57,500 nucleotides of DNA. It comes from Blautia faecicola. GTDB lineage: Bacteria > Bacillota > Clostridia > Lachnospirales > Lachnospiraceae. Positions 1 to 57,500 of the stretch are shown piece by piece (position 1 is the first letter of the stretch; each line of letters opens with the position of its first letter). The notes under the pieces are model-generated. The model had not been told where the DNA came from. It saw only the letters and a program-made list of their open reading frames with translations, and searched no databases. A program made the position numbers and the translations under genes. The stretch lies in assembly GCF_004123145.1 (NCBI RefSeq), contig NZ_SDKC01000001.1, positions 377,501-435,000 of the forward strand, in the 5' to 3' direction.

Positions 1-2419
<2,419 letters not shown>

Positions 2420-2518
2420 AGGGCTTAGAGATAAGCAGAGTGGTCGATCGCAAAGCAGTAGGAAGTAAGGATGTTGTGTGTATGCAGTTTTGAAGGTACA
2501 TGTGGAAGAGAGAAATGA

Positions 2519-2591
2519 TCCTCCATAGCTCAGTCGGTAGAGCATGCGGCTGTTAACCGCAGTGTCGTTGGTTCGAGTCCAACTGGGGGAG
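2519..2591 (+). tRNA. tRNA-Asn (anticodon GTT)
   Basis: A complete 73-nt cloverleaf. The acceptor arm TCCTCCA pairs with TGGGGGA with one G-T pair. The anticodon loop CTGTTAA carries GTT, and the T arm is GTTGG-TTCGAGT-CCAAC. The 3' CCA is not encoded. It lies about 100 nt after the 23S end with no promoter visible in between, so it is probably the last gene of the rRNA transcript. Confidence 0.97.
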
Positions 2592-2652
2592 CTTTTTTAT
2601 GTCGGAAGATTGAAAAAGCTCGGAGGAATTTATATAAAGATGAAAAATCTTG

Positions 2653-2681
2653 TTGACAAATGAGGTTTTATCATATATAAT
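2653..2681 (+). promoter_or_regulatory. Consensus sigma-A promoter for tRNA-Pro
   Basis: A perfect TTGACA (2653-2658) and a perfect TATAAT (2676-2681) are separated by 17 nt. They lie 26 nt upstream of tRNA-Pro, which therefore has its own strong promoter. Confidence 0.9.
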
Positions 2682-2707
2682 AATCATTGCTGATGAACAA
2701 TCAGTAT

Positions 2708-2781
2708 CGAAGCGTGGCTCAGTTTGGTAGAGCGCTGCGTTCGGGACGCAGAGGTCGTGGGTTCGAATCCCGTCGCTTCGA
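2708..2781 (+). tRNA. tRNA-Pro (anticodon CGG)
   Basis: A 74-nt cloverleaf with acceptor CGAAGCG pairing perfectly with CGCTTCG. The anticodon stem CTGCG/CGCAG encloses TTCGGGA, giving anticodon CGG. The T arm is GTGGG-TTCGAAT-CCCGT. CCA is not encoded. It is transcribed from the consensus promoter just upstream and followed by a hairpin terminator. Confidence 0.97.
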
Positions 2782-2795
2782 CTCCTTGGCAGGGG

Positions 2796-2833
2796 CACCG
2801 GAACACTTGAGAAATCAGGGTTCCGGTGTTTTT
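2796..2833 (+). terminator. Rho-independent terminator of tRNA-Pro
   Basis: CACCGGAAC (2796-2804) pairs with GTTCCGGTG (2820-2828) and a run of five T follows. Confidence 0.9.
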
Positions 2834-2874
2834 CGTTGCATTGCATATCAATAATTGGTCCACTGGACCAATTT
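2834..2874. repeat. Post-tRNA repeat, copy 1
   Basis: The segment CGTTGCA-T-TGCATATCAATAATTGGTCC directly follows the tRNA-Pro terminator. It recurs with one mismatch at 44264-44291, directly after the tRNA-Ser terminator. In this copy it ends in the palindrome AATTGGTCCACTGGACCAATT followed by TT, so it can form a second small terminator-like hairpin. Confidence 0.7.
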
Positions 2875-2916
2875 TGATTGTGTTACATAATAATCATGGA
2901 TCCGGAATCAGTAAAT

Positions 2917-2975
2917 CGTAGAAAAATCCACTGTGAGCGATAGTTTTTTCTATTGCAACAGTGGATTTTTCTACG
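2917..2975 (+). promoter_or_regulatory. 59-nt near-perfect palindrome upstream of the histidine kinase
   Basis: CGTAGAAAAATCCACTGT (2917-2934) is perfectly repeated in inverse orientation at 2958-2975. The 23-nt spacer folds into a second stem (GCGATAG with CTATTGC) around a T6 loop. The arm resembles the TGTAGA-N4-TCC box found 59 nt upstream of three -10 hexamers in the linked carbohydrate locus. A weak -10 (TAAGAT) begins at 2977. It is likely an operator or a structured leader. An apparent GTG start inside it is an artefact. Confidence 0.6.
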
Positions 2976-3019
2976 TTAAGATGTATATGGCAATTCAGAT
3001 TGAGAGACAGGAGCACAGG

Positions 3020-4807
3020 ATGAAAGGAAAAGGAATACATTCAAGATCGATTTTTGTACAGCTGGTAGTATTTTCGCTGCTTGCCAGTCTGGTTCCGATC
3101 TTGATTATCAGTATATTTTTGTTTTATAAGCTGGACAGTACGGCACAAGAGGAGACAAAGGATTATCATGAGCAGATTACTTCGCAGTATATGAAAAATA
3201 TCGAGGAAAAACTTCAGCAGTACCGAAACAGTCTGGAAGTGATCGCCAATAATACGGTGATTCTGAAAACACTGACGGATGAGACAATGAATCCGTATGA
3301 CAGAGGAGAAGTGGTCAGCCAGGAGGTAGATAACTCTCTTTTGCTGGAGATGCAGAGCGAAGTGAGAAACTGTATGGTCTATTCCAGAGTGCAAAATTGT
3401 AAAGTATATGGCAGCCGGGCATCGATGATGCAACAGGCGAGCAGGGAAGTATGGTATTTACAGGATAGGGCGATGGAAGATGACTGGTTTTCGTATTTTG
3501 CCCTGAACGATTCGGAACCGATTCTGTCACTGGTGAAGGATATCGAAGAACTGGATACGGAACATCTGAGCCGCTCGCAGCTGGGAATCATAAAACTGGA
3601 TGTGGCGATGAAGCGTTTATTTGTACCGGCGGTAACGGAGAAGGACGAGAGTGCCACCTATGATGTCATCGTTTATAAAAACGAGGGAAAAGATGCGAAG
3701 ATTCTGTATCAGACGGTGAAGAATAATGGAAGCGAGATCTTAAAAAAGTACTGGGAAGACACAGTTACGGAAAAGGATGGTGGAAATTCCAGCGGACAGA
3801 TTTCTACTTATACGGTAGATGGTCAGACGTTGGAAGATTACGGAGTGAATCTTCTGTTTTTATTTGATAATCGGGATTCGTGGCAGAAGCGGGTGGAGAT
3901 CATAGAAGCGATTCTTCCGTTGCTGCTTCTTCTGAGCGTGACCGTTACCGGATTGATCTACTGGTACAGCAAGGACTTTTCTTCCCGTGTGGAACTTCTG
4001 GTAAAAAAATTCCGCCGTGCGGAAACCGGGGATCTGTCTGTGAGTGAAGAAATCGGCGGTGACGATGAGATCGCTGTGCTTGACAAGCAGTTTAATCGGA
4101 TGCTTGGAAAGCTGGATCAGCTGATCAAGACGAATTATGTGCAGAAGCTGGAAAATAAAGAGGCACAGTTGAAAAACCTGCAGTTGCAGATCAATCCGCA
4201 TTTTCTGTACAATACACTAGAAACGATCAGTTCCATCGCGGCGGTGAAGCAGGTATTTATCGTGTGCGATATCTGTGGAAAGCTGGGGGAAATCTTCCGG
4301 TACAGTCTGGGAAAAGATTATGGAGAGCTGGTTCCGCTGGAACAGGAGATTGCACATATTAAAAATTATATGTTTATCCAGGAGATTCGCCATGGGGGCA
4401 GATTACAGGTATTTTATAATATTGATGTAGATGCGATGCATGTATATATTCCAAGGTTTATCCTGCAGCCGATCGTGGAAAATGCGATTTCTCACGGGCT
4501 GGGGAATCTGACCAGTGTCGGAACGCTGGAAATCTCTGCATTTGAAAAGAAAGACCGGCTGTATATCCGGATCGAGGATGACGGAGAAGGCATGGAACCG
4601 GAAAAAGTAGCAGAGATCATACGGTTTATCAATACTGCAAAACCGGTGGAAGGAAAGAAAAATATAGGAATCCGCAATGTGAACCAGAGAATCAAACTGG
4701 CATGTGGAGAAGAGTACGGAATCATTATTGAGAGTACTCCGTATCAGGGAAGTCGTTTTACCATACAACTGCCGATCATAAGAGAAGGAGAAAAAAATGA
4801 GACATAA
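3020..4807 (+). CDS. YesM-type sensor histidine kinase
   Basis: Membrane sensor kinase of 595 aa that probably phosphorylates the response regulator encoded next. Visible parts are TM1 (about residues 11-35), an extracytoplasmic sensor region, TM2 (about 293-317), a HAMP-like linker, the His_kinase motif INPHFLYNTLE with the phospho-accepting histidine near residue 394, and a HATPase domain with ENAISHGLGN (N box), DDGEGM and NIGIRNVNQRI. This is the usual layout of the YesM/LytS class, which senses carbohydrate status in Firmicutes. The ATG at 3020 is chosen because AGGAG lies about 10 nt upstream; a longer reading from a GTG at 2933 would start inside the palindrome. The stop overlaps the regulator start by 11 nt, so the two genes are translationally coupled. 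Confidence 0.93.
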   Translation: MKGKGIHSRSIFVQLVVFSLLASLVPILIISIFLFYKLDSTAQEETKDYHEQITSQYMKNIEEKLQQYRNSLEVIANNTVILKTLTDETMNPYDRGEVVSQEVDNSLLLEMQSEVRNCMVYSRVQNCKVYGSRASMMQQASREVWYLQDRAMEDDWFSYFALNDSEPILSLVKDIEELDTEHLSRSQLGIIKLDVAMKRLFVPAVTEKDESATYDVIVYKNEGKDAKILYQTVKNNGSEILKKYWEDTVTEKDGGNSSGQISTYTVDGQTLEDYGVNLLFLFDNRDSWQKRVEIIEAILPLLLLLSVTVTGLIYWYSKDFSSRVELLVKKFRRAETGDLSVSEEIGGDDEIAVLDKQFNRMLGKLDQLIKTNYVQKLENKEAQLKNLQLQINPHFLYNTLETISSIAAVKQVFIVCDICGKLGEIFRYSLGKDYGELVPLEQEIAHIKNYMFIQEIRHGGRLQVFYNIDVDAMHVYIPRFILQPIVENAISHGLGNLTSVGTLEISAFEKKDRLYIRIEDDGEGMEPEKVAEIIRFINTAKPVEGKKNIGIRNVNQRIKLACGEEYGIIIESTPYQGSRFTIQLPIIREGEKNET

Positions 4808-6410
4808 TGTATTGATCGTGGATGATGAACAGCTGATTCGCCAGGGATTATGGGCGCGAATCGAGTATCTGGGAATTGATGTGGATGAAATTTTTGAGGA
4901 GGACAACGGTCTGATGGCATTGGGGATCCAGGAAGAGCATCCGATCGATCTGGTAATCACAGATATCCGAATGCCGGATATGGATGGTCTGGAACTGATT
5001 CAAAAGATGCAGGAGAAAAATAACCAGATCAAGTTCATTGTGCTCAGCGGTTATGCAGAATTCAGTTATGCGGAGACAGCGATCCGGCTGGGTGTAAAGG
5101 CGTATCTTCTGAAACCGGTATCAAATGATGATCTGAAGGATGCGTTTGATAAGGCGTATAAAGAGATGGAGCAGACGGCAAGTATTCGACAGGAAGTACA
5201 GATGAAAAAACGGATGGATCGGGAAAAACATGTGTATCAGCAGGAGAAAGCACTGAATGCACTCTTTTCCAGCCGGGAAACCAGTGTGATCACAAGAGAA
5301 CAGCTCTGTGTAATCTGTGGATGTGATGAGAACATGTGGGGAACGGAACAGGTATTTTATCTGGCAGTGCTGCACATCAACAAGGAAAGCTTTGAACATC
5401 AGAGGTTTCGTCCGGTGGATCATGAACTGGTACGTTTTACGATCCGCAATATTTTTGAGGAGATCGATGCACAGTGTGAAAAACTTCTGGTCAACAGTCT
5501 GTCGGATGGCAGGCAGCTGTATGGGATCTTTACGCTAAATGATAAGAAAAAGCTGCGGATGGAAGTGGAACGGATCTTTCTTCGGATGCGCTCCGTGCTG
5601 GAAAAGAAGATGGGAATTTATCTGACCGTCGGTGTCAGCCGGTGTTGCAGTCAGGTGCAGGGAAAGGAAGCGGCAGAGGCGAGACAGGCGCTAAAGCAGC
5701 AGATCATCTATGGAAAAGCAAATATTTATTTTTATGAGGATATCAGGATCCTGGACGAACAGGAATTTCCGGTATCACAGCTGCATCTGCTGGAACAGTA
5801 TATGGAGCACAATGAGATCTTTAAGGTGAAGAATCTGGTGCAGGAGATTTTTTCAGAGGAACTGGTGAAAAAATACGGCAGCGCCTATCTGCGGATCATG
5901 TGGATCCGGATTCTGAATATTTTGCTGCATCACTATGACCGAAGAGGAAGAAATGCGGCGGAGATCGAAAAATTGCTGCAAAGTTACAATCTTCCCGATC
6001 AGATCCAGTCGATCCAGGAGATCCGGCAGAAGATCGTGGAGATGGTGATGGAGTGTGTATCCACGGAAAGCGTCACCGATGCCAATGCCAGAAGCAAGAT
6101 CCAGATGGCGGTCGGTTATATTCAGGAGCATTTCGGGGAGAACCTGACGGTCAATGACCTGGCGGAACATTATGGGATGAGTCCGAATTATTTTTCGTCG
6201 ATGTTTAAGAAAGAGATGAGCCGGTCGGCGGTAAATTATATTACGGAGCTGCGGATCAACCAGGCGAGGGAACTGCTGTATCACTCGGAACTGAGTGTGG
6301 TGGATATCTCGAAAAAAGTGGGATACGAGGACAGCCAGTATTTCTTCCGGGTATTTAAAAAGTACCTGGGAATGACACCGTTACAGTACCGGGAAGAGAG
6401 CAGAAAATAG
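4797..6410 (+). CDS. YesN-type response regulator, REC + AraC HTH
   Basis: Transcription factor of 537 aa. The N-terminal receiver domain has the acidic pair D9/D10, phospho-acceptor D56 in VITDIRMPDMDG and the conserved lysine in LLKPVS near residue 106. A long central region (about 130-420) has no recognisable motif. The C-terminal AraC-type double helix-turn-helix (about 435-533) contains the typical GYEDSQYFFRVFKKYLGMTP segment. AGAAGGAG precedes the ATG. It forms a two-gene operon with the kinase. Regulators of this class usually activate adjacent sugar importers, and the shared boxes at 6442, 13013 and 15861 are the obvious candidate targets (inference). Confidence 0.93.
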   Translation: MRHNVLIVDDEQLIRQGLWARIEYLGIDVDEIFEEDNGLMALGIQEEHPIDLVITDIRMPDMDGLELIQKMQEKNNQIKFIVLSGYAEFSYAETAIRLGVKAYLLKPVSNDDLKDAFDKAYKEMEQTASIRQEVQMKKRMDREKHVYQQEKALNALFSSRETSVITREQLCVICGCDENMWGTEQVFYLAVLHINKESFEHQRFRPVDHELVRFTIRNIFEEIDAQCEKLLVNSLSDGRQLYGIFTLNDKKKLRMEVERIFLRMRSVLEKKMGIYLTVGVSRCCSQVQGKEAAEARQALKQQIIYGKANIYFYEDIRILDEQEFPVSQLHLLEQYMEHNEIFKVKNLVQEIFSEELVKKYGSAYLRIMWIRILNILLHHYDRRGRNAAEIEKLLQSYNLPDQIQSIQEIRQKIVEMVMECVSTESVTDANARSKIQMAVGYIQEHFGENLTVNDLAEHYGMSPNYFSSMFKKEMSRSAVNYITELRINQARELLYHSELSVVDISKKVGYEDSQYFFRVFKKYLGMTPLQYREESRK

Positions 6411-6425
6411 AAAAAACACTGGAAA

Positions 6426-6474
6426 AAATAACATCGTTTTTTGTAGAATTATCTACTGAAAAACGGTGTTATTT
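6426..6474 (+). terminator. Palindrome between the two-component operon and the MFS gene
   Basis: AAATAACATCGTTTTT pairs with AAAAACGGTGTTATTT around an inner GTAGA-ATTA-TCTAC hairpin. It may terminate the regulator operon. Because it contains the TGTAGA box (6442-6447) it may also be part of the operator for the next gene. Confidence 0.55.
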
Positions 6475-6506
6475 CTATTTTCGAGAAAGGCAGAAAGGGA
6501 TATAGT
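6442..6506 (+). promoter_or_regulatory. Activator-type promoter of the MFS gene (TGTAGA box + TATAGT)
   Basis: TGTAGA at 6442-6447 lies exactly 59 nt (start to start) upstream of the -10 hexamer TATAGT at 6501-6506. No good -35 is visible. The same box-to--10 distance recurs at 13013 and 15861, each time with TC at the same offset and a GAGAAA stretch upstream of the -10. A start site near 6513 rules out the in-frame ATG at 6514 as the translation start. Confidence 0.65.
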
Positions 6507-6558
6507 GGGGAACATGGAAGAGAAAACTTTCATGAGAGAGGGAAAGGGAAAAGAAACT

Positions 6559-7800
6559 ATGAAACGAATGAGAAGAATTGAAAGTCCGAAGGTCGCGCAG
6601 CTGCTGTTTTTACTGTGCTGGTTTGCTTATTTTACCTCCTATATCGGACGGCTGAATTATTCGTCAGCGATGACGGCGATGATTCAGGAGGCGGTTCTGA
6701 CGAAGAGCCGGGCGGGATTTATCAGTATGGTATATTTTTTCGCCTATGGGATCGGACAGTTCTGTAACGGGATGTTAGGTGACAGGTTTCACCCGGGAAA
6801 GATGATCTTTACTGGTCTTGCGATCGCAGCAGGGGCAAATCTGTGTATGGGATTTGTCAGCGGTTTCGGAGCGATGTCAGTGGTCTGGGGAATCAACGGC
6901 TACGCACAGGCAATGATCTGGCCGCCGGTGATCCGGATCTTCGCAGAGATGGTAAGCCGGGAACAGAAGATGAAGTTCTGCGTCAATATCGTATCCTCGC
7001 AGGTGGTAGGAACGCTGGCTTCGTATCTGCTGGCGGCAGTGGTGATGTGGCTGATCGGATGGAGAGCCGTGTTCGGCGCGGCAGCGATCTGTCTGTGTGT
7101 GATGGCAGTTATCTGGATCCTCGGGTTTGGAAAGATCGAAAAATGTGGAAAAGATCCGGAGGAAGAAACGGCAGATGTGGATAACGATGAGTCTACAGCT
7201 GCAAATACGGTAAATGCAGGACAGCAGGCATGGCGTGGTTCCGGCATCCTGATGGTATTATTCCCGGTGCTCATCCACGGCATGTTAAAGGACGGAGTGA
7301 CGACATGGGTTCCGACATATATTACGGAGACTTTCCTCACTTCTCCGGCATTTTCCATTCTGGTGACCACCGTACTTCCGATCGTCAACCTGACAGGAGC
7401 CTATCTGGCGCAGTATCTGTATCAGAAATGCAAAAAACAGGAGGCAGTCGCAGCCGTCTGGCTGTTTCTGATCGCGGTGCTGGCTCTGACGGGCATCTGG
7501 ATCGGAAAAGATACTTCAATGATCCTGACGATTGTACTGTTTGCGATGACAACAGCATCTATGATGGGTGTCAACACGATATTTGTCAACTTCTTCCCGC
7601 TTCGCTATGAGACGATCGGAAAGGTATCCACAGTGTCCGGTTTCATGAACGGCATGGCATACGTGGGAACGGCAGTATCTACCTTTACGATCGGTGTTCT
7701 GGTAGAACAGAAAGGCTGGAACGTGACGATCGGAAGCTGGGTCGTGATGACGTTTTTGGCACTGGTGGTTTGTATGCTGGGGAGAAAGAAATTTTCGTAG
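6559..7800 (+). CDS. MFS transporter, organophosphate:anion antiporter (GlpT/UhpT-like)
   Basis: Integral membrane transporter of 413 aa from this start, with about 12 hydrophobic segments. The N-terminal half has the OPA-like signature (FTSYIGRLNYSSAMTAM near the first helix; GYAQAMIWPPVIRIFAEM in place of the GlpT NGWFQGMGWPP segment). Members of this family exchange phosphorylated sugars or glycerol phosphates for phosphate, so the substrate here is probably a phosphorylated compound (family knowledge; the specific substrate is unknown). The ATG at 6559 is preferred over 6514 because GGGAAA precedes it and the mapped -10 box would leave 6514 without a leader. It carries the same promoter box as the PHP and ABC genes further on. 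Confidence 0.85.
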   Translation: MKRMRRIESPKVAQLLFLLCWFAYFTSYIGRLNYSSAMTAMIQEAVLTKSRAGFISMVYFFAYGIGQFCNGMLGDRFHPGKMIFTGLAIAAGANLCMGFVSGFGAMSVVWGINGYAQAMIWPPVIRIFAEMVSREQKMKFCVNIVSSQVVGTLASYLLAAVVMWLIGWRAVFGAAAICLCVMAVIWILGFGKIEKCGKDPEEETADVDNDESTAANTVNAGQQAWRGSGILMVLFPVLIHGMLKDGVTTWVPTYITETFLTSPAFSILVTTVLPIVNLTGAYLAQYLYQKCKKQEAVAAVWLFLIAVLALTGIWIGKDTSMILTIVLFAMTTASMMGVNTIFVNFFPLRYETIGKVSTVSGFMNGMAYVGTAVSTFTIGVLVEQKGWNVTIGSWVVMTFLALVVCMLGRKKFS

Positions 7801-7845
7801 CAGACGGGATAATCCGGAAAAAACTGAAAACAGGAGATATTATAG

Positions 7846-7878
7846 AACCCTGACAGGGAGGAACTTGTCAGGGTTTTT
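7846..7878 (+). terminator. Rho-independent terminator after the MFS gene
   Basis: AACCCTGACA (7846-7855) pairs perfectly with TGTCAGGGTT (7866-7875) and T residues follow. Confidence 0.9.
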
Positions 7879-7926
7879 ATATTGCATTTTTGGGAGTGCA
7901 GTGTTTGAAGGGAAAAGTGGGCAGAC

Positions 7927-9267
7927 ATGTTAGGAAAATCACCGGCAATATATACAAAAACAAAAGATGAAAAGTATGAGGAGGAGACCGGACTGCTCGC
8001 AGAAGTAACGGATCCCAGCGGCAACGTAACAAGTTATGCTTACGATGCGGCAGACCAGCTGACCGGTGTGACAGACGATACCGGTCAGATCCAATATAGC
8101 TACGAAAATGATGAACTCAGACAAATCCAGATCAATGACCCGGAAAGCGGAACGATATACCGGTTCGAAAATGACGAGTTTGGAAATACAAAAGCAACCT
8201 ATGTCGGGGACAGATGTCTGGTATCACAGACCTACGAGGAAAAAAACGGAAACCTGCTGGCGGAAACGTATGGAAACGGCTATGTCTACCAGTATACATA
8301 CGATGATATGGATCGGGTGACCGGGATCCGTCTGACAGACCCGTCCGGGGAGGAATACCGGCTGTATGAGTATGCGTATGACCGGGAAGGAAACCTTGCG
8401 GTGGTACGGGATATCCGGGAAGAACGGGGAGAAGAAACCATCGAGACCCGATATTTTTATGACCTATCAGGAAGACTTGTCTATTACCGGAACGACCGGG
8501 ACAACCGTGCGATCGGTGTGACAAGCGGGGAGTGTACGGAAGCAGTATTTTATGATGGCTTAGGCAGGGTTGTTGCAAAGGCACTGGGAAAGATCTTTGA
8601 ACAGAGGATTCGGTATGGTTACCGGGAAGGGGCAGATGGCAGCCAGTCCGACCAGCTGGAACAGTTTGTGTGGGAAGGTGTGCACATCAATTATCAGTAT
8701 GATGCGAATGGGAACATTACGCAGATCACAGACGGAAAAGGAAAGATCCAGTACACCTACGATACCCGTAACCAGCTGATCCGGGAAGACCGGGAGGCAG
8801 ACAGGCAGACGATCACCTATGCGTATGACAAAAATGGCAACCTGTTACGAAAAAACCAATACGAATACCAGCCGGAAGCCACTATGGAGACCTTAGCGTC
8901 CGCCACCCCGTCAGAAACAAAGATCTACCGTTATGAAGGAAACTGGAAGGATCAATTGACATCGTATAACGGGGAAACCATTGCGTATGATGCCATGGGG
9001 AATCCGACCGTATACCGCGGGATGGAGATGGGCTGGAAGAACAGCAGTGAACTGACAGAGATCGTAAAAGATCAGACAACGATCCGGCACCGCTACGACA
9101 AAGAAGGGATGCGTAACCGGAAGTATCTGTCGGATGGGACAACGGTCCTGTACCAGGTACAGGACGGACAGATCATCGGAGAACAGCACCTGCGGGAAGA
9201 CCAGGAGAAACCGCTGTATGAGATGACCTTCAGCTATGATGCGGATGGAACCCGACGGGAGATGTGA
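7927..9267 (+). pseudogene. RHS/YD-repeat protein, core fragment (5'-truncated, 3' frameshift)
   Basis: The 446-codon frame begins abruptly in the middle of YD-repeat sequence, without signal peptide or N-terminal domain. It carries about ten YD repeats (for example YAYDAADQLTGVTDDTG, YTYDDMDRVTGI, YDANGNITQITDGKGKIQYT). RHS proteins are normally well over 1000 aa and form a shell around a C-terminal toxin, so most of the 5' part is missing. The frame ends at a TGA at 9265-9267, just after SYDADGT. The conserved RHS core resumes in another frame as GDVIALVDTG, without the usual roughly 17-20 residue tyrosine-rich segment between them. This is a deletion with loss of frame, so the original full-length product can no longer be made. 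Confidence 0.8.
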
Positions 9268-10133
9268 TCGCACTGGTAGACACCGGGTGGAACACTGTGG
9301 TAAGCTATGCATATGACAGCTGGGGAAAGGTAACCACAATCGAAGGTGACCAGGATCTGGGAAAGAAAAACCCGCTCCGCTACCGTGGATATTACTGGGA
9401 TGAAGAGACAGGGCTGTATTATCTGGCAAGCAGATATTATGACCCGGAGGTTGGACGGTTTATCAATGCGGATGATACAGGGACTTTGGAAATACAAAAA
9501 AATTTGTATGATAAAAATCTGTATGCTTATTGCGACAATAATCCAGTAATGAGAAAAGATGAAACGGGTGACATATGGATTACAGCGGTTGCCATTGGAG
9601 CTGGAATGGGTCTTCTTGGTCAATATATCAGTGATATCCAGAATAATATTTCTTCTGGAGCAAGAGGAATAAATATATTTGCTATCACTTCTTCTAGAAG
9701 GGACTATCTGGCATCGGCTGTTGGAGGAGGTATAGCAGCTATTCCAGGATTGAGCTTAGCTGGTACAATAGCAGTAGGAGCGCTTGGAAATGTTGTAACA
9801 GATTCTATAAAGAAAAATATTAAAAGTGGAAAAGATCTTGTTACAAGTGCAGTGTGGGGAGCAGGAGCAAGTGCTAGAGGTATTGCTGTGTCAAAGGGAG
9901 TGGCAGCTTTAAAAGTAAAAAAAATCAATAAGATGCCGAGAGCAAAACAAAAAAGATATATAAATAGAAAATTGTATGGAAATTCGCAAGCTAATATTAA
10001 TATAAACTACCATAAGTATATGTCTAAGCCAATAAAACAAAAAATAGCTGTTATAGAAAATAATTTAAGGACATTCAAGGCAGGGATATATTCAACGGTT
10101 ACATCAACTATAGCAGGTTTTTTCAGGGGATAA
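9264..10133 (+). CDS. RHS C-terminal fragment with polymorphic toxin tip
   Basis: This frame continues the RHS core broken upstream: GDVIALVDTGWNTVVSYAYDSWGK, then the RHS-associated core motif YLASRYYDPEVGRFINADD (about residues 51-70) and NLYAYCDNNPVMRKDETGD. That junction normally separates the shell from the variable toxin. After it come about 190 residues of a different, AT-rich composition: glycine/alanine-rich, partly hydrophobic stretches (AVAIGAGMGLLGQYI; AVGGGIAAIPGLSLAGTIAVGALGNV) and then a lysine/arginine-rich segment. I do not recognise the toxin fold. The GTG at 9264 has no convincing ribosome binding site, so expression is doubtful. The sharp drop in GC fits tip replacement by horizontal transfer. 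Confidence 0.7.
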   Translation: MIALVDTGWNTVVSYAYDSWGKVTTIEGDQDLGKKNPLRYRGYYWDEETGLYYLASRYYDPEVGRFINADDTGTLEIQKNLYDKNLYAYCDNNPVMRKDETGDIWITAVAIGAGMGLLGQYISDIQNNISSGARGINIFAITSSRRDYLASAVGGGIAAIPGLSLAGTIAVGALGNVVTDSIKKNIKSGKDLVTSAVWGAGASARGIAVSKGVAALKVKKINKMPRAKQKRYINRKLYGNSQANININYHKYMSKPIKQKIAVIENNLRTFKAGIYSTVTSTIAGFFRG

Positions 10134-10152
10134 TAATGGAAAAAAATTTGAA

Positions 10153-10587
10153 TTGAAAAAGTATATAATTGATCAAAGTGTACAATTGATAACAATTATC
10201 ATTTTGGAAATTTTTTTTTATTTTCAAACTTCAGATATAATTTTAATAACATTAGGGCTTGAATTGTTACTAGGATGTAGTTCAGTATACTTACTATGGC
10301 GCATAATAGTATTTCCACTAGATGTGTTACATGGATATGTGAAACAAGAGGTATGTTTTAGTAAAATGTGTAATATAGATGAATATGCAGTATATGGTAC
10401 TTTTAAAAGAAGATATTTCTGTGAATGGAATTTTTATTATTCATCTAAAGGAAAATTAACATTGTTGGTTCCAGTTTGTAAGAGATATGAAGAAATTATA
10501 AAAATGAATAAACCGAAAACAGACCAAAAAGTAAGAGTTTATTATTACAAACATTCAAAGATATTATACTCATGGGAAGAACTATAG
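10153..10587 (+). CDS. Small AT-rich membrane protein, candidate immunity protein
   Basis: A 144-aa frame starting at TTG 20 nt after the RHS tip. Two hydrophobic segments (about residues 9-25 and 28-55) are followed by a soluble C-terminal half. I recognise no family. Its position directly after a polymorphic toxin tip, its size and its equally low GC are typical of immunity genes (inference). The start is uncertain: an ATG at 10136 with its own purine-rich leader runs only six codons to a stop, so either the TTG is used or a frameshift removed the original start. Confidence 0.5.
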   Translation: MKKYIIDQSVQLITIIILEIFFYFQTSDIILITLGLELLLGCSSVYLLWRIIVFPLDVLHGYVKQEVCFSKMCNIDEYAVYGTFKRRYFCEWNFYYSSKGKLTLLVPVCKRYEEIIKMNKPKTDQKVRVYYYKHSKILYSWEEL

Positions 10588-10598
10588 GGAGAGCAGAT

Positions 10599-11336
10599 AT
10601 GAATGGATCGGATTATAAAGATGCCAGTGAACTACAGGTGGTGACACTGGAAAATGCGATCTATTTATCGATGAAAAATGATGTGGCTTATGTGCTGCAT
10701 GATGAACTGTTTTTATATGAGCAACAGTCTACAAAAAATGCAAATATGCCGTTACGCTGTCTGTTTTATGCAAGTGACACGTATTCGGTATTGGTGAAGG
10801 ACAAGAATATTTATGGTACGAAGATGCTTCCGCTTCCATCGCCTACGTTTGTGGTATTTTATAATGGAAAGCAGAAGATGGATGAGGAAGGGGAGCTGAG
10901 ACTTTCGGATGCATTTGTGAAGAAACAGGAGAATCCGAATCTGGAAGTGATTGTAAAGGTAAAAAATATCAATATGGGAAACAGTCGTGAACTTTTTGAA
11001 AAATGCAGACCGATGCGGGATTATATGATCTTTGTGGATAAAGTAAGAAGGTATTCACAGGAGCAGACCTTCGAAGATGCCGTGGAGCAGACGATTCGGG
11101 AGTGCATGGAAGAAGACGTGATGGCTGATTTTCTGAAGAGGAACAGGGCGGAGGTTGTAAAAATGTGTCTTTATGAATATGACGAAGAAAAACAAAGAGA
11201 ATTTGACAGGGAAGAAGGCAGAGAAGAAGGTCGGGAAGAAGAACGCCAGAATACCCTGAGAGAAAAAGCACGTGCGGATGAAGCCTTTCGGAAAATTGCT
11301 ATATTGGAAAAGCAACTGGCAGAATTGATGAAATAA
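10599..11336 (+). CDS. Rpn-family (PD-(D/E)XK transposase-like) protein, N-truncated
   Basis: A 245-aa product resembling Rpn/PDDEXK-type 'recombination-promoting nuclease or transposase-like' proteins common in Lachnospiraceae. Recognisable segments are ENAIYLSMKNDVAYVLHDEL, LFLYEQQSTKNANMPLRCLF, PSPTFVVFYNG, LEVIVKVKNINMG and the C-terminal charged helix with EEGREEGREEERQ repeats. Family members usually carry about 40 more N-terminal residues, so this copy looks trimmed at its 5' end by the junction with the toxin/immunity region. The ATG at 10599 is chosen for its AGGGAGAG site; an upstream ATG at 10572 overlaps the preceding frame by 16 nt. Its GC is higher than that of the adjacent immunity candidate. 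Confidence 0.7.
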   Translation: MNGSDYKDASELQVVTLENAIYLSMKNDVAYVLHDELFLYEQQSTKNANMPLRCLFYASDTYSVLVKDKNIYGTKMLPLPSPTFVVFYNGKQKMDEEGELRLSDAFVKKQENPNLEVIVKVKNINMGNSRELFEKCRPMRDYMIFVDKVRRYSQEQTFEDAVEQTIRECMEEDVMADFLKRNRAEVVKMCLYEYDEEKQREFDREEGREEGREEERQNTLREKARADEAFRKIAILEKQLAELMK

Positions 11337-11405
11337 AAGAAAAATTGTTCGGAAGTGGCGTTTGACATTTCTGAATAGTCATTAAGAGTACATAATGTGA
11401 AAGCC

Positions 11406-11445
11406 AGAAAAAAGGAAGACGGTAAGAAAAAATTTACCGTCTTCC
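11406..11445 (-). terminator. Terminator of the minus-strand PHP operon
   Basis: Read on the minus strand, GGAAGACGGTAA and TTACCGTCTTCC form a 12-bp stem (11414-11445) followed by six T residues. It lies about 55 nt past the PHP gene stop. Confidence 0.85.
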
Positions 11446-11498
11446 AGATGATATTCAGGAAAAAATTTCAAAGATTAAAAACAACTTCCTGCGCAGCC

Positions 11499-12407
11499 TT
11501 ACAAAAGTATCACCGGGCTTGTGCAGACGAGGTTTTCGATGATGGTTTCTTTCTCGAAAAGCATCGGGATGATGATTGCATGGTCTGCGAAAGAAGTCAG
11601 CGGGATCCGGGCGGAGACGTTGCAGGTGATAACCTGATCTTTGGTGCGGAGGGTGATCTTGTAATCGTCCTCAGCGAGCGGTTCGTAGCCCGGTTTACCG
11701 GTTTGGTGGATGGTGAAGGTGAGTGCTTCGCCATCGTTATGTACTTCCAGCAGAGGTCCCTTGCATACCCAGGTGCGCTGGTTGTGGATCGCGTCGGAGA
11801 GTTCATGGCAGACATCGCCGTCCGGTTCGCCCAGGATATAGGTGGAGTAATGTCCGTGCAGGCTGCTGTTGCCGTGAAGATCCATGCCGCAGGTAGCAGC
11901 CAGTTTCTCACCAGAGAGTACCAGGTCTTCCCACAGTTTTACGCCCTTTTCATTGACTTCGTGGAGCGGTTCCGGGTTGTTGAAGATCTCGATGAAGTCA
12001 CAGCAGGAATAATCCGTGATTGTCATCTCGAAACGGCAGCCCTGTGCGAACGGCCATCCGAAGGAATACGGATGAGCGACACCGACCAATGCCCCTTTTT
12101 CGCGGGCAGCCTGGAAGAGAAGTTCCGGTTTGTGTTTGTTGATATTTTCCCACGGCACATACTCGGTCAGGTTCAGGCAGAGGATATGTCCGTAGTACGT
12201 GGTATATTCCATGCCAGGGATAAAGGCGATCGGCTGTGGATGTTCTTTCAGATAATTTTCAATTTTGTAATGTCCGGAGATGGTGTTGTGATCAGTCAGG
12301 GCGAACGCGTCCACGTGATCGGCCACCATAAAATCCGTCAGTTCTTTGCAGGTAAATACTGCATCAGATTCGTTGGTATGGTTGTGTAATTCCAGTCTCT
12401 TATACAT
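11499..12407 (-). CDS. PHP-domain metallohydrolase (CehA/McbA-like)
   Basis: Predicted cytoplasmic metal-dependent phosphoesterase or hydrolase of 302 aa. PHP metal-binding motifs are visible: LHNHTNESD (H8, H10), FALTDHNTISGHY (about residues 35-47), the histidine in AHPYSFGW and a late GMDLHG with the terminal Asp/His ligands. It is the distal gene of a two-gene minus-strand operon, 11 nt after the small unknown gene. A second PHP gene lies divergently at 13177, which suggests both act on related phosphorylated or esterified substrates (inference). The CehA/McbA branch covers diverse hydrolases, so the reaction cannot be assigned. Confidence 0.85.
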   Translation of the reverse strand: MYKRLELHNHTNESDAVFTCKELTDFMVADHVDAFALTDHNTISGHYKIENYLKEHPQPIAFIPGMEYTTYYGHILCLNLTEYVPWENINKHKPELLFQAAREKGALVGVAHPYSFGWPFAQGCRFEMTITDYSCCDFIEIFNNPEPLHEVNEKGVKLWEDLVLSGEKLAATCGMDLHGNSSLHGHYSTYILGEPDGDVCHELSDAIHNQRTWVCKGPLLEVHNDGEALTFTIHQTGKPGYEPLAEDDYKITLRTKDQVITCNVSARIPLTSFADHAIIIPMLFEKETIIENLVCTSPVILL

Positions 12408-12418
12408 AAAAATCCCCC

Positions 12419-12889
12419 TTATCGTACACGTACCGTGAGCTGGTAGTCGGTGTTATCCAGCAGTACGGAAAATACCTGAACGTTTACTTTTAACACGCCT
12501 TCGATGCAAGGCTGTGGAATGCATCCTTCGGTGGCTTCCGTTGCGGTAAAGTGCATATGCCGGGTGGTAAGCTGTCTGTGGACATTTCCGATGAAGGTAT
12601 CATTCAGGGATGCCATAGTGTGAATCTCGGTTTTCATGCCGTGATAGACGGCATCTTCCCATTCCTCCGGAGTGCCTTCTTCCATGCCATACTCTTTTTT
12701 GCAGTAGTCGAGCAGGCGTTGTTTCAATGCCGGTGTCACATCTTCCGGGCGAAAGTGCTGCGGTCCAAAAGAAAATTCAATATCCAGTTCTTCATAAGTC
12801 TGATCCAGGCAGACGGTATAGGAAATCTGACCGATAAAGTCTTTACATAATTTTCCCCCTACCTGGTAAATGGTTTTCATTTCTTTCAT
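12419..12889 (-). CDS. Conserved small protein of unknown function
   Basis: A 156-aa product without signal peptide or membrane segment. It is acidic, with alternating polar and hydrophobic strands and motifs such as EELDIEFSFGPQHFRPEDV and RHMHFTATEATEGCIPQP; I recognise no family with confidence. GGAG lies 6-7 nt before the ATG at 12889, which is why this start is preferred over the in-frame ATG at 12901. It is the first gene of the operon with the PHP hydrolase and may be a partner or a small-molecule-binding protein (guess). Confidence 0.75.
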   Translation of the reverse strand: MKEMKTIYQVGGKLCKDFIGQISYTVCLDQTYEELDIEFSFGPQHFRPEDVTPALKQRLLDYCKKEYGMEEGTPEEWEDAVYHGMKTEIHTMASLNDTFIGNVHRQLTTRHMHFTATEATEGCIPQPCIEGVLKVNVQVFSVLLDNTDYQLTVRVR

Positions 12890-12968
12890 AGTAATCTCCA
12901 TTTTTATTCGTAGATTTTTTTACGATTTTTATGCGAACAACGAGTCGTTATGACACCGCTGTACTTTC

Positions 12969-12997
12969 AGAATACGCAGGCGGTCGGCTGATGTCAA
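12969..12997 (-). promoter_or_regulatory. Sigma-A promoter of the minus-strand PHP operon
   Basis: Minus-strand TTGACA (12997-12992) and TATTCT (12974-12969) are 17 nt apart, about 80 nt upstream of the first gene. It sits back to back with the activator-type promoter of the divergent PHP gene. Confidence 0.8.
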
Positions 12998-13012
12998 TAG
13001 TCTGAAAAAAAT

Positions 13013-13077
13013 TGTAGAAAAGTCCAGTTAATTTGAAAGTTATGTACATTATGAGAAAAAAACAGATTTGCTATAAT
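13013..13077 (+). promoter_or_regulatory. Activator-type promoter of the plus-strand PHP gene
   Basis: TGTAGA at 13013-13018 starts 59 nt before TATAAT at 13072-13077, with no recognisable -35. The segment ATGTACATTATGAGAAAAAA (starts 13042) matches ATGTCCATTGTGAGAAAAAA upstream of the ABC operon at 18 of 20 positions and at the same distance from the -10. Confidence 0.72.
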
Positions 13078-13176
13078 AGTCGCAAATATGGAGGAAAGGA
13101 GCAGAAAGTACATACAGATATCAGAAGAGGAATTGACGAAACAACAAAAAATGCGAAAATAATAAAGGAGAGTCAC

Positions 13177-14094
13177 ATGGAAAAAAGGACGCTGTATAAA
13201 GAAGGCACCTACAAAAAAGGAAATCTTCATACCCATACGACCTGGTCGGATGGTGTACATACCCCACAGGAGACTGCGGAGCATTATCGAAGCAAAGGAT
13301 ATGATTTTCTGGCTCTGACGGATCACTGGGTTTATGGAATTCATCCGGAATTAAACAGGGATGATTTTCTGGTGTTTCCGGGAACAGAACTGGATATTGA
13401 ACTGCCGGGAAGAAAAGATCACCATCTGGTGGGCTTCGGACTTCCGGAGACGAATCGGATCCCGGAACATTATACGTTTGAAGAAGAACGGAAAAACGGT
13501 GTGCTGACAACCGCGGAACGTATCATCGAATATTTTGGACAGAGAGGAAATGTAACACTGTACGGACATCCGTACTGGTCAAAAGTTGATTCTACGGATA
13601 TCAAGTATCTGCAGGGCATGATCGGAATGGAAATCTATAATCATGGCTCTGAATTTTTCGGAAATAACGGAAACTCTGAGACGTATTTTGATCATTTTCT
13701 GTTTGTGAGAAATAGGATTTTCTGCTTTGCCACCGATGATGCTCATGATATTGGAACGCATGATCTTGGCGGTTTTATTATGGTAAAGACCAGGGAATTT
13801 ACACACAGAGGTATCCTTGACGCTATTCGGGACGGAAGTTTTTATGCATCCGGCGGACCGCTTCTGCATGATTTTTATGTGAAAGATAGTGTCGCATATA
13901 TTACCTGTGAGCCGTGTCAGCATATTTATTTCCAGACACCGCACAGAGGCGATCACCTGTTTAGTGAAGAAGGAGATTGTCTGACAGAAGGAAGCTTTGC
14001 GTTAAACGGGGATGAAGAGTATGTAAGAGTGACGATCAAAAACAGCAGAGGCGAGAAAGCATGGACGCAGCCGATCTGGCTGTGGCTGTTTTAA
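13177..14094 (+). CDS. PHP-domain metallohydrolase
   Basis: Predicted metal-dependent phosphoesterase-type hydrolase of 305 aa, cytoplasmic. PHP motifs seen are GNLHTHTTWSDG (H-x-H, about residues 15-26), FLALTDHWV, GHPYW and a C-terminal FCFATDDAHD with the late Asp/His ligands, followed by a small beta-rich domain. AAAGGAG lies 6 nt before the ATG at 13177; the open frame extends upstream but through the promoter, so the earlier starts are rejected. It is transcribed from the promoter at 13013-13077, and the dead GH13 gene and the EEP gene lie downstream on the same strand. It is only distantly similar to the minus-strand PHP protein. Confidence 0.87.
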   Translation: MEKRTLYKEGTYKKGNLHTHTTWSDGVHTPQETAEHYRSKGYDFLALTDHWVYGIHPELNRDDFLVFPGTELDIELPGRKDHHLVGFGLPETNRIPEHYTFEEERKNGVLTTAERIIEYFGQRGNVTLYGHPYWSKVDSTDIKYLQGMIGMEIYNHGSEFFGNNGNSETYFDHFLFVRNRIFCFATDDAHDIGTHDLGGFIMVKTREFTHRGILDAIRDGSFYASGGPLLHDFYVKDSVAYITCEPCQHIYFQTPHRGDHLFSEEGDCLTEGSFALNGDEEYVRVTIKNSRGEKAWTQPIWLWLF

Positions 14095-14097
14095 GCT

Positions 14098-14127
14098 GCG
14101 CAGACAACGAACCAAAGCCTGCATGCC
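14098..14127. repeat. Decayed copy of the 'GAGCAACGAGCCAAAG' dispersed repeat
   Basis: GCAGACAACGAACCAAAGCCTGC resembles GTGAGCAACGAGCCAAAGTCT at 29137 and the copy at 39401. It lies just after the PHP stop codon and looks like a remnant. Confidence 0.4.
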
Positions 14128-14180
14128 AGAGTACGAGCGGCCACCGTGATAACAGGAGAAAAAGAACATACAGGAGGTAG

Positions 14181-14915
<735 letters not shown>

Positions 14916-14922
14916 GAGAAGA

Positions 14923-15723
14923 ATGATGTTAAAATTAGTAACCTTTAATATCCGATGTGATTATGATCAGGACGGAGCCAACAGTTTCCGGTTTCGTAAA
15001 CCTGTTATTTTAAAGAAACTTGCCGAAGAACGTCCGGACGTGATCTGCTTTCAGGAAGTGCTGCCACATGTGGCAGCATGGCTGAAAGAGAATCTGACAG
15101 ATTATACAGTGATCGGCTGCGGAAGAAGTGAGACACTGGAAGATGAGCAGATGACGATCGCGTTTCGTACCGACCGTCTGAATCTGATCAATATGGAAAC
15201 ATTCTGGCTTTCCCCGACACCGTATGTGCCGGCAAGCCGATACAAAGAACAGTCCACTTGTCCGCGGGTATGCACGGAAGTGGTACTGGAAGATCTTCAG
15301 GAAAAGAAAGTATTTCGTTTATGTGATATTCATCTGGATCATATCGGTGTACTGGCGAGAACACTGGGGCTGTCCCAGATCTTAAAGAAGATGGATGAGG
15401 CGGTTCTGTTTGCAGGAGCACCGGTGATCCTTGCCGGAGACTTTAATGCAGAGCCGGATGGGGAAGAATTTGCAGTGATGAAAGAACGGACAGATTATGT
15501 AAACGTAACGGAAGGTATCGGAATCACCTATCACGGATTCGAACCGGAGGATGAGCCGGAGCGGATCGATTATGTATATATCAAGGAGTCTCAGGAAGGT
15601 TATCCGGGAATTCGCTGTACCGGTGTAAAAAAATGGGAAGACAAAGAAGGGGAAGTGTGGCTGTCGGATCATTATCCGATCTGTGTGGAACTGGAGTTTG
15701 TCGGAGATGGTAATCAGAAATGA
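14923..15723 (+). CDS. Endonuclease/exonuclease/phosphatase (EEP) family protein
   Basis: A 266-aa protein of the DNase I/EEP fold. Motifs are TFNIRCDYD (residues 6-14), DVICFQEVL with the metal-binding Glu, LCDIHLDHIG, LAGDFNAEPDG and the terminal WLSDHYPI with the catalytic Asp-His pair. There is no signal peptide, so it is cytoplasmic. Within a sugar locus it is more likely a sugar-phosphate phosphatase or phosphodiesterase than a nuclease; maltose-6'-phosphate phosphatase is an EEP precedent (family knowledge; application here is inference). It starts 7 nt after the dead GH13 gene, with AGGAGAAG before tandem ATG codons. Confidence 0.85.
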   Translation: MMLKLVTFNIRCDYDQDGANSFRFRKPVILKKLAEERPDVICFQEVLPHVAAWLKENLTDYTVIGCGRSETLEDEQMTIAFRTDRLNLINMETFWLSPTPYVPASRYKEQSTCPRVCTEVVLEDLQEKKVFRLCDIHLDHIGVLARTLGLSQILKKMDEAVLFAGAPVILAGDFNAEPDGEEFAVMKERTDYVNVTEGIGITYHGFEPEDEPERIDYVYIKESQEGYPGIRCTGVKKWEDKEGEVWLSDHYPICVELEFVGDGNQK

Positions 15724-15860
15724 TTAAAATCATTCCTGTAAGATGCACGTCCATCTACAGGATCTGCCATTGGCAGTTTCCTTCAAGCCTTTTTCAAACA
15801 AGCTATGGAGAAGGTCATGGAGTGGACAAAACTATACAAAAATATGGACATTTTTATCAG

Positions 15861-15925
15861 TGTAGATTTTTCCACTGGCGCGAAAAGAAATGTCCATTGT
15901 GAGAAAAAAGGCTGCTTCGTATAAT
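15861..15925 (+). promoter_or_regulatory. Activator-type promoter of the sugar ABC operon
   Basis: TGTAGA-N4-TCCACTG starts at 15861, and TATAAT begins at 15920, a 59-nt spacing identical to those at 6442 and 13013. ATGGACATTTTT at 15844 and AAATGTCCAT at 15888 form an inverted repeat around the box. There is no clear -35, as expected for an AraC-activated promoter. It leaves only a short leader before the ATG at 15956. Confidence 0.72.
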
Positions 15926-15955
15926 AACCTCATCAAACAACGAAGGAGGAAATCT

Positions 15956-16909
15956 ATGAAAGCAGCAAGTGTTGGAAAGGCGAAAAAATACAAGCCGAAG
16001 AAACAGCCGCTGAAGAAACGACTGGTGCGTTACTGGCCGTTGTATCTGATGCTGCTTCCCTGCATCATCTATTATGCACTGATCTGTTATGTGCCGATGG
16101 CAGGTTCGGTTCTCGCCTTTAAGGATTATTCCTTTAAGAAGGGAATCTGGGGAAGCCCATGGATCGGACTGAAGTATTTTAAGACTTTCTTTTCCAGTTA
16201 TGATGCACCGAGACTGATCCGTAATACACTGACGGTCGGTGTGATCAAATGTATTCTGGAATTTCCGTTTGCCATCATACTTGCCCTTTTGCTGAATGAA
16301 CTTCGCAGCATGAAGTTTAAGAAGATCTCGCAGACGATCACTTATCTGCCGCATTTTCTCTCTTCTGTTATTATTGTAACCATGCTGCAGAGAATTCTGG
16401 CACCGAATACCGGTGTGTTGAATCAGGCGATCGCAGCAATGGGCGGAGATGGAAGCACATTCTTTCTGATGGAAGCAAAATATTTCTTCCAGATTCTGTT
16501 TTCCATGGATCTGTGGAGAAACATCGGATGGGATTCCATCATGTATCTGGCGGCAATCAGTTCCGTAGACCTGGCATTGTACGAGGCAGCAGAGATGGAT
16601 GGATGCGGAAAGCTGAAAAAAATGTGGCATATCACACTGCCGGGTATCCGGGGAACGATCGGTCTTCTGTTTATCATGGGAGTAGGCGGACTGCTTTCTT
16701 CCGGTGTGGAACAGATCTGGCTGTTACGTACACCTGGTAACATGTCTCTGGCAGATACCCTTGATGTATATGTACTGCGTATGGGTATTCAGGGTGGACA
16801 GTTTGGATATGCAACCGCGATCGGTCTGATCCAGGGGCTGGTAGGACTGGTGCTGGTAGTAGTCTGCAACCGGATCTGTAAAAAGATCACGGAAGTCGGA
16901 CTGTGGTAA
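15956..16909 (+). CDS. Sugar ABC transporter permease, LplB-like (CUT1)
   Basis: Inner-membrane permease of 317 aa with six predicted helices. The cytoplasmic EAA loop (EAAEMDGCGKLKKMWHITLP, about residues 223-242) contacts the ATPase. A lysine-rich N-terminus precedes helix 1 (YWPLYLMLLPCIIYYALICY). AAGGAGG stands 6 nt upstream of the ATG, and the promoter position excludes earlier starts. It is the first gene of the permease, binding-protein, permease operon. No ATP-binding gene lies in the window, so the importer probably borrows a shared MsmX-type ATPase, as CUT1 systems of this type do. Confidence 0.93.
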   Translation: MKAASVGKAKKYKPKKQPLKKRLVRYWPLYLMLLPCIIYYALICYVPMAGSVLAFKDYSFKKGIWGSPWIGLKYFKTFFSSYDAPRLIRNTLTVGVIKCILEFPFAIILALLLNELRSMKFKKISQTITYLPHFLSSVIIVTMLQRILAPNTGVLNQAIAAMGGDGSTFFLMEAKYFFQILFSMDLWRNIGWDSIMYLAAISSVDLALYEAAEMDGCGKLKKMWHITLPGIRGTIGLLFIMGVGGLLSSGVEQIWLLRTPGNMSLADTLDVYVLRMGIQGGQFGYATAIGLIQGLVGLVLVVVCNRICKKITEVGLW

Positions 16910-16954
16910 AGAGGAAACAAAAGTCGAAATCAAATGTATAGTGGAGGAAACTAC

Positions 16955-18709
16955 ATGAAAAAGAAAATGGTAAAACGCCTGATGGCAGCTTCCATGGCAG
17001 GAACACTGGCAGTGACCATGTTTGCAGGATGTGGCAGCTCATCTGACAGCAAAGACAACAGCAGCGCGAAAACAGAAGATTCCAGCGAAGACAACTCCGA
17101 CAAACCGGATACCTGGATCGCTGACCGTACCATCACCGTACAGGCTTACGTAGATGATATCGGAAACACACTGCCGGAAGATTTTAACAACACCGAAACC
17201 ATGAAAAAGATCACAGAGCTGACCGGTATCAAACTGGATGTAAAATATACACCTGGTGACAGCGATGCAAAAGTTATGGCTTCTCAGCTGGCTTCCGGAA
17301 CCATCCCGGATGTGATCATCTCCTACCTGGATAACTCCACAAGACCGGAGTTCCCACTGCTTTACAAAGCGGCAAAAGACGGAATGTTCGCAGATGTATC
17401 CGAATATATGAAAGACAGTAAAGTATATTCCAAATATTACGAGGATGATTATCTGCCGGATGATACGAAGAACAATATCGTATTCCGCGATGATCTGGAC
17501 GGTGTATATCTGTGGCAGATGAATATTGATGAAGTAGACCGTTCTCTGGAATATAATGCAGACGATGAGTATGTAGGTGGTATGTACATTCAGAAATCCA
17601 TTGCGGATGATCTTGGCATTGATACCAGAGAAATCAAGACACAGGATGACTTCTACAACCTGCTGGTTAAGATCAAAGAAGGCGGTTATAAAGATGACAA
17701 CGGAAACGCTGTATATCCGTTAGGACCGAAATACTGGGGCGGATCTGTAGATGCTTTGAAATACATTGCAACCGGTTATGACTGGGGTGTCAGTGATGAC
17801 TATAACCTGGATGAAAACGGTGATGTAAAACATATCGCAGAAACAGATTATGTATACGATGAAATCAACTTTGTCAGAAAACTTCTGGATGAAGATCTGA
17901 TGAATCCGGAATTCTTCACCATGGATTCTACCCGTGCAGAAGAAGTATCCAAAAATCACAATTCCGCAATTATTGCCGATGTGCATAACTACGAAGAGAT
18001 CATTTACTCCAGCGAAGACTGGATTCCGTTAGGACCGTTGAATGATATCGCCGGAGATAACAAAGAAGTTGTAAACGGAAAGAGCGGCCGTGGATGTATG
18101 GCAATCTCCGCAGATGCAGAGAATCCGGAAGAAATCTTCCAGTTCTTTGACTGGCTGTCCACAAAAGAAGGACAGACGATCGCACAGTATGGTGCAGAAG
18201 GTGTATCTTATACAATGGAAGACGGATATCCGAGACTGACAGATGAAGCTCTGGAAAAACTGAACGATGGCGATACCGATTATATGATCAATACCATCGG
18301 TGCAGGATTTGGCGGATCAGGAAATTATTTCTTTGAATTCGTTTTAACCAACAAAAACAACCAGGATAACTTTGGAGAGTCCCGTCCGGGAGCATCTTCC
18401 GGCAATTCCACTTTCGCAAGAAGTGTACAGATCGCTGAGGATTATCCGGTAGAAAAGAAACTGGTTCCTGGTCTGGATGCGACAGCTTACATGTCAGCAG
18501 ATGAACTGGCAGATGTAAAGATGCAGATGGACCTGCTTGACTGGGATGAAACATTTGTACAGGCTTGTTTTGCAAAAACAGATGACGAAGTAAAATCTAT
18601 TGTAGAATCTTTCCGTGATCAGCTGAAAGCAGCAGGTATCGATCGCTTCGAAGAATATGTAAAAAATATTTATGACGAAGATCCGAATACAGTAACTTTC
18701 TACAAATAA
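16955..18709 (+). CDS. Extracellular sugar-binding lipoprotein of the ABC importer
   Basis: A 584-aa lipoprotein. The signal peptide MKKKMVKRLMAASMAG runs to a lipobox FAGC with lipidated Cys26, followed by a Ser/Asp-rich linker. The large two-lobed binding protein resembles the LplA-like family (about 500-580 aa) that pairs with LplB/YtcP permeases and takes up complex oligosaccharides. It lies between the two permease genes, with GTGGAGG before the ATG. The codons are richer in preferred triplets than those of its neighbours, which fits high expression. The ligand cannot be read from the sequence; adjacent GH38 and GH4 genes suggest mannose- or phospho-sugar-containing glycans. Confidence 0.93.
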   Translation: MKKKMVKRLMAASMAGTLAVTMFAGCGSSSDSKDNSSAKTEDSSEDNSDKPDTWIADRTITVQAYVDDIGNTLPEDFNNTETMKKITELTGIKLDVKYTPGDSDAKVMASQLASGTIPDVIISYLDNSTRPEFPLLYKAAKDGMFADVSEYMKDSKVYSKYYEDDYLPDDTKNNIVFRDDLDGVYLWQMNIDEVDRSLEYNADDEYVGGMYIQKSIADDLGIDTREIKTQDDFYNLLVKIKEGGYKDDNGNAVYPLGPKYWGGSVDALKYIATGYDWGVSDDYNLDENGDVKHIAETDYVYDEINFVRKLLDEDLMNPEFFTMDSTRAEEVSKNHNSAIIADVHNYEEIIYSSEDWIPLGPLNDIAGDNKEVVNGKSGRGCMAISADAENPEEIFQFFDWLSTKEGQTIAQYGAEGVSYTMEDGYPRLTDEALEKLNDGDTDYMINTIGAGFGGSGNYFFEFVLTNKNNQDNFGESRPGASSGNSTFARSVQIAEDYPVEKKLVPGLDATAYMSADELADVKMQMDLLDWDETFVQACFAKTDDEVKSIVESFRDQLKAAGIDRFEEYVKNIYDEDPNTVTFYK

Positions 18710-18718
18710 AACAAAGAT

Positions 18719-18744
18719 CCTGCCTGCCCCGGGTGGCAGGCAGG
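18719..18744 (+). terminator. Intra-operon hairpin after the binding-protein gene
   Basis: CCTGCCTGCC and GGCAGGCAGG form a perfect 10-bp GC-rich stem with a 6-nt loop and no T run. Such hairpins typically protect the upstream message or partly reduce read-through, giving more binding protein than permease. Confidence 0.7.
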
Positions 18745-18793
18745 GGAAAGAAAAGCGGGTAAGATATAGCTTACAGAAAGGATTGGGTACGCA

Positions 18794-19696
18794 ATGTATA
18801 AAAAAAAGATAAAGGTCAATCCGGTAGATCAGGCCCTTCAGATTCTGATTTATCTGATCATTATTGCACTCTGTCTGATCATTCTGCTCCCCTGCCTGAA
18901 CGTGGTGGCGCTGGCATTTAATGATGGAGCTGATGCGGCCAGGGGCGGCGTATGGTTCTGGCCGAGACAGTTCACGATGGATAACTTCAAGGAAGTATTC
19001 AAAGACGGAAGTATCACAACAGCTTATATTATTACGATTGCAAGAACTGTAATTGGAACATTTTTAAGCTTAATGGTAACGACACTGGCGGCATATGCTC
19101 TGAAACAGGAAGATCTGCCGGGAAGAAAAGTTATCACTATGCTGATCACATTTACGATGTTGTTTGGCGGTGGTATGATCCCTACCTATATTCAGTACAA
19201 AAATCTGCATCTGTTAAATTCGTTCTGGGTTTATGTGGTGCCAAGTCTGGTAAGCGTTACGTATCTTTTGATGGTACGAACTTTTTTTGAAGGAATACCG
19301 GACAGTCTGGAAGAGTCGGCGAAACTGGACGGCTGTGGATTTTTCCAGACATATATCAAGATCATGCTTCCACTTAGTAAACCGGTTATTGCCGTAGTTG
19401 GTCTGTATACGGCAGTAAACCACTGGAATGACTGGTTTGCAGGGGCATTCTATGTTAATGATACAAAACTGTGGCCGGTGCAGACGGTTCTGCAGCAGAT
19501 GTTGACAAAAGCAATGAATTCACAGCAGGAAGTAACTTCTGTTGCGCAGGCGCTGGCACATAATACGGTGTCTGTAACATCCGATTCTCTGAAGATGGCA
19601 GCAGTAGTTGTCACGACAGTTCCGATTCTCTGCGTATATCCGTTCGTGCAGAAATACTTTGCACAGGGTGCCATGATCGGTGCAGTAAAAGGTTAA
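18794..19696 (+). CDS. Sugar ABC transporter permease, YtcP-like (CUT1)
   Basis: Second inner-membrane permease of the importer, 300 aa. Helix 1 (ILIYLIIIALCLIILLPCLNVVALAF) is followed by the typical large loop and the EAA motif (EESAKLDGCGFFQTYIKIMLP, about residues 172-192). It ends with the family-typical QKYFAQGAMIGAVKG. It lies 84 nt after the binding protein, with the GC-rich hairpin between them, and is followed by a terminator that closes the three-gene operon. Confidence 0.93.
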   Translation: MYKKKIKVNPVDQALQILIYLIIIALCLIILLPCLNVVALAFNDGADAARGGVWFWPRQFTMDNFKEVFKDGSITTAYIITIARTVIGTFLSLMVTTLAAYALKQEDLPGRKVITMLITFTMLFGGGMIPTYIQYKNLHLLNSFWVYVVPSLVSVTYLLMVRTFFEGIPDSLEESAKLDGCGFFQTYIKIMLPLSKPVIAVVGLYTAVNHWNDWFAGAFYVNDTKLWPVQTVLQQMLTKAMNSQQEVTSVAQALAHNTVSVTSDSLKMAAVVVTTVPILCVYPFVQKYFAQGAMIGAVKG

Positions 19697-19715
19697 ATAA
19701 AAGAAAAAGTAAAAG

Positions 19716-19783
19716 AAAGGTTCTTTGCCTCGTTCAGCAGTTATATAGAGATAGATCTATGAGCGATGCGGGGAACCTTTTTC
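19716..19783 (+). terminator. Terminator of the ABC operon
   Basis: AAAGGTTC (19716-19723) pairs with GAACCTTT (19773-19780), and CGTTCA with TGAGCG further in, followed by T residues. The rest of the 328-nt gap up to the kinase gene holds no frame or motif that I can name. Confidence 0.75.
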
Positions 19784-20024
19784 TGTGAAAAATGATATAG
19801 GAAATTACTGATTCTGAAAAATTCGGAAAAGCAGATTATATATAGAAAAGATACGAAATAACAGATGAAAAAGTACATGACCTGGATGTGCTTTTCCATG
19901 ATAGAATAAGAAATGCGAGCTAAAAAGATGTGATTTATGGTACACTGGAGAAAACGGGCTGTGGAAGAACGACGGGGACAAAAAGACAGTTTCTGTGATC
20001 CGGCCCAAAAGAAAGGGAGAAGGT

Positions 20025-20963
20025 ATGGACGCTAAAAAATGGGATGTTTATGTATACGGCGACGTCAATATTGATATTGTGATCCCGGGGGTGGAAAAGT
20101 TTCCGGAACCCGGACAGGAAGATGAAGTTTCTGTGATGGAAACTTTTGTCGGTGGCGGAGCTGCGTTATTTACTCTGGGAGTAGGCAAGCTGGGACTTCA
20201 CCCGGTCTTTCAGGGAGAAGTGGGAGATGACTGTTACGGTGAACTGATTCGGAATAAGTTCCGGGAAAGCAATGTGGACGATTCTCTTCTTGGGGTAAGT
20301 AAAGAGCTAAAAACGGGTATTTCCTTAAGCTTTACGAATGAAAAAGACCGTTCGTTCTTAACCTATCGGGGAACCAATGAAAAAATCAGCATCTCGCAGG
20401 TTGATGTAGAAAAAGTAAAAGAAGCCGCGCATATCCATGTGACCGGCTATGCGGGATCTGTCAATCATAACGAATACCTGGAACTGTTAAAGAAGATCAA
20501 GGTCGAGACACAGGCTACGGTATCCTTTGATGTGGGCTGGGATTCTACCGGCGAGTGGAAAGCGGAGATCAGGGATCTTTTCCCGTATATTGATGTACTG
20601 TTTATGAATGAGACAGAGGCGCAGCATTACGGAAGAAAAGAGACAGCCGAGGAAGCGGCACGGGAATTTGCCCGGACAGCCGGTATGGCGGTGATCAAGA
20701 TGGGGAAAAAAGGTTCGATCGCAGTGAAAGACGGAAAACTGTATCAGGCAGCACCGTACACGGTGGAAGCGGTAGACACCACCGGAGCCGGAGATTCTTT
20801 TAATGCCGGATTCGTCTACGGATTTCTGAAAGGAAAAACCATGGAAGAATGCCTGAAATGTGGAAACGGATGCGGAGCACTTTCCGTGACTGCCCTTGGC
20901 GGCAATACCGGATTTCCGACAGAGGACGGACTGGAAGCGTTTATGAAGAGTTGTGAAGCATGA
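20025..20963 (+). CDS. PfkB/ribokinase-family carbohydrate kinase
   Basis: Cytoplasmic ATP-dependent sugar kinase of 312 aa. It has the N-terminal YVYGDVNIDIV strand, the glycine-rich FVGGGAALFTLGVGKLG segment and the C-terminal PfkB signature DTTGAGDSFNAGFVYG (about residues 249-264) with its catalytic aspartate and anion hole. Substrates of this family include fructose, ribose, tagatose-6-P and others; none can be chosen here. AGGGAGAAGG precedes the ATG at 20025. It lies between the importer and the GH4 gene and probably phosphorylates a released monosaccharide. Confidence 0.9.
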   Translation: MDAKKWDVYVYGDVNIDIVIPGVEKFPEPGQEDEVSVMETFVGGGAALFTLGVGKLGLHPVFQGEVGDDCYGELIRNKFRESNVDDSLLGVSKELKTGISLSFTNEKDRSFLTYRGTNEKISISQVDVEKVKEAAHIHVTGYAGSVNHNEYLELLKKIKVETQATVSFDVGWDSTGEWKAEIRDLFPYIDVLFMNETEAQHYGRKETAEEAAREFARTAGMAVIKMGKKGSIAVKDGKLYQAAPYTVEAVDTTGAGDSFNAGFVYGFLKGKTMEECLKCGNGCGALSVTALGGNTGFPTEDGLEAFMKSCEA

Positions 20964-21110
20964 ATGGAGCAGAAGCGTGTCGCTAAAGCGGCCAGCCGCA
21001 GACGGATAAATTTGTAAAGACGGATTTTTTGCGGATGTGCTCAGGGTACAGCGATATAACTATAAAGCTGTCAGACAAATAAGATAAGAAAGACAACAGG
21101 AGGAAAAAAC

Positions 21111-22469
21111 ATGAAAATCGCAGTAATCGGCGGTGCAGGTGTGCGTACCGTAATCTTTATCAACGGACTTTTAAAGAGATATAAAAAACTTCATATCGAT
21201 GAAGTGGTACTTTATGATATTCAGGAAGAGAAGCAGAAAATTATTGAAAAGTTATGTAAACATGTAGTGGAGAGAAATCATGAAGATCTGAAAGTATGGG
21301 CGGTATCCGATCCGGTAGAAGCGATCACAGGTGCGGATTACATCGTAACCACACTGCGTGTCGGCGGAGATCACTCCCGTGTAGTAGATGAGACTATCGC
21401 TCTGGATCTTGGTGTGATCGGACAGGAGACGACCGGTGTGGGTGGATTCTCCATGGCAGTCCGCACGATCCCGGTACTGATCGAGTACTGTGAACTGATC
21501 AAAAAATATGCACCGGATGCATGGATCTTCAACTTTACGAATCCATCCGGTCTGGTAACACAGGCACTGCGAAGCGCCGGATACGATAAGATCATCGGAA
21601 TCTGCGATGCACCGAGCAGCACAAAATTCCGTATGGCACATGATCTGGGAGTGGAGGAAGATGATCTGTACGTAGAATTCTTTGGATTAAATCATCTGTC
21701 CTGGATCCGCAGTGTGAAGAAAAAAGGCGAGGAAATCTTGCCGGAACTTCTGGCAGATGATGCTTTCTTACAGGGCGTACAGGAATTTTCCATGTTTGAT
21801 CCGGAACTGTTGCGTTCCATCGGATTCCTGCCGAACGAATATCTGTACTACTACTATCACAGAGAAAAAGCGCTGGAGAATATCAAAAAATCCGGGGCAA
21901 CCAGAGGAAAGACTATCGAAAACGTAAATATCCAGATGATGGATGAACTGAAACATATGGATATCGACGCGGATCCGGAAGGTGCACTGCAGATCTTCCT
22001 GTACTATATGCAGGTACGTGAAAACTCTTATATGAGCATCGAATCCGGTCTGGCAAAGCGGCCGCTTCTGGAAAAAGGTCAGCTGGAAGTACCGGACGGT
22101 ATGGGATATGCCGGAGTTATGCTGGACTGCATCGAAGGAATGCAGAGTGAAAAAGGAAAATATCTGGTGTTGTCTGTGGAAAATAACGGAAGCATCCCGG
22201 GACTGGCTGACGAAGATGTGATCGAGACCACCTGTCTGGTATCGAAAGACGGCATCCATCCGGTAAAAGTAAAAGAGGTACCGGAACACTGCTATCTGCT
22301 GATCCGTCTGATTAAAATGTACGAGAAACTGACCGTGGAAGCAGTAAAGAACAAATCCAAAGAAACCGCGGTACAGGCACTGATGCTGCATCCGCTGGTA
22401 AATTCATATTCTCTGGCAAAACAGCTGGTAGATAAGTATGATGAAGTTTATGGGGGAATTTTCCGTTAG
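21111..22469 (+). CDS. Glycoside hydrolase family 4 (6-phospho-glycosidase type)
   Basis: NAD+- and Mn2+-dependent glycosidase of 452 aa, the usual GH4 length. It has the N-terminal Rossmann motif IGGAGVRT (residues 6-13), FNFTNPSG, the metal-binding cysteine in GICDAP (about 163-168) and the metal-binding histidine in FGLNHLSW (H195). The family uses a redox-assisted elimination mechanism and most members act on 6-phosphorylated di-saccharides, but some act on unphosphorylated glycosides. No PTS gene is nearby, so its substrate would have to be phosphorylated in the cytoplasm or arrive phosphorylated through the OPA-type transporter (inference). AGGAGG precedes the ATG. Confidence 0.92.
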   Translation: MKIAVIGGAGVRTVIFINGLLKRYKKLHIDEVVLYDIQEEKQKIIEKLCKHVVERNHEDLKVWAVSDPVEAITGADYIVTTLRVGGDHSRVVDETIALDLGVIGQETTGVGGFSMAVRTIPVLIEYCELIKKYAPDAWIFNFTNPSGLVTQALRSAGYDKIIGICDAPSSTKFRMAHDLGVEEDDLYVEFFGLNHLSWIRSVKKKGEEILPELLADDAFLQGVQEFSMFDPELLRSIGFLPNEYLYYYYHREKALENIKKSGATRGKTIENVNIQMMDELKHMDIDADPEGALQIFLYYMQVRENSYMSIESGLAKRPLLEKGQLEVPDGMGYAGVMLDCIEGMQSEKGKYLVLSVENNGSIPGLADEDVIETTCLVSKDGIHPVKVKEVPEHCYLLIRLIKMYEKLTVEAVKNKSKETAVQALMLHPLVNSYSLAKQLVDKYDEVYGGIFR

Positions 22470-22564
22470 AGGAAAACACTTTCTGCAAGATGTGTCTGAC
22501 AGTTTGCAGGAATGATCATTGAAACCGGCGGAATTTTGTAAAAATGTATTGGGAGGATAAAAAA

Positions 22565-25500
22565 ATGCCATTTGATTTTCATAATCGTGACAGGATTGAG
22601 CATCTGTTAGAAGAAATCGAACAGATGCGTTACAAAGACAGAAGGGATCTGTCCGGGTTCTCTTTCTGGGAGGACGACGGATCTGTAGGCAATCGTGAAC
22701 CACAGGGCGAAGGCGTACCGGTAGAGCAGGGATTTTGCTGGACGGGCTGGGATCGCTATAACTGGCTGACGGTGACAGCTAAGATCCCGGAAAGCTGGAG
22801 CGGACAGGATGTTCGGGCGCTGTTTGATTTCGGCGCCAGCGTGGGAACCGGAAATAACGGAGATCCGGAGAGTCTGTTATATATCAACGGAAAAACATAT
22901 CAGGCAGTGGACGGGAATCACCATGAAGTGTTCCTGGATGTGGAAAAAGAAGGCTATATTCAGGAGATGAAGTTCCGTCTCTGGTCCGGATTGAGCGGTG
23001 GTGGAGTGCCGGTTGATAATGTCATGGAAATCCGGCAGGCACAGATCGCCATTCTGGATCATCCATGTGATGATCTGTATTATCTGGCAAAAGCCGCACT
23101 GGAAACGTATGATCTGCTTCCGGCAAATCACGAGTACAAAGAGTGGATCCTGAACTGTCTGGTAAGATGCTTTACACTGGTTGATTTTACCGAACCGGGA
23201 AGTGAAGCGTTCTACGAGAGTGTACAGGAGGCGTGGAACTATCTGGACGGACAGATGCAGGGCCAGGGCAAACCGGATGTCAATATCAGTCTGATCGGTC
23301 ATACCCACATCGATGTGGCATGGCTGTGGAGACTTCGTCATACCAGAGAAAAAGCAGCCCGCTCTTTCTCAACCGTAAACCGTCTGATGGAAAAATATCC
23401 GGAATACCTGTTTTTACAGACACAGCCGCAGCTCTATGATTTTATCAAAGAGGACTACCCGGACATTTATGAACATATCCGGGAACGTGTGAAAGAAGGC
23501 AAATGGGAGCCTTCCGGTGCGATGTGGGTAGAATGTGACTGTAACATCGCTTCCGGCGAATCGATCATCCGCCAGATTCTGGTAGGAAAGAATTTCTTCA
23601 AAAAGGAGTTCAATTACGAGAGTGAATATCTGTGGCTTCCGGATGTCTTCGGCTACTCCTGGGCGCTGCCGCAGATACTGAAAAAATCAGGCGTGGATAC
23701 GTTTATGACAACCAAGATCAGCTGGAACGACACCAACCGTCTGCCGTATGATACATTCCGCTGGAGGGGTATGGACGGGACTGAGGTGACCGCGCATTTT
23801 GTGACGACGACAGATCCGGGTGAAGATTATTATACATATAACGGAAATACCAGTCCGCAGGCGATTCGCGGGGTATGGGAGCAGTACAAGAATAAAGATA
23901 CCAATAAAGATCTGCTGATTTCGTTTGGGTTTGGGGACGGAGGTGGTGGTCCAACCAGAACACACATCAAACAGGCGCAGATGGCAGATAAGATTCCGGG
24001 ACTGCCGCATGTGAAGATGGAAAAACCGACGGATTATTTTCGACGTCTGAACCGGACGATGAAAGAGAATCCGATGGATGGTTATGTGCCGGTGTGGGAC
24101 GGAGAATTGTATCTGGAATTCCACCGTGGAACGTATACTTCTCAGGGCTACAATAAAAAGATGAACCGCCGGATGGAGTACCGCATGCGTGATGTAGAGA
24201 TGGAATCTATGCTCGCACAGGTACTGAAAGGGGTTCCGTATGATTACGAACGGATCCTGAAAGCATGGAAAATCATTCTGTGCCATCAGTTCCATGATAT
24301 TTTGCCGGGATCGTCCATCCGGGAAGTCTACGAGGACAGCCACGCAGAGTACGCAAGAGCGGCCAAACTGCTGGATCAGGTATGTGAAGCGGTAGAAGGA
24401 GCTCTGTATCAGCCGGAAGAAGGAACGTATACGCTGTTTAACAATTCCAACTGGGCAAGAAGCGGCGAAGCATGGATCCCGATGAGCGAAGAAGCCTTAC
24501 AGATGTATCGGGGCGGAAAAGTTCTGGATGCGCATGGAGAAGAAGTCAAAGCAGTATGGGAAGAACAGGGAGTCCGCATCTGGGTAAAAGAGATTCCGCC
24601 ATTTGCTTTTGCAACCTTCCATCCGGAGGCCGGAGAGCACAGAACGGACAAAGAGAGTGTGGACGTTACTTCCATCGAGACATCGTATTATCAGATCGCA
24701 TGGAACGAAGCCGGACAACTGACGAGAATCTTTGATAAGAAAGCCGGACGGGAAGTTCTTCCGGAAGGAAAATGTGCCAATGAACTGCAGGTATTTGAAG
24801 ACAAACCACGCTGCTTTGATGCCTGGGAACTGGAACCGACCATTGATCTGAAAAAGGAGGTCATAAAGGAATGTGTACAGACCAGAGTACGCCAGGATGC
24901 GATCGGCTGGCAGGTAGATTTTACCTGGAACTATCATAAGTCACAGATTCAGCAGACCATGTGTCTGTATGAAGAAGATCCGCGCATTGATTTTAAGACA
25001 CAGGTGGACTGGCAGGAACGTCAGAAACTGTTAAAAACCAGTTTTCCGGTAGATGTCCGGGCGGTAGATGCCAGATTTGATATTCAGGATGGAAATATCC
25101 GCCGCCCGATCACCAGAAATACTACCTGGGAAGCCGCCAAGTTCGAGGTGGCCGCTCACAAATGGGTAGACCTGTGGGAGACAGGATACGGACTGGCAGT
25201 ACTGAACGACTGCAAATATGGCCATGATATCAAAGAGGATACCATTCGCCTGACCCTGTTAAAATCAGCAGTGGAACCGGATTATACGGCAGATCGTGGA
25301 ACGCATGTATTTACCTATGCGATCTTACCGCACAGTTGTGAGTGGTATGAAGCAGGCATCGAGCAGAGCGCTTTTGCGTTAAATAATCCGCTGACGGCAG
25401 TGAAAGGAGCAGCTGCACTGGGACAGGAAAGCTGGCTTTCTTTTGATCAGGAGAACCTGGTAGTGGATGCATGGAAGAGAGAGGAAAACGGCAATCGTGT

Positions 25501-25678
25501 GATCCTGCGGTTCCATGAATTCCAGGGAAGACGTGGAGAAGTTACGGTGCATACCCGTCTGGATGTGAAACAATGGTGTGAATGTAACCTGATGGAAGAG
25601 CCGGGAGAATTCAAAGACGGTGAGATCCGGGTGACACTGAAACCATATGAGATCAAGACACTGATGTTTGAAGTATAA
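22565..25678 (+). CDS. Alpha-mannosidase, glycoside hydrolase family 38
   Basis: Cytoplasmic zinc-dependent alpha-mannosidase of 1037 aa, typical for bacterial GH38. After an N-terminal beta-rich region come the active-site motifs GHTHIDVAWLWRLRHT (zinc ligands His246 and Asp near 250), LQTQPQLYDFIKEDYP, WVECDCNIASGES and the nucleophile in WLPDVFGYSWALPQIL (Asp near residue 360). A C-terminal beta-sandwich half follows. Absence of a signal peptide means it acts on imported oligosaccharides. GGGAGG lies 9 nt before the ATG at 22565; an ATG at 22544 overlaps that site and is rejected. It is the clearest pointer to a mannose-containing glycan as the substrate of this locus. Confidence 0.95.
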   Translation: MPFDFHNRDRIEHLLEEIEQMRYKDRRDLSGFSFWEDDGSVGNREPQGEGVPVEQGFCWTGWDRYNWLTVTAKIPESWSGQDVRALFDFGASVGTGNNGDPESLLYINGKTYQAVDGNHHEVFLDVEKEGYIQEMKFRLWSGLSGGGVPVDNVMEIRQAQIAILDHPCDDLYYLAKAALETYDLLPANHEYKEWILNCLVRCFTLVDFTEPGSEAFYESVQEAWNYLDGQMQGQGKPDVNISLIGHTHIDVAWLWRLRHTREKAARSFSTVNRLMEKYPEYLFLQTQPQLYDFIKEDYPDIYEHIRERVKEGKWEPSGAMWVECDCNIASGESIIRQILVGKNFFKKEFNYESEYLWLPDVFGYSWALPQILKKSGVDTFMTTKISWNDTNRLPYDTFRWRGMDGTEVTAHFVTTTDPGEDYYTYNGNTSPQAIRGVWEQYKNKDTNKDLLISFGFGDGGGGPTRTHIKQAQMADKIPGLPHVKMEKPTDYFRRLNRTMKENPMDGYVPVWDGELYLEFHRGTYTSQGYNKKMNRRMEYRMRDVEMESMLAQVLKGVPYDYERILKAWKIILCHQFHDILPGSSIREVYEDSHAEYARAAKLLDQVCEAVEGALYQPEEGTYTLFNNSNWARSGEAWIPMSEEALQMYRGGKVLDAHGEEVKAVWEEQGVRIWVKEIPPFAFATFHPEAGEHRTDKESVDVTSIETSYYQIAWNEAGQLTRIFDKKAGREVLPEGKCANELQVFEDKPRCFDAWELEPTIDLKKEVIKECVQTRVRQDAIGWQVDFTWNYHKSQIQQTMCLYEEDPRIDFKTQVDWQERQKLLKTSFPVDVRAVDARFDIQDGNIRRPITRNTTWEAAKFEVAAHKWVDLWETGYGLAVLNDCKYGHDIKEDTIRLTLLKSAVEPDYTADRGTHVFTYAILPHSCEWYEAGIEQSAFALNNPLTAVKGAAALGQESWLSFDQENLVVDAWKREENGNRVILRFHEFQGRRGEVTVHTRLDVKQWCECNLMEEPGEFKDGEIRVTLKPYEIKTLMFEV

Positions 25679-25837
25679 AACCGGATGATTCATCGGATAA
25701 AAGACGGTTGGGGGCGGCTGTCAAAGACTCGTAAGACGTGAAAGAGGATCTGGTGTTACGTACATTAAGATTCTCCACAGAATATACAGTGGTATATGTG
25801 GATAGGCAGTTGGAAAAGTATATGGAGTGTGGATAAG

Positions 25838-27154
25838 ATGAAAATCAGATGGACGAATCAGGAACAGGAACTGCAGGCAGATATTTTTTTCGAAAAGAGA
25901 ACGGCAACACCGGAAAATTTCCGGAAACTGGGAAAGAAACGTGGCGGTGACTGCCGGATCGCAGTGAAAAGAGAAGGATTTTCCGAAGAAGAATGGATAC
26001 AGATGCTGTGCAATGGGGTGTGCAGCCTGTATGACGGCGCATATCGGTTTTCCCGGAACGGGGTGAAGAAGCTGGGAAGACAAAGAAACGTATATGAAAA
26101 CAGGGATGCACTCAGTGACTACGGAGAGACCTGTTATACCTTTGTATTGGAAGGCACAGCGCAGGAACTTGCTGCGCTGGAGCGTGGGGAAATACTGGGA
26201 CGATGTAAAGGATATGCCCGGACACTTGGTAATCTGCCCAATAATTATCTGCATACGGAAGATCTGGCGACTTACGCCCATACACTGGCACAGAAGCTTG
26301 GAATCTTCTGTGAGATCTATGGAGACCGAAAACTTGAAGAACTTGGATGCGGCGGACTTCTGGCGGTGAATCAGGGAAGCCGCAGGGAAGCTGCTATGAT
26401 GGTTCTACGGTATGAGGGCGCAAAGGGAAGTCCGTGGACGGCACTGGTTGGAAAGGGACTGCTGTTTGATGCCGGAGGCTACCATCTGAAATCCATCGAT
26501 GGAATGAACGGGATGAAATACGACATGTGCGGGGCAGCAGATGTGTTGGAGATACTGGAGTATCTTGTCACACAAAAAGTCAAAAAGAATGTGATGGCCG
26601 TGCTGATGCTGGCCGAAAATGTGATCAGCCCGGACGCGGTGAAAATGGGGGATGTGATCACCACACTGTCCGGAAAGACCGTGGAAGTCTATAACACCGA
26701 TGCGGAAGGACGGCTGGTCTTATGCGATGGAATCACGTTTGCACAGCGTATGGGGGCACGCACCGTGATCGACCTTGCCACGCTGACCTATTCGGCGCAG
26801 AGTGCCCTGGGAGATCAGGTGACAGCACTGTTCGGAAATGACTGCGAGGCGCTTGAAAACTGGAAAAAAACAGCTGCGTTCACCGGAGAACATTACTGGC
26901 AGCTGCCGATGGGACCGATCTATCATAAGATGATCGAATGGTCCATCTGTGCGGATTTTGCCAATTATGCACCGGGACGGGGCGCAGGTGCCAGTGTTGC
27001 GGCATGCTTTCTGGAGAACTTTGTAGAAGAGGGTACCCAGTGGATCCATCTGGATATGGTGGGACCGTCAGTGGTACGGAAAGAAACCGAGGAGATGGCA
27101 GAAGGCGCCAGTGGGGCATGCATCAGCACGCTGGCGGCATATTTGACCAGATAA
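25838..27154 (+). CDS. M17-family leucyl aminopeptidase
   Basis: Cytoplasmic metallo-aminopeptidase of 438 aa, a little shorter than classical PepA. The catalytic C-terminal domain is complete: VGKGLLFDAGGYHLKS (metal-binding Lys and Asp), MKYDMCGAADVLEI and the family signature NTDAEGRLVLCDGI (from about residue 286). The usual serine after FD is alanine (FDAGG), and YHLKS replaces the common LSLKP, so it is a divergent member. The ATG at 25838 has GGAG about 10 nt upstream. Its position between the mannosidase and an unknown large protein suggests it trims peptide from glycopeptides (inference). Confidence 0.9.
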   Translation: MKIRWTNQEQELQADIFFEKRTATPENFRKLGKKRGGDCRIAVKREGFSEEEWIQMLCNGVCSLYDGAYRFSRNGVKKLGRQRNVYENRDALSDYGETCYTFVLEGTAQELAALERGEILGRCKGYARTLGNLPNNYLHTEDLATYAHTLAQKLGIFCEIYGDRKLEELGCGGLLAVNQGSRREAAMMVLRYEGAKGSPWTALVGKGLLFDAGGYHLKSIDGMNGMKYDMCGAADVLEILEYLVTQKVKKNVMAVLMLAENVISPDAVKMGDVITTLSGKTVEVYNTDAEGRLVLCDGITFAQRMGARTVIDLATLTYSAQSALGDQVTALFGNDCEALENWKKTAAFTGEHYWQLPMGPIYHKMIEWSICADFANYAPGRGAGASVAACFLENFVEEGTQWIHLDMVGPSVVRKETEEMAEGASGACISTLAAYLTR

Positions 27155-27180
27155 ATCGGATTGATGAAACAGAGATGTTA

Positions 27181-27335
27181 AAGCGTGCTTGAAAAATCCT
27201 TCCTGCAATTTGTATGTCGGCGTTTGTGGAATATTTTACTGTCATTTGGGTGACGTAGAACGCTGCGCCATATTGAGTCAGGGAAAAGCGCTTACAGATC
27301 GCGATAAATATCTCGCAGAAAAGTATAAAAATCAG
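27181..27335. mobile_element. Decayed copy of the 160-bp TA-flanked MITE
   Basis: TTA at 27178-27180 is followed by AAGCGTGCTTGAAAAATCCT, then CTGCAATTTG, ATATTTTACTGTCATTTGGG and ACGTAGAACGCTGCGCC. This parallels, in order, the intact element at 56041-56200. The right end is worn beyond recognition, so the end coordinate is approximate. It fills most of the gap between the aminopeptidase and the following gene. Confidence 0.6.
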
Positions 27336-27391
27336 GAGAGAAGGGAAGCAGCATATTGAAGTGGGGAAAGATGCTGCGAATGGAAGAAACA

Positions 27392-28969
27392 ATGAATTTT
27401 ACATTTGATGGAAATATCTCCAGAGAAGTTCTGGAAAATTACCTGTCCCGGAGTGTGACGGCAGCAGGTTTATATGAGAGCAAAACACTGGAAGATGATC
27501 TGCGTGCGATCCGGGAGATGGGCGTAAAATTTCTCGGAAGAGCATCAGGTATCTGGTATATGACGATGGATGACGAAGAACATTTTTGGCTGTCTAAGGA
27601 ACTGGCAGATAAAGTGCATGCACAGGATCCGGAAGTCATCCTGCAGTCCTGCGTTTTCGAGTGGATCACACGGCGGATGGAGACCGTAGAGATTCCGGAC
27701 TATGTGTTTGAGGCATTCGGTATGGAACCGGAACCTCGGTGTTTCCGTCTGGACGATGCGTTGTTTACGGATGAGTCCAGCGGATATACCAGTAGAAGAG
27801 ACGATCCGGCAAAAGACGGCGGTATCCCGGATCTGTCCCGGCAGGAGGCAAGACTGTGGTTTTACTACCGGGCAACCCGCTACATTGACTGCGGCTATGA
27901 GGCACTGCATATGGGACAGGTACATCTGTATACCGCAAATGACAAGGGAATGGCAAAGACCGCAGAGCTGTTCGGCATGATCCGCGCGTACGCAAGGATT
28001 CACGGAAGACGCCATAAGATCCTGCTGGATGCCCATACCCATGGTGTAAATATCCGTGGGAAACTGCTGTTTGACTATCATGCGATGCCATTTACCCGGA
28101 TGCCGCTTTTGGAAGTACCGGGAGAAGAACTGGTACTGGTCCGTGAAGGGTACAGCGAAGGCGGGGAAAATCCGAATGGATGGTCTGCGAAAACCATGCC
28201 GTACCTGATGGAATATGACAACTGGGGCGGACTGGTGGTTGACGACCGGGAAAATATTCCCCGGGAAGAGCTGGCGTGGAGAGACTGGTGGGGATATGAT
28301 CAGATCGCCTGGTTTGCCAATCAGCCGGAGGCAAGCAGGAATCATTTTCTGGAATATACCTACAAGTGGACAGAAATCAACAATCCCAATGCATACTTTG
28401 AACTGCCGTTTCGCCGGATGATCCACAATGCGGAAGTATCCATGAAACGCGGAGATAATGGTGAGACGGATGCACAGGATTTTTATCAGATCAATACGAA
28501 AAGTGCAGAATGCCCGATGGGATTTGCTCAGGAAGAAACTGCAAAAAGGTTATGGGCAGCCGGTCATATGCTGCGGGAAAAGGCGGCGAATCCGGAGATG
28601 CTGATCCGTTATGGTGCAGAGGAGGTCTACGATGAAGAAACCGGTATGAAACTTCCGGAAAAAATCGTGGTCTATGGAAGCTTCCAGTCCCATGTGGGAG
28701 CGGTAAAAAATGATTCCAACAGTGAACTGACCAGAATGTACTATATCGGTGATAACACTTATACATTATCGGTAGTAATTCCGTTTGCAGGCACATATGA
28801 TTATTCTGTGGCAACATACGGAACGCTGTCTGCCACGTATCAGGCAGACGGCTATCCGAGAAGCGGGTCTTCGAACAAAGCTTATTTTACGACTCAGAAA
28901 GATAATACCGTGGTTCGATTCCGGTATCAGTTTATCAGTAATAAAGTTACCGTGGAGATGTTTGAATAA
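27392..28969 (+). CDS. Large conserved protein of unknown function
   Basis: A soluble cytoplasmic product of 525 aa without signal peptide. I do not recognise its family. Visible features are an N-terminal helical part (SREVLENYLSRSVTAAGL), a region with regularly spaced strand-helix units that looks like a (beta/alpha)8 barrel (GYEALHMGQVHLY; HKILLDAHTHGVNIRGKLLFDYHAMP; LMEYDNWGG; WGYDQIAWFANQPEASR) and a C-terminal beta-rich domain (IVVYGSFQSHVGAV...YSVATYGTLSATY). Acidic residues at strand ends (Asp in LLDAH, Glu in LMEYDN) could serve a glycoside-hydrolase-like active site (inference). GGAAG precedes the ATG at 27392; ATGs at 27371 and 27380 are alternatives. It ends the glycan locus. Confidence 0.8.
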   Translation: MNFTFDGNISREVLENYLSRSVTAAGLYESKTLEDDLRAIREMGVKFLGRASGIWYMTMDDEEHFWLSKELADKVHAQDPEVILQSCVFEWITRRMETVEIPDYVFEAFGMEPEPRCFRLDDALFTDESSGYTSRRDDPAKDGGIPDLSRQEARLWFYYRATRYIDCGYEALHMGQVHLYTANDKGMAKTAELFGMIRAYARIHGRRHKILLDAHTHGVNIRGKLLFDYHAMPFTRMPLLEVPGEELVLVREGYSEGGENPNGWSAKTMPYLMEYDNWGGLVVDDRENIPREELAWRDWWGYDQIAWFANQPEASRNHFLEYTYKWTEINNPNAYFELPFRRMIHNAEVSMKRGDNGETDAQDFYQINTKSAECPMGFAQEETAKRLWAAGHMLREKAANPEMLIRYGAEEVYDEETGMKLPEKIVVYGSFQSHVGAVKNDSNSELTRMYYIGDNTYTLSVVIPFAGTYDYSVATYGTLSATYQADGYPRSGSSNKAYFTTQKDNTVVRFRYQFISNKVTVEMFE

Positions 28970-29064
28970 AATAATAAGGCAGATCCTTCATAGTTTGCGA
29001 CGGATATTTTGCGAAAAGTTGTTTTTTAACAGAATCTATTATTGAAAATAGGGATAGGAATAAT

Positions 29065-29127
29065 AAAGCATCGGAGCAGGAGAATACTCCTGGAAGAGAA
29101 GAAGAACTCTTACTCCGATGCTTTTTT
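29065..29127 (+). terminator. Branched terminator at the end of the glycan locus
   Basis: AAAGCATCGGAG (29065-29076) pairs with CTCCGATGCTTT (29113-29124) and TTT follows. Two inner hairpins, CAGGAG-AATA-CTCCTG and AAGAG with CTCTT, give a three-way structure. Confidence 0.85.
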
Positions 29128-29132
29128 GCGAT

Positions 29133-29259
29133 TTACGTGAGCAACGAGCCAAAGTCTATGCTTGCGTGAGACCTTGGCAACTGCCGCGATACCAAGAGGA
29201 AATTTGCAGAGCGAGTTTCCTCTTGGTTACGTGAGCAACGAGCCAAAGTCTGTGTTTGC
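29133..29259. repeat. Pair of direct repeats flanking an inverted repeat
   Basis: TTACGTGAGCAACGAGCCAA and following bases (29133-29165) recur at 29227-29259 with two mismatches. Between them is CCAAGAGGAAA ... TTTCCTCTTGG, a perfect 11-bp inverted repeat. The first copy extends to a 54-nt unit (29137-29190) matched at 39401-39454. The remaining bases of the 500-nt gap up to the sigma gene hold only its promoter. Confidence 0.75.
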
Positions 29260-29378
29260 CGGAAAGTACTTTCTTGCAAAGTGCAAAATATAAATATGCA
29301 AAACCGACAAATATAGACATAATGATACAAAAATACACAAAAAAGAAAGAAAAATTTGTGTAAAATTAATAAAAACTA

Positions 29379-29407
29379 TTGAAAAATGTAAGATCATTGT
29401 GTATTAT
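29379..29407 (+). promoter_or_regulatory. Promoter of the sigma/anti-sigma operon
   Basis: TTGAAA (29379-29384) and TATTAT (29402-29407) are separated by 17 nt in AT-rich sequence, about 60 nt before the GTG start. Confidence 0.65.
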
Positions 29408-29469
29408 GAAACTACAAACAAAAGAGGAAACAGGAAGAAGGGACTAATAATAACGAAGGAGGTGGTATC

Positions 29470-29973
29470 GTGGATAGGAGGGACCATGATCGATGCCAAG
29501 AACTTTACGTGAAATATAGAGAGTTTATGTATTGGTACGTGAAAAAGCATTTTCCGGATTTGCCAGAAGAAGACATTCGTGATATTCTACAAGAGGTGTG
29601 GACATCATTATTGAATGCAATCGACAAGTTATATGATAAGGGCGATGAAGGTCAGTTTGCCTGGTTGATCAAGGTGACTCAAACCAAGGTAATCGATTAC
29701 TACCGCTCCCAGAGGAAAACAGAAGAACTGGGAGAAAGGATTGGACTTGCTTTACAGGAACAGAAAGAGGGATGTTCTGTGCAGGACACAGTAATCGCGA
29801 GAATGATTGCAATGGAACTGGTAGAAGGACTGACAGAGAAAGAGCGGAGAGTCCTTTCCATCGAATATTTCTCGGATACGAATGATGAAGTCTCGAATGC
29901 CTTCAAATGCAGACGAAGCCGTCTGAGAAGAAAAATCGAGGAAAGTTTTGGAGTATTCAGAAAGAAACGATAG
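29470..29973 (+). CDS. ECF-like RNA polymerase sigma factor
   Basis: A 167-aa sigma-70-family factor. Region 2 is visible as YREFMYWYVKKHFPDLPEEDIRDILQEVWTSLL and WLIKVTQTKVIDYYRSQRK (about residues 14-80). Region 4 is visible as ELVEGLTEKERRVLSIEYFSDTNDEVSNAFKCRRSRLRRKIEESF (about 117-161). It starts at a GTG with a near-perfect AAGGAGGT site. The membrane protein that follows is its likely anti-sigma factor, by position. Region 4 has a rather polar recognition helix. Confidence 0.85.
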   Translation: MDRRDHDRCQELYVKYREFMYWYVKKHFPDLPEEDIRDILQEVWTSLLNAIDKLYDKGDEGQFAWLIKVTQTKVIDYYRSQRKTEELGERIGLALQEQKEGCSVQDTVIARMIAMELVEGLTEKERRVLSIEYFSDTNDEVSNAFKCRRSRLRRKIEESFGVFRKKR

Positions 29974-30058
29974 GGATCTATCAGTATCATGTATTCGGAT
30001 GATGTTATTCACTTCACCGTGAAATGGCTTCCGTAAGGAAGCTGAGAAAGGATATTCG

Positions 30059-30859
30059 ATGAAGAAAAAAGATAAAATATATGACAGTCCGGAATACAAG
30101 CAGATCAGAGAACATCTTCCTGAGATTTTAAAAGAAATGGAACGTGACAAGGGTCTGAAACAATATCAGATGCCGGAAGGCTGGAACGAAGACTTCGAAC
30201 GCATCTACCAGGCAGAACACCGCAAAGAACGCATCCGCAACCGCATTTTTGCTGGCGCATGTGCAGCGATCATTCTTGGCATTGGAGCCGTTCATGTGGG
30301 AGAACGTCTGGAGCTGACTTCGATGGTGCAGGCGGATGATATTGGGAAGACTACGAAAAATGGGTTTGAGGATGGCGAGTACCAATACAGTACATATGGA
30401 AACGTTGAAGAAGATGAAGAGTATGTAATTTCAGAGGATGAAAATGATTTGAATTTTACATGTGAAAGTTTAGATGAACTGTATACTCAAGTAAAACAAG
30501 AAACAAAAGCTCCAATATTTATTATAAAAGATATTACAGAGCCATATACAGTTGAAAATGCATTTTATAGTAAATTACATAGGAATTTTACCTATCGGAT
30601 AGAATTAAAAGATACAGGTGAGTATTTATATGTAAATGAACAAATGCAAGTGGATGAGACCGGAAATGGAACTGTCAATGAGCATAAAGAGACAACTATA
30701 TATTTGAAGAATCTGGAAATGGAAACAGATATATATAGAAGTGCGAGAGATGATAGTTTAAAGTGTAATATAATGTATAATAATAAAACATTGGTGGTTG
30801 TATCGAATTTACCAGTAGAGGAGTTCGAGAATATTATATCGGATATAGAATATCATTAG
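30059..30859 (+). CDS. One-pass membrane protein, probable anti-sigma factor/sensor
   Basis: A 266-aa protein with a charged cytoplasmic N-terminus (about residues 1-61), one membrane span (IFAGACAAIILGIGAVHVG, about 62-80) and an extracytoplasmic domain of about 185 residues. Position after an ECF-like sigma gene and this topology fit an anti-sigma factor, although no standard anti-sigma signature is visible. Composition changes abruptly near 30380-30400: the first third has the usual codon use, while the outer domain is strongly AT-rich, like the next gene. The outer domain was probably exchanged by recombination. GAAAGGATATTCG precedes the ATG. Confidence 0.75.
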   Translation: MKKKDKIYDSPEYKQIREHLPEILKEMERDKGLKQYQMPEGWNEDFERIYQAEHRKERIRNRIFAGACAAIILGIGAVHVGERLELTSMVQADDIGKTTKNGFEDGEYQYSTYGNVEEDEEYVISEDENDLNFTCESLDELYTQVKQETKAPIFIIKDITEPYTVENAFYSKLHRNFTYRIELKDTGEYLYVNEQMQVDETGNGTVNEHKETTIYLKNLEMETDIYRSARDDSLKCNIMYNNKTLVVVSNLPVEEFENIISDIEYH

Positions 30860-30871
30860 ACGAGGTGAAAA

Positions 30872-31354
30872 ATGAAAAAATATATTGCAATATTATTAAG
30901 TGGTATTTTGATGTTAGCACAGGCAACAATAATTTTTGCAGCAGATCAAGAGAATGAACAGCAGCAGTATCAAATGGTAGAGGAACAAGATTGGGTTCCA
31001 GATAGTTCGCTAAATGATATTGAGATTAGTCCATATACTTTATATCTTGCAGATGTTGTTACTTCGATTGTTAAAGTAAGTGCGACGCAGGTTAGTATTC
31101 GTGCACAAGCTATTTGCGGCGAAAAGGTTAAATCAATAACAGTCATTTACATACTACAAAAATGGAATGGTAGTAAATGGGTTGATATTGCATCAAAAAC
31201 AGCTACAGCATATGACACATCTAGTGCACATAAAAGTTATACTATTTCTGGTCTGGGATCAGGTAGATATCGTTGCAAAGCTAGCGCAATGGCAACAGGA
31301 TATAATGGGTTTTCTGAGAATTTAGTTGGTTACAGTGCTAGCATCAGTTTATAA
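30872..31354 (+). CDS. Small secreted protein of unknown function
   Basis: A 160-aa protein with a clear signal peptide (MKKYIAILLSGILMLAQATIIFAAD, cleavage after about residue 24). A Gln/Glu-rich linker is followed by a beta-rich domain of about 100 residues with the segment KWNGSKWVDIASKTATAYDTSS and a repeat-like YKCKA-type strand (GSGRYRCKASAMATGY). It resembles the small extracellular proteins often found next to sigma/anti-sigma pairs in Clostridia, but I cannot name a family with confidence. It shares the AT-rich composition of the preceding sensor domain, lies 12 nt after it and is probably its ligand or co-regulated target (inference). Confidence 0.75.
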   Translation: MKKYIAILLSGILMLAQATIIFAADQENEQQQYQMVEEQDWVPDSSLNDIEISPYTLYLADVVTSIVKVSATQVSIRAQAICGEKVKSITVIYILQKWNGSKWVDIASKTATAYDTSSAHKSYTISGLGSGRYRCKASAMATGYNGFSENLVGYSASISL

Positions 31355-31361
31355 TCTTCGA

Positions 31362-31552
31362 TAAAATCCCCTCCCTTCAGGAGCCCCCAAACACCCAACC
31401 GTGTTTCCAAAACTCCTGGGCAGGTGGTTTTATACCCTTACTCCCCAACTAATTTGTCTTTCATAAAAGCAGTGCAGTAAGGGTTACAGCCATTGCAGAG
31501 GAACCTGAGGCAACCGCATCCGCCGAAGTTCCCTGTGATGGCTGTGTTTATA
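31362..31552. other. Structured intergenic stretch of unknown nature
   Basis: Three nested complementarities occur without a gene: AGGAG...AAACAC-CCAACC-GTGTTT...CTCCT (near 31379-31417), CCCTTACT with AGTAAGGG (31437-31476) and CAGCCAT...GTTCC-region pairing with ATGGCTG (31486-31546). They could be a decayed element or a small structured RNA. No promoter is visible. Confidence 0.35.
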
Positions 31553-31567
31553 TTTTATCCAAATACG

Positions 31568-31615
31568 AAAAAACAGTGGCAAAGACCTGAAAAATGGTCT
31601 TTGCCACTGTTTTTT
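31568..31615. terminator. Bidirectional terminator
   Basis: AAAAAACAGTGGCAAAGACC (31568-31587) pairs perfectly over 20 bp with its complement at 31596-31615. A and T runs on both sides serve both the upstream plus-strand operon and the minus-strand tetR gene, whose stop codon lies in the T run. Confidence 0.9.
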
Positions 31616-32243
31616 AATGTTTCGAATCGCCCGCAGTCTCATCCGTCCGGTACTGATCGAAGATCCCGCGTACTGCCTGGTGCAGATGCGGTTTGAGTTC
31701 TTCAAGACCTACTGGCTGCTGGTAGAGGATCGCGTTGTAGCTGGTTCCGTTGACAAGTTCGAGGATCAGATACATCATAAGCTCCGGGGAATGATAGGTA
31801 TGATTAGCATTTTGCAGCATCTTATCGTAGATGGTATGGATTGACGGGGTGTCCTCACTCGGTGTGAAGAACAGAGAATTCTTGAAAAATCCCCAGCTCA
31901 GATGCTTGGACAAAAGCCGTACCAGGTTCAGGTTGGATGCCAGCTGATCCAGAATATCATCCATAATAAAGATTACCTGATCTTCAAAATCCCGGATCTC
32001 TGTATGTTTTTGCAGTTTGAGATAGGAATTCTGAAAGACCTGACTGGCTTTGTGAGCGATCAGGTGATTGCGGATATCGTATTTGTCTTTGAAATACAGA
32101 TAAAAAGTTCCTTTTGCCACACCGGCGTTTTTTACGATATCAGAAATCGAAGTCTTATTGAATCCATTGTCTATAAAGAGAGAAAAAGCGGAATCCAGCA
32201 GGGATTCCCTTTTTTGTTGTTTGTTGTGATCGACTTTTCCCAT
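31614..32243 (-). CDS. TetR/AcrR-family transcriptional repressor
   Basis: A 209-aa repressor. The N-terminal helix-turn-helix is typical: RESLLDSAFSLFIDNGFNKTSISDIVKNAGVAKGTFYLYFKDKYDI (about residues 11-56). An all-helical ligand-binding domain follows. The ATG at 32243 gives the normal TetR N-terminus; a 23-residue upstream extension from 32312 is possible but has no better ribosome binding site. It is divergent from the MMPL exporter gene, and the gap holds three copies of a TGAC-N5-GTCA palindrome that are very likely its operators. The inducer is unknown, presumably an exported lipid or drug-like compound. Confidence 0.9.
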   Translation of the reverse strand: MGKVDHNKQQKRESLLDSAFSLFIDNGFNKTSISDIVKNAGVAKGTFYLYFKDKYDIRNHLIAHKASQVFQNSYLKLQKHTEIRDFEDQVIFIMDDILDQLASNLNLVRLLSKHLSWGFFKNSLFFTPSEDTPSIHTIYDKMLQNANHTYHSPELMMYLILELVNGTSYNAILYQQPVGLEELKPHLHQAVRGIFDQYRTDETAGDSKH

Positions 32244-32438
32244 ACCGGGATCAGCCCCCTTTCTGCGTGTGCTTTGCATAAGCGAGGCGTGTTCCGAAAG
32301 CATGTGTAACATGTTCAGGATTATGCCCGCTGAAATATAAAATCCTTATGTTTCCCATATTATAAGTAAATATCTACAAAAAAGTCAAATGAAAATTGGT
32401 CATTTTTTTATTTTCGGTAAGTTGCATAAAATACAAAA

Positions 32439-32518
32439 TGACTTTTGGTCAACCTTTTGCCTGATAAATATTGACTAAAAGTCATTTATAGAGTATAACA
32501 ATAAATGACCAAAGGTCA
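32439..32518. promoter_or_regulatory. Three-site TetR operator overlapping divergent promoters
   Basis: The palindromes TGACTTTTGGTCA (32439-32451), TGACTAAAAGTCA (32472-32484) and TGACCAAAGGTCA (32506-32518) have centres 33 and 34 nt apart, about three helical turns. The middle site overlaps the -35 TTGACT (32471-32476) of the exporter promoter, whose -10 is TATAAC (32494-32499, spacing 17). The first site covers a minus-strand TTGACC that could be the -35 of tetR. This fits joint repression of exporter and repressor. Confidence 0.85.
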
Positions 32519-32569
32519 GTGAAAAAGACCAACGGAAAATTATAAGAGAAGGTAAGGGAGGAACATGAT

Positions 32570-34639
32570 ATGGAGGAGCTGGGAAGGAAGATCGTCAGGT
32601 TTCGAATTCCGATATTTATCATCGGATTATTGTTGCTGATTCCATCCGTCTTTGGATATATCAACACAAGAGTCAATTACGACGTACTTTATTATCTGCC
32701 GGATTCCATCGAGACGATGCAGGGTCAGGATATCCTGGTAGATGAATTTGGAACAGGAGCCTATTCGATGTTTATCTGTGAGGGCATGGAAAACAAAGAT
32801 GTGGCGAAGTTAAAAGAACAGATTGAAGATGTGGAACATGTCAGCAAGGTTGTCTGGTATGACAGTTTCGCAGACATCAGTATCCCGATGGAGATGCTGC
32901 CGGAGGATATCCGGGACGCCTTTAATGCGGACGATTCCACGATGATGTTTATCATCTTTGATACGACAACATCCGCCGATGAGACGATGGATGCGATCGA
33001 GGACATCCGTGCACTGGCAGGAAAACAGTGTTTCTTAAGCGGTATGTCAGCTATCGTTACCGACACCAAGAACCTGGCAGAGTCCGAGGTTGCGATCTAT
33101 GTACTGATCGCGGTTGTCCTCTCCTGTATCATTCTGGCACTGACGATGGAATCTTATCTGATCCCGGTATTTTTCCTGTTGAGTATCGGTATGGCGATCA
33201 TCTATAACATGGGAAGTAATATTTTCATGGGACAGATTTCCTACATCACGAAAGCGCTGAGTGCAGTCCTTCAGCTGGGTGTTACGATGGACTACTCGAT
33301 CTTCCTGTGGCACAGCTATCAGGAACAGAGAGAAAAAGGCGAAGAGGATCATAAAGAGGCGATGGCAAAGGCAATCGCAGCTACGATCAAATCCGTAGTC
33401 GGAAGCTCGATCACAACGATCGCCGGATTTATCGCGCTGTGCTTTATGAGTTTTACCCTGGGTCTTGACCTTGGTATCGTCATGACAAAAGGTGTTGTCT
33501 TCGGCGTGATCTGCTGTGTTACCGTACTTCCGTCGATGATCATGATCTTCGACAATGCACTGGAGAAAACGAAACACCGTCAGCTGATCCCGGATTTTCC
33601 GAAGATTTCTGATTTTGTGGTAAAACACCATGTGATTTTTGCAGTCTTGTTTGTGGTATTATTTATTCCATTTGCTTATTTCCAGGCACATGCAAGCGTG
33701 TACTACAACCTGGATGCCAGCCTTCCGGATAATCTGCCGAGTGTGCAGGCAAATACTAAACTGTCCGAAGAATACGATATGGGTGCAGCACATATGATCC
33801 TGCTGGATAAGGATCTGGATGCCAAACAGAAATACAACATGATCGCCGATATCGAAAAAGTAGACGGCGTGAAACAGGTACTCGGTCTGGAGAGCATCAT
33901 CGGACCGGCATTTCCGGAGAGTATGATCCCGGACGATGTGAAAGAAATCCTGGAGAGTGATAACTACGAACTGATGCTGATCATGAACGAATACGCGGTA
34001 GCATCCGATGAGGTCAACAGTCAGCTGAGTGAGATCAACACGATCCTGAAACAGTACGATCCGACCGGTATGCTGGTAGGGGAAGCACCGTGTACGAAGG
34101 ATCTGATCGAGATCACCGACCACGACTTTGCAGTTGTCAGCGCGGTATCGATCCTGGCAGTATTCTTTATTATTTTCTTTGTATTTAAATCAATCTCCCT
34201 TCCGGTGATCCTGGTTATGGTCATCGAGGGTGCGATCTTTATCAACATGGGTATCCCGTTCCTGACGGGAACCAAACTTCCGTTCATCGCTTCCATCGTT
34301 ATCGGAACGATCCAGCTGGGCGCGACCGTCGATTACGCGATTCTGATCACCAGCCGTTACGAGAAGGAGCGTGGAGGAGGAAAGAGCAAGAAAGAAGCGA
34401 TCCAGATCGCGCACAAGACCAGCATCCGACCGGTCATGGTATCGGCGTTCAGTTTCTTCGCCGCAACTTTCGGTGTTGGTATGTATTCCCAGATCGATAT
34501 GATCAGTTCTCTGTGTCTGCTGATGGCAAGGGGCGCGCTGATCAGTATGTGTGCAGTATTATTATTCCTGCCGGCAATGTTCTGGCTGTTTGATGGAATT
34601 ATTTGTAAAACGAGTCTGAATTTCAGACGGAAACATTAG
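32570..34639 (+). CDS. MMPL/RND-family membrane exporter
   Basis: A 689-aa integral membrane protein made of two halves, each with one N-terminal helix, an extracytoplasmic domain (about residues 40-180 and 380-520) and five clustered helices. This is the 12-helix MMPL/SSD plan. Segments such as SAVLQLGVTMDYSIFLWHSY and IGTIQLGATVDYAILITSRY are the paired GxxxDY helices thought to carry protons in this family. GGGAGG precedes the ATG. It is repressed by the divergent TetR protein and followed 12 nt later by a large secreted repeat protein. The likely role is export of lipids or amphiphiles, or tolerance to them; the substrate is unknown. Confidence 0.92.
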   Translation: MEELGRKIVRFRIPIFIIGLLLLIPSVFGYINTRVNYDVLYYLPDSIETMQGQDILVDEFGTGAYSMFICEGMENKDVAKLKEQIEDVEHVSKVVWYDSFADISIPMEMLPEDIRDAFNADDSTMMFIIFDTTTSADETMDAIEDIRALAGKQCFLSGMSAIVTDTKNLAESEVAIYVLIAVVLSCIILALTMESYLIPVFFLLSIGMAIIYNMGSNIFMGQISYITKALSAVLQLGVTMDYSIFLWHSYQEQREKGEEDHKEAMAKAIAATIKSVVGSSITTIAGFIALCFMSFTLGLDLGIVMTKGVVFGVICCVTVLPSMIMIFDNALEKTKHRQLIPDFPKISDFVVKHHVIFAVLFVVLFIPFAYFQAHASVYYNLDASLPDNLPSVQANTKLSEEYDMGAAHMILLDKDLDAKQKYNMIADIEKVDGVKQVLGLESIIGPAFPESMIPDDVKEILESDNYELMLIMNEYAVASDEVNSQLSEINTILKQYDPTGMLVGEAPCTKDLIEITDHDFAVVSAVSILAVFFIIFFVFKSISLPVILVMVIEGAIFINMGIPFLTGTKLPFIASIVIGTIQLGATVDYAILITSRYEKERGGGKSKKEAIQIAHKTSIRPVMVSAFSFFAATFGVGMYSQIDMISSLCLLMARGALISMCAVLLFLPAMFWLFDGIICKTSLNFRRKH

Positions 34640-34651
34640 GAGGAGATCGTT

Positions 34652-37345
34652 ATGAAGAGAAAATATGTACAGGCAATGATGACAGGTATGGCAGCGATGC
34701 TGGCAGTAACCGTTCCGGTGACGACTGTTGCCGCAGCGACTCCGGAGAAAGAGCAGACCGTCTATGTCAATGCCGATCAGAATGGAAATGTAGAGAAAGT
34801 GATCGTAAGCAACTGGCTGAAAAATGCAGACAAAGAAAGCACGGTGGAAGATAACAGCGAACTGAACAATATCACCAACGTAAAGGGTGAGGAAAGCTAT
34901 ACCCAGGGAAGCGACGGCAAACTGGTATGGGCAGCAGATGGAAATGACATTTACTATCAGGGAGAAACCAGCAAGGAACTCCCGGTATCCGTAAAAATGA
35001 CCTACTTCCTGGACGGCAAAGAAATCAGTGCTGCAGATCTGGCAGGAAAGAGCGGAAAAGTAAAGATCCGTATCGATTACACCAACAATTCTTCCCAGAC
35101 CGCGAAGATCAACAGCAAGAAAGAGACCATTTATACACCATTTATGATGGCAACCGGTATGATCCTTCCGACGGATACCTTTACCAATGTAGAAGTAACC
35201 AACGGTAAAGTGATCTCCGATGGAAATAATAACATCGTTCTGGGCATCGGCTTCCCGGGTCTGTATGACAGCCTGAAACTGGGTGACCTGGACTCCTTCA
35301 AGGACAAAGAAAGCCCGGATTATGTAGAGATCACCGCAGATGTGGAAGATTTCTCCCTGGCACTGACCGCTACGGTAGCAACCACCGGTACATTGAAAGA
35401 ACTGGGACTGGATGACATCGATGATCTGGATGATCTGCAGGACAGTCTCGATAAACTGACCGAATCCTCCACCGCACTGGTAGAAGGAAGCCGTGCGCTG
35501 CAGGAAGGCATCCAGGAACTGGACAGCTCCGCAGATACCTTCGTGGACGGACTGAACAGCGCAGATGACGGTGCAGGACAGTTAAAAGACGGTATCGATA
35601 CGATGAACAACAGCAAAGGCAGCCTGATCTCCGGTATCGATCAGCTGGTAGCCGGCATGGAAAGCCTGGGAAGCGGCGCAGGAAGTTTACAGAGTGGTGT
35701 AAAATCCTACACCGACGGAACCGAGCAGCTGAACGCCGGTATCGCACAGGTCAACAGCGGTGCGAAACAGTTAAATGCAGGAATCAGCCAGTTAAATGAG
35801 AAGAAAGCAACGCTTACCGCAGGTGTTGCGCAGCTTTCCGAGGGCGGAAAACAGTTGGAGAGCGGAGCAGCCAGTCTGCAGTCCGGTCTGGTGGCTTACA
35901 CCGGCGGAGCAGAGCAGCTGGGTGCAGGAATCCATACATTATATGATACGATGGAAGACAAACTCGGCAATGTCGGAGAACTTCCGGGTGCGGTAAGCGG
36001 ACTCATGGACGGATGCAAGAAACTGAGCGCAGGAGCAGCAGCGCTGCAGGCAGGAGCAGATCAGGCAGCAGCCAGTGCTTCGAAACTGAACGATGCCGTG
36101 ACAGCACTCAGCGGAGCAGTGACCGGAACCAAAGCAGCCGTATCGGCAGCACAGAGCGCTGTATCAGCACCACAGGTTGTAACAGATGTGACAAAAGCAA
36201 GTGAAGCAGCCAGCGCAGAGGCAACGACAAAAGCAAAAGAGGCAGTGGCAGCAGAAAATGAAAAAGTAAATGAAGCAGCCAGCACACAGGCAACAGAAAA
36301 GCAGAGAGCCAATGTGGAAGCTGCTCTGAAAGCTGCAGGTGTGGATGAAGCCACAAGACAGGCAGTGTTAAATAATCTGGCAGGTATTCAGGTCAATGTG
36401 GGCGTACAGACCAGTCCGGAAGTCAGCGTCCAGGTGGATGCATCCAAGGTAAGCACTTCCATCAGCCAGGAGACAAAGACCACACTTGCAGGTGTTCAGG
36501 AGAACCTGAAGAAAGTAGAATCCGGTCTTGCCGGTGTCAGTATGACAGAAACCGAAAAACAGATGCAGTCATTGAAAAACGGAGCAGACACCGTGGCAAT
36601 AGGAACCGCAAATCTTGCCAAGAGTGCGGCAGCACTTGGCGATGCCGTAGAACCGCTGACGACATTCTCAACAATGACACAGACCATGCTGGGAGCTGTA
36701 AATCAGCTGAAGGAAGCCAGTGATACACTGACTGCCAATGATACCACGCTGAATACCGGAGCAGCAGCTCTGGCAGAGGGAACGAAATCTCTGAACAGCG
36801 GACTGACCACCCTGGCATCCGGCGCATCTGCCCTCAGTGACGGTGTCACACAGCTGGCACAGGGATCCGCATCCCTGACACAGGGAACCGAAACCCTGAA
36901 AAAAGGATCGGACACCCTGATCGCAAACAACAGCACCCTGAAAGACGGAACAGCAAAACTGGTAGCAGGAAGCAGCGCCCTGATCGTCGGCGGCAAAGCT
37001 TTACAGTCCGGTGGAAATACGTTAAGCGCAGGTATCCAGAAACTTGCAGATGGCGCCGCACAGCTGAAATCCGGAACCAGTCAGCTGGCAGACGGCGGCA
37101 AAAAATTAAAAGAAGGAACCACGAAACTTGCAGACGGCTCCACAGAACTTGCAGACGGTATGGAGGAATTTGACGAGGAAGGTATCCAGAAGATCTCAGA
37201 TCTGGCAGGAGATAACCTGACTGCCCTGATGGATCGTCTGGACGCGGTGACAGAAGCCGACAAAGACTACACCGCATTCGACGGCTGGAAGAAAGATGCA
37301 GACGGCAGCGTAAAATTCATTATCGAGACAGCTGCAATCAAGTAA
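34652..37345 (+). CDS. Large secreted coiled-coil/repeat protein linked to the MMPL exporter
   Basis: An 897-aa protein with a signal peptide (residues 1 to about 28, ending VAAA). A beta-rich N-terminal domain (about 30-240) is followed by more than 500 residues of degenerate 7- and 11-residue repeats of the form L-x-x-G-x-x-x-L (for example SGAKQLNAGISQLN, DGAAQLKSGTSQLADGGKKL). These also occur in YhgE/Pip-type proteins and predict a long helical rod. An Ala-rich, Gly-poor stretch (about 470-600) breaks the rod in two. Unlike YhgE/Pip proteins it has no C-terminal membrane helices or sortase signal. It overlaps functionally with the MMPL gene (12-nt gap, shared promoter) and may bridge membrane and wall or act as a periplasmic-adaptor substitute (inference). 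Confidence 0.82.
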   Translation: MKRKYVQAMMTGMAAMLAVTVPVTTVAAATPEKEQTVYVNADQNGNVEKVIVSNWLKNADKESTVEDNSELNNITNVKGEESYTQGSDGKLVWAADGNDIYYQGETSKELPVSVKMTYFLDGKEISAADLAGKSGKVKIRIDYTNNSSQTAKINSKKETIYTPFMMATGMILPTDTFTNVEVTNGKVISDGNNNIVLGIGFPGLYDSLKLGDLDSFKDKESPDYVEITADVEDFSLALTATVATTGTLKELGLDDIDDLDDLQDSLDKLTESSTALVEGSRALQEGIQELDSSADTFVDGLNSADDGAGQLKDGIDTMNNSKGSLISGIDQLVAGMESLGSGAGSLQSGVKSYTDGTEQLNAGIAQVNSGAKQLNAGISQLNEKKATLTAGVAQLSEGGKQLESGAASLQSGLVAYTGGAEQLGAGIHTLYDTMEDKLGNVGELPGAVSGLMDGCKKLSAGAAALQAGADQAAASASKLNDAVTALSGAVTGTKAAVSAAQSAVSAPQVVTDVTKASEAASAEATTKAKEAVAAENEKVNEAASTQATEKQRANVEAALKAAGVDEATRQAVLNNLAGIQVNVGVQTSPEVSVQVDASKVSTSISQETKTTLAGVQENLKKVESGLAGVSMTETEKQMQSLKNGADTVAIGTANLAKSAAALGDAVEPLTTFSTMTQTMLGAVNQLKEASDTLTANDTTLNTGAAALAEGTKSLNSGLTTLASGASALSDGVTQLAQGSASLTQGTETLKKGSDTLIANNSTLKDGTAKLVAGSSALIVGGKALQSGGNTLSAGIQKLADGAAQLKSGTSQLADGGKKLKEGTTKLADGSTELADGMEEFDEEGIQKISDLAGDNLTALMDRLDAVTEADKDYTAFDGWKKDADGSVKFIIETAAIK

Positions 37346-37382
37346 TTGCTTTCGAAAAAAGCAGGGGAAACTGTTTACAAAA

Positions 37383-37424
37383 GATAATATCAGGACCGGA
37401 AGAGATTACGGTCCTGATATTATC
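37383..37424 (+). terminator. 16-bp perfect hairpin after the exporter operon
   Basis: GATAATATCAGGACCG (37383-37398) is followed by its exact complement at 37409-37424. The 3' arm ends ATTATC without a T run, so it is an unconventional terminator or a 3'-end protecting hairpin. Confidence 0.6.
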
Positions 37425-37514
37425 ATATCGGAACTTCGATTTGCGGGATAAATCAAAGGAAACTGGAAATCCTAGTTTTTAGCTAGTCTTTTCAAAAATT
37501 TCAAAGAATTTTTA

Positions 37515-37643
37515 TTGATTTTGTGTCGCAAATATGTATAATTAGGGATAAAGAGAGTTGCTATGGGCGGCTGTCTTTGAGGGATACCAGAAACCTGCAT
37601 TTGCAGGAGGTTATCATATTATGAAAGAAAGAGGTTAATGTAA
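37515..37643 (+). promoter_or_regulatory. pckA promoter and leader with mini-ORF
   Basis: TTGATT (37515-37520) and TATAAT (37537-37542, spacing 16) form the promoter. The leader contains the small hairpin CCTGC-ATTT-GCAGG whose 3' arm overlaps a strong GGAGG site (37606-37610). That site serves a five-codon frame ATG AAA GAA AGA GGT TAA (37621-37638) ending 6 nt before the pckA ATG. The arrangement suggests control of translation through the mini-ORF (inference). Confidence 0.6.
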
Positions 37644-37644
37644 A

Positions 37645-39249
37645 ATGGCAGAAATTAATTTAAGTAAGTATGGCATTACCGGAACTACAGAGGTTGTTTA
37701 CAATCCTTCTTATGAAATGTTATTTGAAGAAGAAACAAAATCTACACTGGAAGGTTTTGAAAAAGGACGGGAAAGTGAACTGGGAGCAGTTAACGTTATG
37801 ACTGGTGTTTACACCGGACGTTCTCCTAAAGATAAGTTCATCGTAATGGACGAAAACTCCAAAGATACTGTTTGGTGGACTTCTGACGAATATAAGAACG
37901 ATAACCACCCGGCAACACAGGAAGCATGGAGCGCAGTAAAAGAGCTGGCTCTGAAAGAACTGTCCAACAAGAGACTGTTCGTTGTAGATGCATTCTGTGG
38001 TGCAAACAAAGACACCCGTATGGCTATCCGTTTCATCGTAGAAGTAGCATGGCAGGCACATTTCGTAACTAACATGTTCATCAAACCTACAGAAGAAGAA
38101 CTGAAAGACTTCGAACCGGATTTCATCGTATACAACGCTTCCAAAGCAAAAGTTGAAAATTACAAAGAGCTGGGTCTGAACTCTGAAACAGCTGTTATGT
38201 TCAACATCACAAGCCGTGAGCAGGTTATCGTAAATACATGGTACGGCGGAGAAATGAAAAAAGGTATGTTCTCTATGATGAACTACTATCTGCCACTGAA
38301 AGGCATCGCTTCCATGCACTGCTCCGCAAACACAGACATGAACGGCGAAAACACAGCAATCTTCTTCGGTCTGTCCGGAACAGGTAAAACTACACTGTCT
38401 ACAGACCCGAAACGTCTGCTGATCGGTGATGACGAGCACGGCTGGGATGACAACGGCGTATTCAACTTCGAAGGTGGATGCTACGCAAAAGTTATCAACC
38501 TGGATGCTGAATCTGAACCAGACATCTACAACGCAATCAGACGTAACGCACTGTTAGAGAACGTTACTCTGGATGAGAACGGAAAAATCGACTTCGCTGA
38601 TAAGAGCGTAACAGAGAACACCCGTGTATCTTACCCGATCGATCATATTGAAAAAATCGTTCGCCCGATTTCCGCAGCTCCGGCAGCTAAGAACGTAATC
38701 TTCCTGTCCGCAGATGCATTCGGCGTACTGCCTCCAGTATCTATCCTGACAGAAGCTCAGACACAGTATTACTTCCTGTCTGGTTTCACAGCTAAACTGG
38801 CTGGTACAGAACGTGGAATTACAGAACCGACTCCTACTTTCTCTGCTTGCTTCGGCCAGGCATTCCTGGAACTGCATCCTACAAAATATGCAGAAGAGCT
38901 GGTTAAGAAAATGGAAAAGAGCGGTGCAAAAGCATACCTGGTTAACACAGGTTGGAACGGTACCGGAAAACGTATCTCCATCAAAGATACCCGTGGTATC
39001 ATCGATGCTATCCTGAGCGGAGATATCAAAACAGCTCCTACAAAGACTATTCCTTACTTCAACTTTGAAGTTCCGACAGAACTGCCGGGCGTAGACAGCG
39101 GAATCCTGGATCCTCGCGATACTTACGCAGATGCTTCTCAGTGGGAAGAAAAAGCGAAAGACCTGGCTGACAGATTCATCAAGAACTTCGCTAAATACGA
39201 AGGAAATGAAGCCGGTAAAGCTCTGGTAGCAGCTGGTCCTCAGAAATAA
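37645..39249 (+). CDS. pckA: Phosphoenolpyruvate carboxykinase (ATP)
   Basis: Cytoplasmic enzyme of 534 aa interconverting oxaloacetate + ATP and PEP + CO2 + ADP; in fermenting gut anaerobes it often runs toward oxaloacetate. Recognisable parts are [12 protein letters not shown] near residue 56, the substrate/Mn motif NMFIKP, the kinase-1a loop [11 protein letters not shown] (from about residue 242), the kinase-2 motif LIGDDEHGW and ENTRVSYPI near 330. The length is standard. Codon use is strongly biased to preferred triplets compared with neighbours, which indicates high expression. The TAATGT-spaced ATG follows the leader mini-ORF and is the only plausible start. Confidence 0.97.
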
Positions 39250-39281
39250 TTAAAAAATATAAAGTGTTCAAACGATAAAAG

Positions 39282-39321
39282 AACTGCCGCTATCCGAAGT
39301 GATTCGGATGCGGCAGTTTTT
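39282..39321 (+). terminator. Terminator of pckA
   Basis: AACTGCCGC pairs with GCGGCAGTT around an inner ATCCGAA-GTGA-TTCGGAT hairpin, followed by T residues. Confidence 0.9.
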
Positions 39322-39351
39322 GCACTGTAGAAATATTGTAAAAGAAAATGA

Positions 39352-39391
39352 GTGACAGAATATCGGACTTTGCATATCGATATTCTGCCAC
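39352..39391 (-). terminator. Terminator of the minus-strand thioredoxin reductase gene
   Basis: GTGACAGAATATCG and CGATATTCTGCCAC form a 14-bp stem with one mismatch. A T-rich stretch follows on the minus strand. The 54-nt dispersed repeat lies between it and the gene. Confidence 0.65.
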
Positions 39392-39400
39392 TTATTTTAT

Positions 39401-39454
39401 GCGGGCAACGAGTCAAAGTCCGTGCTTGCACGAGACCTTGACGACTGCCGCGAT
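39401..39454. repeat. 54-nt dispersed repeat, copy at pckA/trxB junction
   Basis: GCGGGCAACGAGTCAAAGTC and the following bases match 29137-29190 at 45 of 54 positions. All nine differences are transitions. It sits in the 3' untranslated region of the minus-strand flavoprotein gene. Confidence 0.75.
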
Positions 39455-39462
39455 AATCAAAA

Positions 39463-40317
39463 TTAAGACCGCAGATATTTGATACAGGAAAGCGCGGCCT
39501 TCGCTCCTTCACCGACTGCAACAGAAACCTGCAGGATCCCGCCGATACAGTCCCCTGCGGCGAAGACGCCAGGGAGACCGGTATCCATCTGTTCGTTGAC
39601 GATGATCCGCTCATCCTCAAGCCGGATACCAAGTTTCCGTGCGAGATCGCTACCCTTTGCAGTGCCGAGCGCCATGAAAAGGCATGCCGGGTGAAGCTGC
39701 GTGCCGTCTTCCAGACAGACAGCCTCCAGTGCATCTGTGCCGACAAGTTCCAGAACCGGTGTCTGGATGATCGTAACTTTCGGTGGAAAGTCAACCGAAG
39801 GTTCCAGTCCATTGGTCAGCAGTGTGACGGAGCCGACAACCGGAAGAAGTTCCTGGACTTCATGGAGGGCGTACTCGCCATTTCCAAGGACGGCGACAGA
39901 TTCGCCGCGGTAGAGAAAAGCATCACAGACGGCACAGTAGCTGACACCATGCCCCTCGAGTTTGGCGAGATTCTTGATTTTCAATGTTTTTCGGGAAGTT
40001 CCGGTGGTGAGAATGATGGCGCGGGCTTCGATCTGCGTGGAAGCGGTAGAAACCAGATAGTTGCCGTTCCAGCTGATCCCAACTACCTCATCCTGCAAAA
40101 GCGTACCGCCGAGATCCTGTACCTGTTTTCTTCCGTTTTCAATCAGTTCATGACCGGAGAGGGGATGATCCAGTCCGAAATAATTTTCAATTTTTTCTGC
40201 TTTTTCCAGAGCACCGTTATCTTTTCCAATGACGGTAGTGGAAAATCCACCCCGGAGAATATAAAGAGCGGCGGACAGACCAGCCGGTCCGCTGCCGATG
40301 ATGACAACATCCTGCAT
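39463..40317 (-). CDS. Thioredoxin-reductase-like FAD flavoprotein
   Basis: A 284-aa flavoprotein disulfide reductase, slightly shorter than TrxB (about 310). It has the FAD motif VVIIGSGPAGLSAALYI (residues 4-20), the redox-active CAVC (Cys128, Cys131) preceded by GVSYCAVCDAF, and the C-terminal FAD motif GVFAAGDCIGG. The NAD(P)H-binding motif is altered: AVLGNGEYALHE replaces the usual GGGxxAxE, so the electron donor may differ (ferredoxin or another carrier is possible). It is monocistronic, with a minus-strand promoter at 40368-40396 (TTGCTT, 17 nt, TATACT) and AAGGAGG before the ATG. No thioredoxin gene is nearby. Confidence 0.85.
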   Translation of the reverse strand: MQDVVIIGSGPAGLSAALYILRGGFSTTVIGKDNGALEKAEKIENYFGLDHPLSGHELIENGRKQVQDLGGTLLQDEVVGISWNGNYLVSTASTQIEARAIILTTGTSRKTLKIKNLAKLEGHGVSYCAVCDAFLYRGESVAVLGNGEYALHEVQELLPVVGSVTLLTNGLEPSVDFPPKVTIIQTPVLELVGTDALEAVCLEDGTQLHPACLFMALGTAKGSDLARKLGIRLEDERIIVNEQMDTGLPGVFAAGDCIGGILQVSVAVGEGAKAALSCIKYLRS

Positions 40318-40367
40318 AAAGATTACCTCCTTGTAGGAATCGTGATTCCTGTTCGTTGTTTACTGTC

Positions 40368-40396
40368 AGTATAGGCAAAAATGGAGAAAAAAGCAA
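40368..40396 (-). promoter_or_regulatory. Promoter of the thioredoxin-reductase-like gene
   Basis: Minus-strand TTGCTT (40396-40391) and TATACT (40373-40368) are 17 nt apart, 50 nt upstream of the start codon. Confidence 0.6.
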
Positions 40397-40497
40397 AGAA
40401 ATCGTCTGTGACATGGTCACACAGAACGCAAAATGCAGTTACCGTTCTCTGATAATCCCCCCGAAGCGTGTTACCGGGTACGAAGTGAACAGGAATC

Positions 40498-40526
40498 TTG
40501 CAAGTTTGTGAATTTCGTACTATGAT
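40498..40526 (+). promoter_or_regulatory. Promoter of the AlaX gene
   Basis: TTGCAA (40498-40503) and TATGAT (40521-40526) are separated by 17 nt, about 50 nt before the start codon. Confidence 0.6.
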
Positions 40527-40574
40527 GATGCAGAAAGAAAAATACTGTAGAAGAGACAGAAAGAGGACATGCAT

Positions 40575-41723
40575 ATGAGAACAGAACGTTTATTTTATAA
40601 AGATTCCCACCAGACCACCTGCCAGGCGAAAGTGCTGGAGTGCAGAGAGGTGAAGAAAGGATATGAGATCCTTCTGGATCAGACTGTATTTTACCCGGAA
40701 GGGGGCGGACAGCCATGTGACATCGGAACCATGAACCAGGTGGAAGTTACCGATGTACAGGAAAAAGACGGAGAAATCTGGCATCGGACACGGGAAGCGA
40801 TCCCTGAGGGAACAGAAGTGAACTGTAAGATCGACTGGGAGCGCAGATTTGACCTGATGCAGCAGCACTCCGGTGAGCACCTGATCAGCGGACTGATCCA
40901 CGAAAAATACGGCTATAACAACGTAGGATTTCACATGGGAAGCGAGACGATCACGCTGGATGTGGACGGCGAAGTGCCGGAAGCGGTGCTGAAAGAGATC
41001 GAGGCAAAGGCAAATCAGTATGTGTGGGAGAATCATCCGGTTGAGATCACCCATCCGTCAGAGGAAGAACGGAAGACACTGCCTTACAGAAGTAAGAAAG
41101 AGCTGACCGGTGATGTGCGGATCGTAACCTGGCCGGGTATGGATATCTGTGCCTGCTGTGGTGTCCATGTGGACTTTTCCGGAGAGATCGGACAGATTAC
41201 CCTGGTATCTGCGCAGAAGTTCAAGGGCGGTATGCGTATTGAGATGCTCTGCGGAAAACGGGCATTGGAGTATACCAATCAGTTAAAAGAACAGAACCGA
41301 AGGATTTCCCAGCTGTTGTCCGCAAAATGGAACGATACCGCAGATGCAGTGGAAAAATTACAGAAAGAATATCAGCAGTTAAAGTTCCGCATGGTAGGAA
41401 TGGAACTGAAAAAGATCGAGACGATCGCAGCACAGACCGCAGGATGCGGCGATCAGCTGTTGTTCGAGGAAGATATGTCACCAGACAGCGTAAGAAAGCT
41501 GGCTTCGGATGTGATGGAAAGCTGTGGCGGCCGCTGCGCAGTGTTTAATGGCAATGACGAAAACGGCTATCGTTATATCATCGGAGAAAAAGATGGAGAT
41601 CTCCGTGAATTTGTAAAAGAAATGAACCAGAAATTACAGGGACGGGGCGGCGGAAAGCCATTTTTCGTACAGGGTTCCGTGCAGGCATCCAGAAAGGAAA
41701 TCGAAACATTTTTTGCTTCGTAA
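40575..41723 (+). CDS. Alanyl-tRNA editing protein, AlaX-L type
   Basis: Free-standing editing factor of 382 aa that hydrolyses Ser- or Gly-mischarged tRNA-Ala. The N-terminal beta-barrel has FYPEGGGQPCD (residues 39-49). The zinc site follows as HSGEH (His98, His102) and the Cys/His pair in CACCGVHV. A predicted coiled coil (NQLKEQNRRISQLLSAKWN...) and a C-terminal DHHA1-like domain with GGRCAVFNGND and GRGGGKPFFVQGS identify the long form. AGAGG stands 8 nt before the ATG at 40575; the ATG at 40569 is too close to that site. The nrdG-like gene follows after 8 nt. Confidence 0.92.
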   Translation: MRTERLFYKDSHQTTCQAKVLECREVKKGYEILLDQTVFYPEGGGQPCDIGTMNQVEVTDVQEKDGEIWHRTREAIPEGTEVNCKIDWERRFDLMQQHSGEHLISGLIHEKYGYNNVGFHMGSETITLDVDGEVPEAVLKEIEAKANQYVWENHPVEITHPSEEERKTLPYRSKKELTGDVRIVTWPGMDICACCGVHVDFSGEIGQITLVSAQKFKGGMRIEMLCGKRALEYTNQLKEQNRRISQLLSAKWNDTADAVEKLQKEYQQLKFRMVGMELKKIETIAAQTAGCGDQLLFEEDMSPDSVRKLASDVMESCGGRCAVFNGNDENGYRYIIGEKDGDLREFVKEMNQKLQGRGGGKPFFVQGSVQASRKEIETFFAS

Positions 41724-41731
41724 GGTAGCGT

Positions 41732-42427
41732 ATGGCGAAAATACACGGATTTAACAAACTGACGTTGCTGGATTACCCGGGACGGCTGGCAGCTACCATT
41801 TTTCTCGGCTCCTGTAATTTCCGGTGTCCGTTCTGCCACAATGCCGGTCTGGTGCTGGCACCGGAGAGTGAGCCGCTGATTGAGGCGGAGGAAGTTCTGA
41901 AAGTGCTCAGAAAAAGAAAGGGAATCCTGGACGGCGTCTGTGTGACCGGCGGGGAACCGACGCTGGATTCGGGACTGACCGAACTTCTGGCACAGATCAA
42001 AGAGCTGGGGTATCCGGTCAAACTGGATACGAACGGAACCCGCCCGGCGCTGGTCAGGGAACTGGTTGATGCGGGGCTGGTGGATTATGTGGCAATGGAC
42101 ATCAAAAACAGCCCGGAAAAATATGCAGAGACCGCCGGCATCCGCCATCCGGATCTGGAAAGCATCACCCGTACGGTGGAATATCTGAAATCGGGTGTGG
42201 TGGACTATGAATTCCGAACCACAGTTGTGAAGGAACTTCACAAACGGGAAGATATCGAAGCCATCGGGCAGTGGCTTTCCGGGAGCCGGCGGTATTTTCT
42301 GCAAAACTATAAGGAGTCGGAGCAGGTGATCCGTCCGGTATTTACGTCCTACTCGCGCGAGCAGCTGGAGAATTTTCAGCAGATTCTTCAGAAAACGATT
42401 CCGCAGGTGGAGATTCGGGGGATATAG
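41732..42427 (+). CDS. nrdG: Anaerobic ribonucleotide reductase activating protein (radical SAM)
   Basis: A 231-aa radical SAM enzyme of the NrdG2/PflA-like group that installs a glycyl radical on class III ribonucleotide reductase. The cluster motif CNFRCPFC (Cys28, Cys32, Cys35) is preceded by the usual LDYPGRLAATIFLGS. VTGGEPTL and DTNGTRP are the SAM-binding segments. No nrdD is present in the window, so activation of another glycyl-radical enzyme cannot be excluded. It is the distal gene of the alaX operon. Its last 86 nt overlap the convergent minus-strand gene. Confidence 0.85.
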   Translation: MAKIHGFNKLTLLDYPGRLAATIFLGSCNFRCPFCHNAGLVLAPESEPLIEAEEVLKVLRKRKGILDGVCVTGGEPTLDSGLTELLAQIKELGYPVKLDTNGTRPALVRELVDAGLVDYVAMDIKNSPEKYAETAGIRHPDLESITRTVEYLKSGVVDYEFRTTVVKELHKREDIEAIGQWLSGSRRYFLQNYKESEQVIRPVFTSYSREQLENFQQILQKTIPQVEIRGI

Positions 42428-43334
42428 GCTCGGAATTTCGCGGTTCGGTGTGGATCGTCCGGTACCAGTAACCAAAATGCCCCGGCTGTGCGTCTTTGGC
42501 GCGGGCGGATTTAAAGTAAGGAAAACCGAACAGATTGGCGAGCAGACGTTCCCGCTCCTCATAGATGCCCGGAACAGCCAGAACGTAACAGACGGTATCG
42601 TCATGTTCCATTTTCCCGAGAAGAAAATGCTGGAAAGCGTGGCTGCCGTAGAGAAAAAACTGGTTGTTGCCGCAGGAAATCCCAAAGGAGCCAAGATGGG
42701 AAAGGTCTTTCGGGGATAATTGCAGGCAGTTGTGGATTTCCTCATCGAAAAACGGTGTGACCTGTGGATAACTCTCCGTCAGTCGTTTCCAGGAAAATGC
42801 GGGAGTCTGTGCACGTGCAGGTGCAGGGGTGGAAGAACGGGAGGAATCCGATGCAGGCTCCGGATCAGAACGCGTGTCGGCGGTGTCTGGCTCTACGGAT
42901 TCCGGCTGTTCCAGCGAGGCTGCCCGGAGAAGCGGCACAGATTCCGGCAAAAGGAGATCTTCCGGGGAAATCCTGCAGTCGCTCCAGCAGGTGGCGTAAC
43001 GCTGCCCGGTATCACAGACGACGATGAGACCGTCGATATCGTCGAGATTCCAGCTGGTGTTGCAGATATTGGTGTCGGGAATCTGGAACTGACCGTACAC
43101 ATCACCCTGTTTCCAGGCGGGATTGCCGAGAAACAGACCGTGCAGTGTGTCGGGACGGGTGACAAATGCGTAGGCGCGGAAGACAGGAATAAACGGGCAG
43201 GAGGGAAGAGTCATGTGAAGTTCCAGACGGCACTGGTGATCCCGGATCTCAACGCGGACAAATCCGCGGTTTTTCCCCTTTTTCTGACGGTCGTATTCGT
43301 AAAGGTAAGAGACAAAACGTTTGTATGCAGACAA
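42342..43334 (-). CDS. Conserved protein of unknown function (SAYKRFVSYLYEY N-terminus)
   Basis: A 330-aa soluble protein. The N-terminal domain (about residues 1-140: KRFVSYLYEYDRQKKGKNRGFVRVEIRDHQCRLELH and the Trp/Asp-rich GLIVVCDTG) is followed by a Pro/Ser/Glu-rich linker of about 50 residues and a C-terminal domain (LSPKDLSHLGSFGISCGNNQFFLYGSHAFQHFLLGK). The end is a disordered Ser/Glu-rich tail. I associate it with a Lachnospiraceae-restricted uncharacterised family (DUF6128, from memory). TTG at 43334 is chosen because AGGAAG lies about 10 nt upstream. The tail overlaps nrdG antisense by 86 nt. It is divergent from tadA. Confidence 0.72.
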   Translation of the reverse strand: MSAYKRFVSYLYEYDRQKKGKNRGFVRVEIRDHQCRLELHMTLPSCPFIPVFRAYAFVTRPDTLHGLFLGNPAWKQGDVYGQFQIPDTNICNTSWNLDDIDGLIVVCDTGQRYATCWSDCRISPEDLLLPESVPLLRAASLEQPESVEPDTADTRSDPEPASDSSRSSTPAPARAQTPAFSWKRLTESYPQVTPFFDEEIHNCLQLSPKDLSHLGSFGISCGNNQFFLYGSHAFQHFLLGKMEHDDTVCYVLAVPGIYEERERLLANLFGFPYFKSARAKDAQPGHFGYWYRTIHTEPRNSEPISPESPPAESFSEESAENSPAARASRT

Positions 43335-43413
43335 AATGGACACTTCCTTTTTGAGGTATTCTATGGTAGCATATGCAAAGAAGAAAAAAGATATGATGAC
43401 AGGAAGCGGAAGC

Positions 43414-43953
43414 ATGATAGATGAAAAGAAAACAGATGAACGGTTTATGCGGGAGGCGATCCGACAGGCACGAAAAGCAGGTGCGCTGATGGAAGTGCCG
43501 ATCGGGTGTGTGATCGTTTATGAAGGAAAGATTATTGCAAGAGGATACAACCGGAGAAATACGGATAAAAATACGATTTCCCATGCGGAGATGAATGCGA
43601 TCCGAAAGGCAAGTAAAAAGCTGGGCGACTGGAGGCTGGAAGGATGTACGATGTATATCACCCTGGAGCCGTGCCAGATGTGCGCCGGAGCTATTGTCCA
43701 GGCGAGAGTTAGCCGGGTGGTGATCGGAAGCATGAACCCGAAAGCGGGATGCGCCGGATCGATTCTGAACCTTCTGGAGATGGAACAGTTCAATCATCAG
43801 GTAGAGGTTACCCGTGGCGTTTTACAGGAAGAGTGCTCCCAGATGCTCAGTGGATTCTTCAAAGAACTGCGTGAAATTAAGAAGCGGCAAAAACGGGTAT
43901 TGACGGAAGAAAAACAAGGAAGTATAATGAATAGCGAATCTGCTGATTCGTAA
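43414..43953 (+). CDS. tadA: tRNA-specific adenosine deaminase
   Basis: Zinc deaminase of 179 aa that converts A34 to inosine in tRNA-Arg(ACG). Active-site motifs are HAEMNAI (His57 zinc ligand, Glu59 proton shuttle) and EPCQMCAGAI (Cys87, Cys90), and the loop VIGSMNPKAGCAGS is typical of TadA. AGGAAGCGG precedes the ATG at 43414; the longer frame upstream overlaps the divergent gene's start. tRNA-Ser begins 7 nt after the stop, so gene and tRNA are probably co-transcribed. Confidence 0.95.
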   Translation: MIDEKKTDERFMREAIRQARKAGALMEVPIGCVIVYEGKIIARGYNRRNTDKNTISHAEMNAIRKASKKLGDWRLEGCTMYITLEPCQMCAGAIVQARVSRVVIGSMNPKAGCAGSILNLLEMEQFNHQVEVTRGVLQEECSQMLSGFFKELREIKKRQKRVLTEEKQGSIMNSESADS

Positions 43954-43959
43954 CACCAT

Positions 43960-44047
43960 GGAGATGTACCCAAGTGGCTGAAGGGTCCGCACTCGAAATG
44001 CGGTAGGTCGGGCAACCGGCGCGAGAGTTCAAATCTCTCCATCTCCG
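43960..44047 (+). tRNA. tRNA-Ser (anticodon CGA)
   Basis: An 88-nt class II tRNA with acceptor GGAGATG/CATCTCC, anticodon loop CTCGAAA (CGA), a long variable arm (GGTCGGGCAACCGGCGC region) and T loop TTCAAAT. CCA is not encoded. It directly follows tadA. Confidence 0.97.
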
Positions 44048-44065
44048 TAACCAATGCAACAGAAG

Positions 44066-44262
44066 AAGGCTGCGAAGTTTATTTTGAAGTAACTATTCAA
44101 AAGGTAGTATCCCGCGAGGTGTTTTGGCATGTTTTTGCCAAAATCCCGAGACATACAAGTCAAAATGCCATCACCGAAGGTGATTTGAAATGCATTTTGA
44201 CTCGTAACTGTGAGGGTACTGAACAGTTACATTTTGAAAAAAATATACTTCGCAGCCTTTTT
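44066..44262 (+). terminator. tRNA-Ser terminator split by an inserted repeat element
   Basis: AAGGCTGCGAAGT (44066-44078) pairs perfectly with ACTTCGCAGCCTT (44247-44259), and TTTTT follows. The inner bases TATTTT and AAAATA would continue the stem. A 142-nt element (44089-44230) and its 8-bp target duplication sit exactly in the loop. Confidence 0.8.
44089..44230 (+). mobile_element. 142-nt hairpin-rich mobile element, copy 1
   Basis: The ends GTAACTATTCA and TGAACAGTTAC are inverted repeats. ATTTTGAA stands on both sides (44081-44088 and 44231-44238), a perfect 8-bp target duplication. Inside are the conserved strings TATCCCGCGAGG and CCCGAGACATA, and three hairpins: TTTTGGCA...TGCCAAAA; a long GTCAAAATGC...GCATTTTGAC stem enclosing ATCACC-GAA-GGTGAT; and GTAACTGT...ACAGTTAC at the 3' end. 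It has no frame of its own, so it is mobilised by a transposase elsewhere. Confidence 0.85.
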
Positions 44263-44263
44263 A

Positions 44264-44304
44264 CGTTGCAGTGCATATCAATAATTGGTCCGGTGGACTG
44301 ATTT
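44264..44304. repeat. Post-tRNA repeat, copy 2
   Basis: CGTTGCA-G-TGCATATCAATAATTGGTCC follows the split tRNA-Ser terminator, with one mismatch to 2834-2861. The following palindrome half (GGTGGACTGATTTT) is less regular than in copy 1. Confidence 0.7.
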
Positions 44305-44358
44305 TAACGACAAATACAAGTGTCTTGGAAAACCTCCCGTCAGACATCCAACCCTTAC

Positions 44359-44587
44359 AAAAATAGCCAACACCCAGCCCGGAGGGAGATACATAAGGGA
44401 AGGGACAGCATTTTGTGCGCGGGTAGAGCGAGTTTTAAGATCCTGTGCTTACGTAGACTTTCGCGAGTGCCAGCTGGCACTCGTGAATCATAGTCGGAGT
44501 TAGCACATAGCTTAAAATCGCTCTGCGCACTGCTGTCCCTTCCCTTATGTATCTCCCTCCGGGCGTCCCCCCCCGTTGGCTATTTTT
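44359..44587. repeat. 229-nt giant imperfect hairpin next to the SRP RNA gene
   Basis: The outer arms AAAAATAGCCAAC (44359-44371) and GTTGGCTATTTTT (44575-44587) are followed inward by CCCGGAGGGAGATACATAAG and further bases that pair with the right half for about 50 bp. After a looser middle section the centre is the perfect palindrome CGAGTGCCAGCTGGCACTCG (44464-44483). On the minus strand it begins about 13 nt past the SRP RNA 3' end. It could be a MITE or a structured 3' extension of the SRP transcript. Confidence 0.8.
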
Positions 44588-44599
44588 CAAACTTTAAAA

Positions 44600-44858
44600 G
44601 CGCACCGCCCTTCGAACTCCCTCCACAGACGTTACTCCTGCAGTTAACTCGGCCCAGGCACCCTTACGGCACACAGAAGGTTCTGCTTAGTGCTGCTCCA
44701 TTCCTGACCTGACACGGTTCACAGATTCCTGTTGCGTAAGACCCAGACGTCAACGCCACTTACAGAAGGCAGCTCTGCAAAGAAAAGCCCTCAGTTTGGT
44801 ATCACCCCTGCTGTAGCGGATTGCAGGTACAGGGCACCGCTAACTCCCCGGCTGCGCA
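44600..44858 (-). ncRNA. ffs: Signal recognition particle RNA, large (Bacillus-type)
   Basis: The minus strand contains the hallmark domain IV apex GTCAGGTCAGGAATGGAGCAGC (positions near 44690-44711), GGTGCCCTGTACCTGCAATC near the 5' end, GTTGACGTCTGGGTCTTACG, and the closing CTGGGCCGAGTTAACTGC. Length is about 259 nt, as in Firmicutes with an Alu domain. Ends are approximate; the 5' end is inferred from the promoter. It provides the RNA core of the Ffh particle for membrane protein targeting. Confidence 0.93.
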
Positions 44859-44864
44859 GGATTC

Positions 44865-44893
44865 AGTATATCGTGTTTTTTTTAATTTGTCAA
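44865..44893 (-). promoter_or_regulatory. Strong promoter of the SRP RNA gene
   Basis: Minus-strand TTGACA (44893-44888) and TATACT (44870-44865) have the optimal spacing of 17 nt. Confidence 0.88.
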
Positions 44894-44968
44894 TCTGAAT
44901 CGTGATATTTACTTGTGAGAGTGGCGAAAATGGGCTATAATAATAACCAGATGATATTGTAAAAAAAC

Positions 44969-45110
44969 GTAACTATTCAGTAGGTAGTATCCCGCGAGGT
45001 GTTTTGGCATGAATATGCTAAAATCCCGAGACATACAAGCAAAAATGCCATCACCGAAGGTGATTTTAAATGCATTTTGTCTCGTAACTGTGAAGGGACT
45101 GAACAGTTAC
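44969..45110 (+). mobile_element. 142-nt hairpin-rich mobile element, copy 2
   Basis: Same length, same terminal inverted repeats (GTAACTATTCA/TGAACAGTTAC) and about 90 percent identity to the copy at 44089. The hairpin loops differ (TGAATA for TGTTTT). No clear target duplication is seen. It lies between the SRP RNA promoter and the phosphofructokinase gene. Confidence 0.83.
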
Positions 45111-45117
45111 GAAAAGA

Positions 45118-45158
45118 TACAGATGCCCGGCACCGGAAAACAGTGCGGCGATCTGTAG
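45118..45158 (+). promoter_or_regulatory. Hairpin in the pfk leader
   Basis: TACAGAT-GCC-CGGCAC pairs with GTGC-GGC-GATCTGTA with small bulges, 68 nt before the pfk ATG. There is no T run, so it may be a regulatory leader or part of an older repeat. Confidence 0.4.
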
Positions 45159-45225
45159 GAAGAATTTGTAACCGGAGCAGTGAAAACCGGCTGCAAAAAT
45201 CTGAAAAGAAGGACGGAAAAAAGGT

Positions 45226-46305
45226 ATGAAGAGAATTGGTTTACTGACAAGCGGCGGAGACTGCCAGGCTCTGAACGCGACCATGCGAGGCGTAGTAAAA
45301 GGACTTTCCCACAATATCGATGACCTGGAAGTCTATGGATTCATGAACGGATATAAAGGTCTGATCTACGGAGATTATCGAATGCTGACAGCAAAAGATT
45401 TTTCCGGTATTCTGACCCGCGGCGGCACGATCCTCGGTACATCCCGTCAGCCATTCAAACTGATGCGTACCCCGGATGCCAACGGACTGGACAAAGTAGA
45501 AGCGATGAAACAGAACTATCATAAACTGAATCTGGACTGCCTGGTAATCCTTGGCGGTAACGGAACCCAGAAGACCGCCAACCTGTTAAGAGAAGAAGGA
45601 CTGAATATCATCCACCTGCCAAAGACGATCGATAACGATATCTGGGGTACAGACATGACCTTCGGTTTCTACAGCGCAGTGAATATCGCGACAGAAGCGA
45701 TCGACTGCATCCATACAACCGCATCCTCCCACAACCGTGTATTTATCGTGGAAGTTATGGGACATAAGGTAGGCTGGCTGACTCTGTACGCAGGAATTGC
45801 CAGCGGTGCAGACGTTATTCTGATTCCGGAGATTCCGTATAATATCGACAAAGTAGTGGAGGCCATCGAGAGAAGAAAGAGAAACGGAAGCGGATTTACG
45901 ATTCTGGCAGTAGCAGAAGGTGCGATCTCCAAAGAGGACGCGCAGCTTGGCAAAAAAGAACTGAAAAAGAAAATGGAAGAAGATAAGAAACTTTACCCGT
46001 CCGTTTCCTATAAAGTGGCAAAAGAGATCGAAGACCGCACCGGTATGGAGATACGTGTAACGGTTCCGGGACATACCCAGAGAGGTGGAAGCCCGTGTCC
46101 ATACGACCGTGTACTGTCCACAAGACTTGGTTCTGCGGCAGCAAAACTGATCCTGAACGATGAGTACGGCTACATGGTAGGTCTGGTCAACGGAAAGACC
46201 AAAAAAGTGCCGCTGGAAGAGTGTGCAGGAAAACTGAAAGTGGTAACACCGGATGCACAGGAGATCAAAGATGCCAAGAGAATCGGCATCAGCTTCGGTG
46301 ACTGA
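45226..46305 (+). CDS. 6-phosphofructokinase (PfkA-family, mixed/group III type)
   Basis: Cytoplasmic glycolytic kinase of 359 aa. It has the N-terminal LLTSGGDCQALNA (residues 6-18), a phosphate-donor loop GGNGT (110-114) and the catalytic PKTIDND (132-138). Classical ATP enzymes have GGDGS and PGTIDND; pyrophosphate enzymes have Asp after GGD and a Lys in PKTIDND. This protein keeps the small Gly but has Lys, the combination of the intermediate group whose members use ATP. The donor should therefore be tested. The leader contains the copy-2 mobile element and a hairpin. A 27-nt remnant of the same element family follows the stop. Confidence 0.9.
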   Translation: MKRIGLLTSGGDCQALNATMRGVVKGLSHNIDDLEVYGFMNGYKGLIYGDYRMLTAKDFSGILTRGGTILGTSRQPFKLMRTPDANGLDKVEAMKQNYHKLNLDCLVILGGNGTQKTANLLREEGLNIIHLPKTIDNDIWGTDMTFGFYSAVNIATEAIDCIHTTASSHNRVFIVEVMGHKVGWLTLYAGIASGADVILIPEIPYNIDKVVEAIERRKRNGSGFTILAVAEGAISKEDAQLGKKELKKKMEEDKKLYPSVSYKVAKEIEDRTGMEIRVTVPGHTQRGGSPCPYDRVLSTRLGSAAAKLILNDEYGYMVGLVNGKTKKVPLEECAGKLKVVTPDAQEIKDAKRIGISFGD

Positions 46306-46315
46306 TGCAGAAAAT

Positions 46316-46342
46316 GTAACTGTGAAAATACGGAACAGTTAT
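46316..46342. repeat. Solo 3' hairpin of the 142-nt element family
   Basis: GTAACTGTGAAAATACGGAACAGTTAT matches the last 27 nt of the element (GTAACTGTGAGGGTACTGAACAGTTAC) at most positions and folds alone. It starts 10 nt after the pfk stop. Confidence 0.5.
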
Positions 46343-46362
46343 GAAAAATAATACGATAGACG

Positions 46363-46397
46363 GAGAGGGGCTGGTCTTTGCGACAGCCCTATCTCTT
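46363..46397 (+). terminator. Probable terminator of pfk
   Basis: GAGAGGGGCTG and CAGCCCTATCTC form an interrupted stem followed by TTTG. It stands about 60 nt past the pfk stop. Confidence 0.6.
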
Positions 46398-46445
46398 TGT
46401 AACATTGTATATTAAAATTGACAGATTGAGGAGAGGCAGAGAAAC

Positions 46446-48071
46446 ATGAGCTATACCGCTCTATATCGTAAGTTCCGTCCGGACACCTTCGAGGATGTCA
46501 AAGGGCAGGATCATATTGTAACAACATTAAAAAATCAGATTCGTGCGGACCGTATCGGTCACGCATTTTTGTTCTGTGGAACCCGTGGAACCGGTAAGAC
46601 GACCGTGGCAAAGATCCTTGCGAAAGCGGTCAACTGTGAGCAGCCGGTGGATGGAAGTCCCTGTAACGAATGTCCGACCTGTAAAGCGATCCAGGCGGGA
46701 ACATCCATGAACGTGATCGAGATCGATGCGGCATCCAACAACGGTGTCGACAACATCCGTGAGATCCGGGAGGAGGTTACCTACCGTCCGACACAGGGAA
46801 AATACAAGGTGTATATCATCGATGAGGTGCATATGCTGTCAGCAGGTGCATTTAACGCACTGTTAAAGACACTGGAGGAACCGCCGTCTTACGTCATCTT
46901 TATTCTGGCGACGACCGAATCCCACAAGATCCCGGTAACGATCCAGTCTCGGTGTCAGCGGTACGATTTTCACCGTATTTCCATCGACACGATCGCCGGA
47001 CGGCTGCGGGAACTGATGGAGAAAGAACAGATTCCGGTGGAGGAGAAAGCACTTCGCTATGTGGCGAAGGCGGGAGACGGTTCCATGCGAGACGCGTTGA
47101 GTCTTCTGGATCAGTGCATCGCCTTCTATCTGGGACAGGAACTGACCTTTGATAAGGTGCTGGAAGTGTTGGGAACCGTGGATACGGAAGTGTTCAGCAA
47201 ACTGCTCCGCAAAGTGCTGGAACAGGATGTCACAAGCTGCATCCATATCCTGGAAGATCTTCTGGTCAATGGAAAAGAACTGGGACAGTTTGTCAATGAC
47301 TTTACCTGGTATCTGCGAAATCTTCTGCTGGTCAAGACCTCCGAAGACGCGGAAGAAGTCCTGGATGTATCTTCGGAAAATCTGAAAGCGCTGCAGGAAG
47401 AAAGCCAGCTGATCGATACCGATACACTGATGCGCTATATCCGTGTATTATCCGAACTTTCCAACAATCTGCGAAATGCCACACAGAAGCGGGTGCTGGT
47501 GGAAGTGGGATTGATCAAATTATGTAAACCTGCAATGGAAACGAACCTGGATTCTGTCCTGGACCGTCTCCGGGTGCTGGAAGAACAGATGGAAAAAGGA
47601 ATTCCGATGGCGGCAGTTCAGCCACTTCCGGGTTATGCTGGAAGGAACGATGGCAGTCCGGCACAGCCAACGCAGGCAGTTCCGTCCGCACCGGAAAAGA
47701 AACCGGAGAAAGCGGCTCCGGAGGATCTTCAGCGGATCAAGGAAAACTGGAAAAGTATCGTGATGCAGACACAGGGAATGTTCAAGACATTTTTAACAAC
47801 TGCCGTGCCGAAATATAACGGCAATACCGGGGAGAATAAATTATATGTGGAATTCTCGAATGATCTGGCGCAGACCTGTGTGGACGATCCGGACAAAAAG
47901 CAGTTACTCGAGAGTCTGATTTTGCAAATGACGGGGAAAACCGTGGAAGTGGAGATGCTTTTAAAGAAAACAAATATGCATCAGGACTTGGCAGAAATCT
48001 CCGTTGATGATATATTAAAACAGACGGTTCACATGGATATCGTGGTAGAAGAAGAACCGGACGATGAATAA
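46446..48071 (+). CDS. dnaX: DNA polymerase III subunit gamma/tau
   Basis: Clamp-loader ATPase of 541 aa. It has Walker [10 protein letters not shown] (residues 45-53), a four-cysteine zinc module (Cys64, 73, 76, 79), Walker B IIDEVHML, the SRC motif QSRCQRYDF and sensor 2 in [14 protein letters not shown]. The C-terminal tau-like extension after a Pro/Glu linker (about 400-430) is short. GGAGAGG lies about 11 nt upstream of the ATG. It starts the conserved dnaX-ybaB-recR order and overlaps or abuts the next gene. Confidence 0.96.
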
Positions 48072-48106
48072 TGAATGATTTTAAGAGAAAACAGGAGGAA
48101 CCAATC

Positions 48107-48457
48107 GTGGCAAAACGTGGTGGATTTCCAGGCGGCATGGGTATGCCTGGTAATATGAATAATCTGATGAAACAGGCGCAGAAGATGCAGAAACAGATGG
48201 AAGAGAACCAGAAAGCGCTGGAAGAGAAAGAATTTACGGCAGCAGCAGGCGGCGGAGCCGTAGAAGTAACCGTAAGCGGTAAAAAAGAAGTGACCAAAGT
48301 CAAACTGGCAGAAGAAGTCGTAGATCCGGATGACGTAGAAATGTTAGAGGATCTGATCATGGCAGCCACCAACGAGGCACTCCGCAAGATGGAAGCTGAG
48401 ACACAGGCTGTGATGTCCAAACTGACCGGTGGTCTGGGTGGAGGATTCCCGTTCTAA
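48107..48457 (+). CDS. YbaB/EbfC-family nucleoid-associated protein
   Basis: A 116-aa DNA-binding dimer of the YbaB family. An N-terminal Gly/Met-rich stretch ([19 protein letters not shown]) is followed by a helix [22 protein letters not shown], the strand pair with [16 protein letters not shown] and a C-terminal helix. The GTG at 48107 is chosen because AGGAGG precedes it by 8 nt and homologues begin MAKRGG. It lies in the canonical place between dnaX and recR. Confidence 0.93.
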
Positions 48458-48458
48458 G

Positions 48459-49055
48459 ATGGAATACTACAGCAGTCATATCAGCAAGTTAATTGAACAG
48501 CTGTCAAGGCTTCCGGGCATCGGCGCAAAATCAGCCCAGCGTCTGGCATTTCACATCATCAACATGCCGCAGGATCAGGTAGAGCAGCTTGCGGGTGCGA
48601 TGACCAGCGCGAGATCGAATGTCAGATACTGCAAAGAATGTTTCACGCTGACCGATCAGGAACTGTGCCCGATCTGTGCCAATCCGAAGCGGAACCATAA
48701 GCAGATCATGGTTGTGGAAAATACAAGAGATCTGGCAGCTTATGAAAAAACCGGCAAATACGAGGGCGTGTATCATGTCCTCCATGGAGCCATCTCCCCG
48801 ATGCTGGGGATCGGTCCGGGAGATATCCGGTTAAAAGAGCTGATGCTGCGTCTGCAAAAAGATGTGGATGAAGTGATCATTGCCACCAATTCCAGTCTGG
48901 AAGGGGAGACGACAGCCATGTATATCAGCAAACTGATCAAACCTACCGGTATCAAAGTGAGCCGTATCGCAAGCGGCGTTCCGGTCGGCGGTGATCTGGA
49001 GTACATCGATGAAGTAACACTACTGCGTGCGCTGGAAGGACGCGTAGAATTATAA
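48459..49055 (+). CDS. recR: Recombination mediator RecR
   Basis: A 198-aa protein that with RecO/RecF loads RecA at gaps. It has the N-terminal helix-hairpin-helix (RLPGIGAKSAQRLAFHI), a four-cysteine zinc finger (Cys58, 61, 70, 73) and a Toprim domain (VVENTRDLAAYE; GPGDIRLKELMLRL; EVIIATNSSLEGETTAMYI). It starts 2 nt after the ybaB stop. Confidence 0.96.
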   Translation: MEYYSSHISKLIEQLSRLPGIGAKSAQRLAFHIINMPQDQVEQLAGAMTSARSNVRYCKECFTLTDQELCPICANPKRNHKQIMVVENTRDLAAYEKTGKYEGVYHVLHGAISPMLGIGPGDIRLKELMLRLQKDVDEVIIATNSSLEGETTAMYISKLIKPTGIKVSRIASGVPVGGDLEYIDEVTLLRALEGRVEL

Positions 49056-49065
49056 GGAAAAAACG

Positions 49066-50172
49066 ATGGCAAAGAAGAAAGCAACTTCTATGGATGTGGC
49101 CCGGGAAGCAGGAGTTTCCCAGGCCACTGTTTCTATGATATTAAATAAAAAATATAACGTATCTTTTTCCAAAGAGACGATCCGTCAGGTGACGGAGGCG
49201 GCGGAAAGGCTGGATTATCATCTGCCCAAACAGCGGATCCGCCGGTCGGCAAAGAGCAGAAAACTTCTGGTCGTGTTCTGTCCAACGCTGACGAACCCCT
49301 ATTATGTCATGCTGTTGCAGGGCATCGAAGCCATGGCAAAGGAATACGGATACGGCGTGTTTGTCTGCAACACCCAGAGGGATCTGAAGATCGAAGAGAA
49401 TTATCTGCGGATGATGCGGGAAGTGCAGCCGCTGGGGATTATTTACGCCTGCAATCCGAGTTTCAGCCGACAGGTGGCAGAACTCTCCCGGGAGATTCCG
49501 GTGGTAGTCATCAGTAACCGTGACGATGAATTTTCCATTGATGCGGTAGCTCTGAACAATCAGAAACCGGGGATCCTGATGGCGCGTCATCTGCTCGAAC
49601 TTGGACACCGGGATGTGGCATTTATCGCACCGCCGCTGACGGCGCGGCAGCATCAGCGACAGAAACGTGTGGGCGGTTTTCTGATGGAGTTTGAAAAGGC
49701 GGGACTTTCGGATTATGTGCTGGTGTGCTCCGCGGCAGACAGCAAAGATACGGAGATTCCGAATATTGAATCGGAGTACCGGATGGGATACGATCTGACC
49801 GTGGAACTGCTCCGGGAAGACTGTCCGATCACAGCGATCGCGGCACTGAATGATATGATGGCATTTGGGGCAATGGATGCCCTTCTCGAGCGTCAGTACC
49901 GGATCCCGGGGGATATCTCGGTGGTTGGATGCGACAACACCCTGTTTTCCCGGTTCCACACGATCGGACTCACAACGGTGGAACATTTCGTGGATCAGAA
50001 AGGGCGGGATGCCTGTGACATTATCCTTCGAAAGATCGAATCGCAGAAGAGTTACCGCAAGGGAGACGAGCCTACCAGTATTTACCATATCGAGTATGAA
50101 CCGCGTCTGATCGTCCGCGGAAGCACCGGATATGCGCCGGATGAGAGCCACCGCGAAAAAAAGAAAAAATAA
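49066..50172 (+). CDS. LacI-family transcriptional regulator
   Basis: A 368-aa repressor. The N-terminal HTH is SMDVAREAGVSQATVSMILNKKYNVSFSKETIRQV (residues 8-42), with a hinge helix and then a periplasmic-binding-protein-like sugar domain (about 65-340). It reads as the last gene of the dnaX cluster (10 nt after recR) but lies just upstream of the transaldolase/transketolase genes, which are plausible targets. No clear LacI palindrome is evident in the AT-rich gap that follows. The C-terminus is lysine-rich. Confidence 0.92.
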   Translation: MAKKKATSMDVAREAGVSQATVSMILNKKYNVSFSKETIRQVTEAAERLDYHLPKQRIRRSAKSRKLLVVFCPTLTNPYYVMLLQGIEAMAKEYGYGVFVCNTQRDLKIEENYLRMMREVQPLGIIYACNPSFSRQVAELSREIPVVVISNRDDEFSIDAVALNNQKPGILMARHLLELGHRDVAFIAPPLTARQHQRQKRVGGFLMEFEKAGLSDYVLVCSAADSKDTEIPNIESEYRMGYDLTVELLREDCPITAIAALNDMMAFGAMDALLERQYRIPGDISVVGCDNTLFSRFHTIGLTTVEHFVDQKGRDACDIILRKIESQKSYRKGDEPTSIYHIEYEPRLIVRGSTGYAPDESHREKKKK

Positions 50173-50351
50173 ATGGTTTTTCTGAAAATATTAATAATAA
50201 AATAAATAAGAAAATAGCGAAAATAAAGAAAAAACTCAAGATAAACGATGAAAAACGTATCATATAACGATTAATAATCCGCTACTATTAATAAAAAATG
50301 TTATTAATAAAAATTCACTCTTGTTGACCGTGAAAATAAACCTGCTATACT
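50173..50351 (+). promoter_or_regulatory. AT-rich region and promoter of the transaldolase gene
   Basis: TTGACC (50324-50329) and TATACT (50346-50351, spacing 16) form the promoter. The 150 nt before it are almost pure A+T, with three TATTAATAA-type repeats near 50269, 50286 and 50301 that could act as UP elements or a curved region. No gene is seen here. Confidence 0.7.
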
Positions 50352-50417
50352 GAGGGCAGAAAATAAAAAACGCCGGAAATGATCGGCAGATTTCAGGAAA
50401 AACAGGAGGACAAAATA

Positions 50418-51071
50418 ATGAGATTTTTCATCGATACCGCGAAAGTAGAAGACATCAAAAAAGCAAATGATATGGGCGTGATCTGTGGTGTTACCACCAA
50501 CCCGTCCCTGATCGCAAAAGAGGGAAGAGACTTTAAAGAAGTCATCAAAGAGATCACTTCTATCGTAGACGGACCGATCAGCGGTGAAGTAAAAGCAACG
50601 ACTGTAGACGCAGAAGGCATGATCGCGGAAGGAAGAGAGATCGCAGCAATCCATCCGAACATGGTTGTAAAAATCCCTATGACAGTAGAAGGTCTGAAAG
50701 CCTGCAAAGTGCTGACAGCAGAAGGCATCAAGACAAACGTAACACTGATCTTTACTGCAAACCAGGCACTGCTGGCCGCAAGAGCAGGTGCAACCTATGT
50801 TTCTCCGTTCCTGGGAAGACTGGATGATATTTCCACAAGAGGTGTGGATCTGATCCGTGAGATCGCTGAGATTTTCGAGGTAGCAGGTCTGGACACACAG
50901 ATCATCGCAGCAAGCGTAAGAAATCCGATCCATGTAACCGACTGTGCACTGGCAGGTGCTGATATCGCAACCGTTCCATACGCAGTCATTGAACAGATGA
51001 CAAAACATCCGCTGACCGATGCCGGAATCAAAAAATTCCAGGATGATTACAGAGCAGTATTCGGCGAATAA
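50418..51071 (+). CDS. Transaldolase, FSA/TalC-type small form
   Basis: A 217-aa class I aldolase of the TalC/fructose-6-phosphate aldolase subfamily. It has [11 protein letters not shown] (residues 3-13), [13 protein letters not shown] (24-36), the Schiff-base lysine K85 in [37 protein letters not shown] and IIAASVRNP. Together with the split transketolase that follows it supplies the non-oxidative pentose phosphate pathway. AGGAGG precedes the ATG at 50418. Codon use indicates high expression. Confidence 0.95.
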
Positions 51072-51096
51072 TAACACGTATTAAAGGTATAGAGTC

Positions 51097-51125
51097 TTGC
51101 AATATTTTTCAAAATGTGGCATACT
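51097..51125 (+). promoter_or_regulatory. Promoter of the transketolase genes
   Basis: TTGCAA (51097-51102) and CATACT (51120-51125) are spaced 17 nt apart, between the transaldolase and the N-terminal transketolase gene. Confidence 0.6.
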
Positions 51126-51176
51126 AAGACGGCGAATGAGCAATAATTCTAAGCAGTGTACGGAAAGGAGTACAGA

Positions 51177-52013
51177 ATGAACAAACTGGAGCTTCAGAAA
51201 GTAGCAAATGAAGTCCGCAAAGGAATCGTAACCTCAGTTCATGCTGCAAAAGCAGGACATCCGGGCGGATCTTTATCAGCAGCAGATATTTTCACATACT
51301 TGTATTTTGAAGAGATGAACGTGGATCCGAAAGATCCGGAAAAAGCAGATCGTGACCGCTTTGTATTGTCCAAAGGACATACAGCGCCAGGTCTTTACAG
51401 CGCACTTGCACTGAAAGGATATTTCCCGGTAGAAGATCTGGAAACCTTACGTCATCTGGGATCTTACCTGCAGGGACATCCGGATATGAAACATATCCCG
51501 GGCGTAGATATGTCCAGCGGTTCTCTGGGACAGGGAATCTCCGCAGCAGTAGGTATGGCGATCGCGGGCAAGATGGACAATGCCGATTATCGTGTATACA
51601 CACTGTTAGGTGACGGTGAGATTCAGGAAGGACAGGTATGGGAAGCTTCCATGATGGCAGGATTCCGCAAACTGGATAACCTGGTAGTGATCGTAGATAA
51701 TAATAATCTGCAGATCGACGGAGCAATCGATGAAGTTTGTTCTCCATATCCGATTGATAAAAAATTCGAAGCATTTAACTTCCATGTAATCAACATCGAC
51801 GGTAACGATTTTGACCAGATCGATGCAGCATTCAAAGAAGCAAGAGCAACCAAAGGAATGCCGACAGCAATCATCGCTCACACCGTAAAAGGTAAAGGCG
51901 TATCCTTCATGGAAAATCAGATAGGCTGGCATGGAACCGCTCCGAACGACGAGCAGTATGCAGTAGCAATGGAAGATCTGAAAAAGGTAGGTGAAGCATT
52001 ATGTCAGAAGTAA
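51177..52013 (+). CDS. Transketolase, N-terminal subunit
   Basis: A 278-aa thiamine-diphosphate-binding half. It has AAKAGHPGGSLSAADIFTYL (residues 23-42), SKGHTAPGLYSAL, the ThDP/Mg motif GDGEIQEGQVWEASMMAG (about 145-162) ending in DNNNLQIDG, and KGKGVSFMENQIGWHG. In many Firmicutes transketolase is encoded as two proteins that assemble. AAGGAG stands 7 nt upstream of the ATG. Its stop overlaps the C-terminal subunit gene by 13 nt. Confidence 0.96.
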   Translation: MNKLELQKVANEVRKGIVTSVHAAKAGHPGGSLSAADIFTYLYFEEMNVDPKDPEKADRDRFVLSKGHTAPGLYSALALKGYFPVEDLETLRHLGSYLQGHPDMKHIPGVDMSSGSLGQGISAAVGMAIAGKMDNADYRVYTLLGDGEIQEGQVWEASMMAGFRKLDNLVVIVDNNNLQIDGAIDEVCSPYPIDKKFEAFNFHVINIDGNDFDQIDAAFKEARATKGMPTAIIAHTVKGKGVSFMENQIGWHGTAPNDEQYAVAMEDLKKVGEALCQK

Positions 52014-52942
52014 AGAAAATTGCAACCAGAGAAAGTTATGGTAACGCCCTGGTAGAACTGGGAAAAGAGCACGAAGACCTGGTAGTTCTGGATGCAGACC
52101 TGGCAGCTGCCACCAAAACCGGTATGTTTAAGAAAGTATTTCCGGAACGCCATATTGACTGTGGTATCGCTGAGTGTAATATGATCGGTATCGCAGCAGG
52201 TCTTTCCACCGCAGGAAAAGTTCCGTTTGCAAGTTCTTTTGCAATGTTTGCAGCAGGACGTGCTTTTGAACAGGTAAGAAACTCTGTAGGATATCCGCAC
52301 CTGAACGTAAAGATCGGTGCAACACACGCCGGTATTTCCGTAGGAGAAGACGGTGCAACGCATCAGTGTAACGAAGATATCGCCCTGATGCGTACCATCC
52401 CGGGCATGGTTGTCATCAACCCGTCCGATGATGTGGAAGCAAGAGCAGCTGTAAAAGCAGCATACGAATATCAGGGACCGGTATACCTGCGTTTCGGTCG
52501 TCTGGCAGTGCCGGTGATCAATGACCGTCCGGATTACAAATTCGAGATCGGAAAAGGTGTTACCCTGAGAGAAGGAAAAGACGTGGCAATCATCGCTACC
52601 GGTCTGTGTGTAAACTCTGCACTGGAAGCAGCTGAAAAACTGGCAGCTGACGGTATCGAGGCGAAAGTAGTCAACATCCATACCATCAAACCTCTGGATG
52701 AGGAACTGGTTGTTGCAGCAGCAAAAGAATGCGGTAAAGTAGTTACCGTAGAAGAACATTCCGTAATCGGCGGTCTGGGAAGCGCAGTATGCGACGTACT
52801 GTGCGAGAAAGCTCCGACTCCGGTACTGAAGATCGGTGTGCAGGATGTATTCGGCGAGTCCGGTCCGGCAGTAAAACTTCTGGAAAAATACAAACTGGAC
52901 GGACAGGGTGTATACGAGCAGGTAAAAGCGTATATCCAGTAA
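52001..52942 (+). CDS. Transketolase, C-terminal subunit
   Basis: A 313-aa pyrimidine-binding and C-terminal half of transketolase. It has RESYGNALVELGKEHEDLVVLDADLAAATKTGMF (from residue 9), the catalytic-glutamate segment CGIAECNMIGIAAGLS, THAGISVGEDGATHQCNEDIALMR and a C-terminal domain with VVTVEEHSVIGGLGSAV. It is translationally coupled to the N-terminal subunit gene. Confidence 0.96.
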   Translation: MSEVKKIATRESYGNALVELGKEHEDLVVLDADLAAATKTGMFKKVFPERHIDCGIAECNMIGIAAGLSTAGKVPFASSFAMFAAGRAFEQVRNSVGYPHLNVKIGATHAGISVGEDGATHQCNEDIALMRTIPGMVVINPSDDVEARAAVKAAYEYQGPVYLRFGRLAVPVINDRPDYKFEIGKGVTLREGKDVAIIATGLCVNSALEAAEKLAADGIEAKVVNIHTIKPLDEELVVAAAKECGKVVTVEEHSVIGGLGSAVCDVLCEKAPTPVLKIGVQDVFGESGPAVKLLEKYKLDGQGVYEQVKAYIQ

Positions 52943-52975
52943 TTACATTTAAGAAAAAATTAAAGTGTACAGAAC

Positions 52976-53005
52976 TTTACAGTAAGAGAATACTTACGGT
53001 ATAAT
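52976..53005 (+). promoter_or_regulatory. Promoter of the HD gene
   Basis: TTTACA (52976-52981) and TATAAT (53000-53005) are separated by 18 nt. It lies before, not after, the terminator-like hairpin at 53011, so transcripts would begin at or inside that hairpin. Confidence 0.6.
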
Positions 53006-53010
53006 AAGAC

Positions 53011-53041
53011 AGGGAATGGAGAGTTATTTTCTCCATTCCCT
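53011..53041 (+). terminator. Terminator-like hairpin after transketolase
   Basis: AGGGAATGGAGA and TCTCCATTCCCT pair perfectly over 12 bp, followed by GTTT. It ends the transketolase message but also coincides with the expected 5' end of transcripts from the promoter at 52976. Confidence 0.75.
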
Positions 53042-53045
53042 GTTT

Positions 53046-53134
53046 ATGTACTCTCGGAGTCTTTCTGCACTTGCTTTTGCGGCTGATTTTCCGCCAGTCG
53101 CAAAAGCAAGTGCAGAAAGATTCCGAGAGTACAT
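53046..53134. repeat. 89-nt long hairpin in the HD-gene leader
   Basis: The 35-nt arms beginning ATGTACTCTCGGA (53046) and ending TCCGAGAGTACAT (53134) are complementary except for one mismatch. The loop GCTGATTTTCCGCCAGT can itself pair partially. It has no T run. It may be a recombined repeat or a structured leader of the HD gene. Confidence 0.8.
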
Positions 53135-53200
53135 GTTTTGCAAAGCTGGAAAATATGTCTGTACGGTAAATGGTACGGAAAATAATAGGAGATCAGAAAA

Positions 53201-53932
53201 ATGCCAGAAAAAATGTCAGGAAAACGGGCAAAAGATTCACGGGAGAATCTCAGAAGAAAACGGAGAGAGCACACGAAAGAAAATCTGGAGTTTTATGAGT
53301 GCATCCGTGATATCGTCGGTCATCCGGCAGTATTGGAGATGAAAAAATTTTATCAGCACTGTGATACGGACTGCTACGAGCATTGTCTGGATGTAGCGTA
53401 TAACAATTATAAAATCTGCAAAAAATTAGGTCTGGATGCCCGTTCCGCGGCGCGAGGCGGCATGCTCCACGATCTGTTCCTGTATGACTGGAGAGAACAC
53501 CGGAAAGAGACGGGTGACCGGCTGCACGCCATCACCCATCCGATCACTGCCTATCGGAATGCCTGCAAATATTTTCATCTAAACAAGGTGGAAAAAGAAG
53601 TGATCACCAAACATATGTGGCCGGTATCCGTGATCCCGCCAAGATATCCGGAAACGTATGTGATCTGTCTGACAGACAAATACTGTGGCTCACGGGAGAT
53701 CATGAATCATTATGCAAAAATAATACAGAATAAATACTGGGGCAAACCATTTGCCTGGTTTTTAAAACAGATCTTTGCGAAAGTGCCCCGGGCAGATCTG
53801 CTTCAGGAGATGCTGCCGGAACTGGTTTCGATGGAGAGGGCTGCAAGTCCGGAATCCTCTTTCGCCCAGCAGAGATCCCGCCGTTCTTCCCGGTGGAACC
53901 ATCCGTCAGGAAGAAGACCGCGCCGCTCATAG
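53201..53932 (+). CDS. HD-domain phosphohydrolase
   Basis: A 243-aa cytoplasmic protein. A basic N-terminus precedes an HD domain with HCDTDCYEHCLDVAYNNYKI (about residues 53-72), GGMLHDLFLYDWREH (HD pair) and HAITHPITAYRN, so a metal-dependent phosphohydrolase is likely; the substrate is unknown. GGAG stands about 10 nt before the ATG at 53201. The last 35 or so residues are an Arg/Ser-rich tail read antisense to the 3' end of the convergent yyaC gene (130-nt overlap), which suggests the original stop was lost and the tail is not functional. Confidence 0.87.
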   Translation: MPEKMSGKRAKDSRENLRRKRREHTKENLEFYECIRDIVGHPAVLEMKKFYQHCDTDCYEHCLDVAYNNYKICKKLGLDARSAARGGMLHDLFLYDWREHRKETGDRLHAITHPITAYRNACKYFHLNKVEKEVITKHMWPVSVIPPRYPETYVICLTDKYCGSREIMNHYAKIIQNKYWGKPFAWFLKQIFAKVPRADLLQEMLPELVSMERAASPESSFAQQRSRRSSRWNHPSGRRPRRS

Positions 53933-54477
53933 ACCGGTGAGAAAGTCCGTAAGATCCCATCGGTGATGGTATCTGCCATCTGCACGACGAAGGAAAGCCG
54001 TGTAGTCTGAAGCAGAAAATGTTCAAAAGAACCGGAAGCGTTGAGGATTCCGGTAATATAGAGATCGCCAACCGCCGGAAGATTTTTGCGCACTCCGGAT
54101 CCCGGATGGATCGGACCGATACCGGCGGTAATATACCCGATATGTTTCTGAGAACCGAGAGAGGCATCCACTGCGAGAATCAGCGCAGACGGATGTCTTT
54201 TTTTGATGCCGGAAAGCGTAGATTCCAGATTGAGGGCGTGAACCGGTGCATCCAGCGTTCCGTAGATATGAATATTTTTCCAGCGATACCGGGAAAGCTG
54301 CTGACCGATCAGAGGTCCCAGACTGTCCCCTGTGATCCGATCACTTCCGATGCACAGAATGATGATCTCCTTCCAGGAACGATCGATCTGACCGATACAT
54401 TTTTTCAGCACATGCGCCAGTTCATTGCTGGCGGTGCGTTTCTTCTCTCTGATATAATACGAAACTTCTCTGCGCAT
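53803..54477 (-). CDS. yyaC: Spore protease YyaC
   Basis: A 224-aa GPR-related putative peptidase found in spore formers. Key segments are IILCIGSDRITGDSLGPLIGQQL (about residues 40-62), YGTLDAPVHALNL, LILAVDASLG and GIGPIHPGSGVRKNLPAVGD, including the conserved Asp residues of the hydrogenase-maturation/GPR fold. Its exact role in sporulation is not established. The ATG at 54477 is preferred because AAGGA lies at workable distance; GTG at 54486 is too close. It is the best single sign that the organism sporulates. It overlaps the HD gene at its 3' end and is divergent from the LysM gene. Confidence 0.87.
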   Translation of the reverse strand: MRREVSYYIREKKRTASNELAHVLKKCIGQIDRSWKEIIILCIGSDRITGDSLGPLIGQQLSRYRWKNIHIYGTLDAPVHALNLESTLSGIKKRHPSALILAVDASLGSQKHIGYITAGIGPIHPGSGVRKNLPAVGDLYITGILNASGSFEHFLLQTTRLSFVVQMADTITDGILRTFSPVYERRGLLPDGWFHREERRDLCWAKEDSGLAALSIETSSGSIS

Positions 54478-54679
54478 TCGGATCACGCGTCCTTTCTGTG
54501 TGATAACATCAAATATTTACCTATATTGTACCCGGAGAGACGAAAAAATATGCCCGACGGTTTTCCAAACAAGAAAGAACCTGCGGAAAATGTCGTTAAA
54601 AACCCCGTATTTTCCTGCACAAAGCGGCAAAATCCGCACAGAAAGCGGCGTATACTGGGTTCTAAAAGGGGTGAAGAGT

Positions 54680-55903
54680 ATGATCGAAGTCATCTATAAA
54701 GAAGAAACCGATAACACAAAGGAAAATGCAGAATGTGTGAAACTGCCAAACAACGTAAGACAAATCGGAGAGATCAAAGGGCAGAAAAAAATATATATGG
54801 AAGACTATGTCTACACCTTTTTGAAAAAGATCGCGCGGAATCCCCACGGAGATGAGGTGGCGGCGATTCTGTTCGGTTCCTGCCACTGGACCAGCCAGGG
54901 CGATTATATTTTTATCCGAAGCGCCCTGCAGATCCGGGATCTGGAACTTTCGCCGGAACATATCCGGTTTGACGATAAAGTCTGGGGACAGGTGTATGAG
55001 GACAGCAAAAAATATTTCCCGGAGCAGGAGATCGTCGGCTGGTTTGCTGGATTTCCCGGATTTAACATGGAGATCACCGAAGAGATCCGAAAGACGCATC
55101 TGGATCATTTTGCAGGAAATGACAAAGTGCTGTTTCTGATGGAACCGGGGGAGATGGAAGAGGCTTTTTATGTCTATGAAAATAATCAGCTGGTGCGGAT
55201 GCCGGGACATTTTATCTATTATGAAAAAAATGATCCGATGCAGGCGTATATGATCGACAGGAGTGAAAATAAATCCATCGAGGAGACCGAACATGTGCCG
55301 GACCGTGCGGTGATTGATTTTCGGAGAGCGGCGCGGGAGAAGAAAAAAGAGACAACGGAAGCGGAGAAAGCAGAGAAGGCGAAGAAACATCCGGTGCGAA
55401 ATCGCTGGCTGGCAGGAGCCTGTTGTGCGGCTGCGATGCTTGCGGTGGGACTGCCCTATCTGAACCAGTATCAGAACGCGAAGGAGGCGGTGCAGACGGG
55501 AAGCCAGCGTGTTGCAGTGACCAGCGAAGCACAGAAGGCTGTCGAAGAGCCGCTTCTTTCCCCGACAGTGACGGATGAGCCGGAGGAGAGTCTGACACCG
55601 GTTCCGACACAGGGAAACACACAGGAGAGTCTGAATCCGCAGGCGAACCAGGAAGCTTCAGAAGAAAGCAGTACACCAACGTTGCAGCCCTCAGCAGAAA
55701 AAGAAGAAAAAAAGGAAGAACAGCAGGCAGCAGCCGATATTAAGACCATTACCTATACGATCCAGAGAGGGGATACGCTCACAAGTATCTGCCAGAAACG
55801 CTATGGAACGATCAGCCGGATCGATGAGATCTGCCAGCTGAACGGAATTTCCCCGGAGGATATCATTTATGCAGGGGGGAAACTCCTGTTACCGGAGTCA
55901 TAA
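54680..55903 (+). CDS. Membrane protein with degenerate MPN/JAB-like domain and LysM
   Basis: A 407-aa protein. The N-terminal part (about residues 38-200) looks like an MPN/JAB fold: EVAAILFGSCHWTSQGDYIFIRSALQIRD, then GWFAGFPGF (120-128) where active JAMM peptidases have GW-hydrophobic-HxHPGF. Both zinc-binding histidines are therefore missing. A transmembrane segment (LAGACCAAAMLAVGLPYL, about 254-271), a long Gln/Glu/Pro/Thr-rich linker and a C-terminal LysM domain (ITYTIQRGDTLTSICQKRYG...YAGGKLLLPES, about 360-407) follow. The topology puts LysM outside, bound to peptidoglycan, and the pseudo-enzyme inside. AGGGGTGA precedes the ATG at 54680. The stop codon lies in the target duplication of a mobile element. 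Confidence 0.8.
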   Translation: MIEVIYKEETDNTKENAECVKLPNNVRQIGEIKGQKKIYMEDYVYTFLKKIARNPHGDEVAAILFGSCHWTSQGDYIFIRSALQIRDLELSPEHIRFDDKVWGQVYEDSKKYFPEQEIVGWFAGFPGFNMEITEEIRKTHLDHFAGNDKVLFLMEPGEMEEAFYVYENNQLVRMPGHFIYYEKNDPMQAYMIDRSENKSIEETEHVPDRAVIDFRRAAREKKKETTEAEKAEKAKKHPVRNRWLAGACCAAAMLAVGLPYLNQYQNAKEAVQTGSQRVAVTSEAQKAVEEPLLSPTVTDEPEESLTPVPTQGNTQESLNPQANQEASEESSTPTLQPSAEKEEKKEEQQAAADIKTITYTIQRGDTLTSICQKRYGTISRIDEICQLNGISPEDIIYAGGKLLLPES

Positions 55904-55908
55904 GCGTG

Positions 55909-56214
55909 CTACTGTTCACTCCGTGCCCAGTAACACGCTGTACGATGCACAGAATTTATGCTGATCGCATAAATTCGCGCGATATGTCTCGGGTTTTCTG
56001 TGACCTTCGCTCACAAAAAACGCCTCGCGGGATATTACTAGAGCGTGTTTGAAAAATCATTTCCGCAATTTGCAAGCCCCACTTTGCGGTATATTTTACC
56101 CTCATTCGGTTGCCGTAGCCCGCTACGCCGCCCTCATTCGGATAAAATCTCCCACAAACTGAGACTCGCAGCTCACGAAAAGCCTTTTTCAGACACGCTC
56201 TAGTGAATAGTAAC
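55909..56214 (-). mobile_element. 142-nt-type mobile element, copy 3, interrupted by a MITE
   Basis: Read on the minus strand it has GTTACTATTCACT at one end, TATCCCGCGAGGCGTTTT, AAAACCCGAGACATA and GTGAACAGTAG at the other, in the same order as the copies at 44089 and 44969. TAAGCG flanks both sides (55901-55906 and 56215-56220), a probable worn target duplication that includes the stop codon of the upstream gene. Removing the nested 160-bp MITE and one TA leaves 144 nt, essentially the length of the other copies. The hairpin stems differ in sequence from those copies but are still paired. Confidence 0.8.
56041..56200. mobile_element. 160-bp MITE with TA target duplication
   Basis: The ends GAGCGTGTTTGAAAAA (56041-56056) and TTTTTCAGACACGCTC (56185-56200) are inverted repeats with one mismatch. 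TA flanks both sides (56039-56040 and 56201-56202), as expected for a Tc1/mariner- or IS630-type element. It has no frame. A decayed relative lies at 27181. It is inserted within copy 3 of the 142-nt element. Confidence 0.82.
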
Positions 56215-56304
56215 TAAGCGACGCCGTAAGCGGAAATAGAAATTGCCGAAGGGAAGACAATGTGCTATGATTAAAGGCAGTACAAAAGGAAATAAGGGGT
56301 AATT

Positions 56305-57477
56305 ATGAAGATTGTGCAGAAGATAAAAGAATGGAAGCGGAATCGACCCAAATTCCGGTGGAGCAAAAAGAAACTTGTGATTACAGGCGTGGTGCTCGTG
56401 GTAGTTGCCGGCCTTGCGATCGGCGGCAAGATCCTGGTGGACCGGTGGCAGTTTAAAAGCTATAAGGTGATCACACGGACGGAGCTGGAAGATACAACAA
56501 CGACAGCTGCGTATGCGGAATTTGGCGATTATATGTTAAAATACGGCGGTGACGGCGTGACACTTCTGAATGCGCAGGGAGAAGAAGTGTGGAATGCACC
56601 GCAGACTATGGAAAATCCGGTAGTAGCCATGCGTGGCGAATACTGCGTGATCTATGACAAAAAAGAAACCGATATCGGAGTTTATAATATCGACGGAAAA
56701 GTTGTGGACATTCAGACAAAACTTCCGGTAGAGAAGGTCTGCGTCAATCCGCAGGGAATCACAGGTGTGATTCTTGCGGACGGGGAGACGACATGGATCC
56801 ATGTCTATGACAAAAAGGGAAACGAACTGGTGACTGCGAAAACCAGTGTGGACAGCCCGGGATATCCGGTAGATCTTTCCCTCTCAGACAACGGACAGCT
56901 GATGGCGGTGTCCTATCTGTGCGTGAAAAATAACCAGCCGGCAAGTTTCATGGCATTTTACAACTTTGGAAATACCGGACAAAACCAGATGGACAATCAG
57001 GTCAGTGGTTATAATTATGTGGGAACCCTGATTCCACAGGTAGACTATCTGAGTGACGCACAGGCGCTGGCATTTTCGGATGATGGTTTTCTGACGTACA
57101 GCGGAAAACAGATTCCGGAAGAGAGCAATCAGATCACTCTGGATGATGATATCCTGAGTGTTTTCCATGATGACCAGTATGTCGGGCTTGCCTATAAGAG
57201 CGGAAAAGAAAAGCAGCCGTATGAAATCGCCCTGTATACGACAGGCGGAAGAGAAAAGGCAACGTTTACCGTGGATTTCGCTTTTGATCATGTGGCGATC
57301 AGCAAAGATCAGATTTTTGTATACAATGAAAAAGAAGTGGGAATCTATACCGTAAAAGGATATTGCAGATATCGGGGAACGATAAAAGAGGGCAATGTGG
57401 AAAATATCTTCCGGCTCTCCGGCAACCGCTATATGGTGGTTCTGGACAGCGGAACGGAAACCATTCGATTACAATAG
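56305..57477 (+). CDS. Membrane-anchored protein of unknown function, WD/PQQ-like strands
   Basis: A 390-aa protein with a basic N-terminus, one membrane anchor (LVITGVVLVVVAGLAIGGKILV, about residues 24-45) and a large extracytoplasmic part made of repeating strand units of about 40-50 residues (for example GDYMLKYGGDGVTLLNAQGEEVW; GEYCVIYDKKETDIGVYNIDGKVV; VALSDNG-like SLSDNGQLMAVSY), suggesting a beta-propeller. I associate it with an uncharacterised clostridial family (DUF5711, from memory). An ATG follows 15 nt after its stop, so it probably forms an operon with the next gene, possibly a cell-envelope function. Confidence 0.75.
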   Translation: MKIVQKIKEWKRNRPKFRWSKKKLVITGVVLVVVAGLAIGGKILVDRWQFKSYKVITRTELEDTTTTAAYAEFGDYMLKYGGDGVTLLNAQGEEVWNAPQTMENPVVAMRGEYCVIYDKKETDIGVYNIDGKVVDIQTKLPVEKVCVNPQGITGVILADGETTWIHVYDKKGNELVTAKTSVDSPGYPVDLSLSDNGQLMAVSYLCVKNNQPASFMAFYNFGNTGQNQMDNQVSGYNYVGTLIPQVDYLSDAQALAFSDDGFLTYSGKQIPEESNQITLDDDILSVFHDDQYVGLAYKSGKEKQPYEIALYTTGGREKATFTVDFAFDHVAISKDQIFVYNEKEVGIYTVKGYCRYRGTIKEGNVENIFRLSGNRYMVVLDSGTETIRLQ

Positions 57478-57491
57478 ACAGGAGAGAGCAC

Positions 57492-57500
57492 ATGAGTTGG
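57492..57500 (+). CDS. Start of a further gene, cut by the window edge
   Basis: ATG AGT TGG follows GGAGAG by 5 nt. Only three codons are inside the window, so nothing can be said of the product except that it probably shares a transcript with the preceding gene. Confidence 0.45.

Follow-up and report, generated by a model that had tools for sequence, protein, structure and literature searches.

Covarying hairpin cassettes and 8-bp target duplications indicate a probable superfamily of miniature transposons in Lachnospiraceae

The window analysed here, a stretch of 57,500 nucleotides from Blautia faecicola, contains three copies of a short hairpin-bearing element. Copy 1 is a class A element of 142 bp (44089..44230, plus strand; R1 173.9 bits) and is bordered on both sides by the 8-bp target duplication ATTTTGAA (44081..44088 and 44231..44238, plus strand; 8/8 match). 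On the plus strand it comprises the conserved 5' core CCGCGAGG (44112..44119), hairpin H1 (TTTTGGCA/TGCCAAAA; 44122..44143), the conserved 3' core CCCGAGACATA (44145..44155), hairpin H2 (GTCAAAATGC/GCATTTTGAC with the inner stem ATCACC/GGTGAT; 44159..44201) and the terminal hairpin H3, which is formed by an inner inverted copy of the terminal repeat and the right terminal repeat (44204..44230). Copy 1 sits in the loop of a terminator, which is a single case. Copy 2 is also a class A element (44969..45110, plus strand; 165.8 bits) and is 92% alike to copy 1 over 142 nt; its target duplication is decayed (5/8) and its stems are partly broken. Copy 3 (55908..56214, minus strand; 37.1 bits) is a class B element of the 145-bp type, enlarged by the nested insertion of an unrelated small inverted-repeat element with CTAGAGCGTGTYTGAAAA ends (56038..56203, minus strand, a span that takes in both bounding CTAG copies). 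Its H1 of class B (TTTTTTGTGA/TCACAGAAAA, one T.G; 55994..56020), its H2b hairpin (GAATTTATGC/GCATAAATTC; 55952..55976) and its terminal hairpin H3 (55908..55934) all lie on the minus strand, and its target duplication is degraded to 1/8 in register.

The preliminary description of this DNA had named strings common to all three copies, and these were confirmed: TATCCCGCGAGG.GTTTT occurs in 3/3 copies with zero mismatches, at a shuffle expectation of 0.10 matches (≤3 mismatches). The contrasting stem pairs it listed, GGCA/TGCC versus TGTGA/TCACA and GTCAAAATGC/GCATTTTGAC versus GAATTTATGC/GCATAAATTC, are likewise present, but in copy 2 some of these stems are broken (GGCA/TGCT; GCAAAAATGC against GCATTTTGTC). 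Its further claim, that pairing is kept despite changed bases, holds within each cassette but not for its comparison of the second hairpins. Copies 1 and 2 belong to subfamily A and copy 3 to subfamily B, and since their second hairpins are different cassettes, the contrast between them is a swap and not pair-by-pair drift. Covariation therefore had to be demonstrated separately inside each cassette, which was achieved (see below).

The elements are mostly 130-150 bp long, and most of the 167 complete copies measure 142-145 bp. Class A occupies at least 40 loci in the 3.74-Mb genome of origin; as only 40/105 and 40/76 candidates were scored in two scans, the copy numbers are lower bounds. Matches to the superfamily were found in 57/299 sampled Lachnospiraceae genomes and, in a class-wide sample, in 2/291 genomes, namely the genome of origin and one other member of the family, so that within both genome samples the elements were seen in one family only. 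There is no room for a coding sequence in them, and 137 of the 143 tested copies lie outside open reading frames of at least 100 codons (simple ORF finder, applied to 143/167 copies, the remainder being too close to the end of their locus). Their make-up is modular, with a 5' cassette I or II, a second hairpin H2a or H2b and the terminal hairpin H3. The hybrid L054 and class D, with its different 5' half, exemplify the exchange of cassettes. Among the hairpin-less derivatives listed for the genome of origin, there are five of 41-51 bp which, given their five different sequences, look like separate deletions. No match was obtained in Rfam at the gathering score (window and 12 loci), in plasmids with a class A copy as query, or in viral contigs with the core. 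In a phage collection, 7 and 2 records of faecal origin were hit, which are unannotated and carry the label Bacteriophage sp.

The terminal inverted repeats follow the consensus GTWACTRTTCA, the class A end being GTAACTATTCA. In the genome of origin, 186 end matches (the first 100 listed) were obtained versus 11 control matches, and the ends were also seen in pairs. In Anaerocolumna, the ends gave pairs of 31, 123, 128 and 154 bp, besides a doubtful one of 251 bp. In a further scan, 173 right ends have a partner (10 sizes, 20 to 239 bp) and 93 have none. In a first set of complete copies, in which the duplication helped to choose the element ends, 102/167 carry an exact 8-bp target duplication and 127/167 one with at least 7 identical bases; exact duplications at other lengths amounted to only two of 7 bp and one of 10 bp, and exchanged flanks gave an exact 8-bp duplication in 0.07% of cases. 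In a second set (100 of 103 matches and 24 further loci) the ends were set by the covariance model regardless of duplications, and here 57/124 copies have an exact duplication and 81/124 agree in at least 7 bases (55/121 and 79/121 after removal of three sequences already present in the first set). The duplicated targets are variable, AT-rich 8-mers. A preference for hairpin targets was ruled out (mean score 3.20 versus 3.16, 126 sites). Judged by their terminal inverted repeats and exact 8-bp target duplications, the elements are transposed DNA.

The repeats, the duplications and the lack of coding room support the earlier suggestion that an enzyme acting in trans mobilizes the elements, but such an enzyme was not found. 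No autonomous partner, i.e. a long unit with GTWACTRTTCA ends and target duplications, was present in 263 loci and the window, where two chance-like candidates were rejected because their ends differ from each other, and none with the same ends and an exact duplication was present in 499 loci. Among 30 IS66 loci from 120 genomes of the family there were eight single end-motif matches with one mismatch and no bounding pair; the best-looking of them, in L299, is located where the transposase reading frame stops, the true end there being GTAAGCG. When 20 IS66 loci were extended, the ends could be placed in nine, all of them GTAA with 7-8 of 8 duplicated bases, and none of the 20 was bounded by GTWACTRTTCA ends. 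One of these elements, L490, has ends (GTAAGTACTCA) that agree with the class A end in 9/11 positions, a level that could arise by chance with this many ends compared, and it was also caught by the end motif with two mismatches. Three other pairs (two mismatches per end or 7/8 duplicated bases) were rejected as chance-like. For IS256, 13 loci from five genomes of the genus gave six single one-mismatch matches and no bounding pair. IS66 elements thus resemble the superfamily in the 8-bp duplication and in GTAA at their ends (L490 and, in the genome of origin, GTAAACGTCAAACC), but the actual GTWACTRTTCA ends were not found in the IS66 loci examined. Because of these shared features and the one IS66 element with similar ends, our best guess from the sequences is that an IS66-like enzyme may be the mobilizer.

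The preliminary description had also seen in the stems the signature of a selected structure, and the larger alignments bear this out. In three alignments 97.1%, 94.2% and 90.2% of the pair cells are paired; in each of them 0/500 shuffles matched the observed pairing or covariation score, and slid controls were lower. Both sides have changed in 14/33 pairs (A1), 19/27 pairs (A4, whose structure leaves out misaligned outer H2 pairs) and 9/13 pairs (A5). A homemade tree-based null was exceeded by 8/28 helix pairs, two of the eight being in the less reliable H2 rows, which mix in misregistered class B arms. Within class A taken by itself, none of the pairs had E<0.05 when set against all pairs. 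Double transversions (GC to CG, CG to AT), which require no wobble intermediate, account for several of the changes. The covarying stems are accompanied by conserved unpaired stretches, although the core was a search requirement for some of the copies and is for this reason over-conserved in one scan set. A further helix enclosing the cassette I core was rejected: it is weak (reached by 13/300 permutations), and with the register fixed it disappears (452 and 421 out of 500). A tandem G.A or kink-turn interpretation of the core was considered and is not claimed.

Whom the fold serves can be judged from where on the tree pairs were compensated or broken. The ratio of compensated to broken pairs is 22:23 on internal branches and 2:47 at the tips (Fisher p 5e-7), and pairing is lower in copies with decayed duplications (0.932, 17 copies) than in the other two groups (0.972, 49 copies; 0.977, 10 copies). 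This contrast may owe something to the shorter time that tip branches allow for a second change. Single inserted copies thus appear to decay while the spreading lineage keeps its fold. Since compensation occurs on internal branches and hardly at the tips, we infer that selection on the fold operates in the copies from which new ones arise, and the structure therefore most likely serves the element rather than the host. The proposal that the hairpins are needed for transposition fits this contrast. It is unlikely, in comparison, that the copies are a dispersed host-functional RNA or 3'-UTR regulator in which a host use, e.g. mRNA stabilization or processing, keeps each fold. The copies do lie close to stop codons, at a median of 25 bp past the upstream gene in the ++ arrangement, and covarying stems with conserved unpaired stretches would suit such a role; yet pairs broken at the tips are hardly ever compensated, pairing is reduced where the duplication has decayed, and orientation relative to co-directional genes shows no clear bias (53:39, p 0.17) of the kind that might be expected of a cis-acting RNA. 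Still a little less probable, in our opinion, is that compensation is a mutational by-product, with template switching copying one hairpin arm onto the other without selection. This would explain the double transversions, but it should affect landed copies as well, where compensated pairs are scarce, and it does not predict the excess of G.U described next.

If the fold serves propagation, it could do so as RNA or as DNA. On the plus strand, G.U exceeds A.C both in tree events (30:14, p 0.023) and in distinct arm pairs (65:35, p 0.0035; a count that drops the cassette I row of 33 arm pairs, 8:13, which is one base out of register). The ratio for tree events is only 15:10 without H3, and in the H2a inner stems it is 9:9. 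Class B H1 retains its T.G in 21/23 and an outer H2b pair is G.U in 15/19. The overall excess and these two retained pairs speak against a fold that acts only as DNA, be it a cruciform or a hairpin in a single strand, for recognition by the transposase or processing of the target. Such a fold is nevertheless a possibility of some weight, though we would not bet on it: mobility is at the DNA level, orientation is near even, two copies of the terminal repeat make up H3 and, in examples of classes A, B and D, both strands give better folds than shuffled sequences do (z from -3.4 to -11.7 over eight folds). The excess of G.U over A.C modestly favours the RNA form, and the folding energies leave the strand unsettled, as they favour different strands by class, with the minus strand ahead for the examples of A and D. 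A functional small RNA, which the preliminary description had raised, is a candidate reading. More tentatively, and with considerable doubt, one could envisage an RNA-assisted non-autonomous transposon, in which a folded RNA built from exchangeable cassettes is needed for the spread of the mini-transposons and the selected unit is the transcript of active copies, not the inserted copy.

Small, hairpin-bearing mobile DNA that depends on an enzyme in trans is also known from REPINs, but we know of no terminal-repeat and target-duplication transposition in these, whereas the present superfamily has terminal repeats and target duplications. Prokaryotic MITEs, as characterized in a review account, are short, have no coding room, carry terminal inverted repeats and target direct repeats, occupy AT-rich intergenic sites and form stable stem-loops (PMC10969869). 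The superfamily is short and multicopy, has terminal inverted repeats and a fixed target duplication, whose 8-bp length would also suit an IS66-derived MITE, and matches that account in size, ends, duplications, sites and stem-loops (PMC10969869). It differs from the MITEs described there in that its stems covary across many genera, its cassettes are exchanged and a parent IS was not found. The repeats bcr1-bcr18 of the Bacillus cereus group are interspersed and 100-400 bp long, with tens of copies of bcr1, and bcr1-3 are called MITE-like; bcr10 and bcr18 have a conserved secondary structure, and about half of copies occur in transcripts (PMC3446304, PMC6542083). The mobility of bcr elements is tied there to a TTTAT motif (PMC6542083), whereas the superfamily has variable 8-bp duplications, GTWAC ends and other hosts. 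MRSC-65-2, one of the mobile/repeat sequence candidates, is a structured motif with dozens of copies and inconsistent gene orientation, whose RNA or DNA form the authors left undecided; it carries a UYCCGG repeat and is spread over diverse phyla (PMC11109978), in contrast to the single family seen here in the genomes sampled.

Taken together, we regard it as probable that these repeats of Lachnospiraceae form a superfamily of miniature DNA transposons that are non-autonomous and mobilized in trans, with a fold that acts in their propagation. A DDE transposase supplied in trans would act on the terminal repeats; insertion duplicates 8 bp of AT-rich target. The fold, selected in those copies that give rise to new ones, may work as a folded plus-strand RNA or as folded DNA recognized during transposition, while most landed copies would drift freely in the host. 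The known kind closest to this is the MITE, and the elements would form a structured MITE superfamily in which the fold is conserved as the sequence turns over. If this is true, widespread intergenic repeats of gut bacteria are one modular mobile superfamily, and this provides a natural test of what makes miniature transposons retain a fold, be it RNA or DNA. It would also caution that intergenic motifs can covary without being host-functional RNAs, and in Blautia, Oliverpabstia and their relatives it would supply many clear insertion sites by which recent changes of the genome can be followed.

The element is mobile DNA. Exact 8-bp target duplications flank 102 of the 167 complete elements with fitted ends, and 7 or 8 bases match in 127/167; exact duplications of other lengths number two of 7 bp and one of 10 bp, and a control with exchanged flanks gave 0.07% exact duplications. 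When the ends were set by the covariance model, the duplications are exact in 57/124 elements and match at 7 or more bases in 81/124; three of these elements have a sequence already present in the first set, and without them the counts are 55/121 and 79/121. Duplicated targets are AT-rich and show an excess of G at the first base (47/102); of the 143 copies tested, 6 fall within an open reading frame of at least 100 codons.

The elements are built in the order 5' terminal repeat, 5' cassette, hairpin H2 and hairpin H3, where H3 combines the right terminal repeat with an inverted copy of the terminal repeat that lies further inside. Cassette I, present in classes A, B and their relatives, reads CCGCGAGG.GTTTT-H1-AAAA-(T)CCCGAGACATA, and the stems of its hairpin H1 are highly varied. 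Cassette II of class D carries a hairpin that closes a loop (TTTAC in 37/62, CTTGC in 16/62) and then a CGTAAGAAA-like sequence. The second hairpin also exists in two alternative types, H2a and H2b. Class D shares H2a, H3 and the ends with class A, and one locus (L054) joins a class A head to a class B tail. A long form of 233 bp makes up 11/167 complete elements. A motif of about 60 nt within its extra module (L261, about 1530-1592), GAGCAACGAGYCAAAGTC..TGCTTGC..ACCTTG..TGCCGCGATA, is also repeated in the window at 29132-29191, 29227-29259 and 39396-39455. Derivatives of 27-53 bp retain the duplication at 7-8 of 8 bases. The five of 41-51 bp among those listed from the B. faecicola genome are all different, which suggests separate deletions in place. 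Eight 27-bp units consist of H3 alone, with flanks matching at 7-8 of 8 bases (L084, L152, L213, L224, L231, L240); such units could arise by deletion between the left repeat and its inner copy.

The positions of the three window copies in the preliminary description agree with our reanalysis, and the core common to all three is not due to chance; an Rfam search of the window returned no family covering them. Copies 1 and 2 (44089-44230 and 44969-45110, plus strand) are 142 bp each and 92% identical. Copy 1 is inserted between the two halves of a strong hairpin 3' of tRNA-Ser (cga), and its flanks, when joined, form a stem with a run of T after it, probably the tRNA terminator. This is a single case: a general preference of the element for hairpin targets was rejected. 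Copy 3 (55908-56214, minus strand) contains a small nested inverted-repeat element at 56038-56203 with AGAGCGTGTYTGAAAA ends and CTAG at either side; at another locus (L061), the sequence of this nested element begins beside the match to our element. At 46317-46341, the 3' end (H3) of the covariance model R1 matches weakly (E 0.014), perhaps to a solo end hairpin. The window holds further repeats: a 47-nt repeat with 87% identity, 3' of tRNA-Pro (2829-2875) and of tRNA-Ser (44259-44305); a perfect 34-bp inverted repeat (44377-44410/44531-44564, arms 120 nt apart) adjoining the SRP RNA (44598-44859, minus strand); and long hairpins at 53046-53134 (40-nt arms, 95% complementary) and 31558-31625 (30-nt arms, 87% complementary).

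In the B. faecicola genome, copy 2 finds 44 BLAST matches, corresponding to at least 40 class A loci since an insert of some 90 bp interrupts four of the copies; this is a lower bound, with 40 of 105 candidates scored. Class B adds at least 10 near-complete copies and fragments, and the terminal motif has 186 occurrences, compared with 11 of its reversed control. A scan of named genomes gave at least 120 stretches with the element. Among the matches listed, the hosts are Blautia, Oliverpabstia, Anaerocolumna sp. MB42-C2 and metagenome assemblies labelled Lachnospiraceae, Eubacteriales, Clostridia or Eubacterium. R1 matches 57/299 genomes of the family, B. faecicola included (10 candidates per genome scored), and 2/291 across the class sample, namely B. 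faecicola and one member of its family. By BLAST, the element is present in 7/41 relatives, among them 5/5 of the same genus.

The stems stay paired while their bases change. In alignment A1 (27 sequences), 97.1% of 886 cells are paired, against 29-41% in slid controls, and both sides changed in 14/33 pairs; none of 500 shuffles reached the pairing or covariation score, and the count of further pair types was reached by 122/500 and is not exceptional. For class D (38 sequences), 94.2% of 1022 cells are paired, 19/27 pairs changed on both sides and 0/500 shuffles compare on any measure. For H2b (19 sequences), these values are 90.2% of 245 cells and 9/13 pairs, with the pair types reached by 3/500 shuffles and 62% pairing still left after a two-column slide. 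Covariation beyond phylogenetic expectation, on which the idea of a selected structure in the preliminary description depended, is borne out in part. Our homemade tree-based null (not R-scape; it uses FastTree, redistributes Fitch substitutions over the branches and scores pairs by an APC-corrected G statistic), whose tree was built from the same short sequences with recombination likely, gave 8/28 helix pairs at E<0.05 when these alone were tested; H1 holds five of them, H2 two and H3 one. When set against all column pairs, H1.6 and a single terminal-repeat pair are the only ones to pass, and for class A alone none does (best E 0.26 for H2.2 and 0.82 for H1.6).

If the plus strand were selected as RNA, G.U pairs should be tolerated and A.C pairs not. 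The tree events, 30 to G.U against 14 to A.C (p 0.023; 15:10 without H3), lean this way, as do the distinct arm pairs, with G.U:A.C ratios of 15:6 in cassette II, 25:12 in outer and 9:9 in inner H2a, 5:2 in H2b and 11:6 in H3, summing to 65:35 (p 0.0035, one misregistered row left out; arm pairs are not independent). Furthermore, 21/23 sequences have T.G in class B H1, and an outer H2b pair is G.U in 15/19. Speaking against a selected plus-strand RNA, both strands fold well, with the better strand varying among the examples (plus/minus, kcal/mol: A -50.2/-54.3, B -64.1/-54.7, D -49.7/-54.7). Overall, an RNA form is modestly favoured over a DNA form.

By all criteria tested, save a known parent, the element is a MITE. 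It resembles the bcr repeats (PMC3446304, PMC6542083) as well as structured mobile motifs of the MRSC class (PMC11109978), and differs from both in some features. In part of the open-access literature we found no description of the element, whether by its motifs or among MITEs or repeats of Lachnospiraceae or Blautia; this does not establish absence from print. No autonomous partner bearing the element's ends was present among the loci examined, including IS66 and IS256 loci. The IS66 copies of B. faecicola have GTAAACGTCAAACC ends and 8-bp duplications, and in the extended IS66 loci the ends were placeable in 9/20, all beginning with GTAA and with 7-8 of 8 duplicated bases. The closest of the ends placed, GTAAGTACTCA of an IS66 element (L490, 1245-4139), is alike in 9/11 positions to the class A end GTAACTATTCA, a likeness that could be chance since several ends were compared; this IS66 is a possible relative of the mobiliser. 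An IS66-like enzyme is our best guess for the mobiliser, no more.

The position of changes on the tree suggests where selection acts. Summed over the tree, the ratio of compensated to broken among changes from a Watson-Crick pair is 2:47 for the tips, whereas internal branches give 22:23 (Fisher p 5e-7), a contrast to which branch length may contribute because two changes need time. Tip changes outnumber those on internal branches in the left terminal repeat (34:12), the H3 loop (21:6) and the core (11:4), but not in spacers (14:17) or H2 stems (21:26). Pairing is 0.932 in elements with decayed duplications (n=17), 0.977 in those with 7/8 bases (n=10) and 0.972 in those with intact ones (n=49). 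We read this as neutral decay of the landed copies, with selection falling on those copies that later spread.
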